DNA from: Bacillota bacterium
Lineage (GTDB): Bacteria > Bacillota > Clostridia > Peptostreptococcales > Anaerovoracaceae
Assembly: GCA_017445315.1 (NCBI GenBank)
Contig: JAFSUI010000025.1
Span: 1-51,429 of the forward strand
Direction of reading: 5' to 3'
Length of the DNA stretch: 51,429 nt
Shown: in pieces, positions 1 through 51,429 of the stretch
Layout of the letters: each line of letters starts with the position of its first letter
How positions within the stretch are numbered: the stretch's first letter is position 1
Made by a program: the position numbers and the translations under genes
Notes under the pieces: model-generated
Seen by the model: only the letters and a program-made list of their open reading frames with translations
The model's database searches: none
What the model was told of the DNA's origin: nothing

Positions 1-48
1 ATTGGTGTTATATCTTCCTTGGAAACAACTATTTCGGAGGAAGGTATT

Positions 49-1170
49 ATGAAGCAGGTTATTTGTCCAGTTTGTAAAAGTGTGTGTGTTAGAAATGGAA
101 AGAATAAATCGGGTTCACAAAGGTGGATTTGCAGACAATGTTCAATCACTTTTACTCCGAAAATTGAGAATTCTGTGAAACAACTAAAGCTCTTACTAAA
201 GTGGTTATTTGGCAAACAAACACAAAAGGAAATGCCAGGCGAAGGACGTACATTCAGGCGTAAGACATCCGAGTTTTGGAATATATGGCCGCTTCCTCCA
301 TTGGTAGAATCTAAAAGAGATGTTCTATTTGTTGACGGGATCTATTTGGGTCGTAAAGCATGCATCCTAATCTGCTGCGATGAACAAAATGTTCTAGGCT
401 GGTATTTATGTCGATATGAGCATGCAGGTGCTTGGATAGCGCTTATGTCGCGAATAGCTGAACCTAAGATTGTTGTTTCTGATGGAGGAACCGGCTTTGC
501 TAAAGCATTAAGAACAATATGGCCAAATGTAGAACATCAAAGATGTCTATTCCATGTGTTTAGTCAGGTAAAAAGGTACACAACAAGCAAACCAAAAACG
601 GCTGCAGGTATTGAATTATACATGCTTGCAAAGGATCTTCTGCATTTGGAATCTAAAGAAAACTCTGAAGTGTGGACAGACAGGTTTATTAAGTGGACCG
701 TGAAATACAAAGAGTTTCTAAGTCAGATGACATATGACGAATATGGAAACAAGAGACCCACACATGAGAGACTCCTAAAGGCTCAGCGCTCCATAGTAAA
801 ACTATTAAAAGAAGACACGATGTTCACATACTTGGATGAAACGCTTCGTGCTCAAATTGACAAGATTCCATCCACAACAAACCAAATAGAGGGTGGAATA
901 AATTCAAGGTTAAGAGCTATGCTCAGAGACCATAGAGGACTTTCTATTGAGAGAAGAATAAAAGCGGTCTTCTGGTGTTATATGCACTCACCAGAGCCGC
1001 TTTCTGCTTCTGAAATATTAAATTCAATGCCAACAGACAAAAGCATAGCTGATACCTACAAGAGGATGACTGCTCAAGAAAAACTGTCAGAGTCAATTCC
1101 TACATGGGGTGATGCAGTTGTTTGGGGCGAGCTTCATAGGACGTCAGATTATCCAGTGTATTGGGATTAG
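49..1170 (+). CDS. IS256-family (IS1249-like) DDE transposase
   Basis: Cuts and joins the ends of its own insertion sequence. The N-terminus has a zinc-ribbon-like cluster (CPVCK at residues 6-10, then C28 and C31). The mutator-type DDE catalytic residues are visible as D96 (FVDGIYLG), D145 (VSDGGTG) and E281 (NQIEGGINS). At 373 aa it looks full length. An in-frame TTG lies 30 nt upstream, but the ATG here has GGAGGAAGG just before it, so I start there. The left end of the element lies outside or at the edge of the window, so both terminal repeats cannot be compared. A possible right end lies at about 1177-1206. The zinc ribbon plus the C-terminal arrangement resembles the IS1249 subgroup rather than classical IS256; that sub-assignment is from memory of the family. 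Confidence 0.85.
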   Translation: MKQVICPVCKSVCVRNGKNKSGSQRWICRQCSITFTPKIENSVKQLKLLLKWLFGKQTQKEMPGEGRTFRRKTSEFWNIWPLPPLVESKRDVLFVDGIYLGRKACILICCDEQNVLGWYLCRYEHAGAWIALMSRIAEPKIVVSDGGTGFAKALRTIWPNVEHQRCLFHVFSQVKRYTTSKPKTAAGIELYMLAKDLLHLESKENSEVWTDRFIKWTVKYKEFLSQMTYDEYGNKRPTHERLLKAQRSIVKLLKEDTMFTYLDETLRAQIDKIPSTTNQIEGGINSRLRAMLRDHRGLSIERRIKAVFWCYMHSPEPLSASEILNSMPTDKSIADTYKRMTAQEKLSESIPTWGDAVVWGELHRTSDYPVYWD

Positions 1171-1259
1171 CCATCAACGCTTTTTGTCCTATAACCCGAG
1201 AATAAGCAGTAACTTCAGGTTTGTAGCTCTCATATAAAAAGAGTGGCTTCGCCACATTT

Positions 1260-1298
1260 GTGAGACACCGAGTTTAATTCGGTGTCTCACTTTATTCT
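1260..1298 (+). terminator. 12-bp perfect hairpin between the two transposase genes
   Basis: Positions 1260-1271 pair perfectly with 1279-1290 around a 7-nt loop, followed by a T-rich run (TTTATTCT). A smaller hairpin (GTGGC-TTC-GCCAC, 1243-1255) sits just before it. It can act as a Rho-independent terminator for the upstream transposase. Because it also sits directly 5' of an IS91-type transposase, it could instead be part of that element's end, since such elements carry hairpins at their replication ends. Confidence 0.45.
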
Positions 1299-1339
1299 AG
1301 TAACGGTTAATCGTTTATCCTCTATTTGGAGGATACGTA

Positions 1340-2518
1340 ATGTCTGCCAAGTACACCATTCAAGAAATACTCGAAGATCATTGGAGTTCTTTCACAATCA
1401 CTACGACTAACATTAGACCCGTAGTTCACAAAGAAGTACTCCGAGTTATTAATTGTGGTAATCCAGATAATGGATGTCGTTTTTATGAGTGTCCTAAATG
1501 CGGTAAATATAGATTCGTTCCCTTCCGATGCCACTCAAGATTCTGTAACACCTGCGGTGTTGCATATCAATCCGACCGTGCAGACACTATCTCTCTTAAG
1601 CTTCTCCGTTGCAAACATCGTCATGTTGTGTTTACGATTCCGAAAGAACTGCGTCCTTTTTTCAGAAAAGACCGCAACCTTCTAAATGTTCTTTTTCGTT
1701 CTTCTGCTCAAGTAATTTCAGACTGGCTATACAATCAGAACCATAAGGAAAAGTTCACGGCTGGGATGGTTGTTGGATTACATACTTTTGGGCGTGATCT
1801 TAAGTGGAACCCTCACATTCACATGCTTCTTACCGAGGGGGCTGTCGGTAAGTTTACAGAATGGAAATCCATATCTCATATTCCTTTCACAATGCTCCGT
1901 AAGCGCTGGCAAACAACTCTCCTTTACAATTTACGCGATGCCTTAGATATAAAGATTTTCTCTATGTCTGACTTCAAGAAACTTATTTCTTTGTTGTATA
2001 AAAACTATCCTGATGGTTTCTACGTGAACGCACCATCTAAAAGAGACTTCAACTCCCCTATGGCTGTTGCGAACTACATAACCAGATATATCGGTCGTCC
2101 GGCTATGGCCCAATCTCGAATTACGAACTATGATGGAGAAAATGTATCTTGGTGGTACCAGCGGCACGAAGATAACGAGATTATTAATGTCACCGAGCAC
2201 GCTCACTCTTTTATTAAAAAACTCATTATTCATATTCCTGAGCAAGGTTTCCATATGCTTCGATATTATGGTCTCTACGCCTCTCCGTACGAGACTGTAA
2301 AACATCTTATACATATTACGAAACGTGAGTTGAAATCAGTTATCCTTGCAAAGCAACGTTGGATTTTCCGTATTGAACTCTCCTTCCATTACGATCCTCT
2401 TAAATGTCCCTGTGGGGAGTACATGGAATTCAAAGATATTTATATTCCCGGGCATCACACACATCCCCCTCCTTTTATGCTAAAATCTAGAGGTAGAAGG
2501 AGGAGATTTCCAGTATGA
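1340..2518 (+). CDS. IS91-family (IS801/IS1294-like) HUH Y2 transposase
   Basis: Rolling-circle transposase that nicks single-stranded DNA through a tyrosine. Residues 46-72 hold the zinc-binding head (CPKCG then CHSRFCNTCG). The HUH metal motif is NPHIHM with histidines 159 and 161. The paired nucleophile tyrosines are Y246 and Y250 in ANYITRYIGRP, spaced YxxxY as in Y2 enzymes. Length 392 aa is normal. GGAGG at 1327-1331 fixes the ATG. No frameshift or stop is seen, so it is probably active. It overlaps the next small gene by ATGA. The position beside another insertion sequence and a tRNA gene marks this as an accessory landing spot. Confidence 0.88.
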   Translation: MSAKYTIQEILEDHWSSFTITTTNIRPVVHKEVLRVINCGNPDNGCRFYECPKCGKYRFVPFRCHSRFCNTCGVAYQSDRADTISLKLLRCKHRHVVFTIPKELRPFFRKDRNLLNVLFRSSAQVISDWLYNQNHKEKFTAGMVVGLHTFGRDLKWNPHIHMLLTEGAVGKFTEWKSISHIPFTMLRKRWQTTLLYNLRDALDIKIFSMSDFKKLISLLYKNYPDGFYVNAPSKRDFNSPMAVANYITRYIGRPAMAQSRITNYDGENVSWWYQRHEDNEIINVTEHAHSFIKKLIIHIPEQGFHMLRYYGLYASPYETVKHLIHITKRELKSVILAKQRWIFRIELSFHYDPLKCPCGEYMEFKDIYIPGHHTHPPPFMLKSRGRRRRFPV

Positions 2519-2688
2519 TAGCTACAGTTATATATGAAGTTGACGGCGTTAAGATGTCCGAAAAAGAATTCGCCAATCACATAAGGGACAAATACATCAA
2601 GAACCCTCCTGAGGGTTACTCATCCAAAGAAATTGCTTCTATGGATGATGAGGATATCCTCGACATGGACTATTTCTTAAACGAATAA
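2515..2688 (+). CDS. Small acidic protein overlapping the IS91 transposase stop
   Basis: A 57-codon gene whose ATG overlaps the transposase TGA (ATGA), with GAAGGAGGAG about 8 nt upstream, inside the transposase gene. It begins MIATVIYEVDGVKMSEKEF and ends in an acidic stretch rich in Asp, Glu and Met. No domain is recognised and no membrane segment or signal peptide is visible. The translational coupling and strong ribosome site suggest it is a genuine companion of the transposase, carried as part of the mobile element. Its role is unknown; a regulator or accessory of transposition is only a guess. A terminator follows about 100 nt downstream. Confidence 0.65.
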   Translation: MIATVIYEVDGVKMSEKEFANHIRDKYIKNPPEGYSSKEIASMDDEDILDMDYFLNE

Positions 2689-2791
2689 TTCTCCTTTCAT
2701 CCTTTTCTTTAAGGCTTATTTTCGTGCTATTTTTTTAAATGCAGGCTCTTAGTCTTTTTCTTTTTTTGTCGATATTTCTTATTAAACCAGA

Positions 2792-2824
2792 AAAACGGTC
2801 CTGATTACTCAGGACCGTTTTTTA
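2792..2824 (+). terminator. Rho-independent terminator after the IS91 unit
   Basis: A 13-bp perfect stem (2792-2804 with 2809-2821) closes a 4-nt loop TTAC and runs into TTTTTT. An A-run at the left foot makes it potentially bidirectional. It ends transcription of the transposase and small-ORF unit. Confidence 0.8.
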
Positions 2825-2832
2825 GATGGCAC

Positions 2833-3048
2833 TTCGAACCATATTTCCGCAGCGAATCCGCCGGGATAAACATATAGGTTCGGATATGCCCCTCTTGGTG
2901 CGCCACGCGGGACTCGGCCGTGGAGTGCCACGCACTAAAGTGCTGCACTCCTGACTGGGGACCTACCTCTGCTCTGTCTTCGACTTCGTCTCGCCACTCG
3001 CAGGGTTAGGTCTCCCAACCCACGTGGGTCCGAGTCCCTTCGGCATAT
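2833..3048. repeat. Foldable repeat with a copy of the tRNA-Arg 3' end
   Basis: No gene is seen here. The stretch contains nested inverted repeats: CGAACCATAT (2835-2844) against ATATAGGTTCG (2872-2882); ATATGCC (2884-2890) against GGCATAT (3042-3048); GGGACTCGG (2909-2917) against CCGAGTCCC (3030-3038); a hairpin GGAGTGC/GCACTCC around 2922-2951; GGGGACCTACC against GGGTTAGGTCTCCC; and the palindrome ACCCACGTGGGT. Together they can form a cloverleaf-like fold. Positions 2896-2916 duplicate exactly the 21 bases at 3083-3103, the 3' end of the adjacent tRNA-Arg gene including the CCA complement. It may be a mobile-element remnant or a structured repeat. Confidence 0.55.
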
Positions 3049-3082
3049 TGAAAAAGAGATGGGAGTCCCATCTCTTTTTCAA
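3048..3082 (-). terminator. Terminator of tRNA-Arg (17-bp palindrome)
   Basis: Positions 3048-3064 and 3066-3082 are perfect inverse complements around one central base. The stem has A/T-rich feet that give a U-run in either direction. It begins on the base after the CCA end of the minus-strand tRNA, so it is the tRNA's terminator and can also block readthrough from the insertion sequences on the left. Confidence 0.85.
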
Positions 3083-3159
3083 TGGTGCGCCACGCGGGAC
3101 TCGAACCCACAACCTACTGATTCGTAGTCAGGCACTCTATCCAATTGAGCTAGCGGCGC
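3083..3159 (-). tRNA. tRNA-Arg (anticodon ACG), CCA encoded
   Basis: On the minus strand the sequence folds as a cloverleaf. The acceptor stem GCGCCGC pairs with GTGGCGC. The D arm is GCTC...GAGT, the anticodon loop CTACGAA gives ACG, the T arm is GTGGG-TTCGAGT-CCCGC, and an encoded CCA ends it. ACG is normally edited to ICG and reads CGU/CGC/CGA arginine codons. The outer anticodon-stem pair (C27-U43) is mismatched. The last 21 bases are duplicated 187 bp further left, as at a tRNA used as an integration target. Confidence 0.93.
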
Positions 3160-3323
3160 GTAAATAAAAATACCAGTACATTATATAGATTTTTTCTGTC
3201 TTTGTAAAGCAAAAGCTTTATTGGCCTCCAAATCATTTGAAACACGAAGCGAAGCTCCGCGAAAGCCATGGGCGTAAATTCTGGATGCAAATAAATGAAA
3301 ACGCCTATAAACGTGTAATTTTC

Positions 3324-3352
3324 TTGCGAAGATGCGGGTTTTGGCATATACT
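3324..3352 (+). promoter_or_regulatory. Sigma-A-type promoter for the MBL-fold gene
   Basis: TTGCGA (3324-3329) and TATACT (3347-3352) are separated by 17 bp. The predicted start of transcription at about 3359 leaves a leader of about 18 nt holding GGAGGAGG before the ATG at 3377. The remaining part of 3160-3323 shows nothing recognisable. Confidence 0.6.
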
Positions 3353-3376
3353 TGAATTGGTGGAGGAGGCGTTTTT

Positions 3377-4207
3377 ATGAGATTTACGTTTTTATCGGAA
3401 AATAAGACAGAAATAGGTAATTGCCAGGCTGAATGGGGTCTTTCGATTATGGTGGAGGCCGATGGTAAAATGATTCTTTTTGATACCGGCGCATCTGACA
3501 TGTTCTACGATACGGCAAAGAAGCGCGACGTAAGTCTGGAAGAAGCAGACTTTTGCGTAATCAGCCACGGACATTTTGACCATACAACGGGAATGACTAA
3601 GTTCTGTGAGATAAACGATAAGGCAAAGATATATATTCACAAAAATGCCTTTAATGAGTTCTTTGGAACCACAGACGGGGTTATGGATGACTATAACTGC
3701 GGAGTTCCATGGAGCGAGGAAGAAAAGAATACCGTGATGAGTAGGGCGGTACTGACGGACGGACCTACATGGATTACGGAGAACATAGTTATCTCGGGAA
3801 GCATTCCTGATGTTCCTGAATTCAAGCCTGTTGAACAGTTCTATGTCAGAAGTTTTGACGGTGTTATAAATCCCGACGATATGTCGCATGAGCAGTTCCT
3901 TGCGGTAAAAAACGGCGACCAGGGTATATACATCTTCTCGGGCTGCAGCCACAAAGGAATAGTTGCCGCAATGGAATATGCCAAGAAGCTTTTCCCGGGA
4001 GAAAAGATTGCGGGAATAATCGCAGGCATGCATCTCTTCTCGGCAGAGAAGTCGCTCGTTGATTCGGTTATAGATAAAATCGCCGCAGAAGATCCTGATG
4101 TAATCATCCCAACGCACTGCACGGGCCTCTATCCTACGATGGAGATGGCAAAGCGTTTTGGCGCCAAATGCATACTTGCAAGTAACGGCAAGAAATATGA
4201 GTTTTAA
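3377..4207 (+). CDS. MBL-fold metallo-hydrolase (COG1237-type)
   Basis: A cytosolic metal-dependent hydrolase of the metallo-beta-lactamase fold, 276 aa. The metal-binding HxHxDH motif is HGHFDH at residues 64-69. Further ligands are expected in SGCSHKG (about residue 190), GMHLF (about 219) and PTHCTG (about 245). FDTGAS near residue 36 is the usual first-strand signature. The CSHKG and GMHL signatures recall the group annotated as 7,8-dihydropterin-6-yl-methyl-4-(beta-D-ribofuranosyl)aminobenzene-phosphate synthase-like proteins; that name is often applied loosely, so the substrate is unknown. It has its own promoter and is followed by a K+ channel gene 42 nt downstream, with no obvious functional link. 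Confidence 0.85.
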   Translation: MRFTFLSENKTEIGNCQAEWGLSIMVEADGKMILFDTGASDMFYDTAKKRDVSLEEADFCVISHGHFDHTTGMTKFCEINDKAKIYIHKNAFNEFFGTTDGVMDDYNCGVPWSEEEKNTVMSRAVLTDGPTWITENIVISGSIPDVPEFKPVEQFYVRSFDGVINPDDMSHEQFLAVKNGDQGIYIFSGCSHKGIVAAMEYAKKLFPGEKIAGIIAGMHLFSAEKSLVDSVIDKIAAEDPDVIIPTHCTGLYPTMEMAKRFGAKCILASNGKKYEF

Positions 4208-4249
4208 GATAAGTTTTAAATCAAGAGTTTAAAAGCAATAGGGGCGTAT

Positions 4250-5209
4250 ATGCCTGAACAGAAAACCGATACAAGTTTAAAAAGAAAAGTATTTGATACG
4301 ATTCAGATTGGAAAGGAAACGGATAAGATAAGCCGCACCTTTGACTTTGTAATTGTTGCGGTTATTATCGTTAACATCATTGCGATGTTTTTGGAAACTT
4401 TTGAGGAACTTTCTGAGTACAGTCATATTTTTACGATTATTGAATACGTAACGGTTGCGATTTTCATAATAGAATATGCCTTGAGAATCTGGACCGCTCA
4501 ATATCTATATCCGGACGGGACGAGGCTTGCGGCCGTTTGGAAGTTTGTGACGTCGTTTGAGGGCATTGTGGAGCTATGCACGATTCTTCCGTTCTTCTTC
4601 CTCTCGGGCTTTGTTGTATTTAGAATGTTAAGGGTGGTAAGAATACTAAACTTATTCAGAATCAATGCCAATACGGACTCGTTCCACGTAATCAAAACAG
4701 TTCTTTACGAAAAGAGAAATCAGCTTCTCTCTTCGTTATTCATAATCATAGTGCTGATGCTTTCTGCGTCGCTGTTTATGTATAGCGCTGAGCATAAGGC
4801 ACAGCCGGAGCTCTTTAAGAATGCTTTTTCGGGAATGTGGTACACGTTCTCGACGATTCTAACGATTGGTTACGGAGATATAAGTCCTGTTACTATCGTA
4901 GGAAAAATCATGGGCGTTCTTATAGGCTTCCTCGGAGTTGGGCTTGTTGCAATTCCGACAGGTATTATTTCTGCGGGATTTGTTGAACAATATACGCAGA
5001 CACTGAATAGCAAGACTAGCCTTGATAATATTCATCTCCATACTGTAATCGTGGATGTTGACAGCAGTTGGATTGGATATACGGTCAATGAGATGATTGA
5101 ATACTTTAATGTTGTCGTGCTTCTTGCCAAACGCGGAAGCGCCATGATTACACCAAATGAAGAATATCATGTAGAACTTGGAGATAAGCTTATCGTTTAT
5201 TATGAATAG
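4250..5209 (+). CDS. Voltage-gated-type K+ channel, six transmembrane helices
   Basis: A potassium channel subunit of 319 aa, expected to work as a tetramer in the membrane. Helices S1-S3 fall at about 32-50, 58-81 and 97-119. S4 (FRMLRVVRILNLFR, 124-137) carries regularly spaced arginines, the voltage-sensor pattern. S5 is at about 158-180, the pore loop has the K+ selectivity filter TIGYGD at 205-210, and S6 is at 218-246. The last 60 residues (VNEMIEYFNVVVLLAKRG to GDKLIVYYE) look like a TrkA-C/RCK-C ligand-sensing domain, so gating may respond to a nucleotide such as c-di-AMP; that is inference. The ATG has AGGGGC upstream. Confidence 0.88.
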   Translation: MPEQKTDTSLKRKVFDTIQIGKETDKISRTFDFVIVAVIIVNIIAMFLETFEELSEYSHIFTIIEYVTVAIFIIEYALRIWTAQYLYPDGTRLAAVWKFVTSFEGIVELCTILPFFFLSGFVVFRMLRVVRILNLFRINANTDSFHVIKTVLYEKRNQLLSSLFIIIVLMLSASLFMYSAEHKAQPELFKNAFSGMWYTFSTILTIGYGDISPVTIVGKIMGVLIGFLGVGLVAIPTGIISAGFVEQYTQTLNSKTSLDNIHLHTVIVDVDSSWIGYTVNEMIEYFNVVVLLAKRGSAMITPNEEYHVELGDKLIVYYE

Positions 5210-5227
5210 GAATGATGGAGGTAACCA

Positions 5228-6889
5228 ATGTTTTTAGATGACAAAATCTATATGGGACTTGATGGAGATGGTAATAGAGTCAATCTTGAACTCTCTATGG
5301 CAAATAGACATGGACTGATTGCGGGTGCAACAGGTACCGGTAAGACAATCAGCATGAAGTGTATGGCTGAATCCTTTGCCGATGCAGGCGTTCCTGTATT
5401 CCTTTGCGACGTCAAAGGCGATGTTTCCGGAATCTGTGAACCGGGCGAACAAAACGAGGGCATGGAAAAGCGCATAGATAGATTCGGCATAAGAGATAGC
5501 TTTAGCTATAAAGGATATACAACTACGTTCTGGGATATCTATGGAGAAAAGGGACATCCGATAAGAGCGACGGTTTCGGATATGGGACCGGAACTTCTTG
5601 CGAGAATCCTAAACCTCACCGAAGCGCAGGAAGGCGTTCTGAATATCATTTTCAGAATCGCTGATGATAATGGTCTTCTACTTGTAGACCTTAAGGACCT
5701 TCGCGCCATGGTTAACTATGTTGGAGAGCATAAGGACGATTACCTCCTTGAATACGGAAATATAGCAAAGCAGTCACTCGGCGGAATCGTAAGAGCGATT
5801 CTTCCGATAGAGGATCAGGGCGGAGACAAGTTCTTTGGTGAACCTGATCTTGACATTATGGACTGGATCAGAACCGACTATAACGGCAAGGGCATGATAA
5901 ATGTCCTGGATGCCGTAAAACTAGTAAACAATCCTAAGCTCTATTCAATCTTCCTTCTTTGGATGATGGCGGAGCTATTTGAAAATCTTCCTGAGGTGGG
6001 AGATCCCGAGAAGCCAAAGCTCGTATTCTTCTTTGATGAAGCACATTTCCTCTTTACGGATATGCCAAATGTATTCATTCAGAAGATTGAGCAGATGGTC
6101 AAGCTCATAAGATCAAAGGGTGTTGGCGTTTACTTTGTTACGCAGAATCCTGCAGATATTCCGGATAGCGTACTCGCTCAGTTAAGTAATAAGGTGCAGC
6201 ATGCACTGAGGGCATATACACCGGCAGAGCAGAAGGCCATAAAGGCTGCTGCTCAGTCATATAGAGTAAATCCTGACTTTGACACCGAGCAGGCGATTAC
6301 CGAGCTCGGAGTTGGTGAAGCGATTGTGTCATTCCTAGACATTGAAGGTATTCCGACAATGGTTCAAAAGACCAAAGTAATCTGCCCGCAGAGCAAGATG
6401 GCTGCGGCAGAAGAAACGACGCGTCAGAGCATGATGAGTCAGGACGGAATGAATAAATATGACTCAATGATAGATAACGAATCTGCATTTGAGGTATTGT
6501 CGGAGCAGGCTAAGGTTTCTGCAGAGCAGGCAAGGCTCGACGCCGAGAGAGAAGCCTTTGAAAAGGAAAAGGCAGAATATGCGCTCGCTCAGCAGAAGGA
6601 AGCCGAGAAGGCAGAAAAGGAAGCACAAAAGGCTGCAGAAAAGGCTCATAAGGAAGCATTAAAGGCTCAGGAAAGAGCTGAGAGAGAAGCTCTTAAGGCT
6701 GCAGAAAAAGAGCAGAAGGCAAGAGCTCGTCAGGCATCAACAGCAGCGGGTTCAGTCGGAGGAACTCTCGGACGCGAAGTCGGAAAGGCTCTCGGAAGTA
6801 CCTTTGGAAGCATCGGTAAGAAGGTTGGAGGAAACCTTGGGGCTACGCTCGGAAGAGGATTCTTTAAAAATCTTATCGGTAAGAAATAG
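5228..6889 (+). CDS. HerA/FtsK-like ATPase, DUF853 family
   Basis: A P-loop ATPase of 553 aa in the DUF853 (HerA helicase-like, E. coli YjgR-type) family. Walker A is GATGTGKT at 33-40. Walker B is in KLVFFFDEAHFLF at about 263-275. A sensor-like FVTQNPADIPDSVL follows at about 308. After about residue 400 the protein changes to a long charged Ala/Glu/Lys coiled coil (about 425-500), then a Gly-rich repeated tail (GGTLGREVGKALGSTFGSIG and similar) to the end. Family members are proposed DNA- or membrane-associated ATPases without firm function. It starts 18 nt after the channel gene with GGAGG, so the two are probably co-transcribed. Confidence 0.85.
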   Translation: MFLDDKIYMGLDGDGNRVNLELSMANRHGLIAGATGTGKTISMKCMAESFADAGVPVFLCDVKGDVSGICEPGEQNEGMEKRIDRFGIRDSFSYKGYTTTFWDIYGEKGHPIRATVSDMGPELLARILNLTEAQEGVLNIIFRIADDNGLLLVDLKDLRAMVNYVGEHKDDYLLEYGNIAKQSLGGIVRAILPIEDQGGDKFFGEPDLDIMDWIRTDYNGKGMINVLDAVKLVNNPKLYSIFLLWMMAELFENLPEVGDPEKPKLVFFFDEAHFLFTDMPNVFIQKIEQMVKLIRSKGVGVYFVTQNPADIPDSVLAQLSNKVQHALRAYTPAEQKAIKAAAQSYRVNPDFDTEQAITELGVGEAIVSFLDIEGIPTMVQKTKVICPQSKMAAAEETTRQSMMSQDGMNKYDSMIDNESAFEVLSEQAKVSAEQARLDAEREAFEKEKAEYALAQQKEAEKAEKEAQKAAEKAHKEALKAQERAEREALKAAEKEQKARARQASTAAGSVGGTLGREVGKALGSTFGSIGKKVGGNLGATLGRGFFKNLIGKK

Positions 6890-6944
6890 ATAAAAGACGG
6901 ATATAAATAGGGTATTGGAAAAGAGATCGGAGCGATGAGGCCGT

Positions 6945-8261
6945 GTGAGCCGAGTGAGTGAAATGAAAGAAAAGAAAATCGAAGAAACAATCGAAAAAAC
7001 CGGAGAGGGTTTAGGCAAAAGAAATAGACTGACTGACAGGGCTGAGTTCAAGCTGGGATTAACTATCTTTATTGCCGGAGCGCTACTAATTATCTTCTAT
7101 CAGATTGTTGCGCATTATACAGGGTTTAAGTCCGGGCTACTCAATCTTGGAAGAATCATATCGCCTTTTATCTATGGATTTGTGATGGCGTATCTGTTAT
7201 CGCCGGTATATAACCTGATAGTCAAGAAACTCTATCCTTTGCTGAAAAAAGGCGAAAAGATTACCAATAAAACAGCGCTCACATTATCCAGGGTTGTAGC
7301 GTCAATCGTAGCGGTTATGCTTCTCGTCGGAGTTGTCGGCGGTATGGTTGCGCTTGTAGTTCCTCAGCTCTTTGATAGCGTTAGCAGAATCAGTGAAACA
7401 CTTCCAAGTGCCTTCAATAGATTTGTTGCGTGGGTTGAGAAATATACGGCCAATATGGGTAACCAAGACTTGGCCGCACAGATTGAGGAAGCTGTAGATA
7501 GCTTGAGAGAGAACGTCGTTAGGTGGGTGCAGGATATCATCTTGCCGGGAGTTGGGACCCTGGTGCAGAGGGTTTCCACGAGCGTGATGCTTACATTAAG
7601 AAGGATGATGAATATGCTCCTTGGTCTTGTGGCCTGCGTATATTTCCTTAACGGAAAAGAAAAATTCAGAGCGCAGATTCATAAGACGTCGATTGCACTT
7701 ACTTCTCCAAAGACATCAAAGGAACTCGAAGAGCTTGTTACATTTACAAACAAGACATTTGGCGGATTTATAAACGGAAAGCTAATAGACTCTCTGATTA
7801 TAGGAATCATCTGCTTCATAGTGATGACGATATTTGGATGGCCTTATGCAATCTTGGTAAGCACAATAATAGGAGTTACCAATATCGTTCCTTTCTTTGG
7901 TCCGTTTATAGGAGCGATACCGTCCGCGCTTATCATAGCAACAGTTGATCCGTGGATGGCATTTTGGTTCCTGATTATGATAGTGATTCTGCAGCAACTG
8001 GACGGAAACGTTATAGGACCTGCGATACTTGGTCAGTCAACAGGACTATCGAGTTTCTGGGTAATGTTCTCCATCGTAGTATTTGGCGGACTGTTTGGAT
8101 TTGCGGGAATGCTTCTAGGTGTTCCGGTATTTGCGATTATCTATTACTACTTCAGCAAGATTATTGACAAGAAACTTGAGAAGCGAGGAATGGATGTACT
8201 CACGTTTGACTACGAGGACTATAACAAATACGAGATAAACAAAAAGGATCTTACAAAATGA
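6945..8261 (+). CDS. AI-2E family transporter (DUF20, YdiK/PerM type)
   Basis: An integral membrane protein of about 438 aa from the AI-2E exporter family. After a charged N-terminal tail, hydrophobic helices lie at about 36-55, 62-90 and 110-135. A soluble region (about 135-205) follows, and then a run of helices between 210 and 410. GWPYAILVSTIIGVTNIVPFFGPFIG in the second half contains the family's conserved NxxPFxGPxIG signature. Some members export autoinducer-2 while others act as Na+(Li+)/H+ antiporters, so the substrate is open. The GTG start at 6945 is chosen with a weak GAGG upstream; ATG at 6963 is an alternative. Its end overlaps murB (ATGA). Confidence 0.82.
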   Translation: MSRVSEMKEKKIEETIEKTGEGLGKRNRLTDRAEFKLGLTIFIAGALLIIFYQIVAHYTGFKSGLLNLGRIISPFIYGFVMAYLLSPVYNLIVKKLYPLLKKGEKITNKTALTLSRVVASIVAVMLLVGVVGGMVALVVPQLFDSVSRISETLPSAFNRFVAWVEKYTANMGNQDLAAQIEEAVDSLRENVVRWVQDIILPGVGTLVQRVSTSVMLTLRRMMNMLLGLVACVYFLNGKEKFRAQIHKTSIALTSPKTSKELEELVTFTNKTFGGFINGKLIDSLIIGIICFIVMTIFGWPYAILVSTIIGVTNIVPFFGPFIGAIPSALIIATVDPWMAFWFLIMIVILQQLDGNVIGPAILGQSTGLSSFWVMFSIVVFGGLFGFAGMLLGVPVFAIIYYYFSKIIDKKLEKRGMDVLTFDYEDYNKYEINKKDLTK

Positions 8262-9172
8262 CGGTTATAGAACATGCCGATATGAGTAAATACACGAGCT
8301 TTAAGGCGGGCGGAACCGCAAGGAAGCTCGTCATAGTAGATAGTCCGGAAGAACTCCTTTCTCTTTTGACGGAAATCAAAGAGAAGGGCGAGGACTATAT
8401 TTTCCTCGGAAACGGAACCAATACCTTATTTCTGGATGGAGAGTATAAAGGCACAGTTATCAAGGCCGGAGAGGGTTTTGAAGGAATAGAGTTTATGCCG
8501 CTTGAGATGGATGGAGATCCTGATCTAGATGCGGAGTTTCTTGCGATAAAGGCGGGATCTGCTGCACTTCTTTCAAAGCTTGCGAGATCTGCAGCGCAGG
8601 AGGGCCTTACGGGACTTGAGTTTGCTGCGGGGATACCGGGTAGCGTCGGCGGCGGAGTATTTATGAATGCGGGTGCCTACGATGGAGAAATAAAGAACGT
8701 TCTCGTTTCCGTATCCGTAATAGCAGAAACTGATGGCGAGTTTGTCATAAAGGATATTCCTGCCGAGGAACTGGACCTAAGTTATAGACATAGTAATTTG
8801 ATGGACTCGGGCGAGATTATTCTTGATGCTACCTTTGTTCTTCCGAGAGGGGATAAGGCTGAAATAGAAGCTAAGATGAAGGATTTTTCTGAGAGAAGAT
8901 CAAGTAAGCAGCCGCTTGAGTATCCGAGCGCAGGAAGCTTCTTTAAGCGCCCGGAGGGAGATTTTGCAGGAAGGCTGATAGAAACTGCAGGGCTCAAAGG
9001 GTTTACGGTTGGCGGTGCGCAGGTTTCAGAGAAACACTGTGGCTTCGTAATTAATAGAGGTGGTGCAACGGCTAGCGATATCGTTAAGCTAATGCATGCC
9101 GTTCAAGATAAGGTGTGTGAAGAGTTCGGCGTCATGCTTGAACCGGAAGTGAGATTTATCGGAGAGATTTAA
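8258..9172 (+). CDS. murB: UDP-N-acetylenolpyruvoylglucosamine reductase
   Basis: Reduces UDP-GlcNAc-enolpyruvate to UDP-MurNAc with NADPH, the second committed step of peptidoglycan precursor synthesis. The FAD-binding region shows YTSFKAGGTA (12-21), GNGTNTLF and AGIPGSVGGGVFMNAGAYDGE. The proton-donor serine lies in PSAGSFFKRP (about 228) and the catalytic glutamate in MLEPEVRFIG near the C-terminus. The lack of the extra C-terminal domain and the length of 304 aa fit the type II enzyme. It overlaps the upstream gene by ATGA and rapZ by TAATG, so translation is coupled along murB-rapZ. Confidence 0.95.
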   Translation: MTVIEHADMSKYTSFKAGGTARKLVIVDSPEELLSLLTEIKEKGEDYIFLGNGTNTLFLDGEYKGTVIKAGEGFEGIEFMPLEMDGDPDLDAEFLAIKAGSAALLSKLARSAAQEGLTGLEFAAGIPGSVGGGVFMNAGAYDGEIKNVLVSVSVIAETDGEFVIKDIPAEELDLSYRHSNLMDSGEIILDATFVLPRGDKAEIEAKMKDFSERRSSKQPLEYPSAGSFFKRPEGDFAGRLIETAGLKGFTVGGAQVSEKHCGFVINRGGATASDIVKLMHAVQDKVCEEFGVMLEPEVRFIGEI

Positions 9173-10035
9173 TGAAGAAAATGGAAGTTGTAATTCTGAC
9201 CGGACTTTCCGGAGCAGGTAAAACAAATGCTATTGATTGGTTTGAGGATCAAAACTATTACTGCGTGGATAATATGCCTCCATCGCTGATAACAAGTTTT
9301 ATAGATCTTACGATAGCGTCAAAAAAGAAAATTCAGAAGGCTGCCTTCGTTGTTGATATAAGAGGTGGTGTGTTCTTTGATGACTGTAAGGAGTGCTTGG
9401 AGGAGTTAAAAAACGATCCCGGAGTTGATTGCAAGGTGCTATTCCTTGATGCGTCCGAGAGAACTCTCGTGAAGAGGTTTAACGAGACGAGAAGAGAGCA
9501 CCCGCTCGCAGCGGGAGGTCCCACAAACCGTACGGTAATCGCAAAGGAAAAAGAAATGCTTGCGGACATAAGAAATATGTCCGACTATATAATAGACACA
9601 ACCAATCTCAAAGTAAGCGACCTAAAAATTGAAATCGGTCGTCTCTTTGGTGGAGAAGCAGGAAGCGTCTTTGCGATAAACGTCATGTCGTTCGGCTATA
9701 AGAGAGGTCTTCCGTCGGAGGCAGATGTAATCTTTGATATGAGGTTCATCCAGAATCCGTATCATGTACCGTCGCTACGCAGATTGACGGGAAGAAACAA
9801 GAAAGTCTTTGACTATGTATTTAAGCAGCCGGTTGCGATAAAGTTTGCAGAGGATCTTGCAAATCTTCTTGAGGATATGATTCCGAGTTATATAAAAGAG
9901 GGTAAGCAGCATATAAATCTTGCCTTTGGTTGTACCGGTGGCCAGCATAGGTCGGTTGCAATGGCAGAGAAAATGAGCAGGGTTCTGAAGGAGAGAGGAT
10001 ATAGAATCACTCTTGAGCATAGAGATATAAAATAA
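9172..10035 (+). CDS. rapZ: RapZ/YvcJ nucleotide-binding protein
   Basis: A cytosolic P-loop protein of 287 aa. Walker A is GLSGAGKT (11-18), followed by DNMPPSL. The C-terminal domain has FDMRFIQNPYHVPSLR, RLTGRNKKVFDYV and the FGCTGGQHRSVAMAE motif. In Enterobacteria RapZ senses GlcN6P or its analogue and adapts RNase E to glmZ; in Bacillus YvcJ is a nucleotide-hydrolysing protein with less clear roles. The murB-rapZ-(yvcK)-whiA order is widespread in Gram-positives, but here no yvcK follows; a beta-keto acid cleavage enzyme does. Start codon A is shared with the murB stop. Confidence 0.94.
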   Translation: MKKMEVVILTGLSGAGKTNAIDWFEDQNYYCVDNMPPSLITSFIDLTIASKKKIQKAAFVVDIRGGVFFDDCKECLEELKNDPGVDCKVLFLDASERTLVKRFNETRREHPLAAGGPTNRTVIAKEKEMLADIRNMSDYIIDTTNLKVSDLKIEIGRLFGGEAGSVFAINVMSFGYKRGLPSEADVIFDMRFIQNPYHVPSLRRLTGRNKKVFDYVFKQPVAIKFAEDLANLLEDMIPSYIKEGKQHINLAFGCTGGQHRSVAMAEKMSRVLKERGYRITLEHRDIK

Positions 10036-10055
10036 GATATCGATTAAGATATCAA

Positions 10056-10082
10056 TTAGACAGTAGAGAATTGGAGTAAATA
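10056..10082 (+). promoter_or_regulatory. Possible weak promoter before the BKACE gene
   Basis: A TTAGACA-like -35 region and an A/T-rich TATATAA segment lie about 18 bp apart in the 84-nt gap after rapZ. The same gap repeats AAGATATC twice. No other signal is seen. The match to sigma-A consensus is poor. Confidence 0.25.
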
Positions 10083-10119
10083 TATAAAATTTTTTTGACA
10101 GTAGTTTAAGGAGGCTATG

Positions 10120-10947
10120 ATGGAAAAATTAATTATTAGCTCGTGTATCTGTGGTGCAGAAGTAACAAAGGAAAACAACCCTGCAGTGCCTTACACCGTT
10201 GAGGAAATCGTAAGAGAAGCAAAGTCGGCCTATGATGCCGGTGCTGCACTTATACATCTTCATGTTAGATGGGACGACGGAACTCCTACACAGGACAAAG
10301 GTCGTTTTCAGGAGTGCATAGACGCTATCAGAAAAGAATGCCCGGATGTTATTATTCAGCCATCCACAGGCGGAGCTGTCGGAATGACAGATCTTGAGAG
10401 ACTGCAGTCAACAGAGGTTGATCCGACACCGGAAATGGCAACATTGGATTGCGGAACATGCAATTTTGGCGGAGACGAAATCTTTGTTAATACAGATACC
10501 ACGATTGAAAACTTTGCTCGCATCATGCTAGAAAGAGGCATCAAGCCTGAACTTGAGGTATTTGACAAGGGAATGATCGACCTCGCATTAAGAGTTGCGG
10601 ATAGAAAGGGACTCCTTGTTCATCCGCTTCATTGGGACTTTGTTCTCGGCGTACAGATGAGTGCAAGCGTAAGAGATCTTGTTTATATGGCATCGTCAAT
10701 TCCTGCAGGCTCAACATGGACTGCTACCGGAATCGGTAAGGAAGCATGGAATATCGCTGCAGCTACAATCGCTATGGGTGGACATGTAAGAGTTGGATTT
10801 GAAGACAATGTATATCTAGAAAAGGGCGTTCTCGCAAAGAGCAACGGCGAAATGGTAGATAAGGCTGTTTCTATAGCCAAGCTCCTTGGAAGACCTATCG
10901 CATCTCCAAACGAAGCAAGGGAGATTCTTTCACTTCCAATCAGATAG
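10120..10947 (+). CDS. Beta-keto acid cleavage enzyme (BKACE, Kce-like, DUF849)
   Basis: A Zn-dependent enzyme that cleaves a beta-keto acid with acetyl-CoA to give acetoacetate and a new CoA ester. The best-known member, Kce, acts on 3-keto-5-aminohexanoate in lysine fermentation. Visible landmarks are GAEVTKENNP (substrate pocket), the metal ligands in LIHLHVRWDDG (HxH), QPSTGGAVG, ATLDCGTCNFG, and GFEDNVYLEKG with the metal-ligand Glu. Length 275 aa fits the family. Two ATGs are adjacent; the second (10120) is better spaced from AAGGAGG. No other lysine-fermentation genes (kamA, kamDE, kdd, kal) are nearby, so the substrate is undecided among BKACE activities. Its insertion between rapZ and whiA is odd. 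Confidence 0.85.
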   Translation: MEKLIISSCICGAEVTKENNPAVPYTVEEIVREAKSAYDAGAALIHLHVRWDDGTPTQDKGRFQECIDAIRKECPDVIIQPSTGGAVGMTDLERLQSTEVDPTPEMATLDCGTCNFGGDEIFVNTDTTIENFARIMLERGIKPELEVFDKGMIDLALRVADRKGLLVHPLHWDFVLGVQMSASVRDLVYMASSIPAGSTWTATGIGKEAWNIAAATIAMGGHVRVGFEDNVYLEKGVLAKSNGEMVDKAVSIAKLLGRPIASPNEAREILSLPIR

Positions 10948-10971
10948 TCTGAATCGGGCAAAGGACGCAAG

Positions 10972-11916
10972 ATGAGTTTTTCTAGTGAAGTGAAAAATGA
11001 ATTGGCGCGGATTGAGCCGGAGAAGAACTGCTGTCAGCTGGCCGAGATTTCCGGGTTCATAAGAACTGCCGGAAGTCTCAGGCTAGAGGGTGGCGGGAAA
11101 TTTGGTATTGTTGTATCTACGAGCGATCCTGCAATAGCAAGGCATTATAAGAAGCTCATCAAGAACTATTTTGACACGCCGACCGAGCTAGAAATCGAGG
11201 ATAACGGTAATCTCAAGAAGGGACGCAAATATATTCTCAGAATAGGACCTGAGAATAAGAGTGAGCAGATACTTAGAGAGGTCGGTATCCTGATGCTTCG
11301 CAAGGGAAACGATTTTTTCTCAGATGGTATCTATGAGGGGCTGGTCAGGTCCAAATGCTGCAAAAAGGCATACCTAAGAGGTGTGTTTTTGGGAAGCGGC
11401 ACGGTTTCGGATCCTGCAAGAGCCTATCATCTAGAATTCATCTGTAGCACCAAGGTCCTCGCAAAGGATCTATGCAAGCTTATCAATACCTTTGTTGATC
11501 TTTCGGCAAAGATGGTAGAGAGAAAGGGTAAATACGTGGTCTATATGAAGAAGGCTGCGTATATAAGCGATACGCTCGCGATTATGGGTGCGCATTCGCA
11601 CGTGCTGGCGCTTGAGGATGTTCTGATAAGAAAGCAGATGCGTGGCGAGGCTGCAAGGATGACCAATTGCGACAGTGCAAATACGGATAGAATCCTGGAC
11701 GCCGCGGGTATGCAGATAGAGGCGATTAATAAGCTTAAAGCCGCGGGGAGGTTTGATCAGCTCTCGCATAAGCTCAGGGAAATTGCCGCGCTCAGGGAGA
11801 ATAACCCTGAGGCAAGCCTTGTGGAACTGGGGGAGATGCTGGACCCACCGCTCAAGAAGTCGGGTGTGAACAATCGTTTAAAAAAGCTGCTTGAGGCAGC
11901 CTCAGAATTGGGATAA
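10972..11916 (+). CDS. whiA: DNA-binding protein WhiA
   Basis: A DNA-binding protein of 314 aa needed for sporulation control in actinomycetes and for division and chromosome segregation in Bacillus. The N-terminal half matches the degenerate LAGLIDADG-like fold (MSFSSEVKNELARI, FIRTAGSL, YLRGVFLGSGTVSDP). The C-terminal part is a helix-turn-helix domain (LVELGEMLDPPLKKSGVNNRLKKL). It starts 24 nt after the BKACE gene and probably shares its transcript. No separate terminator is evident before the next promoter. Confidence 0.95.
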   Translation: MSFSSEVKNELARIEPEKNCCQLAEISGFIRTAGSLRLEGGGKFGIVVSTSDPAIARHYKKLIKNYFDTPTELEIEDNGNLKKGRKYILRIGPENKSEQILREVGILMLRKGNDFFSDGIYEGLVRSKCCKKAYLRGVFLGSGTVSDPARAYHLEFICSTKVLAKDLCKLINTFVDLSAKMVERKGKYVVYMKKAAYISDTLAIMGAHSHVLALEDVLIRKQMRGEAARMTNCDSANTDRILDAAGMQIEAINKLKAAGRFDQLSHKLREIAALRENNPEASLVELGEMLDPPLKKSGVNNRLKKLLEAASELG

Positions 11917-11955
11917 AAAAGACTGCACTTGAGGTGATTTTTCAGAAGAAAAGAA

Positions 11956-11984
11956 TTGCCGAGAGGGCATATTTGTGGTAGAAT
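11956..11984 (+). promoter_or_regulatory. Promoter of the V-ATPase operon
   Basis: TTGCCG (11956-11961) and TAGAAT (11979-11984) are separated by exactly 17 bp. Transcription would begin near 11991 and leave an unusually long leader of about 265 nt before the first gene. Confidence 0.6.
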
Positions 11985-11990
11985 ATTCGG

Positions 11991-12255
11991 CAAAGGTTAA
12001 TTTTTGACTAAGGAGAATGAGAGATTGGTCGAGAATGCCATCAGACGTGCGGACATGGGTTAAAACAGTAGCCACACGCTAGTTTTTTATATATCTATTG
12101 CCGCGAAAAAACGGACTTGGATGCTCTCGTGAATGATTTCTCATCATGCTCTTTTTGGTGAGAAACGGCCACTAGAGCATTTTCTATTTTATCACCTTTT
12201 TTAGTTATTATTTAGCTTTTTATTTCAGTAAGAATTCCATATAAAGGAGGTGCCT
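11991..12255 (+). ncRNA. Long leader RNA of the V-ATPase operon, candidate riboswitch
   Basis: The gap between whiA and the V-ATPase genes has no ORF. It has a promoter at its 5' end, a G-rich segment with possible pairing (CGTGCGG at about 12045 with CCACACG at about 12072) followed by a T-run (12083-12088), and then a long terminator-like hairpin. This layout, an upstream possible ligand-binding part plus a switchable terminator, is that of a riboswitch. The c-subunit downstream looks Na+-coupled and Na+-responsive riboswitches are known upstream of Na+-handling genes, so Na+ is the first ligand to test. I did not recognise a defined aptamer consensus, so the class is unproven. Confidence 0.45.
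12121..12190 (+). terminator. Switchable terminator-like hairpin in the V-ATPase leader
   Basis: Outer stem 12121-12131 pairs with 12170-12180 (11 bp, one mismatch). The inner stem 12137-12145 pairs with 12157-12165 (9 bp), and the structure is followed by TTTTCTATTTT. The seven bases ATGCTCT of the left arm occur again inside the apical loop (12146-12152), so the right arm AGAGCAT has two alternative partners. That is typical of an expression platform. Confidence 0.55.
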
Positions 12256-12819
12256 ATGGAATTACAGATTCAAGATCTAGTTTCCTCTATTCGCAAAGAT
12301 GGTTTAGAGGCGGTGAATGCTGAAGCGGAATCTATCATTGCAGAGGCAAAGAAAAAAGCCGAATCTATAGTCAACAGCGCAAAGGCTGAGGCTCAACAGT
12401 TTAAGGATGCGGCAGAAAAAGAAATCGCTATCCTTAAGGAGAGCGCCGTAGTTAGTGCAGAGCAGGCAAAGAGAGACGCTGTCCTGGCTTTTAAGACAGA
12501 AATCCAGGGTGAATTTGAAAAGATTCTTTCTGCCAATGTGAGCAAGCAGCTTTCGGGTGAAGGACTCGGCAAACTGATCCGCGCCGCAGTAACCGGTGAG
12601 AATGTTGCAGATTATGCTGCAGAAGTATCAGAGGTAAGTGAAGCGCTTAAGAAAGAGCTCGCTGAAGAAATCAAGAATGGACTAGAAATCAGACCGACCA
12701 AGGGCGTTCAGCATGGATTCCGCCTTGCGGCCAAAGATGGTTCAGGCTATTTCGATTGTTCAGATGATGGAATCATGGAGATGCTGATGCCATACTTCAG
12801 AGAACTGGACTTCCAGTAA
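12256..12819 (+). CDS. V-type ATPase subunit E (peripheral stalk)
   Basis: Peripheral-stalk subunit that links the catalytic A3B3 head to the membrane part. The first 100 residues form a long Ala/Glu/Lys-rich coiled coil (AEAESIIAEAKKKAESI and onward). The C-terminal half is a small globular domain ending YFRELDFQ. Length 187 aa fits subunit E of the spirochaete/Bacteroidetes-type operon. An in-frame GTG 6 nt upstream lies inside the AAAGGAGGTG ribosome site, so the ATG at 12256 is the start. It is the first gene of a tightly packed seven-gene operon; the next gene begins 13 nt later. Confidence 0.85.
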   Translation: MELQIQDLVSSIRKDGLEAVNAEAESIIAEAKKKAESIVNSAKAEAQQFKDAAEKEIAILKESAVVSAEQAKRDAVLAFKTEIQGEFEKILSANVSKQLSGEGLGKLIRAAVTGENVADYAAEVSEVSEALKKELAEEIKNGLEIRPTKGVQHGFRLAAKDGSGYFDCSDDGIMEMLMPYFRELDFQ

Positions 12820-12832
12820 GAAGGAGGCGGAA

Positions 12833-13354
12833 ATGGCTTCGTATTATTATCTGATAGCAAGCCTGCCGGAACTTAGAACAGATGGAGATATGCCCATCAC
12901 GTATGAGGAATTTCTCACACTCTGCCAGGGAAATGTAAGTGAATCGGATTTTGAACTTCTAAAGAACCTAACTCTTAATTCCAAAGAGGGACCGCTCGTA
13001 ACAGAGTGGGCAAAGTTCTACGAGATGCTGACAAAGGAACTGAATTATCAGAGGAGCATGAATCTAGGAAAAACCTATTCATCCGCCTACGATAAGGATG
13101 GAATAATCGCACAGGCTGCGTCGTCGGCGCTCTCGGCAAAGAATCCTCTGGAAGCAGAAAAGATTCTTCTGGAGTACGAGTTTGAAAATCTTGACTCACT
13201 AGTAGGACTGCATATGTTTGATGCGCACGTGCTATTCGGATATGCAATCAAATTGAAACTGATGGAACGTTTAACCAGTTTCGAGCAGGATAAGGGCAAG
13301 GCTGAATTCCAGACTTTGTTTGATGGGATACAGCAGCGCGTATATAGTTTGTAA
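12833..13354 (+). CDS. DUF2764-like V-ATPase operon protein, probable C-like subunit
   Basis: A protein of 173 aa, mostly helical by composition, beginning MASYYYLIASLPEL, the kind of start seen in DUF2764 proteins encoded between subunits E and A in this operon type. No separate C subunit gene is present in the operon. The usual C/d subunit is an all-helical protein coupling rotor to ring, so I infer that this protein fills that place, perhaps in shortened form. It has no membrane segments. AAGGAGG precedes the ATG, and the A subunit follows 12 nt after the stop. Confidence 0.65.
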   Translation: MASYYYLIASLPELRTDGDMPITYEEFLTLCQGNVSESDFELLKNLTLNSKEGPLVTEWAKFYEMLTKELNYQRSMNLGKTYSSAYDKDGIIAQAASSALSAKNPLEAEKILLEYEFENLDSLVGLHMFDAHVLFGYAIKLKLMERLTSFEQDKGKAEFQTLFDGIQQRVYSL

Positions 13355-13366
13355 CAGGAGTGTTAT

Positions 13367-15097
13367 ATGAAAGTAGAAACAGGATATGTAACCGGAGTCA
13401 ACGGAAACCTTATCAATGTGGATTTCGATGGCTCCGTGCGCAAGAATGAAGTTGGTTACATCCTCGTTGACGATAAGCGCCTAAAAGGTGAGGTTATCCG
13501 TATCAGAAACGGGGAAGTAAGCATGCAGATCTACGAAATGACAAACGGCATCAAAGTCGGTGACCCGGTTGAATTTACCGGAGAGCTCATGAGCGTAGAT
13601 CTGGGTCCGGGACTTTTGACACAGGTATTTGATGGTCTTCAGAACCCGCTTCCGGCACTTGCCGATCAATGCGGATTCTTCCTGGACAGAGGAGTGTATC
13701 TGGATGCTATTCCGGATCGCGATTGGGACTTTACTCCGGTAGCCAAGGTTGGTGACTCCGTAAAGGCAGGCACAACAATCGGTACAGTACCGGAAGGACT
13801 ATTTACTCACCACATCATGGTTCCTTTCACACTAAAGGGCGATGATTGGAAAGTGAAATCAATCAAAGAAGCCGGTTCCTATAACGTGCATTCAACAGTT
13901 TGCACAATAGAGGACGGAAAGGGCGAAACCAAGGACCTTTCCATGGTATTCACACAGCCGGTAAAGCAGGCTGTTACATGCTATGCGGAAAAGCTTCGTC
14001 CGTCGGAACCGCTCGTAACAAAGATTCGTTGTATCGATGCGTTCCTTCCTGTAGCAAAGGGTGGAACATTCTGCACACCGGGACCATTCGGTGCAGGAAA
14101 GACAGTACTTCAGCACATGCAGGCAAAGAACTCCGACGTTGACATCGTAATCGTTGCAGCTTGCGGAGAGCGTGCCGGCGAAGTTGTAGAAGTACTTAAG
14201 GAATTCCCTGAACTGATCGACCCAAAGACAGGACGTTCACTCATGGAAAGAACAATCATTATTTGTAATACATCATCCATGCCGGTAGCGGCAAGAGAAG
14301 CTTCCTGCTATACAGCAGTTACACTTGCCGAGTATTACAGACAGATGGGACTAGACGTTCTTCTTCTCGCTGACTCCACAAGCCGTTGGGCTCAGGCGAT
14401 GCGTGAAATGTCCGGACGTCTTGAGGAAATCCCTGGTGAAGAAGCATTCCCGGCTTATCTTGAATCCACAATCGCTGCATTCTATGAGAGAGCAGGACTT
14501 GTTCGACTAGATAGCGATAAGATTGCTTCTATCACTATCGGTGGTACGGTATCACCTGCGGGCGGTAACTTTGAGGAACCTGTAACACAGGCAACGCTCA
14601 AGGTAGTAGGTGCATTCCACGGTCTCGCAAGAGAGCGTTCCGATGCTCGTAAATATCCTGCAATCCATCCGGTTGACTCTTGGTCCAAATATAAGGGTGT
14701 AATCGATATGGATCGCATGAACAGAGCTCGTGGATACCTGATTAGAAGTACAGAAGTAAACCAGATGATGAAGGTAGTAGGTGAAGAAGGTACATCCAGT
14801 GACGACTATATCATCTATCAGAAGGGCGAACTCCTGGATGCCGTATTCCTACAGCAGAACTCGTTTGATCCGATTGATGCTGCGTGCATGCCTGAGAGAC
14901 AGCGTAAAGAATTTGATGTTCTCTACGACGCAATGACCAAGACATACGCACTCACGGATAAGCGTGAAATCCGTTCCTTCTTCAACCAGCTCAGACAGGA
15001 ATTCCTAGACTGGCATGGAACAGAGTGGGATTCACCTGAATTTGCAGCTCAGGAAAAGAAGATTTCTGACCTTTATATGTCAAAGGTCGCATCGTAG
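13367..15097 (+). CDS. ntpA: V-type ATPase catalytic subunit A
   Basis: Catalytic nucleotide-binding subunit of 576 aa. Walker A is GPFGAGKT at 239-246. The catalytic glutamate lies in [12 protein letters not shown] (about 266), Walker B in [12 protein letters not shown] (about 335), and a conserved [13 protein letters not shown] follows. The non-homologous region typical of A subunits is present between about 110 and 200. It hydrolyses or makes ATP in the A3B3 head in the cytoplasm. It lies 12 nt after the DUF2764-like gene and 11 nt before subunit B, each with a Shine-Dalgarno site, so it belongs to one transcript. Confidence 0.96.
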
Positions 15098-15108
15098 GAG
15101 GTCGGAAA

Positions 15109-16404
15109 ATGCAAAAGATATATACAAAGATAGAATCAATAGTAGGTAACGTAGTTACCGTACGCGCGGAGGGCGTCAGGAACGGCGACCTTGCGCTTGT
15201 TGGCGACAGCTATGCCAACGTAATAAAACTGGATAAGGACATGGTTTCTCTCCAGGTATTTGCGGGCGCACAGGGCGTAAGCACAACTGACCCCGTTAGA
15301 TTCCTCGGAAGACCTATGATGGTATCCTTCTCCGATCATCTTCTCGGCCGTATCTTTGACGGTGCGGGAGTTCCGAGAGATAACGGACCGGCTCTTACAG
15401 AGAATATGATTCCGATCGGTGGACCATCATTTAACCCGGCAAAGCGTATTCTTCCATCAAAGATGATACGTACCGGTATTCCGATGATTGACGTATTCAA
15501 TACCTTGGTAGAGAGCCAGAAGCTTCCTATCTTCTCCATCTCCGGAGAACCATATAACCAGCTTCTCTCAAGAATCGCCATGCAGGCAGAAGTTGATGTA
15601 ATCATCTTGGGCGGCATGGGTCTTAAATACGACGACTATATGGAATTCCGTGACACACTTGAAAAGGGTGGCGCTATGAGCCATACAGTAATGTTCATTC
15701 ATACTGCTGCAGACCCAATCGTAGAGTGCACACTGGTTCCTGATATGTCGCTTGCGGTAGCCGAACAGTTTGCTCTTGAAGGTAAGCGTGTACTCGTACT
15801 CCTTACCGATATGACGAACTTTGCGGATGCCCAGAAAGAAATGGCAATCACGATGGAGCAGGTTCCATCCAACCGTGGATACCCCGGAGATCTCTACAGC
15901 TGCCTAGCATCTCGCTACGAGAAGGCAGTAGATATAGAGGGTGCCGGTTCTATCACAATCCTCGGCGTTACAACAATGCCGGGTGATGACGTAACTCACC
16001 CAGTTCCGGATAATACAGGCTATATCACAGAAGGTCAGTATTATCTGAAGAACGGTCACATAGAGCCATTCGGATCGCTCTCTCGTCTAAAACAGAACGT
16101 AAACGGAAAGACGAGAAACGACCACCGTGCTCTGATGGATGGTATGATTCGTCTCTACGCTCAGTACAATGAGTCCTTGGAAAAGAGATCCATGGGATTC
16201 AACATGACTGAGTGGGATGACAAGCTTCTGAAATACGGTGAATTATTCGAGTCAAAGCTTATGGATCTTTCAGTAAACATTCCTTTGGAAGAAGCACTGG
16301 ACCTTGGATGGGATATCCTTGCTGAGTGCTTTGAACCAAATGAAACAGGTCTTCAGACCGCACTGATCAACGAGAGATGGCCGAATAAGCAAGCGTTAAG
16401 TTAA
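15109..16404 (+). CDS. ntpB: V-type ATPase subunit B
   Basis: Non-catalytic nucleotide-binding partner of subunit A, 431 aa. The canonical P-loop is replaced by [15 protein letters not shown] (about 143-157), as expected for B subunits. Other landmarks are [50 protein letters not shown] and [17 protein letters not shown]. Length is slightly short compared with about 460 aa in enterococci, in keeping with the spirochaete/Bacteroidetes-type B subunits. GGAGG precedes the ATG. Confidence 0.95.
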
Positions 16405-16416
16405 AAGGAGCGGTTC

Positions 16417-17028
16417 ATGGCTATCAAACTCACAAAGAATGAACTGAAGAAGCAGAAGGACAACCTAAAACAGTTCCAACGCTACCTTCCGACACTGCAG
16501 CTAAAAAAGCAGCAGCTCCAGTCGGTAATCATGAAGGTAAGAAGTGAGCTGGAGGAGAAGGAATCCGAACGCATTCAGATGATTGGTGATTTGGACGATT
16601 GGATAGCTGTTTTCGCAGAAAATGAAATCTTTGATGAAGAAAAGAGGCTTGACCAACTTGTTCAGCCGGACACGGTAGTCTGCGAGGATGAAAATATCGC
16701 CGGTGTAACCGTTCCTTCATTCAAGGAGCTGACGTTCAAAGATATCAATTACGATGTGGATGACTATCCGCTCTGGGTTGATACTGCAGTCTTCAAGCTT
16801 CGTGATATTGCCACGCTGGACGCTCTTTGCTCGACACTCAAGAAACAGACAGAGCTTTTGGAATCGGAACTTAGGACAACTTCGCAGAGAGTAAACCTCT
16901 TTGAGAAGGTCAAGATTCCTGAAGCAAAGGAGAACATCAGAGTTATCCAAGTCTATCTTGGGGATCAGCAGACAGCGGCCGTTGTACGAGGCAAGATATC
17001 GAAGAAGAAGCTGGAGGAGGTGAAGTGA
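16417..17028 (+). CDS. ntpD: V-type ATPase subunit D (central rotor)
   Basis: Central rotor shaft of 203 aa. N- and C-terminal helices (residues 1-60 and about 130-200) are rich in Lys, Glu and Leu and would form the antiparallel coiled coil that turns inside the A3B3 head. The middle section (about 75-125) is the globular part. No F subunit gene accompanies it. The start has AAAGGAG upstream. It ends 1 nt before subunit I, so translation is coupled. Confidence 0.88.
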   Translation: MAIKLTKNELKKQKDNLKQFQRYLPTLQLKKQQLQSVIMKVRSELEEKESERIQMIGDLDDWIAVFAENEIFDEEKRLDQLVQPDTVVCEDENIAGVTVPSFKELTFKDINYDVDDYPLWVDTAVFKLRDIATLDALCSTLKKQTELLESELRTTSQRVNLFEKVKIPEAKENIRVIQVYLGDQQTAAVVRGKISKKKLEEVK

Positions 17029-17029
17029 T

Positions 17030-18853
17030 ATGATTGAAAAAATGAAAATGGTCAATATCGTAACAACCGCCTCCGGTAAGGATGAGATGCTAAAAGGATT
17101 GCGCGACATAGGCATCATGCATCTTGCAGAAAAACAAAGCGCAGATCGCGAGGTACTGGATCGCTTCCAGACACTTTCTAGGACGGCTATGGCACTTAAT
17201 GACTATGCCGATCCAAAGAAAAAGGAAAGCGCAGAAATCCTTGCAGAAGATGTATTTAATAAAATGTATGCTGGCGTACTTGATGCGCTTGAGAAAAAGA
17301 CTTCTCTTACGCAGGAAATCAGCCTTGCAAATACTGAGATAGACAGAATATCCGCATGGGGAGATTTCTCTCCGAAGGAGCTCGCTGAACTCAGAAAAGA
17401 AGGATTTGACTTCCACTTCTATCGTATGGGAGAAAAAGAGTTTCAGGCAGCTCGCGATGACGAGAATATCCGCCTTATAAGACTTGCTCCCATAGACAAG
17501 CAGTGCGCAGTAGCTGTACTTGGAACACTTCCTCCTGAGATTCAGGCGACGGAGTTCATGCTTCCGGAGAGGAGCATGTCTGACCTAAAGCACGATATCG
17601 AGCTCTCGCGAGAAGGAATCGCAGAATGCGACGAAACACTACGTGCGGCATCGAAATACGGCTCAAGCTTCAAGGCTGAGATTAAAAGGGTTCAGAACGA
17701 AGTGAACTATTCCGAGGCAAGTGCAACCACGGGTAGCGATGAAGACTTTGTCTGGTTAAGCGGATATATTCCGGAATCGGACATAGATACCTTCAAGACC
17801 ATGGCGGCATCCAAGGGATGCGCCTGGGCAATCGATGACGTCTCCGAAGAAGACGAGAAAATACCGACAAAGGTTAAATACAATAAAGTATCAAACCTCA
17901 TTAAACCGGTATTTGATATCCTGGGAATCCTTCCGGGATATAGAGAGCAGGATATATCAATATGGTTCTTCCTGTTCTTCATCCTCTTCTTTGCGATGAT
18001 CATCGGTGACGGAGCATATGGACTTATCATTTTGATAGGAACGATAGCTCTGAACGTGGTACAGAAGAAGATGACCAATGTGACATTCCTCCTCTATGTA
18101 TTATCGGTAGCAACGATAATCTGGGGAGCTGTCACAGGAACATGGTTCGGTATGGAAAGTGCTATGAATGTACCTTTCCTGAAGGCTCTAGTTATTCCGA
18201 GCCTTGCGACATATCCAGAGTACTTTGGATTAACAAGCACCACAACGCAGAACGCAATCATGAAGTTCTCGTTCTCAATCGGTGCAATCCAAATGGCTAT
18301 CGGATCGATCCTCTCCATAAAGAAGAAAATTGCCGAGAAGGATCTATCCTGGGTCGCAAATGTAGGCTGGACAATAGCCATAATCGCCATGTATCTTCTG
18401 GCGCTTAACCTGGTTATCCACGATCCGATTCCGCTTGTACCGGTATTTATAATGATCGGTGTGGCCTTTGTCCTGGTAATCCTGTTCGGTGGCATGGCTC
18501 CGGGCAAGAGCTTTGGCGAAGGATTAAAATCCGGACTCGGTGGAGCGTTTACGGCGTTCCTGGATACCATAAGCTGCTTCGGTAATGTTATGAGTTATAT
18601 CAGACTGTTCGCAGTAGGCATGGCAGGTGTTGCGATTTCCCAGAGCTTTAACGGAATCGCCGCAGGAATGACCGGTCCAATGGTAATCCTTGGAGTAGTG
18701 GTTGTGCTAATAGGGCATGCACTTAACCTAGTCATGTGTTTCTTATCGGTTGTGGTACACGGTGTACGTTTGAACGTACTTGAGTTCTCCGGTCAAGCAG
18801 GTCTTGAGTGGACGGGCGTGCCATACGAACCGTTTGAGGAAGTTAAAAAATAG
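17030..18853 (+). CDS. ntpI: V-type ATPase subunit I (membrane stator, a-like)
   Basis: Membrane stator of 607 aa. The first 300 residues are soluble with coiled coils that attach to the peripheral stalk. The second half has about seven to eight membrane helices from FFLFFILFFAMIIGDGAYG (about 308) onward. The essential arginine facing the c-ring is expected in SYIRLFAVGMAGVAISQ (about residue 524), matching the SYLRLWALSLAH region of eukaryotic subunit a. The segment GHALNLVMCFLSVVVHGVRLN is the other conserved helix. It is coupled to subunit D by a 1-nt gap. Confidence 0.93.
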   Translation: MIEKMKMVNIVTTASGKDEMLKGLRDIGIMHLAEKQSADREVLDRFQTLSRTAMALNDYADPKKKESAEILAEDVFNKMYAGVLDALEKKTSLTQEISLANTEIDRISAWGDFSPKELAELRKEGFDFHFYRMGEKEFQAARDDENIRLIRLAPIDKQCAVAVLGTLPPEIQATEFMLPERSMSDLKHDIELSREGIAECDETLRAASKYGSSFKAEIKRVQNEVNYSEASATTGSDEDFVWLSGYIPESDIDTFKTMAASKGCAWAIDDVSEEDEKIPTKVKYNKVSNLIKPVFDILGILPGYREQDISIWFFLFFILFFAMIIGDGAYGLIILIGTIALNVVQKKMTNVTFLLYVLSVATIIWGAVTGTWFGMESAMNVPFLKALVIPSLATYPEYFGLTSTTTQNAIMKFSFSIGAIQMAIGSILSIKKKIAEKDLSWVANVGWTIAIIAMYLLALNLVIHDPIPLVPVFIMIGVAFVLVILFGGMAPGKSFGEGLKSGLGGAFTAFLDTISCFGNVMSYIRLFAVGMAGVAISQSFNGIAAGMTGPMVILGVVVVLIGHALNLVMCFLSVVVHGVRLNVLEFSGQAGLEWTGVPYEPFEEVKK

Positions 18854-18893
18854 CTGAGTGAAATAACATATAGTAAGAAAAGGAGAAATTATT

Positions 18894-19325
18894 ATGAATC
18901 TTGCATTTTTAGGTATGGCTGCTGCCCTTGGTTTATCCGCTGCGGGATCAGCTTTTGGAGCCGGATTTGCCGGTATGTCATCAGTAGGAGCTTGGAAAAA
19001 ATGTTATGCAAGTGGAAAGCCGGCACCATTCATTATGATCGCGTTCACAGGTGCTCCGCTTACACAGACAATTTACGGATTCCTTCTCATGAACTTTATC
19101 AATGGTAGTGCAGCAGATAATCCGGCGCTCGCTCTCGGAGTTGGACTCTTTGGCGGACTCGCAATCGGTCTTTCGGCTCTCTTCCAAGGCAAGTGCGCTG
19201 CAGCTGCAGCTGACGCTCTCGGTGCAACAGGAAAGGGTACCGCTAACTACTTCATTGTAATCGGTATCGCAGAAACAGTTGCTCTGTTTACGCTCGTATT
19301 CAGCTTGCTGCTTCTGAACAGCTAA
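18894..19325 (+). CDS. ntpK: V-type ATPase subunit K (c-ring proteolipid), Na+-type signature
   Basis: Rotor-ring proteolipid of 143 aa with four membrane helices (two hairpins). The ion site residues known from Enterococcus hirae NtpK (Thr64, Gln65, Gln110, Glu139) have counterparts here: T57-Q58 in APLTQTIYGF, Q98 in LFQGKCAAAA and E127 in IAETVALF. That set predicts Na+ rather than H+ coupling, though H+ use at low Na+ cannot be excluded. Hairpin one lacks the acidic residue, so only one site per protomer is expected. AAAAGGAG precedes the ATG, and a strong terminator follows. Confidence 0.93.
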   Translation: MNLAFLGMAAALGLSAAGSAFGAGFAGMSSVGAWKKCYASGKPAPFIMIAFTGAPLTQTIYGFLLMNFINGSAADNPALALGVGLFGGLAIGLSALFQGKCAAAAADALGATGKGTANYFIVIGIAETVALFTLVFSLLLLNS

Positions 19326-19340
19326 TAACCAAAACGAATC

Positions 19341-19373
19341 AAAGGACGGCCTCGTGCAGGGCCGTCCTTTTTT
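19341..19373 (+). terminator. Terminator of the V-ATPase operon
   Basis: AAAGGACGGCC (19341-19351) pairs with GGCCGTCCTTT (19360-19370) around an 8-nt loop and runs into TTTTTT. It closes the seven-gene operon 16 nt after ntpK. Confidence 0.9.
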
Positions 19374-19406
19374 ATGATATACTTAAGGGGTGGGAGGTCC
19401 GTGTTT

Positions 19407-20999
19407 ATGATTAGTCTGATCAAAGGCGATATCATTACAATTGAAATAACGGATATGACTGAAGAGGGCGCAGGTGTCGGCCATATTGTTTTACCCAGTG
19501 AGGTTTTGGAAACCGAAACTGTGGTGCAGCATGAAGAACGTGGTATAACCGTTTTTGTGAACGGCGGCGCGGTGCTGGGCGATACGGTTTTATGCGAACT
19601 TACAAAGGTCAAGAAAAACTATGCGCTTGCGAACCTCAAAGAAGTCATAGCATATTCCGAGCATAGGCGTGAAGACGTATGTCCATATATAAATGACTGC
19701 GGCGGCTGTGCATTTGGTATGCTTAATTATGATGCGCAGCTAGAACTTAAGGTAAATCAACTCAAGAATAAGCTCACTCGTATTGCCGGAGTAGATAATC
19801 CAAAAATCAATTCGATGATTGCTTATGAGCCGTATTTCGTAGATAGCGAAAGTGCATATCGCAATAAAGCTGTAATGGCGGTCGGTGAGGATGAAAATGG
19901 GAACCCTATAGTCGGTTTCCGCGCAGCAAAGAGCCATAGGATTATTGATTGTAAAACATGCAAGATACAGATGCAGACTGTTATGGCGCTTGCTGATGCG
20001 CTTAGGAATTTTATGAGTGAATATGGCGTCAGGGCGTACGATTCAAAGTCGGGCAAGGGCATAGTAAAGAGCCTTATGGTGCGCACGGCTCACGAAACAA
20101 AAGAGGTAATGGCAGCCCTCACAATTAATGGAAGCAAGGTTCCTTATGCGGAGGAGCTTGCATATTCTTTGGATGATAGCATTCAGGCTCTTGAGAGCGA
20201 GTATAGCCTTGAGAGCATTATTATAGTTTCCGAGCAGGGGAAAAAATCATCGGGTGACGCAAAACATAAATCTTCTCCGGATAAAAAGGCTTATGTGCTC
20301 GCAGGCAAACAGAGAATCAAAGATATGCTTATGGGACTTAGATTTGATATATCTTCTGAGTCGTTCTATCAGGTGAATAGCGAGCAGACAGTAAAACTCT
20401 ATGAAGAGGCGCTTAGGATGCTTGATGCCAAGGATGGGGAAAAGATTATAGATGCATACTGCGGAATAGGAACTATAGGATTAATTGCTGCATCGCGTAG
20501 CAAAGCGAAATTTCTTGGAATCGAATCCGTCAAAGAAGCCGTACAGGATGCCAATAAAAATGCGATAAGGAATCTAATCGTAAATGAGGCTTTTATAGAG
20601 GGCAGGGCTGAAGAGGTACTGCCAAAGATGTCGACCGCATTCACGGATGAGCTTGAGACTACGCTTACAGACGAGCTTATGTCCGCACCCACGGATTCGC
20701 CTAGAGATGAAGATGCTAACGAAGAATTTGAAACTACGCTTATGCGAGAGTTTGCGACGCCTGCTGCGATTATTGTGGACCCGCCTAGGGCGGGCATGGA
20801 CGCGCGTCTTGTAGAAGCAATTATAAAAGCGAGCCCAAGGCGCATTGTCTATGTATCATGCGACCAAGGTACGCTCGCTCGTGACGTAAAGCTTTTGATT
20901 GATGGTGGATACAAGCTAGTTGAGACGACTCCATGCGATATGTTTCCGGACACCGGCGGCCTAGAAAGCGTATCACTTCTTTCTAAGCTAACTGACTAA
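19407..20999 (+). CDS. 23S rRNA (uracil-5-)-methyltransferase, RlmD/TrmA family
   Basis: SAM-dependent enzyme that methylates C5 of a uridine in rRNA or tRNA, 530 aa. An N-terminal TRAM-like domain is followed by an iron-sulfur cluster motif (CPYINDCGGC with a further Cys in CKTCKI). The Rossmann methyltransferase motif is DAYCGIGTIGL. DPPRAGMD and the nucleophile cysteine in YVSCDQGTLARD lie near the end. Odd features are a Thr/Glu/Asp-rich insertion of about 45 residues (about 410-450) between the SAM-fold and the DPPR motif, and a Ser/Lys-rich one near 290. ATG 19407 is 9 nt from GGGAGG. Exact target (U1939, U747 or tRNA U54) is not decidable here. Confidence 0.87.
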   Translation: MISLIKGDIITIEITDMTEEGAGVGHIVLPSEVLETETVVQHEERGITVFVNGGAVLGDTVLCELTKVKKNYALANLKEVIAYSEHRREDVCPYINDCGGCAFGMLNYDAQLELKVNQLKNKLTRIAGVDNPKINSMIAYEPYFVDSESAYRNKAVMAVGEDENGNPIVGFRAAKSHRIIDCKTCKIQMQTVMALADALRNFMSEYGVRAYDSKSGKGIVKSLMVRTAHETKEVMAALTINGSKVPYAEELAYSLDDSIQALESEYSLESIIIVSEQGKKSSGDAKHKSSPDKKAYVLAGKQRIKDMLMGLRFDISSESFYQVNSEQTVKLYEEALRMLDAKDGEKIIDAYCGIGTIGLIAASRSKAKFLGIESVKEAVQDANKNAIRNLIVNEAFIEGRAEEVLPKMSTAFTDELETTLTDELMSAPTDSPRDEDANEEFETTLMREFATPAAIIVDPPRAGMDARLVEAIIKASPRRIVYVSCDQGTLARDVKLLIDGGYKLVETTPCDMFPDTGGLESVSLLSKLTD

Positions 21000-21055
21000 C
21001 TAACTGACTAAATAACTGACTAACTAACTACCTAACTAGCTAACTAGCTGACTAG
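20988..21055. repeat. Tetranucleotide repeat (CTAA/CTGA/CTAG)17 with stops in every frame
   Basis: Seventeen consecutive 4-nt units, mostly CTAA, CTGA or CTAG, begin inside the last codons of the methyltransferase gene and continue 56 nt past its stop. Two units are variant, one ATAA and one CTAC. Nearly every unit contains TAA, TGA or TAG, and a 4-nt period shifts frame each time, so the tract stops translation in all three forward frames. The reverse strand also reads TAG repeatedly. It separates two convergent genes. Confidence 0.85.
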
Positions 21056-21090
21056 CCAATACTTTTTCTTTAGTTATATTTTTCTATACT

Positions 21091-23061
21091 CTAAATATCT
21101 TCCTTTGGGAAAAGGACACGGATCTTTGTTCCTTCGCCTTCCTTGCTGTAGATCTCTGCTTGAGCGTGGCCCATCTCTCTGAGTCTCAAGAAAATATTTA
21201 GCAAGCCGGTTGATTTATGCTCTTCTGAACCGTTTCCGCTTAGGTTAACCTTAACGGTCGGTTTGGTAAGGACGATTGGATTACCGTCTTTATCGAGCAG
21301 GGAGGTGTGTTTCATAACATCCTCCATAGCAGCCAGCATGACTTTGTTGGATGTCATGCCTGGAGTGTCATCGTTATTCATATGTATAGCAAAGATACGG
21401 CTTGCATCTTCTTGGCTGAAGCCCATACCGGTATCTTCTACTTCTACGATATTATATTTCTCATCTTCATAGCTTCTTAGCCATACGGTACCGCCGCTAG
21501 GCCTCTGGAATATACCGTGCTTGATAGCATTCTCCACAAGAGGCTGAATGGATAGAGGCGGAACAATAAATGAGTCAGTCTGGATATCAAAGATCATATT
21601 TAATCTATCTCCAAAACGGACGTTTTCTATATTCACGTAGCTCTTGATGTGGCTGACCTCTGAAGCAAAGGGGATGCCCTCCAGATTTGTTACGTTATCT
21701 ACGTTGGCGCGTAGGTAGTTTGAGAAATTGTAAATCATATCATAGGCAACAGGTGGGTCAACCATAACCAGGGTTCTTATTGAACTCAGAGTGTTAAAAA
21801 TAAAATGTGGCTGAATCTGTCCCATCATGAGCTCGAGTTGGCTCTCCTGGAGACGCTGGGTTACAAGTGTTCTATCCTGAACAACCATAAATGTTCTCCA
21901 AAGAACAAAGCCCATATAAACCCAAGTGTATAGCAATGCTCCTGTGCGGAAGAAGATGCTTGCATCTGTCCAAAGCATATTGTGGTAGAGAAGCACTTCA
22001 AGTATGGTTGCGACAGGGAAGAGCATATTGGAGTAGAACTCGGTTTTGTCGAGAAGAATTTCTTTTTTATTGTGTATGTGAGAAGCCGTTCCGTAGGATC
22101 CGCTAAAGAGAAGATAGCCGTTCCAAACGAGCGCAACGCAGGACATGAAGTATGATGCCATTGCGAGGATTTCTACGCTGTATGGAATAAAAATACTGGA
22201 TACTAAAAGTACCGAGTCTGCAACTATGCATGCCTGAGCGCCCATAAGGGAGATTCTCTTGTGCTCGTCTGCTCTATGATGCGAGTATGTGAAAATGCAT
22301 GGTGCAACTAGAAGAAGAGCCATGAGGGATATAAAGTATGGCGCACTTGATTCTGTTGAAAAATGTGGCATCTTTGCTCTATTTGTTAGCCACATTCCAA
22401 AGAATAAAAGTGCGGCACCCATGGCTGTGTTCTGAGCCTGCGCAGTATGTTTTCTATAGATAAAACTGATTATCAGAAGAATTATGCCTATGACACACAT
22501 ATTGATGCCCATACCAAAGCCCAGTGAGGTAATGGAGCGAATATGCTGCACGACTGAATTGGCATCGCCGTAATAGAAGTCGCCGATAAATGCGCTAAAA
22601 AGAAAAACCGATGAGTTGTAGAAACTGATTTCCAATTCCTTTCCGGCATATTCCGGAAGGATGTCTATCAGAAGCCACTCATCGCTTATAATATTTCCGA
22701 GTCTGTTCCACCCCGAGTTTGGATAAGCAAAAATAACTTCTCCGTCAATCTTTGCCTCAAGAATCTGGTGAAAGTTTCTGGTAGCTAGAGCTGTGTCTTC
22801 AGGAATCGTAGAGGGGAGAGTCGTTTTAAGTGAAACGGATTCTTTATAAGCCGTTGTAACTCTAACAGGGAGAACAGGTTCTGTTTCTCCCTTATTTGTG
22901 ACTAATGTCCAGCCCTCGTCGAATTTGATGAAACGGTCTCTATATCTGGCATTGGTATCATCATGGTTAAGAATGACAAACGATAGTAAACTTAGCACCA
23001 GGAATAGAAGAATAATGATGAGGGCAATTATTGAGTTCTTATCACTTTTCTTATTCTTCAC
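21091..23061 (-). CDS. LytS-like sensor histidine kinase (HisKA_7TM-like sensor)
   Basis: Membrane sensor kinase of 656 aa. Helix one (about 11-30) is followed by an extracytoplasmic domain (about 35-185), seven or so membrane helices (about 185-395, a 7TM-DISM-like layout), then the LytS-type catalytic part. The phospho-acceptor His is in QIQPHFIFNTLSSIR (about 428), the N box is QPLVENAIKHGI, and the G boxes are DTGMGFS and STGLLNIFLRL. About 60 extra residues lie between the G boxes, more than usual. No response regulator gene is adjacent, so it is an orphan here. It converges on the methyltransferase gene across the repeat tract. Confidence 0.85.
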   Translation of the reverse strand: MKNKKSDKNSIIALIIILLFLVLSLLSFVILNHDDTNARYRDRFIKFDEGWTLVTNKGETEPVLPVRVTTAYKESVSLKTTLPSTIPEDTALATRNFHQILEAKIDGEVIFAYPNSGWNRLGNIISDEWLLIDILPEYAGKELEISFYNSSVFLFSAFIGDFYYGDANSVVQHIRSITSLGFGMGINMCVIGIILLIISFIYRKHTAQAQNTAMGAALLFFGMWLTNRAKMPHFSTESSAPYFISLMALLLVAPCIFTYSHHRADEHKRISLMGAQACIVADSVLLVSSIFIPYSVEILAMASYFMSCVALVWNGYLLFSGSYGTASHIHNKKEILLDKTEFYSNMLFPVATILEVLLYHNMLWTDASIFFRTGALLYTWVYMGFVLWRTFMVVQDRTLVTQRLQESQLELMMGQIQPHFIFNTLSSIRTLVMVDPPVAYDMIYNFSNYLRANVDNVTNLEGIPFASEVSHIKSYVNIENVRFGDRLNMIFDIQTDSFIVPPLSIQPLVENAIKHGIFQRPSGGTVWLRSYEDEKYNIVEVEDTGMGFSQEDASRIFAIHMNNDDTPGMTSNKVMLAAMEDVMKHTSLLDKDGNPIVLTKPTVKVNLSGNGSEEHKSTGLLNIFLRLREMGHAQAEIYSKEGEGTKIRVLFPKEDI

Positions 23062-23124
23062 GCCGATATTATATCACAGTTTGCAAATTATTGGCTCAAA
23101 AGTGCAAAGAAATGGGTTTTATGG

Positions 23125-23130
23125 TAGAAT
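23125..23130 (+). promoter_or_regulatory. Extended -10 element before the M42 peptidase gene
   Basis: TAGAAT preceded by TGG (extended -10, TGN) with only a weak -35 (GTGCAA, 23102-23107). Transcription starting near 23137 makes the upstream in-frame starts (22898 and ATG 23135) impossible or unlikely, and supports the ATG at 23165. Confidence 0.4.
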
Positions 23131-23164
23131 CGAAATGGCGGCCAAAGCCGCGATTGGAGGACCT

Positions 23165-24259
23165 ATGAAAAAGCTAAATTTGAAGAAATATACGGATTTT
23201 ATTCTTGAGGAAGCCGTAAAACTCCTCGCTGTTGATTCTCCTACGGGATACACAGAAGGGATTGCGGAGCTTGTATCAAAGGAGTTTTCTGAGCTCGGCT
23301 ACAAGCCTGAAAAGACAGTGAAGGGCGGAATTCTTGTAAAACTCTCGGATGCAGGGTCGGAAAAAGCGGAGACCAAGACCAAGGGGAAGGCCAAGACTCA
23401 TCCCAAGGGCGGACTTCTTCTTGAGGCTCACGCTGATACCCTCGGCGGCATGGTAAAGACGATTAAGTCTGACGGAAGGCTTGCTGTCACCAATCTTGGC
23501 GGCATGAATGCAAATAATGCAGAGGCTGAGAATGTAAGAGTTGTAACCAAGTTCAAAGGCATTCTTGAGGGCACCTGTCAGCTAGTAAATGCTTCAGTTC
23601 ACGTAAATGGAAAATATGATGAAACAAGGCGTGAGTGGAGTAGCATGGAGATAGTGCTGGACGAGAACGTAAAGTCAGATAAGGACGTAGAGAAACTCGG
23701 TGTCGGCGTTGGGGATATTGTCTGCTTTGAGCCGAGAACAAGGATAACAAAGAGCGGATATATAAAGAGCCGCTTCTTGGACGATAAACTGAGCGTTGCA
23801 ATTCTTCTTGGATATGCAAAGTATCTGAAAGAAGAGAAGGTTTCTCCCGATAGAGATGTATGGGCTTATGTGACGGTCTATGAAGAAGTCGGTCACGGCG
23901 GATCAGGAAGCGTTCCTTATGGCATCACAGAAGGAATCTCTGTAGATATGGGATGCGTGGGAGAAGGGCTCACATGCACCGAGCACCAGGTTTCTATCTG
24001 CGCAAAGGATAGCGGCGGCCCATATAGCTACGAGGTTGTAAAGGGTCTAGTGGAAGCCGCAAAGAAAGCGGGCGCAGACTATGCAGTGGATATTTATCCA
24101 TTCTATGGATCCGACGTAGAAGCGACCCTCCGTGCAGGCCACGATATTATGCATGGTCTTATTGGACCGGGCGTCTATGCTTCACACGGATATGAAAGGA
24201 GCCATAGGGATGGCGTAGAGAGCACATTAAAGCTTTTGATAGGTTATACGGTTAAATAA
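23165..24259 (+). CDS. M42-family metallo-aminopeptidase
   Basis: Cytosolic, usually dodecameric di-metal aminopeptidase (glutamyl aminopeptidase/FrvX-like), 364 aa. Metal and catalytic residues are visible in EAHADTLGG, SRFLDDKLSV, VYEEVGHGG (base Glu and ligand), SVDMGC and ASHGYERSH. A Lys/Thr-rich insertion (KAETKTKGKAKTHPKGG) sits just before the first metal motif and looks lineage-specific. The open frame extends 267 nt upstream over the divergent kinase gene, but GGAGG at 23156-23160 and the promoter position favour this ATG. It probably digests peptides for amino-acid fermentation. It ends 8 nt from the convergent EamA gene. Confidence 0.88.
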   Translation: MKKLNLKKYTDFILEEAVKLLAVDSPTGYTEGIAELVSKEFSELGYKPEKTVKGGILVKLSDAGSEKAETKTKGKAKTHPKGGLLLEAHADTLGGMVKTIKSDGRLAVTNLGGMNANNAEAENVRVVTKFKGILEGTCQLVNASVHVNGKYDETRREWSSMEIVLDENVKSDKDVEKLGVGVGDIVCFEPRTRITKSGYIKSRFLDDKLSVAILLGYAKYLKEEKVSPDRDVWAYVTVYEEVGHGGSGSVPYGITEGISVDMGCVGEGLTCTEHQVSICAKDSGGPYSYEVVKGLVEAAKKAGADYAVDIYPFYGSDVEATLRAGHDIMHGLIGPGVYASHGYERSHRDGVESTLKLLIGYTVK

Positions 24260-24267
24260 AAAGTAAA

Positions 24268-25194
24268 TTATTCATCCGTTCCGCTCTTCTGAACGCCGTA
24301 GATACCTACGAGAATCATGATGCAGAAGATGAAGCCTAAGAAAGAGAAGGGCTCGTGAAGGAATACAGCTCCAGCAAATACTGAAACTGCCGTTGTAAGA
24401 TTGGCAAATGCCGAAAGCTTGGCAACGGTGAGATGAGATATTGCATAGTTATCAAGGCCGAAGCTTGCAACAGAGCAGCATAGCGAAAGGAACAGGATGC
24501 TGATGAGATATGTTTTATCCGTCATAGGTGAAATGAATTCTGACATATCGCCTTTGATGGAGAAGAACGCGCAGGCCGTAAAAACGATGGCGGATATAGC
24601 CATCATGCTATAGGTTCTTTCAAAGGCGGTGAACTCTTCGCAGACATTTCTGGATATCAGAAGGTATCCAGCCGCGGCGGAGACGGCAATTATGAGGGCG
24701 ATTACGCCACCCAATTCAAGGACGCCGGAGCTTTTACTCATAAGTCCGATTCCGATTACGCCCGAAACCGAAAGAGCACTAAATGCGAGCTGAATTAAGG
24801 TTGGTTTTTCTTTTAAAAATAGTGCGGCGGCAAGCGTTCCAAATATAGGAATAAGTGCAATCATGACGCCTGAAAAAATCGTTGTGGAGTGCTGGATGCC
24901 GTACTGTTCACCCAAGAAATAAATGACGGGTTGGAGTATGGAAAGTGCGATAAGTAAATGAATGCGCTTACCCTTTAGGTTGATTTTTACAAAGCCCAAT
25001 AGAATAACAATGCTCATGGCCAGGGTGGCAATAATAAAACGATGGCTGAGAAGCACAAACATATTGGTTACGTCCAGTGCCTTTCTGGCGGCAAGAAAAC
25101 TAAAGCCCCAGAATATATGAGCGGTTATTACGGCGATAAATACTTTGGGACTTGTTTTATTGGAATTTGTTTTTGGATTATTATCTTGGCTCAT
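24268..25194 (-). CDS. EamA/DMT-family transporter
   Basis: Drug/metabolite transporter superfamily protein of 308 aa with ten membrane helices in two EamA repeats (about 15-145 and 160-300). HIFWGFSFLAARKAL at the start and LTVAKLSAFANLTTAVSVFAGAVFLHEPFS in the second repeat are typical. The substrate (amino acid, nucleotide base or other metabolite) cannot be told from sequence. It is divergent from the nucleosidase gene with only 28 nt between the starts, so the two promoters must overlap. A partner role in exporting a methylthio- or adenosyl-compound product is only a speculation from that arrangement. Confidence 0.88.
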   Translation of the reverse strand: MSQDNNPKTNSNKTSPKVFIAVITAHIFWGFSFLAARKALDVTNMFVLLSHRFIIATLAMSIVILLGFVKINLKGKRIHLLIALSILQPVIYFLGEQYGIQHSTTIFSGVMIALIPIFGTLAAALFLKEKPTLIQLAFSALSVSGVIGIGLMSKSSGVLELGGVIALIIAVSAAAGYLLISRNVCEEFTAFERTYSMMAISAIVFTACAFFSIKGDMSEFISPMTDKTYLISILFLSLCCSVASFGLDNYAISHLTVAKLSAFANLTTAVSVFAGAVFLHEPFSFLGFIFCIMILVGIYGVQKSGTDE

Positions 25195-25222
25195 ATTGTA
25201 TATTTTAGATTAGGAGAGACAA

Positions 25223-25909
25223 ATGTCAATTAAGAAAATCGGAATTGTAATTGCAATAGAAAGAGAGCTTGAGGCTTTTCTGAAAAGTAACTATGAGATT
25301 GAAGAACTTGACAATAAGACCTTTAAATGCTTCCGTGCGACTATAAACGGAAACGATGTGTATGCCATCAAATCCGGATGGGGACTTATCGATGCTTCAA
25401 TGGCAACCCAGTACCTCATTACAAAATACGGCGTGGAGATAGTTCTTAACTTTGGCGTTACGGGGGCGCTGGATCCTACGCTCAAGGTTTCGGATTTATT
25501 CTATGTAAGTAAATGCGTTAATTTTGATTTTGATACATCTACTATCGATAATGTGGTCAAGCATCAGTATGGCGATATGGAGGACGTGTTTATACCGCTT
25601 GATGCAGGGCTTATAGATATGGTCAAATCAATATATCCGGAAATCAAAGAGGCGGTGGATGCCTCCGGCGATTTGTTCATAGATAAAAAAGCGGATAAAG
25701 AAGCCAGATTCAATGCAGGCTGCAACATCTGCGACATGGAAATAGCGGCAATAGCAAGGGTTTGCCTCTTAAATAATGTCAAATGCCTATCGATTAAGTG
25801 CATCTCGGACGAGTATGACGGCGACGGAAGCGACTTTGAGAAGAACGTTAGGGAATCGGCAGACAAGGCCTTTAAACTGATTGATAAAATCCTAAATCAT
25901 GCGCTATAA
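25223..25909 (+). CDS. MTA/SAH nucleosidase-like protein (phosphorylase superfamily)
   Basis: Predicted 5'-methylthioadenosine/S-adenosylhomocysteine nucleosidase family member, 228 aa. It starts IGIVIAIERELEAFL, like the MTAN start that carries the catalytic Glu. LNFGVTGALDPTLKVSD, CDMEIAAIARVCLL (ribose-binding Met-Glu) and CISDEYDGDG (catalytic Asp after Ser) follow in the expected order. Compared with classical MtnN, the glycine-rich loop IGxGxxxA is replaced by KSGWGLIDASMA, so a different purine nucleoside is possible. AGGAGAG precedes the ATG. Confidence 0.75.
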   Translation: MSIKKIGIVIAIERELEAFLKSNYEIEELDNKTFKCFRATINGNDVYAIKSGWGLIDASMATQYLITKYGVEIVLNFGVTGALDPTLKVSDLFYVSKCVNFDFDTSTIDNVVKHQYGDMEDVFIPLDAGLIDMVKSIYPEIKEAVDASGDLFIDKKADKEARFNAGCNICDMEIAAIARVCLLNNVKCLSIKCISDEYDGDGSDFEKNVRESADKAFKLIDKILNHAL

Positions 25910-25958
25910 ATCTGAATTTGTCACATTTGTTTTTTTCTGCGTTTTCTCGCTATTTCTT

Positions 25959-26462
25959 TTATTTATCCATCTTCAGCGCCAGCATCACGTAGTGGCAGAG
26001 GAAGCCGATTAGGATTCCGCTGATGATTCCGGAGAACATTAGGACGGGGAGGTAGGCGAACATTTTTAGGTCGGAGACCACGGCGCTTGCCACCAGGATT
26101 TGACCGATGTTATGGGCGACGCCTCCCGCCATGCTGACACCGATTATGCTAAAGAGACCGGTTTTCTTGAGGAGCCACATTACGATGAGTGAGAGCATTC
26201 CTCCGGCGAGGGAATATAGGATTCCGAACACGCCCGAAAAGAGAAGGCCGCTCACGACTATTCTGACTAGGTTGATTGCAATCGCGTATTTAAAGTCGAG
26301 TTGGTAGAGGGCGATTAAGATTACCAGGTTGGCAACGCCGAGCTTGACGCCCGGGATTGCGACAGGTGAGGGAATCATCGCTTCTACATATGAGAATATG
26401 AGCGCAAGTGCGGCAAGGAGCGCCGCCATGGCAATTCTTTTGTTTCTATCTTGAGAGGACAT
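25959..26462 (-). CDS. Gx transporter family membrane protein (COG4769)
   Basis: Membrane protein of 167 aa with about five hydrophobic helices. It belongs to the family annotated as Gx transporter or heptaprenyl diphosphate synthase component I (SYVEAMIPSPVAIPGVKLGVANLV, GGVAHNIGQILVA). The second name is misleading, as the protein is an ECF-S-like membrane protein. It overlaps the upstream NusG-II gene by 17 nt on the same strand. This two-gene pair is common in Clostridia, often near rnf or apbE genes; neither is in this window. Cargo unknown. Confidence 0.82.
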   Translation of the reverse strand: MSSQDRNKRIAMAALLAALALIFSYVEAMIPSPVAIPGVKLGVANLVILIALYQLDFKYAIAINLVRIVVSGLLFSGVFGILYSLAGGMLSLIVMWLLKKTGLFSIIGVSMAGGVAHNIGQILVASAVVSDLKMFAYLPVLMFSGIISGILIGFLCHYVMLALKMDK

Positions 26463-26817
26463 CTACTTCCTCCTCTCCGTCAACAATCTCCACCACGACC
26501 CTGTTAGGAAGGCAGACGATAGGGATATTGCTTGAACTTATTACACCCTGCCTTACGCATAGCTGGTTGTGGCAGTTGGCTTCGTGCATGTGAACTTTGC
26601 CGTCTTCTATTACGACCTGATTGTAGTGGCCGTATTCTTCGATGGTGATTGTCTGGTCCTTGGACAGGGGGTAGGTTCCGTAGAGTTTTCCTTCTACGTG
26701 AATTACGACCTGTGTTTTGTCGGTTCCGCCCATGAGTGACCACACAGTAAGAGCGCCTCCGAGGAGGACCAAAACTATGAACAAAATTATGTCGGCTTTT
26801 TTGATGATGTTCTTCAT
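26446..26817 (-). CDS. NusG domain II-containing small membrane-anchored protein
   Basis: Protein of 123 aa. A single membrane helix (about 10-28, ILFIVLVLLGGALTVWSL) is followed by an exported NusG domain II (about 35-110) with the conserved HEANCHNQLCVRQG and a tail IVCLPNRVVVEI. It is the upstream member of a pair with the Gx transporter gene. I begin at ATG 26817 because TATAAT lies only 7 nt upstream and no Shine-Dalgarno site is seen, so the mRNA may be leaderless. In-frame Met codons further upstream lack any ribosome site. Function is unknown; a substrate-presenting or flavin-related role is only suggested by its usual neighbours. Confidence 0.75.
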   Translation of the reverse strand: MKNIIKKADIILFIVLVLLGGALTVWSLMGGTDKTQVVIHVEGKLYGTYPLSKDQTITIEEYGHYNQVVIEDGKVHMHEANCHNQLCVRQGVISSSNIPIVCLPNRVVVEIVDGEEEVDVLSR

Positions 26818-26925
26818 GAGGGTAATTATATCATATTTTGAATTGTATAGAATATCCCCCATGAGCGCTATTGACTTCCCCATAGAAGCTTGGGAAGATG
26901 TATATATCACTTGCGATACGGCGAA

Positions 26926-26978
26926 TTGACTGATAAGCATTCTGAGATTATAATGATATATATCAAGATATATATCAT
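26926..26978 (+). promoter_or_regulatory. vapBC promoter with a palindromic operator
   Basis: TTGACT (26926-26931), 17 bp, TATAAT (26949-26954): nearly consensus. A perfect 26-bp palindrome, ATGATATATATC-AA-GATATATATCAT (26953-26978), covers the end of the -10 and the transcription start. A similar half-site (GATGTATATATCAC) lies at about 26907-26920. This fits autorepression by the VapB-VapC complex. Confidence 0.8.
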
Positions 26979-27011
26979 TTGTTTAGATTGTAAATGCCGG
27001 GAGGTGATAAT

Positions 27012-27242
27012 ATGGATACCGCTAAAGTTTTTATGAATGGGAGAAGCCAAGCTGTGAGACTTCCAAAAGAATATCGCTTTGACGATGAAGAGGTTTATAT
27101 CAATAGGGTTGGTAATATTGTAATGCTCTATCCAAAGGAGGAGAAGTGGGCCAATTTTCTTGCGAGCCTTGAGATGTTTAGCGATGATTTTATGGATGGT
27201 TCTCGTGAGCAGGGTGAGTTTGAGAAGAGAGAAAAACTATGA
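27012..27242 (+). CDS. vapB: VapB-type antitoxin (AbrB/SpoVT fold)
   Basis: Antitoxin of 76 aa. The N-terminal half is the swapped-hairpin DNA-binding domain (AKVFMNGRSQAVRLPKEYRF, the classic NGRSQAVRLP motif). The C-terminal half (about 45-76) is the acidic/hydrophobic toxin-wrapping tail. An upstream in-frame ATG exists at 26994, but GGGAGGTGAT points to 27012. Its stop overlaps the vapC start (ATGA). It should bind the palindrome over its own promoter and neutralise VapC. Confidence 0.9.
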   Translation: MDTAKVFMNGRSQAVRLPKEYRFDDEEVYINRVGNIVMLYPKEEKWANFLASLEMFSDDFMDGSREQGEFEKREKL

Positions 27243-27637
27243 AGTATATGCTGGATACGGACACCTGCATCTATACAATAAAAAACAACCCATCAAAAGT
27301 TAAACGTAGGGTTATGCAGAAGGAACCCGGAGATATATGTATATCCGCAATAACATATGCAGAGCTAGTTAATGGTGCGGAGAAAAGCCAAAACCGCATA
27401 AAAAATAGAATCGCGCTAAATATGTTTATAGCTGATTTTAAAGTTATTGAATTTGATGTTGCGGCGGCGGAAGCCTATGGGGAAATCAGATCCAAGCTTG
27501 AAAGGCGAGGAGAAACGATTGGACCCAATGATTTACTAATTGCGGCGCACGCAAAATCTCTTGGCCTCACACTCGTGACTAACAATACTCGGGAGTTTGG
27601 TCGTGTGGAAGGGTTGGAGATTGAGAATTGGACGTAG
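27239..27637 (+). CDS. vapC: VapC-type PIN-domain ribonuclease toxin
   Basis: Mg2+-dependent PIN-domain endoribonuclease of 132 aa. Acidic active-site residues are visible at D6 (MLDTDT), E42 (YAELVNG) and the Asp in GPNDLLIAAHA (about 98), with the TNNTREF motif after it. All are intact, so the toxin should be active. Typical targets in the family are initiator tRNA or the sarcin-ricin loop, but tRNA choice cannot be read from sequence. It is translationally coupled to vapB. Confidence 0.92.
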   Translation: MKYMLDTDTCIYTIKNNPSKVKRRVMQKEPGDICISAITYAELVNGAEKSQNRIKNRIALNMFIADFKVIEFDVAAAEAYGEIRSKLERRGETIGPNDLLIAAHAKSLGLTLVTNNTREFGRVEGLEIENWT

Positions 27638-27659
27638 GGGATTTACATTCTACGTAAAT

Positions 27660-27690
27660 AAAATCGGAGGCCCAAGGACCTCCAATTTAT
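27660..27690 (-). terminator. Terminator between tRNA-Lys and vapC
   Basis: GGAGG (27666-27670) pairs with CCTCC (27679-27683) with additional GGG/CC pairing inside. On the minus strand it is followed by GATTTTATTT. It ends the minus-strand tRNA transcript just after its CCA end and may also serve the convergent vapBC mRNA. Confidence 0.65.
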
Positions 27691-27692
27691 TC

Positions 27693-27768
27693 TGGTGCGC
27701 GATCAGGGGCTCGAACCCTGGACACCCTGATTAAGAGTCAGGTGCTCTACCAACTGAGCTAATCGCGC
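27693..27768 (-). tRNA. tRNA-Lys (anticodon CTT), CCA encoded
   Basis: The minus-strand sequence folds as a 76-nt cloverleaf. Acceptor GCGCGAT pairs with ATCGCGC, the D arm is GCTC...GAGC, the anticodon stem-loop CCTGA-CTCTTAA-TCAGG gives CTT, the T arm is CCAGG-GTTCGAG-CCCTG-like, and CCA is encoded. It reads AAG lysine codons. Confidence 0.94.
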
Positions 27769-27914
27769 GTATTAATTTATTTGTTTGCGCCAATTTAACG
27801 CAAGGGATATAATATCACAAGGTAGGGCGCTTGTCAAACGTTAGAATGTGCATTTTCGCAAGGTTTGGTCAGCGCAAAATGGGGATTGCAGAGTTTGTTT
27901 TTGGAGGATGGATT

Positions 27915-28397
27915 TTGGCCCTACATGTGGTACTGGTGGAACCTGAGATTCCGCCCAATACGGGAAATATTGCGAGGAGCTGTGCGGCTACAGGGAGCGT
28001 GCTTCATCTTGTTAAGCCGCTCGGGTTTTCTATTGACGATAAGTCGCTTAAGAGGGCAGGGCTTGACTACTGGCCGTATGTCACGCTTGAGGTTCATGAG
28101 TCGCTCGCTGAGTTCATGGAGGAGCATCGCGAGAAGGCGGAGCAGGGTCGCATGTTTCTTGCAACAACAAAGGGAAAGCGTCTTTTTACGGACATAGAAT
28201 ACCGTGATGGCGATATGTTTCTCTTTGGGCGCGAGACTGCGGGGCTTCCTCGGGACTTTATTGCTGAGCACGAGGAACAGTCGATTAGAATTCCCATGAG
28301 CGCGGATACGAGGCTCAGGTCGTTTAATCTTTCCAACTCTGCAAATATAGTTTTGTTTGAGGCCCTTAGGCAATTAGGCTTTCCTAATTTGGAATAG
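27915..28397 (+). CDS. trmL: tRNA (cytidine/uridine-34-2'-O)-methyltransferase TrmL
   Basis: SPOUT-class enzyme that 2'-O-methylates the wobble base of certain leucine tRNAs. The whole 160-aa protein is the catalytic domain: LVEPEIPPNTGNIARSCAATG at the start, LFGRETAGLP (SAM-knot loop), and IPMSADTRLRSFNLSNSANIVLFEALRQLG at the end. The frame is open further upstream, but homology begins at LALHVVLVEPEIP, so I choose TTG 27915, 7 nt after GGAGG (27903-27907). A hairpin terminator lies about 125 nt downstream. Confidence 0.9.
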   Translation: MALHVVLVEPEIPPNTGNIARSCAATGSVLHLVKPLGFSIDDKSLKRAGLDYWPYVTLEVHESLAEFMEEHREKAEQGRMFLATTKGKRLFTDIEYRDGDMFLFGRETAGLPRDFIAEHEEQSIRIPMSADTRLRSFNLSNSANIVLFEALRQLGFPNLE

Positions 28398-28521
28398 GTG
28401 AAAAAAGTTAGTTGAATCATGTGCGGCGGAAAGAAATGAATAAGAGTGGAAGCTGAGTGAAAAATGACACATTCACTCTGTAAAGTGCTGAAATTTTTGT
28501 TATTAATTCGCAAAAAATATT

Positions 28522-28566
28522 AACGTTCTTGTGGCAAGATGATACTTATTGCACGAGAACGTTTTT
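28522..28566 (+). terminator. Hairpin terminator between trmL and gdhA
   Basis: AACGTTCTTGTG (28522-28533) pairs with CACGAGAACGTT (28551-28562; one G-U) around an 18-nt loop, followed by a T-rich tail. The 125 nt between trmL and this hairpin show only a small GAGTGA/TCACTC hairpin and no gene. Confidence 0.65.
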
Positions 28567-28591
28567 TATTGAAAAAGCCTACTTTGTTTCA

Positions 28592-28620
28592 TTGACGAAA
28601 AAATAACAAAGTGCTACACT
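28592..28620 (+). promoter_or_regulatory. gdhA promoter
   Basis: TTGACG (28592-28597), 17 bp, TACACT (28615-28620). Transcription from about 28627 leaves a 66-nt leader before the ATG at 28693. Confidence 0.7.
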
Positions 28621-28692
28621 CAAGTTGGCGCAAGAATTCCCTTGCGTCCATATTCAAATTGCAATTTGTTTATAAGAAAAGAGGAAATCGAA

Positions 28693-30036
28693 ATGGCCAA
28701 TTTAGTTCAAAAGTACATTGACATCGCAAAGGAAAAGAACGCCAACGAGCCTGAATTTCTGCAGACTGTAGAGGAAGTTCTTATGTCAATCGAGCCGGTT
28801 CTAGAAGCTCATCCCGAGTATATCGAAGCTGGTTTGATTGAAAGACTCATCGAGCCTGAAAGAGGAATTGTGTTCAGAGTTCCTTGGGTTGATGACAATG
28901 GTAAAGTTCAGGTTAACCGTGGTTACAGATTTGAGTTCAACAGTGCTCTTGGACCATACAAGGGCGGTCTCAGATTTGCTCCAAACGTATATCCTGGAAT
29001 TCTTAAGTTCCTCGGATTTGAGCAGATCTTTAAGAACAGCCTTACAGGTCTTCCAATCGGTGGCGGTAAGGGTGGTTCCGACTTTGATCCTAACGGAAAG
29101 TCTGATGCAGAAGTAATGAGATTCTGCCAGTCCTTCATCACAGAGCTTTACAGACATATCGGACCTAACACTGACGTTCCTGCCGGAGACCTCGGTGTTG
29201 GCGGAAGAGAAATTGGCTATATGATGGGTCAATATAAGAGAATTACCAACCAGTACGATGGTACTTGGACAGGTAAGGGAACATCTAACGGCGGTCTCGC
29301 TGGACGTACAGAAGCTACAGGCTTTGGTATCGTATTCTATGCTCGCGAGATGCTGAAACACTTCGGCGAAGAGCTCAAGGGCAAGACAGTTGCTGTTTCC
29401 GGATTTGGTAACGTAACATGGGGAACAGTTACAAAGCTCGACGAACTCGGAGCAAAGGTTATAACAATCTCCGGTCCGGACGGATACATCCTTGACGAAG
29501 ATGGAGTAACAGGCGACAAGATTGATTATCTCCTCGAGCTCCGTAGCTCCGGAAAGAATATCTGCGCACCATATGCAGAGAAGTATCCGAATGCTAAGTT
29601 CTTTGCTGGCAAGAAGCCTTGGGAAGTTAAGGCTGACCTCTACATCCCATGCGCAACACAGAACGAGATCCACATTGAGGACGCTCAGACAATGGTTGCT
29701 AACGGCTGCAAATTCCTCTGCGAAGGCGCTAACATGCCTACAACCAACGAAGCTATCGCTTATCTCCAGGAGAACGGCGTTAAGGTTGGTCCGTCAAAGG
29801 CTGCAAACGCTGGCGGCGTAGCTTGCTCTTGCCTAGAGATGAGCCAGAATGCTGAGCACATCATCTTCTCCAAGGAAGACGTATATAGACAGCTCGAAGG
29901 TATCATGGTTAATATCTTTAAGCTCTCCGTAGATGCTTGCGAGCGCTACAACCTCGGTGACAACCTCATCGCAGGTGCTAACATCGCAGGCTTCGAAAGA
30001 GTTGCTGAAGCTATGATGATGCAGGGTATTGTATAA
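28693..30036 (+). CDS. gdhA: Glutamate dehydrogenase (class I hexameric)
   Basis: Interconverts glutamate with 2-oxoglutarate and ammonia using NAD(P)H, 447 aa. The substrate-binding and catalytic core is KGGLRFAPNVYPGILKFLGFEQ and SLTGLPIGGGKGG (catalytic Lys region), then DVPAGDLGVGGREIGYM. The dinucleotide-binding loop is VSGFGNVTWGT. The class I small hexameric type is usually NADP-linked, but coenzyme choice is not certain from this loop. The ATG follows AAGAGGAAAT. Codon use is strongly biased toward GGT, GAA and AAG-type codons, suggesting high expression. It links nitrogen metabolism with amino-acid fermentation. Confidence 0.95.
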   Translation: MANLVQKYIDIAKEKNANEPEFLQTVEEVLMSIEPVLEAHPEYIEAGLIERLIEPERGIVFRVPWVDDNGKVQVNRGYRFEFNSALGPYKGGLRFAPNVYPGILKFLGFEQIFKNSLTGLPIGGGKGGSDFDPNGKSDAEVMRFCQSFITELYRHIGPNTDVPAGDLGVGGREIGYMMGQYKRITNQYDGTWTGKGTSNGGLAGRTEATGFGIVFYAREMLKHFGEELKGKTVAVSGFGNVTWGTVTKLDELGAKVITISGPDGYILDEDGVTGDKIDYLLELRSSGKNICAPYAEKYPNAKFFAGKKPWEVKADLYIPCATQNEIHIEDAQTMVANGCKFLCEGANMPTTNEAIAYLQENGVKVGPSKAANAGGVACSCLEMSQNAEHIIFSKEDVYRQLEGIMVNIFKLSVDACERYNLGDNLIAGANIAGFERVAEAMMMQGIV

Positions 30037-30057
30037 TAGGCCATAGAATAAAAGGAA

Positions 30058-30257
30058 CTGCGAGAGAAACTTTTATAGTTGCTTTCGTAAGTCCTCGGAA
30101 TGGACAATTACAAACTCAATAAAATTGAACCTCTGGAGGGTTGCATCGAAGGCCGCTGGCCCGATGCCAACCTCACAGAGGTTCTTCTTTTATCTCGTGT
30201 AATTGTTAACCATTCCTGCGAAAAAACTCAAGCAACTATTATTAGCTTCTCTCGCAG
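30058..30257. repeat. 200-bp imperfect palindrome (fold-back element) after gdhA
   Basis: The left half (30058-30153) is similar along its full length to the reverse complement of the right half (30157-30257). Matching blocks include CTGCGAGAGAA with TTCTCTCGCAG at the tips, ATAGTTGCTT with AAGCAACTAT, GGAATGG with CCATTCC, ACAATTACA with TGTAATTGT, AACCTCTG with CAGAGGTT, and GGCC-GCT-GGCC at the apex. Small gaps and mismatches separate them. It has no convincing ORF. It could fold as a long rod in RNA or extrude in DNA. It sits between gdhA and the convergent rpn gene and may help terminate both. Confidence 0.75.
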
Positions 30258-30268
30258 CGAATTATGTT

Positions 30269-31066
30269 TTACTCGGTTGCCTCACATGCTGCTTCAACGT
30301 CTTCCTTGGAGAAGCCCATGGCGATTATCTCTTCAGGAGGAAGTTTGGTGAGCATCTTTTTGATGGCCTCGCGGTTTCCGGCAACAACGCCGGCCTCCAT
30401 GCCTTTTTCCATGCCTTCACGATATTTACTTTCTAATTCCCCTTCAAATGTCATATACTTTGCCCTCATTCCTTTATTCTTTCGCGCTTCCTGTAAGTTG
30501 TTTTCGATCCTTTCAGTTAAGCGCCCACTCACTTTGGCTTCGGTTATATACGTAAGAAACTCTTTTAGCGCAGGTGATGAATCAGGGGACACACCGTGCG
30601 CATTTATAAACACTTTGATGGCCTCATCTCCTAACTGAAGGTCGGCTGATTCGGCGCAGGTATTACTGAACGTGTACTTGGGAAGCCCTTTGTTGAATAG
30701 GTCAAACGTGCAGATAAAAATGATATATGTCTTTTTAAGTTTGTTGTAGTTTTGACCCTTCTTTAGATAATCTGTGTCGAGTACACCTTGGTAATATCGA
30801 CTTCTCTTTCTGATGTTTCCGGTGTCGGCGGTTTGCATTTCTATGTCATATACTGCATCATCGCCTTCCATATAAACGTCCAGGCGGACGCCGTGGCCGT
30901 CGCTGCTTGGTTTGATTGTCTCCTCGTCGTTAGTCGAGATAATTTCTCGAATCTTCACATCGAGAAGTGTTTCGACAATCTCTTTGCAAAGTTCCGGATC
31001 CTTCTGCAGAATATTGCAGAACATAAAACTGTTTGTAAAAGTTAGTTTTTCATATTCTGTAATCAT
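30269..31066 (-). CDS. Rpn/PD-(D/E)XK nuclease-family transposase-like protein
   Basis: Recombination-promoting-nuclease-type protein of 265 aa. The PD-(D/E)XK core is visible as RLDVYMEGDDAVYDIEMQT (Asp about 63, ExQ about 75-77), preceded by FTNSFMFCNILQKDPELCKEIVETLL, the common Rpn start. The C-terminal part (about 195-265) is charged and helical with a Gly/Met-rich EGMEKGMEAGVVAGNRE repeat typical of these proteins. Members are DNA endonucleases found scattered in many copies and often variable at the C-terminus. AAAGGAGG stands before the ATG. Its leader carries two terminators downstream of a consensus promoter. Confidence 0.85.
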   Translation of the reverse strand: MITEYEKLTFTNSFMFCNILQKDPELCKEIVETLLDVKIREIISTNDEETIKPSSDGHGVRLDVYMEGDDAVYDIEMQTADTGNIRKRSRYYQGVLDTDYLKKGQNYNKLKKTYIIFICTFDLFNKGLPKYTFSNTCAESADLQLGDEAIKVFINAHGVSPDSSPALKEFLTYITEAKVSGRLTERIENNLQEARKNKGMRAKYMTFEGELESKYREGMEKGMEAGVVAGNREAIKKMLTKLPPEEIIAMGFSKEDVEAACEATE

Positions 31067-31101
31067 TATACATTCCTCCTTTTTTCATTTCAACAAAGGC
31101 A

Positions 31102-31128
31102 ACAAAAAAGCGAGCCTGCGGGCTCGCT
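31102..31128 (-). terminator. Second terminator in the rpn leader
   Basis: An 8-bp stem (AGCGAGCC 31109-31116 with GGCTCGCT 31121-31128) closes a 4-nt loop. On the minus strand it is followed by TTTTTGTT. It lies between the rpn promoter and the rpn start codon. Confidence 0.75.
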
Positions 31129-31130
31129 GG

Positions 31131-31166
31131 AAAATAAAAAAGGTGAGGGACTCTTGCCGCCTCACC
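31131..31166 (-). terminator. First terminator in the rpn leader
   Basis: A 7-bp stem (GGTGAGG 31142-31148 with CCTCACC 31160-31166) and 11-nt loop are followed on the minus strand by TTTTTTATTTT. The stem begins only about 4 nt after the predicted transcription start. Confidence 0.7.
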
Positions 31167-31176
31167 GGATACATAA

Positions 31177-31205
31177 ATTCTAGTACATTTTTTGCCAAAT
31201 GTCAA
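31177..31205 (-). promoter_or_regulatory. Consensus promoter of the rpn gene
   Basis: On the minus strand TTGACA (31205-31200) and TAGAAT (31182-31177) are separated by 17 bp. Transcription would start near 31170 and cross two terminators before rpn. Confidence 0.75.
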
Positions 31206-31268
31206 AAATTTCCTTGACGGAAGTGTGTGTTTAGAAAAGTATGTTTCACGATGAGTTCCGAGATGTGG

Positions 31269-31297
31269 TTGCAGTATGCCATGAAAAAGGCTAAAAT
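31269..31297 (+). promoter_or_regulatory. Promoter of the transketolase genes
   Basis: TTGCAG (31269-31274), 17 bp, TAAAAT (31292-31297). The leader is about 35 nt with GTGGAGG before the ATG at 31339. Confidence 0.65.
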
Positions 31298-31338
31298 TAT
31301 CTAGTAATAACCACAGGTAAAATCTACGTGGAGGAACT

Positions 31339-32157
31339 ATGGATAAGAAGTATTTTGAGCAGGCGGCGGCAGGCCTACGGGTTGACGTCATCAAAGAGGT
31401 TTTTAAGGCGGGGTCAGGTCACCCGGGCGGAAGTCTTTCCGCTACGGATATTATGACGGCGCTTTATTTTAAGGAGATGAATATTGATCCGGAGAAGCCG
31501 GATATGCCGGAGAGGGACAAGTTTGTCCTTTCCAAGGGGCATGCGGCTCCGATTCTATATGCTGCTCTTGCCAATAAGGGATTTTTCCCAAAGGAAGAGC
31601 TTGCAAGCCTTAGAAAACTGGGAAGCACGCTTCAGGGCCATCCCAATATGCATAAGGTTCCGGGCGTTGAAATGTCAACGGGCTCACTCGGACAGGGTTT
31701 CTCGGTATCGGTTGGAATGGCACTCGCCAACAAAATGGACAAGAACCCGGGAAGAGTTTATGTCCTCCTAGGTGACGGCGAGCTCCAGGAAGGAATCGTT
31801 TGGGAAGCCGCGATGGCTGCTGCTCACTACGGGCTTTCCAATATGTGCGCAATTGTGGATAACAACGGTCTTCAGATAGACGGAAATAACGACGACGTAA
31901 TGAGGGTTCAGCCGATTGACGAAAAGTTCAAGGCTTTTGGCTGGAATGTTCAAGTGATAGACGGTCATGACTTTGATCAAATCTTCCAGGCGCTTGAAAA
32001 CGCAAGGGCTGAGAAGGATAGACCTTCCATAATAGTTGCAAAGACGATAAAGGGTAAGGGCGTATCGTTCATGGAGGACAAAGCCGGCTGGCACGGAAGG
32101 GCCCCATCAGAGGAAGAGGCCCAGAAGGCTGTTAAGGAGCTGGGAGGTGAGTGGTAA
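31339..32157 (+). CDS. Transketolase, N-terminal subunit
   Basis: Thiamine-diphosphate-binding half of a split transketolase, 272 aa. Visible motifs are GSGHPGGSLSATDIM, FVLSKGHAAP, STGSLGQGFSVSVGMA and the ThDP/Mg2+ motif GDGELQEGIVWEAAMAAAHYGLSNMCAIVDNN. With the next gene it transfers two-carbon units in the non-oxidative pentose phosphate pathway, supplying ribose-5-P and erythrose-4-P. The stop TAA shares its last base with the ATG of the second subunit, which keeps the two in equal amounts. Confidence 0.94.
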   Translation: MDKKYFEQAAAGLRVDVIKEVFKAGSGHPGGSLSATDIMTALYFKEMNIDPEKPDMPERDKFVLSKGHAAPILYAALANKGFFPKEELASLRKLGSTLQGHPNMHKVPGVEMSTGSLGQGFSVSVGMALANKMDKNPGRVYVLLGDGELQEGIVWEAAMAAAHYGLSNMCAIVDNNGLQIDGNNDDVMRVQPIDEKFKAFGWNVQVIDGHDFDQIFQALENARAEKDRPSIIVAKTIKGKGVSFMEDKAGWHGRAPSEEEAQKAVKELGGEW

Positions 32158-33086
32158 TGGCAGATAAGAGAGCAACAAGAGAAGCTTACGGCAAGGTGCT
32201 CGCAGAGCTCGGAACCGAATTCCCAAACCTCGTGGTAATGGATGCTGATTTATCGGGTTCCACAAAAACCTCAGTGTTTGCAAAGGCGTTTCCTGAGCGA
32301 TTCTTCAATATGGGAATTGCCGAGCAGAACCTATATGGTACTGCTGCGGGACTCGCGCTTTCGGGAAAGACTGTATGTGCATCGACGTTTGCGATGTTTG
32401 CCAGCGGCAGGGCTTTTGAAATCATAAGAAATTCGATAGGTTATACGGTCGCAAATGTGAAGGTGTGTGCGACGCACGCAGGTATAACTGTTGGAGAAGA
32501 CGGAGCGAGCCACCAGACATTTGAGGACATAGCCCTAATGAGAACAATCCCGGGAATGACAGTGGTTAATCCATGTGATGGAGTAAGCACGGAAAAACTT
32601 ATGCGACAGGTTGTAGAGATGCAAGGCCCGTGCTATGTGAGGCTCGGACGTGCTTCGGTTCCTGAATTCTATAGAGAGAGCGATGAGGTAGTCCTTGGAA
32701 AGGGGAACCTCTTGAGGGAGGGGCGCGATGTAACGATAATTGCCACAGGCATCATGGTATCAGATGCTATGGAGGCTGCAGCGGAACTCGCGGAGCAAGG
32801 CATAGAGGCCAGAGTCATAGATATTCACACGATTAAGCCTCTTGATGAGGATATTATCGTAAAGGCTGCCGAGGAAACGGGAAAGATTGTTACGGCAGAG
32901 GAACACTCTATTATCGGAGGTCTAGGATCTGCGGTTGCGGAGGTTATCTCAAGAAGATGTCCGGTTCACATAGAGATGGTAGGTCAGATGGACACATTTG
33001 GCGAGTCCGGAATACCGGGAGAGCTCAAGGAAAAATACGGAATGACAAAGGGCGCAATCGTCGCAGCAGTCAAAAAAGTCTATTAA
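32157..33086 (+). CDS. Transketolase, C-terminal subunit
   Basis: Pyrimidine-binding and C-terminal domains of split transketolase, 309 aa. FFNMGIAEQNLYGTAAGLALSGK contains the conserved Glu that activates ThDP. THAGITVGEDGASHQTFEDIALMRTIPGM and the C-terminal IDIHTIKPLDEDIIVKAA follow. An in-frame GTG lies 6 nt upstream, but ATG 32157 is 7 nt from GGAGGTGA and gives the coupled TAATG overlap. A UUCG-like GAAA-loop terminator lies after a repeat cluster downstream. Confidence 0.94.
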   Translation: MADKRATREAYGKVLAELGTEFPNLVVMDADLSGSTKTSVFAKAFPERFFNMGIAEQNLYGTAAGLALSGKTVCASTFAMFASGRAFEIIRNSIGYTVANVKVCATHAGITVGEDGASHQTFEDIALMRTIPGMTVVNPCDGVSTEKLMRQVVEMQGPCYVRLGRASVPEFYRESDEVVLGKGNLLREGRDVTIIATGIMVSDAMEAAAELAEQGIEARVIDIHTIKPLDEDIIVKAAEETGKIVTAEEHSIIGGLGSAVAEVISRRCPVHIEMVGQMDTFGESGIPGELKEKYGMTKGAIVAAVKKVY

Positions 33087-33097
33087 AGTTTTACAAT

Positions 33098-33193
33098 GGG
33101 GACGGTTCTACTTGCAAAAATTTGCAAGTAGAACCGTCCCCGATGTTAAAGAACCGTCCCCGATGTTAAAAATTTGCAAGTGGAACCGTCCCC
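33098..33193. repeat. REP-like GGGGACGGTTCT palindrome cluster
   Basis: GGGGACGGTTCTACTTGC at 33098 onward is mirrored by GCAAGTAGAACCGTCCCC ending at 33141, giving 21-bp arms around 2 bases. Two further right-arm copies follow (GAACCGTCCCC 33151-33161 and a full arm at 33173-33193) linked by repeated GATGTTAAA. The same arm appears four times near 49.5-49.8 kb. This is a dispersed short repeat of the kind mobilised by REP-associated (RAYT/Y1) transposases; none is encoded in the window. Confidence 0.8.
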
Positions 33194-33247
33194 AGTTGAA
33201 AAGCACTAAATATAGGTATTTTTTAGCAGGAAATATCAAAATATGCC

Positions 33248-33280
33248 AAACGCCTCGAAAGAGGCGTTTTATGTTTTTTT
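33248..33280 (+). terminator. Terminator after the transketolase genes
   Basis: AAACGCCTC (33248-33256) pairs with GAGGCGTTT (33261-33269) around a GAAA tetraloop, followed by TATGTTTTTTT. Confidence 0.85.
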
Positions 33281-33328
33281 CTTCACAGAAAATTCACCCT
33301 ATTAACCTTAGAAAATAGCCATTTTCAG

Positions 33329-33357
33329 TTCACAAAAGGCTGTTTTTGTTGTATAAT
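33329..33357 (+). promoter_or_regulatory. Promoter of ftsEX
   Basis: TTCACA (33329-33334), 17 bp, TATAAT (33352-33357). It is placed 33 bp before the ftsE ATG, which has AAAAGGGG-like upstream bases. Confidence 0.7.
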
Positions 33358-33390
33358 TGCTTTGCGTAAAAGCGAGAAAAGGGGTCGCGT

Positions 33391-34107
33391 ATGATAACAT
33401 TTGATAATGTTACCAAGATTTATGACGGTAACAACATAGGGATTGAGAATGTGAGTATCAAGATCGATGAGGGGGATTTTGTTTTTTTGGTGGGCCCAAG
33501 CGGTGCCGGTAAATCCACTTTCATCAAGCTCATATTAAGAGAAGTCAAGGCCGATTCAGGCAAGATTCAGGTCGATGACCAAGAGGTCACCAAACTCAGC
33601 AACAGAGAAATACCAAAGCTCAGAAGAAAGATTGGAATAGTCTTTCAGGATTTTAGATTGCTTCCAAGAAAGACGGTATTTGAGAATGTTGCCTTTGCTA
33701 TGGAGGCCATGCATGAGTCCAGAAGGCGCATAAAGAGCAGGGTTCCGCAGGTTCTGGAAATCGTAGGAATTGCAGACCAGGCAGAGAAATATCCTAGCGA
33801 GCTTTCTGCGGGAGAACAGCAGAGAGTAGCAATCGCAAGGGCAATAATCAATAAGCCTTCTATCTTGATTGCTGACGAGCCTACAGGAAACCTTGACCCA
33901 GATACTGCTCAGGGCATCATGGAGCTCCTTGAACAGATTAACGAGACGGGAACCACAATCGTAATGGTTACCCATGCAAAGGATATCGTTGATAGAATGC
34001 ATAAGCGCGTTGTCGCAATTGAATCCGGTCATATCGTTAGAGATGAGACCGGTGAATACGGTTATACTGAAGCCTTGATTGACGAGGCAGTGCTGGAGGA
34101 GGAATAA
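33391..34107 (+). CDS. ftsE: Cell-division ATP-binding protein FtsE
   Basis: ABC-type ATPase of 238 aa that pairs with FtsX to switch on cell-wall hydrolases at the septum. Walker A is GPSGAGKST (35-43), the Q loop is VFQDFRLLP, the ABC signature is LSAGEQQRVAIARA, and Walker B is ILIADEPTGNLDP with the H loop MVTHAKD. It ends 1 nt before ftsX. The following M23 hydrolases are its likely targets. Confidence 0.95.
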   Translation: MITFDNVTKIYDGNNIGIENVSIKIDEGDFVFLVGPSGAGKSTFIKLILREVKADSGKIQVDDQEVTKLSNREIPKLRRKIGIVFQDFRLLPRKTVFENVAFAMEAMHESRRRIKSRVPQVLEIVGIADQAEKYPSELSAGEQQRVAIARAIINKPSILIADEPTGNLDPDTAQGIMELLEQINETGTTIVMVTHAKDIVDRMHKRVVAIESGHIVRDETGEYGYTEALIDEAVLEEE

Positions 34108-34108
34108 G

Positions 34109-34999
34109 ATGGGAAGTTTAGGCTATAACATCAAACAGGCCTTCCAGCAGATTGGAAGAAACTTCGGAATGTCCATGGCATCGGTATTTGCGATTACAGC
34201 AATGATGCTGATTTTGGGAATCTTCTTTGTTGCTATGGTAAATATCAATCTCTTTACAGAGACGGTCAAGTCCAACTACGAGCAAATGGAAGTTTTCCTA
34301 GTTGATGATATTACCGGAAATCAGACCAATGTTCTGTTAAATACGGTCAAAGCAATCGACGGCGTTCGCTCTGCTGAGTATCACACCCAGGAAGAAAACC
34401 TGGAGATATTCAAGACTAGATGGGGCGAGAGCGGATATCTGCTTGATTCACTAGGTGATAACCCGCTTCCAAACTCTATAGTCGTTGAGGTTGACACGCT
34501 GGAGGCTGCAGATCAAGTGCATGCTGAGCTCAAGCAACTAGAAGGAATCGAGGATATCAGATACTACAAGGAAACGGTAGATAAACTTACAAAGGCAACA
34601 AAATTCCTTCAGACGGCGATGCTCGTTATGATGGCGTTCCTTGTGATCGTTTCTATAGTCGTAGTATCCAACACCATTAAACTTACTGTGGCTGCGAGAT
34701 CAAAAGAAATCTCAATCATGAAATATATAGGTGCAACGAACTGGTTTATAAGAGGGCCGTTCCTGCTAGAAGGCATTATCATAGGGGTGATATCCTCGCT
34801 CTTTGCCGCAGGTATTACGTATTTCCTCTACCTCAAGTTTGTTGAATACGCCGGAAAACAGATTCTTGTAATACTTAGCTCACCACTTGTTCCGGCAGCA
34901 TATCTTGCAATAAATATTATTATCATCTTCCTAGCTATAGGAGTCGGAATCGGCGGAGCGGGAAGTGTAGTCTCCATGAGGAGATATTTGAACAAATAA
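34109..34999 (+). CDS. ftsX: Cell-division protein FtsX
   Basis: Membrane partner of FtsE, 296 aa. Helix one at about 22-45 (ASVFAITAMMLILGIFFVAMV) is followed by an extracytoplasmic domain (about 46-170) and three helices (about 172-195, 220-250, 265-290) in FtsX permease order. The outer domain would bind the coiled-coil part of the M23 hydrolase. The start chosen is ATG 34109 behind GGAGGAGGAA. The frame is open 30 nt upstream into ftsE but without need. Confidence 0.94.
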   Translation: MGSLGYNIKQAFQQIGRNFGMSMASVFAITAMMLILGIFFVAMVNINLFTETVKSNYEQMEVFLVDDITGNQTNVLLNTVKAIDGVRSAEYHTQEENLEIFKTRWGESGYLLDSLGDNPLPNSIVVEVDTLEAADQVHAELKQLEGIEDIRYYKETVDKLTKATKFLQTAMLVMMAFLVIVSIVVVSNTIKLTVAARSKEISIMKYIGATNWFIRGPFLLEGIIIGVISSLFAAGITYFLYLKFVEYAGKQILVILSSPLVPAAYLAINIIIIFLAIGVGIGGAGSVVSMRRYLNK

Positions 35000-35054
35000 T
35001 TCTTGAGTACAAAGGTGCCGCATGGGAGCAATCTCCCTGCGGCAAGACTGTTTT

Positions 35055-36203
35055 ATGAAGTATAGAAATCGAGAAAACAGAATATCTGGCATAATTGCGT
35101 TTCTACTGGCTTTTTCTATTGTTGCAACGGCTATTCTGCAGGCGTTCTTGATTCCTGCCTTTGCTACGGAGGCTGAGGACGAGCTGGAGGAATTAAAGTA
35201 ACAGCAGGAAGAAGCAGAAAACGAGCGTGCAGATGTAGAGGCTAAGCTTGTTGAGCAGCAGCAAGAGGTCGAGCGACTGAATGTTTTGGTTGAGGAAAAG
35301 CAAGAGGAACTCGACGAGAAGCAGCTTGAGATAGACGATATGATTGCGGATATCACAGAGCAGAGAAACAGTATCGATGACCGCCAAGAGGGTCTATCCA
35401 GCAGACTTCGTAATATGTTTAAGAAGGGCTCGGTTGGATTCTTGGACGTTCTTCTGAAATCGGCAAGCTTTACCGAACTGCTATCCAATCTGTCCATGAT
35501 GCAGATTATATTGCAGCATGACCAGGACACATTGGCATCGCTTGAGGATGAATACGCAAATCTAAAAGCTGCCATGGCAAAGCTCGGAGAGGCAAAGGCG
35601 TCCATGGAGGTTGCCCAGGAGGAGCTGGAGACAGAAAAGAATAATGCTGAGCAGGCTGAGGCTGAACTTGCGGAGACCTTGGAATACCTGCAGGCAAGGA
35701 TTGCCGAGCTCGAAGCTGAGGCAGCTGAGATAGAAGAAGTAATCAAGGAAGAACAAAGAAAGGCTGCAGAGGCTAGAGCAGCCGGCGGTTACGTATATAC
35801 CGGCGGAAGCGGAACATATATCTGGCCTGCGAGCGGACCGATAACCTCGTATTTTGGCTACAGAGAGCTTTACAATGTAAATGGCGTCTCAGTATCTCCG
35901 TATCACGGAGGAATAGATATCGGTATTCCTACGGGAACACCTGTATATGCCGCAGCTGAAGGCGTGGTATCTTCTGCTACGGGCTGGAGAGGAGATTATG
36001 GATACGGCGTATTCATAAACCATCCAAACGGCACAACTACGGCCTATGCACATAACTCGTCGATAGTTGTAAGCCCGGGTGAATATGTAGAGCAAGGACA
36101 GCTTATCGCATATTCGGGTTCAACAGGATGGTCGCTTGGGCCGCACCTACACTTTGAGATCTTTGTTAACGGTGTCAGAGTGGATCCTATGCTATATCTG
36201 TAA
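35055..36203 (+). pseudogene. M23 murein hydrolase gene interrupted by an in-frame TAA
   Basis: Reading from ATG 35055 gives a signal peptide (MKYRNRENRISGIIAFLLAF, cleavage near AFA) and DELEELK, then TAA at 35199-35201 (codon 49). The same frame continues QQEEAENERADV for another 334 codons. The continuing part holds a coiled coil (about 50-240) and an intact M23 domain with HGGIDIG (HxxxD) and HLHFEI (HxH). CAA to TAA is a single transition. Without the signal peptide the downstream part (a TTG at 35286 lacks a ribosome site) would stay in the cytoplasm. A GC-rich hairpin (35018-35043) lies just upstream. Recent pseudogene, readthrough, or sequencing error are the options. Confidence 0.75.
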
Positions 36204-36215
36204 AATCCTTACAAT

Positions 36216-36244
36216 TTGCCTAGATTGGGGGATTTTGATATAAT
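36216..36244 (+). promoter_or_regulatory. Promoter of the second M23 gene
   Basis: TTGCCT (36216-36221), 17 bp, TATAAT (36239-36244) with TGA just before it (extended -10). It gives the second M23 gene a transcript independent of ftsEX. Confidence 0.7.
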
Positions 36245-36287
36245 ATTTAAACGCTTTAGTGGGTATTTTTGGGGAAAGTGATAAATT

Positions 36288-38108
36288 ATGAAGAAGAGAA
36301 TTGATTTCAATAGAATATTGATGTCGGTGCTTGCCTGCATAATGGCACTGGTTTTGTCGTTCTCGGTTTTCCCGAGTTTTGCCTTTGCGCAAGACGGCGA
36401 TGAGGAAGACGGAGAGTCAGAGGTTAATCTGGACGAAATGAAGGCCGAACTTGAGGATATAGAGCAGAAAAAGGAGGCCGCTCAGGCCGAAATGAACTCG
36501 CTAAATGCCCAAGTCGAGGAAAAGCAGCAGGAAGTCGCTAGGATCAACGATGAAGTCGGTAAGACAGAGGATGAAATCCAGCGCAAGCAGGACGAGATAG
36601 AAATGCAGTCCAAGAAGATTGCAAAGCAGCAGGAAAGTATTGAAGCGCAATACGAGGGTCTTGGAAACAGACTGAGAGCCATGTACAAAAACGGCTCAAT
36701 AGGTTTTATAGATGTGCTTCTTGGATCGGCTAGTTTCTCAGAGCTTATGAGCAATCTTGAGATGGTCAAGCTGATTTACGAAAACGACAAGGCTACGCTT
36801 GAGGATTTAAACGAGCATTACAATAGACTTAAGGAAGCCCTTGACGATCTTGCGGAAATGCAGGAGAAACTAAAAGAAGAAAAGGAAAACCTACTTCTGC
36901 AGAAGGATAGTGCGGTTTCGGCTCAGGAAGAACTGAATGTAGCACTTGAGGACGTCAGCGAAAAGATGGCCGAGTTTGAACAGGCTGCATATAACCTCTC
37001 CGGCGCTATTTACGCAGAGCAGCAGAGGGTAGAGGCAGAACTCGCAAGACGCCGTGAAGAGGCAAAGCGCAAGGCTGAGGAAGAGCAAAGACGAAGAGCC
37101 GAGGAAGAAGCAAAGCGCAAGGCTGAAGAAGAAGCAAAGCGTGCAGAAGAAAAGGCTGCAAGAGAAGCAAGGGTTGCTGAACTTGAAGAAGAAGCTACCG
37201 AGCTAGAGTCTTTGATAGATGCTAAGAAAACTGAGGTTGATGAAGCGACTAATGCTGTCACAGCCAAGCAGGAAGAAATAGATGCTGTCCAGGGAGAGCC
37301 TACCGATGAACTAGAGGCCAGACAGGCAGAAGTTCAGGAGACCATGGATAGGCTTCAGGCAGAGCTCGGAGAAATCCAGGCAGAGGCCGAGGTAGAAGGC
37401 TTTGAAAGTAACGAAGAGTACGAAGCCAGACTCGCTGCAAAAGAAGAAGAAATAAGCATTGTTCAGGCTGAGCTAAATCAGATTAAAAAGCAAATTGATA
37501 GTGCTGCGCCTGATACAACTGCACTTGAGGAAGAAAAGGCTGAGTTAGAGGCAAGGTTAAGCGCGCTCAAGGCAGAGCTCAGTGACCTAGAAGGTAAGCT
37601 AGAAAAGAATCAGGAAGAACGCGATAGTCTTAAAGAAGAAGAGAAAGAAGCAGAAAGCAGCAGCAATCTTCCACCTCTTGACTATTCTGAATACACAGGT
37701 GGTACACTCGGTTGGCCACTTGCATACGTAAGTATTACATCGGAATTTGGATACAGAGGCTCCTTCTATGCAGGAGGAGTAATGACTCCGACATTCCATA
37801 CGGGTACAGACTTTGCTGCATCCTATGGAACTCCGATATACGCTGTAGAGTCAGGTATCGTTTCTGAGCGTACGGGCTGGAACGAAGGCGGATATGGATA
37901 TGCTGTATTTATCCATCACGGTGCCGGAATAAGCTCCGCTTACGCACATATGTCTTCAATCGCTGTAAGCGGTGGTGAGTACGTCGCAAAGGGTCAGTTA
38001 ATTGGTTATGTAGGATCTACAGGTTGGTCAACAGGTGCGCATTTGCATCTGGAGATTCGCCTTAACGGTGAGCTTGTAAATCCGAGAAACTACTTGCCTG
38101 CGATATAA
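36288..38108 (+). CDS. Secreted coiled-coil M23 peptidoglycan hydrolase (EnvC/PcsB-like organisation)
   Basis: Exported endopeptidase of 606 aa. The signal peptide (about 1-34) ends FAFAQ. A first coiled coil follows (about 50-245) containing a GLGNRLRAMYKNGSIGFIDVLL segment shared with the broken paralogue upstream. A second long Glu/Ala/Arg-rich coiled coil (about 245-470) is absent from that paralogue. The M23 domain is at the C-terminus with HTGTDFAA (HxxxD) and HLHLEI (HxH), all zinc ligands present. The location after ftsEX suggests FtsX activates it at the septum. The extra coiled coil doubles the reach of the protein. It has its own promoter. Confidence 0.9.
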   Translation: MKKRIDFNRILMSVLACIMALVLSFSVFPSFAFAQDGDEEDGESEVNLDEMKAELEDIEQKKEAAQAEMNSLNAQVEEKQQEVARINDEVGKTEDEIQRKQDEIEMQSKKIAKQQESIEAQYEGLGNRLRAMYKNGSIGFIDVLLGSASFSELMSNLEMVKLIYENDKATLEDLNEHYNRLKEALDDLAEMQEKLKEEKENLLLQKDSAVSAQEELNVALEDVSEKMAEFEQAAYNLSGAIYAEQQRVEAELARRREEAKRKAEEEQRRRAEEEAKRKAEEEAKRAEEKAAREARVAELEEEATELESLIDAKKTEVDEATNAVTAKQEEIDAVQGEPTDELEARQAEVQETMDRLQAELGEIQAEAEVEGFESNEEYEARLAAKEEEISIVQAELNQIKKQIDSAAPDTTALEEEKAELEARLSALKAELSDLEGKLEKNQEERDSLKEEEKEAESSSNLPPLDYSEYTGGTLGWPLAYVSITSEFGYRGSFYAGGVMTPTFHTGTDFAASYGTPIYAVESGIVSERTGWNEGGYGYAVFIHHGAGISSAYAHMSSIAVSGGEYVAKGQLIGYVGSTGWSTGAHLHLEIRLNGELVNPRNYLPAI

Positions 38109-38120
38109 AAAGTAGGGATT

Positions 38121-39770
38121 ATGCAACTTAACAGTGCAATTGAAAGATTATTAAAAGTAAGAGGAATCTCCGCGGCTGATGATGTCGCGGAGTTTCTATC
38201 GGAAAAACCCCAAAAGACATATAATCCATTTCTTCTTCCCAATATGGAAGAGGGGGTGGATTTAATATTATCGGCCATAGAAGACGAAAAGAAGATTTGT
38301 ATTTATGGCGACTATGATAGTGACGGCGTTACATCGGTAGCGCTCCTGAGGGATGTCCTGAAAGAACTTGGCGCGGACGTCACATATTATATTCCGTCCA
38401 GATTTGATGATGGATACGGACTTAACAGTTCGGCGCTAGAGAAGATAAAGGGTGCAGGAGTGTCCCTTGTTATAACCGTGGATTGCGGTTGCACGTCAGT
38501 AGATGAGGTGGAGCACGCCAAGTCAATCGGACTTGATATCATGGTGACTGACCACCATACACCAAAGGAAGAAGTTCCGGACTGCATAGTAATAGATCCC
38601 CTTCTTGAGGGCAGCGAGTATCCGTTTAAGTATCTTGCAGGAGTCGGAGTTGCGTTTAAGCTTGCTCAGGCACTCGTAGAGTCAACGGGCGCATCAAAGG
38701 AGATTCTCACAAGGAATCTTGATCTTCTTGGAATCGGCACGATAGTGGATATAGTTCCGCTTATAGACGAGAACAGAACCTTTGCAAAATACGGACTCCG
38801 CGCACTTAAGGTTACGGAGAGAGCAGGCATAAAGGCTTTGCTCGATAAGCTCGGAATAAAGAGAAATGAGATAACGTCGCGCACCATTTCATATATCATC
38901 GGACCGCATATAAATGCTGCGGGAAGAGTGGACAACGCAACGCTTGCGGCGAGGCTTCTTCAGACTGAGGATTACGAGAGAGCGCTTTCTCTTACGGATG
39001 AGTTAATCGGTTGCAATATGAAGAGAAAGAGCCTTCAGGACGAGCTTCAGAAGGCTTGCTATGAGAGCATAGATGATGAAACAATAGACAAAGAAAAGTT
39101 TATTCTCATCTCACCAAAGTCTGCGCACGAAGGAATTATCGGAATCGTCGCAGGAAAACTAAAAGAAGATTATAGCGTACCTGTGCTTATAACCACGCCG
39201 ATAGGAGACGGAATTCATAAGGGGACAGGAAGGAGCCCATCGGGCGTAAATCTATTTAAGCTTCTTACTAGCCATTCAGAATTATTCACAAGGCTCGGAG
39301 GACATTCTGCGGCATGCGGCTTCAGCATTCCGGAGGAGAACCTTCCAAAGCTGAGAGAGATTCTTAAGATTGAGATGGAAGAACTCATTAGAGAGAATCC
39401 GGATGCTTTGGATAGCACACCCGAGGCAGAGATTATTATGAATCCGGAGGAGATAACAAAGGATTTCATGGCGCAGCAGAAACTCCTTGAACCCTTCGGA
39501 AAAGATAACGATGAGCCGATGGTCGGAGTTGAGCTAAGACCTTTTGAAATTGCCAGAATGGGCGACGGAAGATTCATCCGCTTTAACGGAAAACTCGGTA
39601 GCGGCAGCTCCATAAGAGGAGTAGATTTTAGGAAGGCAGATGAACACGAAGGTATTTTAAAAAGAGCGGAGCAAGAAAACTCTTCTGTTACAGCAGTAGG
39701 AAATCTGGGTATTCAAACCTGGAATGATAAAGAATACATACAGCTTGTTTTAAAAGCGATTAAATCCTAA
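38121..39770 (+). CDS. recJ: Single-stranded-DNA exonuclease RecJ
   Basis: 5'-3' single-strand exonuclease of recombination and mismatch repair, 549 aa. The DHH domain has IYGDYDSDGVTS, TVDCGCTS and VTDHHTPKEEVPD. The DHHA1 part has TRLGGHSAACGFSIP. An OB-fold-like C-terminus follows. It is on the short side compared with about 570-780 aa, but the core is complete. It starts 12 nt after the M23 gene with only AGGGA upstream and ends 15 nt before ctpA. Confidence 0.92.
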   Translation: MQLNSAIERLLKVRGISAADDVAEFLSEKPQKTYNPFLLPNMEEGVDLILSAIEDEKKICIYGDYDSDGVTSVALLRDVLKELGADVTYYIPSRFDDGYGLNSSALEKIKGAGVSLVITVDCGCTSVDEVEHAKSIGLDIMVTDHHTPKEEVPDCIVIDPLLEGSEYPFKYLAGVGVAFKLAQALVESTGASKEILTRNLDLLGIGTIVDIVPLIDENRTFAKYGLRALKVTERAGIKALLDKLGIKRNEITSRTISYIIGPHINAAGRVDNATLAARLLQTEDYERALSLTDELIGCNMKRKSLQDELQKACYESIDDETIDKEKFILISPKSAHEGIIGIVAGKLKEDYSVPVLITTPIGDGIHKGTGRSPSGVNLFKLLTSHSELFTRLGGHSAACGFSIPEENLPKLREILKIEMEELIRENPDALDSTPEAEIIMNPEEITKDFMAQQKLLEPFGKDNDEPMVGVELRPFEIARMGDGRFIRFNGKLGSGSSIRGVDFRKADEHEGILKRAEQENSSVTAVGNLGIQTWNDKEYIQLVLKAIKS

Positions 39771-39785
39771 GGGAGAAAAGAGTAA

Positions 39786-40961
39786 ATGGAGAGAAAAGCA
39801 GGTTTATGGATAATAGTGTTGGTGCTTGTTGTAGCGCTCGTTACGCTTGCGGCTGCAGGCTTTGCTGTTGGCGCATATTTTAAGATGACCAACAAAGTAA
39901 TCGTGGATCGCGAAGCCTTTGAGGCGGTAAAGGAAAGCTTTGATGAAAACGACAAATTCCTAGAGATACAGAGCTTGATAGACAATTCATTTCTTTGGGA
40001 ATATGACAAGGAAGCCGAGATGGAAGCGGTTTATCGCGCCATGCTCGAAAGCCTCGGCGATCAGTACACGAGATATCTGGACAAAGAAGAATTTGAGGCG
40101 CTCTACCTCAGCATGAACAGCAGCTTCACAGGGGTTGGCGTTGTGTTTATGCAGACGGAGGAAGGCTTTGTAATCACGGAGGTAGTCAAAGACGGTCCTG
40201 CGGAAATAGCCGGAATCAAAGCCGGAGACCATATCCTGAAGGTGGATGGAGAAGAATACGAATACTCTGATGACATGGCGGCCAATATCAGAGGAGAGGC
40301 AGGAACAACCGTAAAGCTTCTCATTCTGAGAGATGAGGAAGAAATTGAATTTGACATAGTCCGCGGAAAGATTGAAACAGCAACCGTTGAAAGCAAGATA
40401 ATAGAGGACGGAAAGCTCGCCTATATACGCATAAAATCCTTTGGAGACGATACCGCAAAGCTGTTTGACGAAGCGCTCTCGGCAGCGGAGAGAAAAAAAG
40501 TCCAGGGCGTCATAATAGATCTAAGAAACAACGGCGGCGGATTATTTGATTCAGGCGTTTCTATCGCTGACAGAATTCTTCCGGAGGGTGTAGTTTCTTA
40601 TGCAGAGGATAAGAATGGAAACCGCGTGAATTATAATTCCGACAGCAAGCATACGGATTTACCGATAGTATTGATTATAAACGAGGCATCCGCAAGCACC
40701 TCCGAGATGCTCGCCGCAGCACTTAAGGATTACGGAATTACTTTGATCGGCGCAACTACCTTTGGTAAGGGCGTGATGCAAGAAACACATATGTATTCGG
40801 ACGGCTCCGCTGTCAATGTCACAGTTCGTCAGTTCTTCTCGCCGAACGGAAACGTAATTCACGGCGATGGAGTTACTCCAAACGAGGTTGTTCCTCTTGC
40901 AGAAGGTCTAGAAGATACACAGCTAAGTAGAGCTATAGAAATACTTCTTGAGAGCAACTGA
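39786..40961 (+). CDS. C-terminal processing protease, S41 family (CtpA)
   Basis: Serine protease of 391 aa anchored by one N-terminal helix (about 7-32) and acting outside the membrane. A PDZ domain (about 110-190) contains FTGVGVVFMQTEEGFVITEV. The S41 catalytic domain has VQGVIIDLRNNGGGLFDSGV, the nucleophile Ser in NEASASTSEMLAAAL and the Lys in TFGKGVMQ. Such proteases commonly trim secreted wall hydrolases, and the FtsEX-M23-CtpA neighbourhood is recurrent in Clostridia, so the M23 proteins upstream are plausible substrates. Confidence 0.92.
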   Translation: MERKAGLWIIVLVLVVALVTLAAAGFAVGAYFKMTNKVIVDREAFEAVKESFDENDKFLEIQSLIDNSFLWEYDKEAEMEAVYRAMLESLGDQYTRYLDKEEFEALYLSMNSSFTGVGVVFMQTEEGFVITEVVKDGPAEIAGIKAGDHILKVDGEEYEYSDDMAANIRGEAGTTVKLLILRDEEEIEFDIVRGKIETATVESKIIEDGKLAYIRIKSFGDDTAKLFDEALSAAERKKVQGVIIDLRNNGGGLFDSGVSIADRILPEGVVSYAEDKNGNRVNYNSDSKHTDLPIVLIINEASASTSEMLAAALKDYGITLIGATTFGKGVMQETHMYSDGSAVNVTVRQFFSPNGNVIHGDGVTPNEVVPLAEGLEDTQLSRAIEILLESN

Positions 40962-40988
40962 TAATTGAAAATAATTGATAATCAGCCG

Positions 40989-41036
40989 TTGACTTTAGTT
41001 TGTAAAAGTGTTATACTTTACCAACTGAAAGTATAA
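40989..41036 (+). promoter_or_regulatory. yerC promoter with an inverted-repeat operator
   Basis: TTGACT (40989-40994), 17 bp, TATACT (41012-41017). The 9-bp inverted repeat TTATACTTT (41011-41019) ... AAAGTATAA (41028-41036) covers the -10 and the start site, a classical repressor position. Confidence 0.7.
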
Positions 41037-41066
41037 GTCATAGTCCACTGTCGAAAGGAGAAGCAT

Positions 41067-41375
41067 ATGGCATATGAATCCAAGTTTCGTTCGGAAGAGA
41101 TAGATGAACTATTTGATGCGGTTCTTACATTGGAGGATAGAGAAGACTGCTATCGATTCTTTGAAGATATATGCACGATTAACGAGATTCACGCAATATC
41201 ACAGAGACTTCAGGTAGCAAAACTTCTTAGAGCAAAGAAGACGTATAACGAGATAGAACATCTTACCAAGGCTTCAACCGCGACAATCAGCAGAATTAAT
41301 AAATGCATTGTCTATGGAGCAGACGGCTATAAGAGAGTACTTGATAGGCTCGAAGAAAAAGAAAAAGCTGAATAA
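41067..41375 (+). CDS. YerC/YecD family TrpR-like DNA-binding protein
   Basis: Small cytosolic regulator of 102 aa, helical throughout. The TrpR-like helix-turn-helix is at about 40-80 (AISQRLQVAKLLRAKKTYNEIEHLTKASTATISRINKCI). The family regulates unknown targets in Bacillota. An inverted repeat over its own promoter suggests autorepression. GAAAGGAG precedes the ATG. The next gene follows after a weak hairpin. Confidence 0.88.
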   Translation: MAYESKFRSEEIDELFDAVLTLEDREDCYRFFEDICTINEIHAISQRLQVAKLLRAKKTYNEIEHLTKASTATISRINKCIVYGADGYKRVLDRLEEKEKAE

Positions 41376-41383
41376 AATAACCA

Positions 41384-41408
41384 AGAGGGGCCAAGTGAAC
41401 CCCTTTTT
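41384..41408 (+). terminator. Weak hairpin after yerC
   Basis: AGGGG (41386-41390) pairs with CCCCT (41400-41404), followed by TTTTTA. The short stem may give only partial termination before the phosphopantetheinyl transferase gene. Confidence 0.4.
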
Positions 41409-41423
41409 ACTAGGGAGACTATA

Positions 41424-42011
41424 GTGAGAATCTTTCTTTATGAAGGTAAAACGCTTCACGGTGAAGCTTCATATCCGTTGATAATACATGCTGCCGAGAG
41501 ATATTTGGAATCAGCAGAGTTTGATATGGCGGGAGATGAGCCAGACGAAAAGCTGGACGAGATATATATGAAGCTTGCGAGGGGTCCCGAGATTCTCCTT
41601 TCAGAAAAAGGGAAGCCATATTTTTCTGACATTCCGCTAGAGTTTTCGGTGAGCAATTGCGAGGATATGTGGATGTGTGCAATTAGTGAAAAACCTTGCG
41701 GAATAGATATACAGGTTTCAAAGCGTGCGCCGCACGATAAAATAGCAACGCGTTTCTTCAAAGCCAATGAGGCGGAATATGCCAAAGTATTTGGCGAGGC
41801 GGGCTTCTTTACGCTTTGGACGAGAAGAGAAGCATACGGCAAAATGACGGGAGAGGGATTTTGGGGAGAGGCACCGGAGCTTGTTGATAAGGATATGAAT
41901 CTCGTAGAAAAAATAGGTGATTTTCATCTCTCGGATATAGAAGTTGGAGACGGAATTTACTGTGCAGTATGTACCTGCGATCCCGCACCATATCCGATTA
42001 TATTAATATAG
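41424..42011 (+). CDS. 4'-phosphopantetheinyl transferase (Sfp-type)
   Basis: Transfers phosphopantetheine from CoA to a carrier-protein serine. Protein of 195 aa with the two family signatures: CGIDIQVSK (about 92-100) with the Mg2+ Asp, and FFTLWTRREAYGKMTGEG (about 129-146) holding the W-x-x-x-E-A-x-x-K motif. KPYFSDIPLEFSVSNCEDM before them is the substrate strand. GTG start with GGGAG upstream. No carrier-dependent synthase genes are in the window, so the acceptor (fatty-acid ACP or a peptide synthetase) is not known. Confidence 0.88.
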   Translation: MRIFLYEGKTLHGEASYPLIIHAAERYLESAEFDMAGDEPDEKLDEIYMKLARGPEILLSEKGKPYFSDIPLEFSVSNCEDMWMCAISEKPCGIDIQVSKRAPHDKIATRFFKANEAEYAKVFGEAGFFTLWTRREAYGKMTGEGFWGEAPELVDKDMNLVEKIGDFHLSDIEVGDGIYCAVCTCDPAPYPIILI

Positions 42012-42141
42012 TTTTTGTTCTTTTGTAGTAAATCATAATTCTTTTTATTTTTTCCATATAGTATTAACTAATTTTTACTCGTGGATGCGAGAAATGACTC
42101 TCCTAAAGCCCCGGGGTATTTCCTAATGCCGTAAAATCTAG

Positions 42142-42147
42142 TATAAT
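42142..42147 (+). promoter_or_regulatory. Isolated -10 element before iorA
   Basis: TATAAT at 42142-42147 in the 178-nt gap; no convincing -35 at 16-18 bp. The palindrome CCCCGGGG lies at about 42108. Nothing else is seen in the gap. Confidence 0.35.
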
Positions 42148-42189
42148 TTTGTTGATAGTTTTTGAATTGCAGAAGATAGGAGGACAACA

Positions 42190-43935
42190 TTGGACAAGGT
42201 TCTACTTTCCGGAAACGAGGCTATAGCAAGAGGTGCGTACGAAGCCGGAGTTCTTGTCTGTTCGGCATATCCGGGAACTCCGAGTACGGAGATTCTGGAG
42301 GCTATGCCGCAGTATAAGGACGATGTTTACTGCGAGTGGGCGCCAAATGAAAAGGTAGCAACAGAAGTTGCTTACGGTGCGTCTATTGCAGGCGTAAGAA
42401 GCCTTTGTGCTATGAAACATGTTGGCGTTAACGTTGCTGCGGATCCAATTTTTACTGCGGCTTATAACGGTGTAACCGGTGGATTTATAATCGTATCGGC
42501 TGACGACCCAAGCATGCATTCGTCGCAGAATGAGCAAGACAACAGGCAGTATGCTCGTGCAGCAAAGATGGCCATGGTTGAACCTGCAAACTCGCAGGAG
42601 TGCAAGGACTTTGTCAAAACAGCCTTTGAGATTTCAGAGAAGTTTGATACTCCTGTTCTTTTTAGAATAACAACAAGAGTTGCTCATTCCAAGTCAATTG
42701 TAGAACTTGGAGAGAGAACTGTTCCAGAGATTAAGCCATACGAAAAGAACGCAAGAAAGAATATATCAATTCCTGCAAACGCTGCTTTAAACCACGCAAA
42801 GGTGGAGAAGAATATGGAAGCGCTTGCTGAGTTTGGAAACACCTGCAGTCTTAACAAAGTAGAGATGGCAGGAAATAAAACCGGCGTAATCACAGCATCG
42901 ATTGCTTATGAATATGCCAAAGACGCATTCCCGGAAGACACATCATTCCTTAAGCTCGGACTTACCAATCCACTTCCGATGGGACTCATAAAAGATTTCG
43001 CATCAAAGGTTGAGAAGCTCTATATAATCGAAGAACTCGACGGTTTTATGGAAGAGCAAATCAAAGCAGCCGGAATAGAATGCGAAGGAAAAGAAAAAAT
43101 CGGTTATCTCTATGAACTCAATCCGCAGCTCATCAAGGAAAGAATCTTTGGAGAAACTCCTGAGAAGATAGACCTTGGTGTAGAGCCTGTGTCCAGACCG
43201 CCCGCACTTTGTCCGGGCTGCCCGCACAGAGGATTCTTCTATGCGATGTCAAAGAGAAAGAATGTAGTTCTCACGGGAGATATCGGATGCTATACACTTG
43301 GATGCGCTCAGCCGCTTAATGCAATTGATACATGCGTATGCATGGGCGGAGGATTCTCTATCGGTATGGGAATCGCCAAGGCGCTTGAAGTAACAGGGCA
43401 GGAGAAGAAAGTTTTCGGCGTTGTGGGTGATTCTACATTCTTCCACAGCGGTATGACAGGTGCAGTAGAAATCTTCTATAATAACGGAAATATGATTCCT
43501 GTGGTTCTGGATAATTCAATTACCGGAATGACGGGACATCAGGACAATCCGGGAACCGGATTTACGCTTCAGGGCGATGTTGCAGAGGTTGTAAAGATTG
43601 AGGATGTTCTCAAGGCTTGCGGATTTGAAAACGTAATCATAGTTGATCCGCAGGATCTCGATGCAATGAAAAAGGCTCTCGATGATGCAGAAACATCTGA
43701 AAAGAGAGCAGCAATCATCGCAAGACGTCCATGCGTACTCATCAAGAGAATCAATCACAACTTTGGAATATGTGAAGTAGATAAAGAAAAATGCGTTGGA
43801 TGCAAGATGTGTATCGGTGTAGGATGTCCTGCGATTATGATGAGGGATGGAAAGTCCGAAATCATAACATCACAGTGCAGAGGCTGCACGGTATGCGCAC
43901 AGGTTTGCCCGGTTGATGCAATTTCAAGAAAGTGA
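42190..43935 (+). CDS. iorA: Indolepyruvate:ferredoxin oxidoreductase alpha subunit
   Basis: ThDP- and Fe-S-containing subunit of 581 aa. With IorB it oxidatively decarboxylates aryl pyruvates (from Trp, Tyr, Phe) to aryl-acetyl-CoA, reducing ferredoxin. The N-terminal pyrimidine domain has SAYPGTPSTEI. The ThDP domain has CPGCPHRGFFYAM and GDIGCYTLG with GDSTFFHSG. The C-terminal ferredoxin part shows two clusters: CVGCKMCIGVGCPAI and CRGCTVCAQVCPVDAI. Start is TTG 42190 behind GGAGGA. It fits amino-acid fermentation with electron bifurcation or H2 formation downstream. Confidence 0.95.
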   Translation: MDKVLLSGNEAIARGAYEAGVLVCSAYPGTPSTEILEAMPQYKDDVYCEWAPNEKVATEVAYGASIAGVRSLCAMKHVGVNVAADPIFTAAYNGVTGGFIIVSADDPSMHSSQNEQDNRQYARAAKMAMVEPANSQECKDFVKTAFEISEKFDTPVLFRITTRVAHSKSIVELGERTVPEIKPYEKNARKNISIPANAALNHAKVEKNMEALAEFGNTCSLNKVEMAGNKTGVITASIAYEYAKDAFPEDTSFLKLGLTNPLPMGLIKDFASKVEKLYIIEELDGFMEEQIKAAGIECEGKEKIGYLYELNPQLIKERIFGETPEKIDLGVEPVSRPPALCPGCPHRGFFYAMSKRKNVVLTGDIGCYTLGCAQPLNAIDTCVCMGGGFSIGMGIAKALEVTGQEKKVFGVVGDSTFFHSGMTGAVEIFYNNGNMIPVVLDNSITGMTGHQDNPGTGFTLQGDVAEVVKIEDVLKACGFENVIIVDPQDLDAMKKALDDAETSEKRAAIIARRPCVLIKRINHNFGICEVDKEKCVGCKMCIGVGCPAIMMRDGKSEIITSQCRGCTVCAQVCPVDAISRK

Positions 43936-43943
43936 GGAACGCC

Positions 43944-44516
43944 ATGAATAGTAAAAGTGCTCTTTTGGTAGGTGTAGGCGGACAAGGTGCTATCCTCACT
44001 GCCAGAGTTTTGGTAAACGGTCTCATGAAGGCCGGATATGACGTCAAGATGTCAGAGGTTCACGGAATGAGCCAGCGCGGAGGAAGCGTATCCACCCAGG
44101 TTCATTGGGGAGATGAGGTACATTCTCCGGTAATAGGTAAGGGTGCAGCTGATATAATCGTTGCATTTGAAAAGATGGAAGCTGTGCGCTATGCGGATTT
44201 TCTGAAACCCGACGGAATCGCTGTAATAAACGATTTTGAAATGCCGTCATCCACGATTGCTGCAGGGCTCGTTGAATATCCTGAAGGATGCCTTGAGGCT
44301 ATGCAGAGTCATTTTAAATGCCACGTGCTAAAGGCCGAGGATATAGCAAATGAATTAGGCGACGTAAAATGCGCCAACATAGTTCTCTTTGGAAGCATGG
44401 TAAAGGCACTCGGCATGGACGATATTGATTGGGAAACGGTCATCAAAGAAACTGTGCCCGAGAAGTTTATTGATTTAAACCTCGCCGCATATAAAGCAGG
44501 CTACGAGGCGGTTTAA
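43944..44516 (+). CDS. iorB: Indolepyruvate:ferredoxin oxidoreductase beta subunit
   Basis: Gamma-type subunit of 190 aa that completes the IorAB enzyme. It begins LLVGVGGQGAILTARVLVNGLMKAG and has VKMSEVHGMSQRGGSVSTQVHWG, both hallmarks of the family. ATG 43944 is chosen behind GAGGAACGCC. A GTG at 43932 overlapping the iorA stop is the alternative. It is followed by a weak hairpin. Confidence 0.93.
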   Translation: MNSKSALLVGVGGQGAILTARVLVNGLMKAGYDVKMSEVHGMSQRGGSVSTQVHWGDEVHSPVIGKGAADIIVAFEKMEAVRYADFLKPDGIAVINDFEMPSSTIAAGLVEYPEGCLEAMQSHFKCHVLKAEDIANELGDVKCANIVLFGSMVKALGMDDIDWETVIKETVPEKFIDLNLAAYKAGYEAV

Positions 44517-44535
44517 ACCGACTAAGATAAATATG

Positions 44536-44565
44536 ATGGCGCGGCAGATGTCGCGCCATTATAAT
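44536..44565 (+). terminator. Hairpin after iorAB
   Basis: ATGGCGCG (44536-44543) pairs with CGCGCCAT (44552-44559), 8 bp around an 8-nt loop, followed by TATAATAAT rather than a clean U-run, so termination may be partial. Confidence 0.5.
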
Positions 44566-44637
44566 AATGCAAGGATTTTGTTTGGGCCTTAGTCGGGATG
44601 CTAAAGAAAAATAAGTGTGTGATCAAAGGAGAGTAGT

Positions 44638-45165
44638 GTGAGTGAAGTAAAAAAAGAAAGCGTAAAAGAGCGTGCCAAGAAAGAACTTAATATAGCTGAA
44701 GTTGCAGCAAAGAGGCTTTCTTATAGAAGCCGCACATCGCAAGAACTCAAGATGTATTTGGAAGAAAAGGGTTTTGAAGAAGAACTCATAAACGAGACAA
44801 TTCAGGAATTCAAGGATATAGGCTACCTTGACGATGAGCGCTTTGCCAAGGACTATTTCAGATATGCCGCCGAAAAAGGCTGGGCAAAGGCCAGAACGGT
44901 TCGCGAGCTCAGGAGAAAGGGGATTCCTCAGGAAATGGCAGAATCCGCCCATGAGGAGTATCTAGAAGAATTCGGTGAAACAGACGAAGAAGCAGCAGTT
45001 AATATCGCAAGAAAAATGCTAAAACCCGATATGCTCGATGAACGCGGAAGGCTCATAGAAAAATATAAGGCCCGTGTTGCCCGCAGACTTTTCAACTACG
45101 GATACAGCACGAGCCAGATATATTCTGCGATTAATCAGGCGGTCAGCGAATTGACTGAGGAGTAA
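44638..45165 (+). CDS. recX: Regulatory protein RecX
   Basis: Modulator of RecA filaments, 175 aa, made of three-helix repeats: AAKRLSYRSRTSQELKMYLEEKG, then IGYLDDERFAKDYFR...KGWAKARTVRELRRKGI, then KARVARRLFNYGYSTSQIYSAI. GTG start at 44638 after AAAGGAGAG. recA is not in the window. It converges on the AlaX-type gene with a shared palindromic terminator. Confidence 0.9.
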   Translation: MSEVKKESVKERAKKELNIAEVAAKRLSYRSRTSQELKMYLEEKGFEEELINETIQEFKDIGYLDDERFAKDYFRYAAEKGWAKARTVRELRRKGIPQEMAESAHEEYLEEFGETDEEAAVNIARKMLKPDMLDERGRLIEKYKARVARRLFNYGYSTSQIYSAINQAVSELTEE

Positions 45166-45197
45166 TAGCTGCGTATATATACGCAGGCTATTCTTTT
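45164..45197. terminator. Bidirectional terminator between recX and the AlaX gene
   Basis: The perfect 18-bp palindrome CTGCGTATATATACGCAG (45169-45186) extends with AATAG/CTATT and is followed by TCTTTT. It overlaps the last codons of the minus-strand gene. Confidence 0.65.
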
Positions 45198-46468
45198 ATC
45201 AGCATATTGACTGCATGGATAAACGATTCTAGATCGTCGCGTCTTGTGAATATAGCCCTCGCAAAGATTTTGTTGCCGCCGCCTTTACCATTAAAGACGG
45301 TGGCATTTTCTTTTACTAGTTTTCCACAGTCATGTTTGTCCGAGAAAAGGAATATAGTATTGCTTGGCCCATGGATGAGGAAGAGCATTGAGTTTATGTT
45401 TCCCGCAAGGCTTCTGCCAAGCTCTATTATGTCGTCAACCGTGAGAATATTGTATGTCAGGCAGGGGTTGTTATCGCTGCCGTTTAGTAGGGTTTTAATA
45501 TATTCTCCTTCGCGGCGCAGGACTTCCTTTGTTAGGTTATATAACCTGTCGCGCGACTCCTTGTTTTTCTCGTTGCGGGCATTGTATTTATCCATGAGGT
45601 CCGGGACTCCTGCAGAGAGGTCCTTTCCTAATGTGGTCAGGACTTCATACTGCTTGTCATAGGCTAGGAGGGCGCGCTTTCCGGCCTCAAAGAAGATTCT
45701 GAACATGCCTTTGTTAGGCTCTACCTTGTAAATCTTAATCATGCCAACCTGGCCGGCAAACTCGGGATGAGTTCCGCAGCAGGCCACTGAGTCCGCAGGA
45801 TCGTTAACATCGCCAATTGTCACTATGGAGATATCCTCATCTATTGCCAGCGCCTTTCTAAGAGGCATTTTTTCGGCTTCTTCTCTGGAATCAAAGATTC
45901 TCCTAACGATAGGTAGGTTGTCCCAGATCGCCTGGTTGGCCATGAGCTCAGCCTGGAGGCACATATCCATGCTGATTTCCTTGAACTCGGGCTTGTCCTC
46001 AAGGATTATATCTATGGTCAGATAGTCTTCTCCCATGTGAAAACCGCGGTTAACACCGCCAAAGAGCTTATAGAAGATGCCGGAGAGGATATGCTCGCCG
46101 CAATGCCTTTGCATATTGTCAAAACGTCTTTCCCAATCAATGGAGAGGGTGACTTCTGAGCCGGGAGAAATGCCGAGCTTATCTGAGAGGGTGTGGATTT
46201 TATCTTCGTTAAGCTTATTAATATCGCTGTTTCCTTCTAAGGAGATTTTATGATAGATTACTTCTCCGGATTCAGTAACATCAGTAACTTTGAGTCCGCT
46301 GATTTCTCCGAGGTCGCAGCTTTGGCCTCCACCGGTAGGGAAGAAAATGGTTCTATCCAAAACGAGCAAAATCGAGTCGGAATTATCCTTGCAGGGCAGT
46401 ATTTCCAACACCTTTGCGCCCGCCATTCTGCAGTTAACATCGCTATAGTAAACCTTTTCAGTTTTCAT
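45188..46468 (-). CDS. AlaX-type alanyl-tRNA editing protein with DHHA1 domain
   Basis: Trans-editing hydrolase of 426 aa that removes mis-charged Ser or Gly from tRNA-Ala. It has FFPTGGGQSCDLGEI at the start and the zinc ligands HCGEH (about 123-127) and CCGTH (about 228-232) of the AlaRS editing domain. The C-terminal DHHA1 domain is marked by NGKGGGNKIFARA. It lacks the AlaRS catalytic domain, so it is the long AlaX form. GGAGG on the minus strand fixes ATG 46468. Confidence 0.9.
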   Translation of the reverse strand: MKTEKVYYSDVNCRMAGAKVLEILPCKDNSDSILLVLDRTIFFPTGGGQSCDLGEISGLKVTDVTESGEVIYHKISLEGNSDINKLNEDKIHTLSDKLGISPGSEVTLSIDWERRFDNMQRHCGEHILSGIFYKLFGGVNRGFHMGEDYLTIDIILEDKPEFKEISMDMCLQAELMANQAIWDNLPIVRRIFDSREEAEKMPLRKALAIDEDISIVTIGDVNDPADSVACCGTHPEFAGQVGMIKIYKVEPNKGMFRIFFEAGKRALLAYDKQYEVLTTLGKDLSAGVPDLMDKYNARNEKNKESRDRLYNLTKEVLRREGEYIKTLLNGSDNNPCLTYNILTVDDIIELGRSLAGNINSMLFLIHGPSNTIFLFSDKHDCGKLVKENATVFNGKGGGNKIFARAIFTRRDDLESFIHAVNMLIKE

Positions 46469-46565
46469 GTAAACCTCCGCGCCATATCTAAAAATTGTAA
46501 AATTTCTTCTACTTTTTACATAAAATTACTTCCGAACAGAATCGGTTTTATGTCCCACAAAAATC

Positions 46566-46725
46566 TGTGGATAACTAAGTATTGACAAAGTTATGAAGTT
46601 GTTGAAGCCTTGAAATTTAAATGCTTTATATGAGGTACTTATCCACATGTTATTAAAGGTAAAATCGTATACGATTTTTTAATCCCCTGTGGATAACCCT
46701 TGCTGGTGTTGAAAAGTGTGGATTC
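46566..46725. other. Cluster of DnaA boxes in an A/T-rich intergenic region
   Basis: The 313-bp gap 46469-46781 has no gene. Three perfect DnaA boxes lie in it: TGTGGATAA at 46566-46574 (+), TTATCCACA at 46639-46647 (reverse) and TGTGGATAA at 46688-46696 (+). A fourth, TGTGGATTC at 46717-46725, matches 7 of 9. Between them is the palindrome AAAATCGTATACGATTTT (46661-46678) followed by a T-run. The density is that of an origin or a DnaA-titration/reactivation site. No dnaA, dnaN or parAB gene is in the window. Confidence 0.7.
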
Positions 46726-46781
46726 TTATCTTTTGAAAATAAATCTTCAAAAAAGAACAGAAGTTGACATAATCCCGACAA

Positions 46782-48008
46782 TCAACTGTCTTGAAATTTC
46801 TGAATATATTCCAAAAAGTCTGAAAACCTTTCCAGGTTGCTATCTATGAATCTCACCAGCACTGGCTCAGGGAATTTATATCTTCCTTTGATTTCTAGGT
46901 CTATCTTTTCAACCATGGATGCGGCAAGAAGCACCTTTTCAATAGTTTCAACATGTAGGATATCGTTACCCGCAATAACTACTTCGTCGGTATATAGATG
47001 GCAAACCACGCCTAGGGTGTCGTGATCCAGGCGGTATATCTTATTTCTAACATGGTCATTGTTTTTACGGAAGACCATATAGAGCGTTCCAAAGTCATAT
47101 TCCGACTCAGTGAGCGTATCAAAGATAGAAGACATAAGCTTGCTGAAGTGCTTGTCGTCGTCCTTTGCTCCTGAACTGTCTTTGATTGTTGCGTAAATCA
47201 GATATTCCGATTGATTGAGTATGAGCGAAGTCTCCCATGGAGAAATCTCCAGTGCCGGTTTTGGAATAAAACGCTTCACCAAATGATCGACTATCTCTAT
47301 CTTGCTCTCCACAAGCTGGTAATTCTTGTCTATATCCATTAGCGACACAGAGGTATAGATGTTTTTGTCCGTGGAGTCGTCCTTTGTTATTTCATTTCTG
47401 AGTAGGGTGCCGGGATTTGAAACGTTTATAGGGCGTAGGTCGCCTCGCGGGGCGGAGAGCCTCCTCATCCCCTGACTATCGCTTGCCACCATGCGCATTA
47501 TGTAATAGTTAATTAGCTCGTAGTCATTACGCGGCTTAATCGCAATTTTCTCCCAAAGATCCGCAAGCTCAGAAAGGGTGAGTGCGACATCCGACTGAAG
47601 AATCGGCCTATACTCATCAAGCCCGTCGGGTAGGGGGAGCTTGCGCTTGATATTAATTCTAGATGATGTCTTAATAAGATGAAGAGCCTCTTTTTCCGTA
47701 ATGGGACTCCAGTCACCTCCTAGAGCACCAAATAGCTCCTTCTTTTTCTTCTCGGCTTCCTCATCCGTCATCCCGAGAAAACTCTGGTAGTCATCTAGCC
47801 CATACTCCTCAGTATCAATATAGAAAAACTGATGGAAAGCGTCTCCGCCCTGGTCCCTCAGAATATGCACGCCAACAACGCCCATGAGGCGCGTATTTGT
47901 CGCCTCGGCAGAAACAAAATCTCCGCCGGCCTCAATAGGATCTATGAGAAGATTTCCTTCAATCAGCCTCAGCTCGGCTACCTTATTATTGTCCTTATTA
48001 TCATTCAT
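46782..48008 (-). CDS. Unrecognised soluble protein, 408 aa
   Basis: I do not recognise this protein. It is acidic and soluble, with no signal peptide or membrane helix. It starts MNDNKDNNKVAELRLIEGNLL and has VVGVHILRDQGGDAFHQFFYIDTEEYGLDDYQSF early, a mid-region around LINYYIMRMVASDSQGMRRL, and a mixed alpha/beta C-terminal half rich in Asp and Ile. No catalytic motif stands out. Base composition and codon use resemble the neighbours, so it is probably a resident gene. No Shine-Dalgarno site precedes the ATG, while TAAAAT lies 7 nt upstream, so the transcript may be leaderless. It sits beside the DnaA-box cluster and is divergent from metK. Confidence 0.7.
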   Translation of the reverse strand: MNDNKDNNKVAELRLIEGNLLIDPIEAGGDFVSAEATNTRLMGVVGVHILRDQGGDAFHQFFYIDTEEYGLDDYQSFLGMTDEEAEKKKKELFGALGGDWSPITEKEALHLIKTSSRINIKRKLPLPDGLDEYRPILQSDVALTLSELADLWEKIAIKPRNDYELINYYIMRMVASDSQGMRRLSAPRGDLRPINVSNPGTLLRNEITKDDSTDKNIYTSVSLMDIDKNYQLVESKIEIVDHLVKRFIPKPALEISPWETSLILNQSEYLIYATIKDSSGAKDDDKHFSKLMSSIFDTLTESEYDFGTLYMVFRKNNDHVRNKIYRLDHDTLGVVCHLYTDEVVIAGNDILHVETIEKVLLAASMVEKIDLEIKGRYKFPEPVLVRFIDSNLERFSDFLEYIQKFQDS

Positions 48009-48068
48009 AATACTGATTTTACAACAAAGAACAGACGTTGCATAGATAAATTACTACACCTATAAACA

Positions 48069-48096
48069 TTGACAAAGGTTGTGGGTATAGTATAAT
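48069..48096 (+). promoter_or_regulatory. Promoter of the metK riboswitch transcript
   Basis: TTGACA (48069-48074), 16 bp, TATAAT (48091-48096): both hexamers perfect. Transcription starts near 48103, just before the aptamer. Confidence 0.85.
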
Positions 48097-48106
48097 TTCA
48101 TAGAAC

Positions 48107-48240
48107 CCTTATCAAGAGAGGCGGAGGGAATAGGCCCTACGATGCCCGGCAACCTATGCGCACGGCAAACGCCACTGGCAAAGCTATCGCAAAAGGTGCC
48201 ACATCCTACGGAGGAGCAACGGCTCTTTCGAAAGATGAGG
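48107..48240 (+). ncRNA. SAM-I (S-box) riboswitch aptamer
   Basis: The conserved core is plain: TTATCAAGAGAGGCGGAGGGA, TAGGCCC, then GATGCCCGGCAACC, and a later GGTGCC and TCC. P1 is CCTTATC (48107-48113) with GATGAGG (48234-48240). It binds S-adenosylmethionine and shuts off metK when SAM is plentiful through the terminator that follows. Confidence 0.95.
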
Positions 48241-48260
48241 AGTATGATCTAAGACATCAT

Positions 48261-48292
48261 GCCTTTTCTTGACGGTAAGAAAAGGCTTTTTT
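48261..48292 (+). terminator. Terminator of the SAM-I riboswitch
   Basis: GCCTTTTCTT (48261-48270) pairs with AAGAAAAGGC (48277-48286) around 6 nt and runs into TTTTTT. It is the expression platform; the segment 48234-48260 between aptamer and hairpin would supply the antiterminator. Confidence 0.9.
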
Positions 48293-48338
48293 CTTGACAA
48301 GGATAGTTATTTGACGGAGTTTTGATAGGAGGAAAAAC

Positions 48339-49517
48339 ATGAAGAGATTATTTACTTCAGAATCGGTTACAGAGGGACATCCGGACAAGGTCTGCGATCA
48401 GATTTCGGATGCGATACTTGATGCGATTCTCGCAGAGGATCCAAATGGCCGAGTTGCTTGTGAAACCACGGTTACGACAGGCTATGCCATGGTTATGGGT
48501 GAGATAAGCACGGAGTGCTATGTAGATATTCCAAAGATTGTAAGAAGCGTAATCAAGGACATCGGCTACGATAGAGCAAAATACGGATTTGACGGAACCA
48601 CCTGCGCGGTCCTTTCCGCAATAGATGAGCAGTCTGAAGATATAGCGATGGGTGTTGATAAAGCTCTGGAATATAAAGAAGGAGAAGACTCAGAAGATGC
48701 TGCGCTCGTTGGAGCAGGAGATCAAGGCATGATGTTTGGATATGCCTGTAACGAAACACCTGAGCTAATGCCGATGCCAATATCGCTTGCGCATAAGCTT
48801 GCACTTAAGCTTGCGGAACTCAGAAAGAACGAAACACTTCCGTATCTACGACCTGATGGAAAAACACAGGTAACCGTAGAGTATGAAGACAACAAAGTTA
48901 AGCGCATAGACACAGTTGTTGTCTCCACACAGCATGCGCCTGAGGTTACGCAGGAACAGATTAGAGCTGACGTAATTGAAAAAATAATCAAGGCGGTTAT
49001 CCCGGCTGAGCTTCTAGACGATGAAACAAAGTATTTTGTAAATCCGACGGGAAGATTTGTAATAGGCGGACCTCAGGGTGATTCCGGTCTCACAGGAAGA
49101 AAGATAATCGTAGATACCTATGGCGGCTATGCGCGCCACGGCGGCGGTGCATTCTCGGGAAAGGATCCAACAAAGGTTGACCGCTCCGCATGCTATGCGG
49201 CCCGACACGCAGCAAAGAACGTAGTTGCATCAGGTCTTGCCGACAAATGCGAAATCCAGCTCGCCTATGCGATAGGTGTTGCAAAGCCCGTATCGATTAT
49301 GGTTGATACCTTTGGTACAGGAAAACTGTCCGATGAAGAAATCGCATTAATCGTAGATAAACATTTCGATTTTAGACCGGCTGCAATTATAAAGAATCTT
49401 GACCTTCGTCGCCCAATCTACAGACAGACAGCCGCATACGGCCACTTCGGAAGAACCGACATCGACCTCCCATGGGAGCGCCTCGACAAAACCGAAGAAC
49501 TAAAACAATACATCTAA
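48339..49517 (+). CDS. metK: S-adenosylmethionine synthetase
   Basis: Makes SAM from methionine and ATP, 392 aa, tetrameric. [23 protein letters not shown] at the start, [12 protein letters not shown] (ATP-binding), the glycine-rich loop [23 protein letters not shown] (P-loop-like, phosphate binding) and [12 protein letters not shown] at the end are all present. Regulated by the SAM-I riboswitch directly upstream. GATAGGAGG precedes the ATG. The gene's SAM feeds methyltransferases such as those at 19.4 kb and 27.9 kb. Confidence 0.97.
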
Positions 49518-49524
49518 ATTTTCA

Positions 49525-49841
49525 TTGGGGACGGTTCTACTTGCAAATCTTTTTAACAAAAGGGACGGTTCTACTTGTAAATTCTAGTCGCCAAAGACTC
49601 AATACTTTTTTAGCTCTCGCAATCTGTAATCAACTCACTCGGCTCGGAAACTTTCGGGAGTGTGAATAACTCGCCCTACGGGCTCAAACAGATTCACACA
49701 TCCAGCGAAAGTTAACCTCGCCTCGCGAATGATTACCACGATTGCTGCGAATCGTAAAAAAGTATAAGTCCTCGGCTCCTATTTGCAAGTAGAACCGTCC
49801 CCATTGTTAATTTTTTGCAAGTAGAACCGTCCCCAGTGTAA
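49525..49841. repeat. Nested fold-back element with REP-like ends after metK
   Basis: No gene. Left arms GGGGACGGTTCTACTTGC (from 49527) and a near copy at about 49562-49580 face right arms GCAAGTAGAACCGTCCCC ending at about 49802 and 49834. Inside, 49599-49675 resembles the reverse complement of 49690-49770: AATACTTTTTTA with AAAAAAGTATA, GTAATC with GATTAC, AAACTTTCG with CGAAAGTT, GTGTGAAT with ATTCACAC. The apex is GCCCTAC-GGGC. The whole can fold into one long imperfect rod. It may also terminate metK and the convergent proC. Confidence 0.75.
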
Positions 49842-49848
49842 AATGGTG

Positions 49849-50691
49849 TTAGTTTTTGGATTCGATGGCGTCGATGGCTTTTGAGACGATGGTGTGGAAG
49901 TCGGAGTTTAGGAGGGCGGTTACGCCTTTTATGGTGATTCCGCCAGGGGTTGCGACTTCTTCGGCCATTTGGCCGGGGTTCTTCCCGGTCTCAATTTGAA
50001 GGGTACCGGTTCCTGCGACCATCTGTGAGACTATGCGGTAGGCGTCTTCTCGGTCAAGACCGTATTTTGCGCCGGCATCGCCGAGGGCTTCTATGAACAT
50101 GGCTGCAAAGGCCGGTCCGCAGCTTGTGAGCTCACCTGCAAGCCACATTTTGTCTGAGGAGAAATAGGCGATTTCACCGAACGCTTTTAAGAGTGACTCC
50201 ACGCCATTGAGTTCACTTTCGCTGAGATTATGGCGCTCTTCTATTATTGTCATACCCATGCAGACTTCACAGGGGGTATTTGGAATTGTAGAGATATGCT
50301 TTAACCCGGGGAGGAGCGCTTCGTACTTCTCATAGTCCCAACCGAAAGCAACGGAAATAATCGCGCGCTCGCTCAGTTTATCTTTGATAGGGGAGATAAC
50401 TTCCTCTACCTGGTTTGGCTTGACGGCGACAATAACTATCTCGGAGTTTTCGGCTACTTCCGCGGCGCTTTTAAAAGCGTTTACTCCCTGAAGTGAAACA
50501 GAAAATCCGGGCTTATCTTCCTTATCGCCAGAAGTCTCGCCGGCTGATCCACTCGCAGAAAGGCGAACAATAAGCCTCTCGTAGTCCGATGCGCAAGCAT
50601 ATAGATCTTCCGCTTTTACAAATCCTGACCTAATAAGGCCCTTTGCTATTGCTCCCGCCATGTGGCCAAAGCCAATAAAACCTATCTTCAT
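49849..50691 (-). CDS. proC: Pyrroline-5-carboxylate reductase
   Basis: Last step of proline synthesis: reduces pyrroline-5-carboxylate with NAD(P)H. Protein of 280 aa with the nucleotide-binding IGFIGFGHMAGAIAKGL at the start, AVKPNQVEEV, HISTIPNTPCEVCMGMT, and the C-terminal TSCGPAFAAMFIEALGDAG and EVATPGGITIKGVTALL signature. A Ser/Gly/Asp-rich loop (about 46-60) is a small insertion. It lies beside a repeat and is divergent from the trkA-type gene. Confidence 0.95.
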   Translation of the reverse strand: MKIGFIGFGHMAGAIAKGLIRSGFVKAEDLYACASDYERLIVRLSASGSAGETSGDKEDKPGFSVSLQGVNAFKSAAEVAENSEIVIVAVKPNQVEEVISPIKDKLSERAIISVAFGWDYEKYEALLPGLKHISTIPNTPCEVCMGMTIIEERHNLSESELNGVESLLKAFGEIAYFSSDKMWLAGELTSCGPAFAAMFIEALGDAGAKYGLDREDAYRIVSQMVAGTGTLQIETGKNPGQMAEEVATPGGITIKGVTALLNSDFHTIVSKAIDAIESKN

Positions 50692-50746
50692 ACTGTGTAT
50701 TCTCCTTGTTTTTCTAACATTTTAGCACAATATATAGGTATTTGCA

Positions 50747-50775
50747 TTGCATCTTTGATTGTAGTATTATATGAT
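50747..50775 (+). promoter_or_regulatory. Promoter of the trkA-type gene
   Basis: TTGCAT (50747-50752), 17 bp, TATGAT (50770-50775), 21 bp before the ATG at 50797, which has GGAGGAAAG upstream. Confidence 0.6.
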
Positions 50776-50796
50776 ACACTTTGGAGGAAAGAGATT

Positions 50797-51429
50797 ATGA
50801 ATATTGCTATAGTGGGAGTCGGTAAATTGGGTGTCAAGGTTTGTGAGACCTTGGCTGAAGGCGACTACGCAATTACTCTTGTAGATATGAATGCGGAACT
50901 GCTGGACAAACTGTCACAGCAGTTTGACGTTATGACTGTAAATGAAGACGGTCGTGACATTGGCGTGCTAAAAGAGATTGAAATCGGAAACTATGACTAT
51001 GTCATAGCCGCAAGCGGAAGCGACGAGACCAATATGATAGTAGGAAGATTCGCCAAGGAGCTCGGGGCAAGATGCGTCATAGCCAGGGTAAGAGATCCTG
51101 AGTATATGAACCATTTTGCATTTATCAAGAGAACCATGGGAATCGACTTTGTGGTCAATCCGGACTTTGCAATAACAACAGAGATATATAAATACCTTAC
51201 GGATAAATCCAATACATCAAATAATATATTTACAAGCGGAAGAATTACTCTTCTTGAATTCTCGGCATCCCAAAAGTCCGAGCTCATCGGAAAGAGTATG
51301 CCTGAAGTAAAAACGATGATGCCCAATATGCTGATTGCGGCCATCTCAAGAAACGGAAAAGTAATCATTCCGCACGGTGAAGATATTATCCAATCTGACG
51401 ATTCCGTCTATGTAGTAGGTGAGGTCAGC
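50797..51429 (+). CDS. trkA: Trk-type K+ uptake regulatory protein, partial 3'
   Basis: The gene runs off the right edge; 211 codons are present without a stop. It encodes a cytosolic NAD(H)/nucleotide-binding gating ring protein of K+ transporters. RCK-N domain: IAIVGVGKLGVKVCETLAEGDY (Rossmann GxGxxG), DMNAELLDKL with the acidic ribose ligand, and VIAASGSDETNMIVGRFAKELGA. The first RCK-C domain (about 135-211) is seen in ITLLEFSASQKSELIGKSMPEV and VIIPHGEDIIQSDDSVYVVG. Full TrkA has a second N/C pair, expected beyond the window, probably followed by trkH. Confidence 0.88.
   Translation, partial: MNIAIVGVGKLGVKVCETLAEGDYAITLVDMNAELLDKLSQQFDVMTVNEDGRDIGVLKEIEIGNYDYVIAASGSDETNMIVGRFAKELGARCVIARVRDPEYMNHFAFIKRTMGIDFVVNPDFAITTEIYKYLTDKSNTSNNIFTSGRITLLEFSASQKSELIGKSMPEVKTMMPNMLIAAISRNGKVIIPHGEDIIQSDDSVYVVGEVS

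Follow-up and report, generated by a model that had tools for sequence, protein, structure and literature searches.

A narrowly spread, structured leader with a predicted start-codon hairpin precedes a V-type ATPase operon in a group of Clostridia

The V-type ATPase operon of a Bacillota bacterium of the family Anaerovoracaceae is preceded by a leader that is narrowly spread among its relatives and that combines a 5' block apparently under selection, a hairpin for which structure is the main support, and a predicted start-codon hairpin that is found in more genomes than the other two parts. From the conservation and the predicted structures we infer a promoter, a transcription start site, and a function. 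Our preferred reading, to which we assign a probability of about 0.4, is that the leader is clade-specific and regulates in cis, mainly once transcription is under way, through the stability of the mRNA and the initiation of subunit E translation. The evidence leans first towards control of the mRNA and its translation start, then towards transcription attenuation, and last towards a ligand-binding switch. Counting against the preferred reading, the leader is represented by three sequences only, two of which are nearly alike in the 5' block.

The window (the whole 51,429-nt stretch of DNA that was analysed) is contig C16 of the G000 genome (1.34 Mb, 77% complete). The operon has the gene order E, DUF2764, A, B, D, I, K and is preceded by whiA; DUF2764 occupies the same place in other bacterial V-ATPases. 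Its first gene, at 12256-12819 on the + strand, was assigned to subunit E by NF002424 with an E value of 7e-40, although the match falls short of the model's curated cut-off, and its protein gave no Pfam match. The region between whiA and subunit E (11917-12255) contained no genes, as the earlier note had stated. Of the 349 family genomes searched for subunit E, 70 gave a match, with none in G001 or G012, and the upstream DNA was examined for 62 of them (that of G017, G023, G029, G034, G218, G221, G305, and G308 was left out). The subunit E tree grouped G000, G004, G007, G005, G011, G008, and G010 with support of 94/93 (values rough per program); G006, which is absent from the tree, was counted as a core genome by its 91% identity over 81 residues. 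whiA lies directly upstream of the operon in G004 and G007 and, by eye, also in G005, G011, G008, G010, and G006.

Among the 62 family leaders inspected by eye, that of the window recurred only in G007 and G004, and most of the others differed from it, many of them being short. Conservation in orthologous leaders, which the earlier note had proposed to check, was thus found among these three genomes but not in most of the 62 leaders inspected. Two blocks were common to the three: a 63-nt 5' block (11986-12048, + strand), which begins at about the presumed transcription start, and a long hairpin. Four-fold degenerate sites in whiA, E, DUF2764, and a portion of A served as a neutral yardstick, and 215 of 409 (53%) in G007 and 196 of 397 (49%) in G004 were identical to the window (31-62% by gene). 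The 5' block was identical in 60 of 63 columns in G007 (95%) and 47 of 64 in G004 (73%), far above the synonymous sites, indicating that this block is under selection as judged by comparison of sequences. The corresponding values were 64 of 80 and 46 of 83 columns for the hairpin region, and 31 of 65 (48%) and 26 of 75 (35%) for the unconserved middle stretch (12049-12113, + strand). Because the hairpin sequence of G004 is near the neutral level, the case for the hairpin there rests on structure. None of 200 shuffles was as stable as the whole leader (11988-12255, z -3.97), and 2 of 200 were as stable as 12098-12205 (z -3.25). The earlier proposal of a structured leader before the operon was supported by these shuffle tests, and the conservation shows part of it to be under selection.

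The R1 search, scored with stricter filters, agreed with the inspection by eye. Five of the 349 family genomes matched at E <=0.1, of which three were accepted, each matching once and before this one operon only. The weak matches in G012 (0.044) and G122 (0.051) were rejected as they overlap the ribosome-binding sites of other genes, which we take to be biotin-carboxylase-like and glyceraldehyde-3-phosphate-dehydrogenase-like. An exact pattern of the 5' block found two stretches in genome_contigs, those of G007 and G004 (the window's own records were perhaps left out there), and none in viral_contigs. A different long leader was observed before the same operon in a sister genus, g14 (L027, L029, L035, and L042), where TTTGCGCA and GCGCAGAGGA boxes are conserved and a TGCGCA in these boxes can pair with itself; L027, L029, and L042 carry a long hairpin 63-65 nt before the ATG, L035 does not, and these leaders gave no Rfam match up to E 1. 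Among the family leaders examined, the operon is preceded by at least two long designs with no visible common sequence.

The only promoter listed in a scan of 11800-12400 was a candidate sigma-A promoter at 11956-11984 (+ strand), TTGCCG-17-TAGAAT with an extended -10 (TGG). It lies at the place given in the earlier note, and by eye an extended -10 box lies at the same place in G007 and G004; its match is 9 of 12 positions, however, and 1.2 sites as good are expected by chance in the scanned stretch. An inverted repeat, TTGCCGA...TCGGCAA (11956-11993), covers both the -35 box and the putative start site; it is kept in G007 (TTTGCCGAA...TTCGGCAAA), not in G004, and is a possible DNA operator. 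In addition, a stretch of 41 bases elsewhere in the genome (G000:C30:5800-5840, L002) was 83% identical to the promoter region (E 3.2e-5). It precedes a presumably nucleotidyltransferase-like gene, and the likeness is possibly a chance similarity between promoter-like sequences.

Two readings that would separate the leader from operon control can be weighed against these data. In one, an independent small RNA of ~195 nt (about 11989-12185) has its own promoter and a second promoter further down drives the operon. Promoter, structured body, and hairpin with U-rich tail would indeed form a self-contained transcription unit, but no promoter was found between 12190 and 12240, and by eye a TATAAT directly follows whiA in G005, G011, G008, and G006, which need none further down; we consider this the least probable of all the explanations. 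In the other, the hairpin at 12119 is neutral or stops transcripts that run on from the whiA operon, and expression of the ATPase operon is constitutive. The position of whiA directly upstream in G004 and G007, and by eye in five further genomes, agrees with such a housekeeping role, as do the differing and often short leaders of the family. This explanation is nevertheless clearly unlikely, since the presumed promoter precedes the hairpin, no other was listed in the scanned region, and the 5' block is conserved far above synonymous sites.

The three-species consensus fold of the 5' block is a stem-loop at 11989-12039 (+ strand) with 13 pairs, GGYA/UGCC (GGCA at 11989-11992 with UGCC at 12036-12039 in the window) and a 9-bp stem (UUUUUGACU at 12001-12009 with GGUCGAGAA at 12027-12035) around a purine-rich loop. 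Its pairs showed no double change among the three sequences, only one-sided changes and one break, and the fold was no stabler than shuffles (z -1.30 in G000, +0.32 in G007, and -0.07 in G004), implying that the block is conserved as sequence. The purine-rich apical loop with its closing U (12009-12026, + strand) contains UAAGGAG, of which AGGAGA (12011-12016) is invariant in the three species; we take UAAGGAG to be 7 nt complementary to the anti-Shine-Dalgarno end of 16S rRNA. Among the unpaired positions of the block, 23 of 37 were invariant, a count close to a two-way comparison since G000 and G007 are nearly identical here. By eye, a purine-rich stretch also lies about as far from the promoter in G011 and G006; R1 found no match in either. 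In these genomes (L009 and L081) the stretch is followed by a short MI[QK]D frame about 25-60 nt past the -10 box (by eye), which may be a leader peptide or what is left of a duplicated E start. A leader peptide starting from the purine loop itself was rejected, as the frames differ (~21 codons in G000, 11 in G007, and >50 in G004, by eye) and the Shine-Dalgarno spacing is too short.

The long nested hairpin lies at 12119-12182 (+ strand). Its outer stem has 9 + 3 pairs around one mismatch, including ATGCTCT/AGAGCAT and GTG/CAC, and its inner stem has 10 bp (12137-12146 with 12156-12165). No shuffle of 200 was as stable in G000 (z -4.82), and 0 and 1 of 200 were in G004 (z -4.15) and G007 (z -4.21). 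The nested hairpin that had been read from the sequence is thus present, as is the T-run after it, found here as the U-rich tail TTTTCTATTTT (12180-12190, + strand) with TTTT at the same place in all three species. In a hand alignment, the outer stem showed one double-sided change (T-A to C-G) and one change to T-G; in a MAFFT-based alignment, which we thought to be shifted at the outer stem, 2 of 22 pairs showed a double change and 8 of 22 were broken in at least one sequence. The suggested covariation check therefore gave one double change in the hairpin by hand alignment and none in the 5' block of the three sequences.

The earlier note had derived a switch from a duplicated heptamer. ATGCTCT does occur twice in the window, at 12121-12127 and 12146-12152, with the right arm AGAGCAT at 12174-12180. 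However, the loop copy is absent from G007 and G004, so the switch is not conserved, and the copy in the apical loop is probably a coincidence of the window's species.

Promoter, conserved 5' block, strong hairpin, and U-rich tail follow one another in that order in all three species, as would be expected of a transcription attenuator in which the hairpin ends most transcripts and a factor (a protein, a ribosome, or another signal) prevents this through the 5' block, perhaps with the 5' purine loop pairing with the left arm of the hairpin. We scored the hairpin with a d'Aubenton-Carafa-type terminator score (stem ends picked by hand). The terminator of a SAM riboswitch in the same window reached +10.2, whereas hairpin and tail scored -10.5 in the window's leader, -16.0 in that of G007, and -29.1 in that of G004, so that the 12119-12182 hairpin is a poor intrinsic terminator by score. 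This control riboswitch (48106-48286; 72.4 bits) has a 12/12 promoter and a strong terminator, and the gene after it reads like a SAM synthetase. A looser test for a hairpin plus a T-rich stretch was positive for 44 of the 61 family upstream regions examined, so that this pattern alone says little.

Pairing between the loop and the arm was examined as well. Within the remaining leader, the 5' loop paired best with the left side of the hairpin in all three species, and when leaders were cut at the T-run the outer stem had a probability of 0.96-1 in G000, 0.58-0.61 in G007, and 0 in G004, whose minimum-energy fold opens the usual hairpin by pairing the 5' loop with its left arm. That fold, on the other hand, makes another terminator-like hairpin before the T-run, with a score of +3.0. 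Moreover, the loop-arm pairing was no better than chance in any of the three, since, of 500 shuffles, 53 and 82 (G000), 176 and 234 (G007), and 31 and 52 (G004) were as good. The antiterminator was accordingly rejected as a finding and kept only within the attenuator reading, which we regard as unlikely on the whole.

The leader was compared with the 4227 models of Rfam 15, which include the Li+, c-di-AMP, and guanidine classes, and gave no match at the gathering score. Up to E 10, the region 11700-12400 gave three matches, all well short of the gathering score (13.7 of 40, 13.3 of 60, and 11.5 of 100) and of unrelated kinds, none of them a cation class. Twenty V-ATPase loci of relatives gave no match at gathering scores, and 13 loci, including those of G007 and G004, gave none up to E 1. 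The Na+-I riboswitch model RF03071 was found in 0 of 13 genomes of the genus (stricter filters) and in 8 of the 349 family genomes, 5 over the cut-off. The covariance-model search suggested in the earlier note thus found none of the Na+, c-di-AMP, Li+, and guanidine classes in the leader, and its hypothesis of a Na+ or other known cation sensor was not supported. By eye, no TRAP-, PyrR-, or T-box-like motif was seen in the leader, nor was a description of it recognised among the titles and abstract starts of the open-licence PubMed Central papers that text searches returned. The residue set that the earlier note attributed to the c-subunit is kept in an alignment: the K subunit gave no match to E. 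hirae NtpK at the default threshold and a weak one at E 0.013, in which the T-Q / Q / E positions, presumably the Na+-binding residues of the E. hirae ring, are kept.

The Na+ idea was reasonable in itself, because some clostridia and enterococci are reported to carry Na+-I riboswitches ahead of their V-type ATPase genes (PMC9337991). That precedent also speaks for a new riboswitch class, in which the 5' block, as aptamer, would bind an ion or metabolite linked to the energy or Na+ balance, as do the 23 of 37 invariant unpaired positions, which resemble a ligand-binding core although two of the three sequences are nearly identical. Against it stand the Rfam results, both at gathering score and up to E 1 in G007 and G004, the missing covarying double change in the 5' block, the unconserved heptamer duplicate, and the narrow spread (3 of 349 genomes, once each, before one operon). 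Riboswitch classes are usually widespread. A new class is therefore very unlikely, and equally slim are the chances that 11986-12048 is the aptamer of a previously undescribed riboswitch or protein-sensed leader of very narrow spread that reads an ion or energy state and acts on both the 12119 hairpin and the start-codon hairpin.

The most widely kept structure of the leader was a predicted stem in which the AUG of subunit E is buried, conserved in 7 of 8 core-genus genomes. Its left arm, AATTCCATA (12233-12241), contains ATTCCA, which is invariant in the 7 aligned core-genus genomes; the right arm, TATGGAATT (12255-12263), assigned from alignment and fold, contains the AUG; and the Shine-Dalgarno AAAGGAGGTG (12243-12252), between the arms, is partly paired in the predicted fold (all on the + strand). 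Of 60 loci tested, with G101 (L065) excluded for its incomplete gene start, 7 had a start-codon stem at the threshold of <=10/200 shuffles. G000, G004, G007, G005, G011, and G008 reached 0-6/200, and 1 of the 54 other family loci tested passed (L033, another genus, 8/200). In G006 the core 7 bp of the stem were present at 195/1000 shuffles, not significant alone, against 21/1000 for G000 in the same run. G010, inside the core clade, has no such stem, its left arm being absent, and G002, G003, and G009, which belong to the same genus and carry the operon, have none. The distance between the arms varied from 12 to 18 nt across the aligned genomes. Such variation is more in keeping with an RNA hairpin than with a DNA operator at the start codon, and the latter was considered less likely.

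Such a stem alone is not rare, as among 39 mechanically called genes of the window 4, subunit E included, reached <=10/200 shuffles and 2 (subunits E and D) reached <=2/200. At the start of subunit D (16372-16432), the AUG-burying pairing involves upstream DNA inside gene B (z -3.39, 2/200 shuffles) and would suit translational coupling.

When the region was folded with its flanks, the central pairs of the AUG stem had a probability of ~0.8-1 in G004, G007, G005, G011, and G008 (0.73 for the innermost pair of G008). The first two bases of GGAGG were predicted to be paired in G004, G007, G011, and G008 (0.86-0.95) and the last three in G005 (0.70-0.78), implying that the Shine-Dalgarno is only partly open. 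The AUG stem of the window itself had a probability of 0-0.09 because CACCTTTTTT (12193-12202, + strand) pairs with the Shine-Dalgarno. Over five lengths of this region, folds lacking the stem were better by 1.8-5.4 kcal/mol, with the Shine-Dalgarno blocked in them. By eye, G007 can partly form the CACCTTTTTT pairing and G004 cannot. The initiation site is thus predicted to be largely closed both in the AUG-stem fold and in the competing fold of the window.

According to the preferred reading, transcription would start near 11989, and the GGCA at the very beginning of the transcript would close the 5' stem-loop. Its purine loop, with a Shine-Dalgarno-like UAAGGAG and no well-placed start codon, may be a 5' stabiliser bound by a ribosome or a protein, although the conserved unpaired AGACG would be superfluous if the block were a stabiliser and nothing else. 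The strong mid-leader hairpin, whose structure is supported, would follow. A final stem, enclosing the partly paired Shine-Dalgarno between its arms, would bury the start codon of subunit E and may lower and gate initiation and so set the output of the operon. If this is true, these Clostridia control their V-type ATPase through its own mRNA, in a form that has been remodelled more than once, given that among the family leaders examined those of this operon diverge strongly from lineage to lineage. The results also illustrate how a riboswitch guessed from a single genome may depend on a repeat that is absent from its relatives.

The leader can be compared with several known systems. Na+-I riboswitches (DUF1646 motif, RF03071) likewise stand before V-type ATPase genes in certain clostridia and enterococci (PMC9337991), but the window showed no match to the model in 11700-12400 up to E 10. 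Attenuators with intrinsic terminators share the promoter, leader, hairpin, and U-rich tail before an operon, but here the terminator score is weak and the competing pairing is not significant. The MS2 replicase operator is a translational operator hairpin that buries a start codon. With such hairpins the leader shares an AUG in a stem, so that initiation would be hindered until the stem opens; it differs in that the Shine-Dalgarno lies between the arms and that the candidate hairpin has no known binding protein. Finally, the 5' mRNA stabilisers of B. subtilis and its relatives include the aprE leader stem-loop, the STAB-SD of cryIIIA, and a polypurine stabiliser (PMC3997798). The leader would share with them a presumed 5'-end stem and Shine-Dalgarno-like purines without a well-spaced start codon, and differs from these examples in that the purine stretch of the window lies inside a loop whose flanks are conserved as well.
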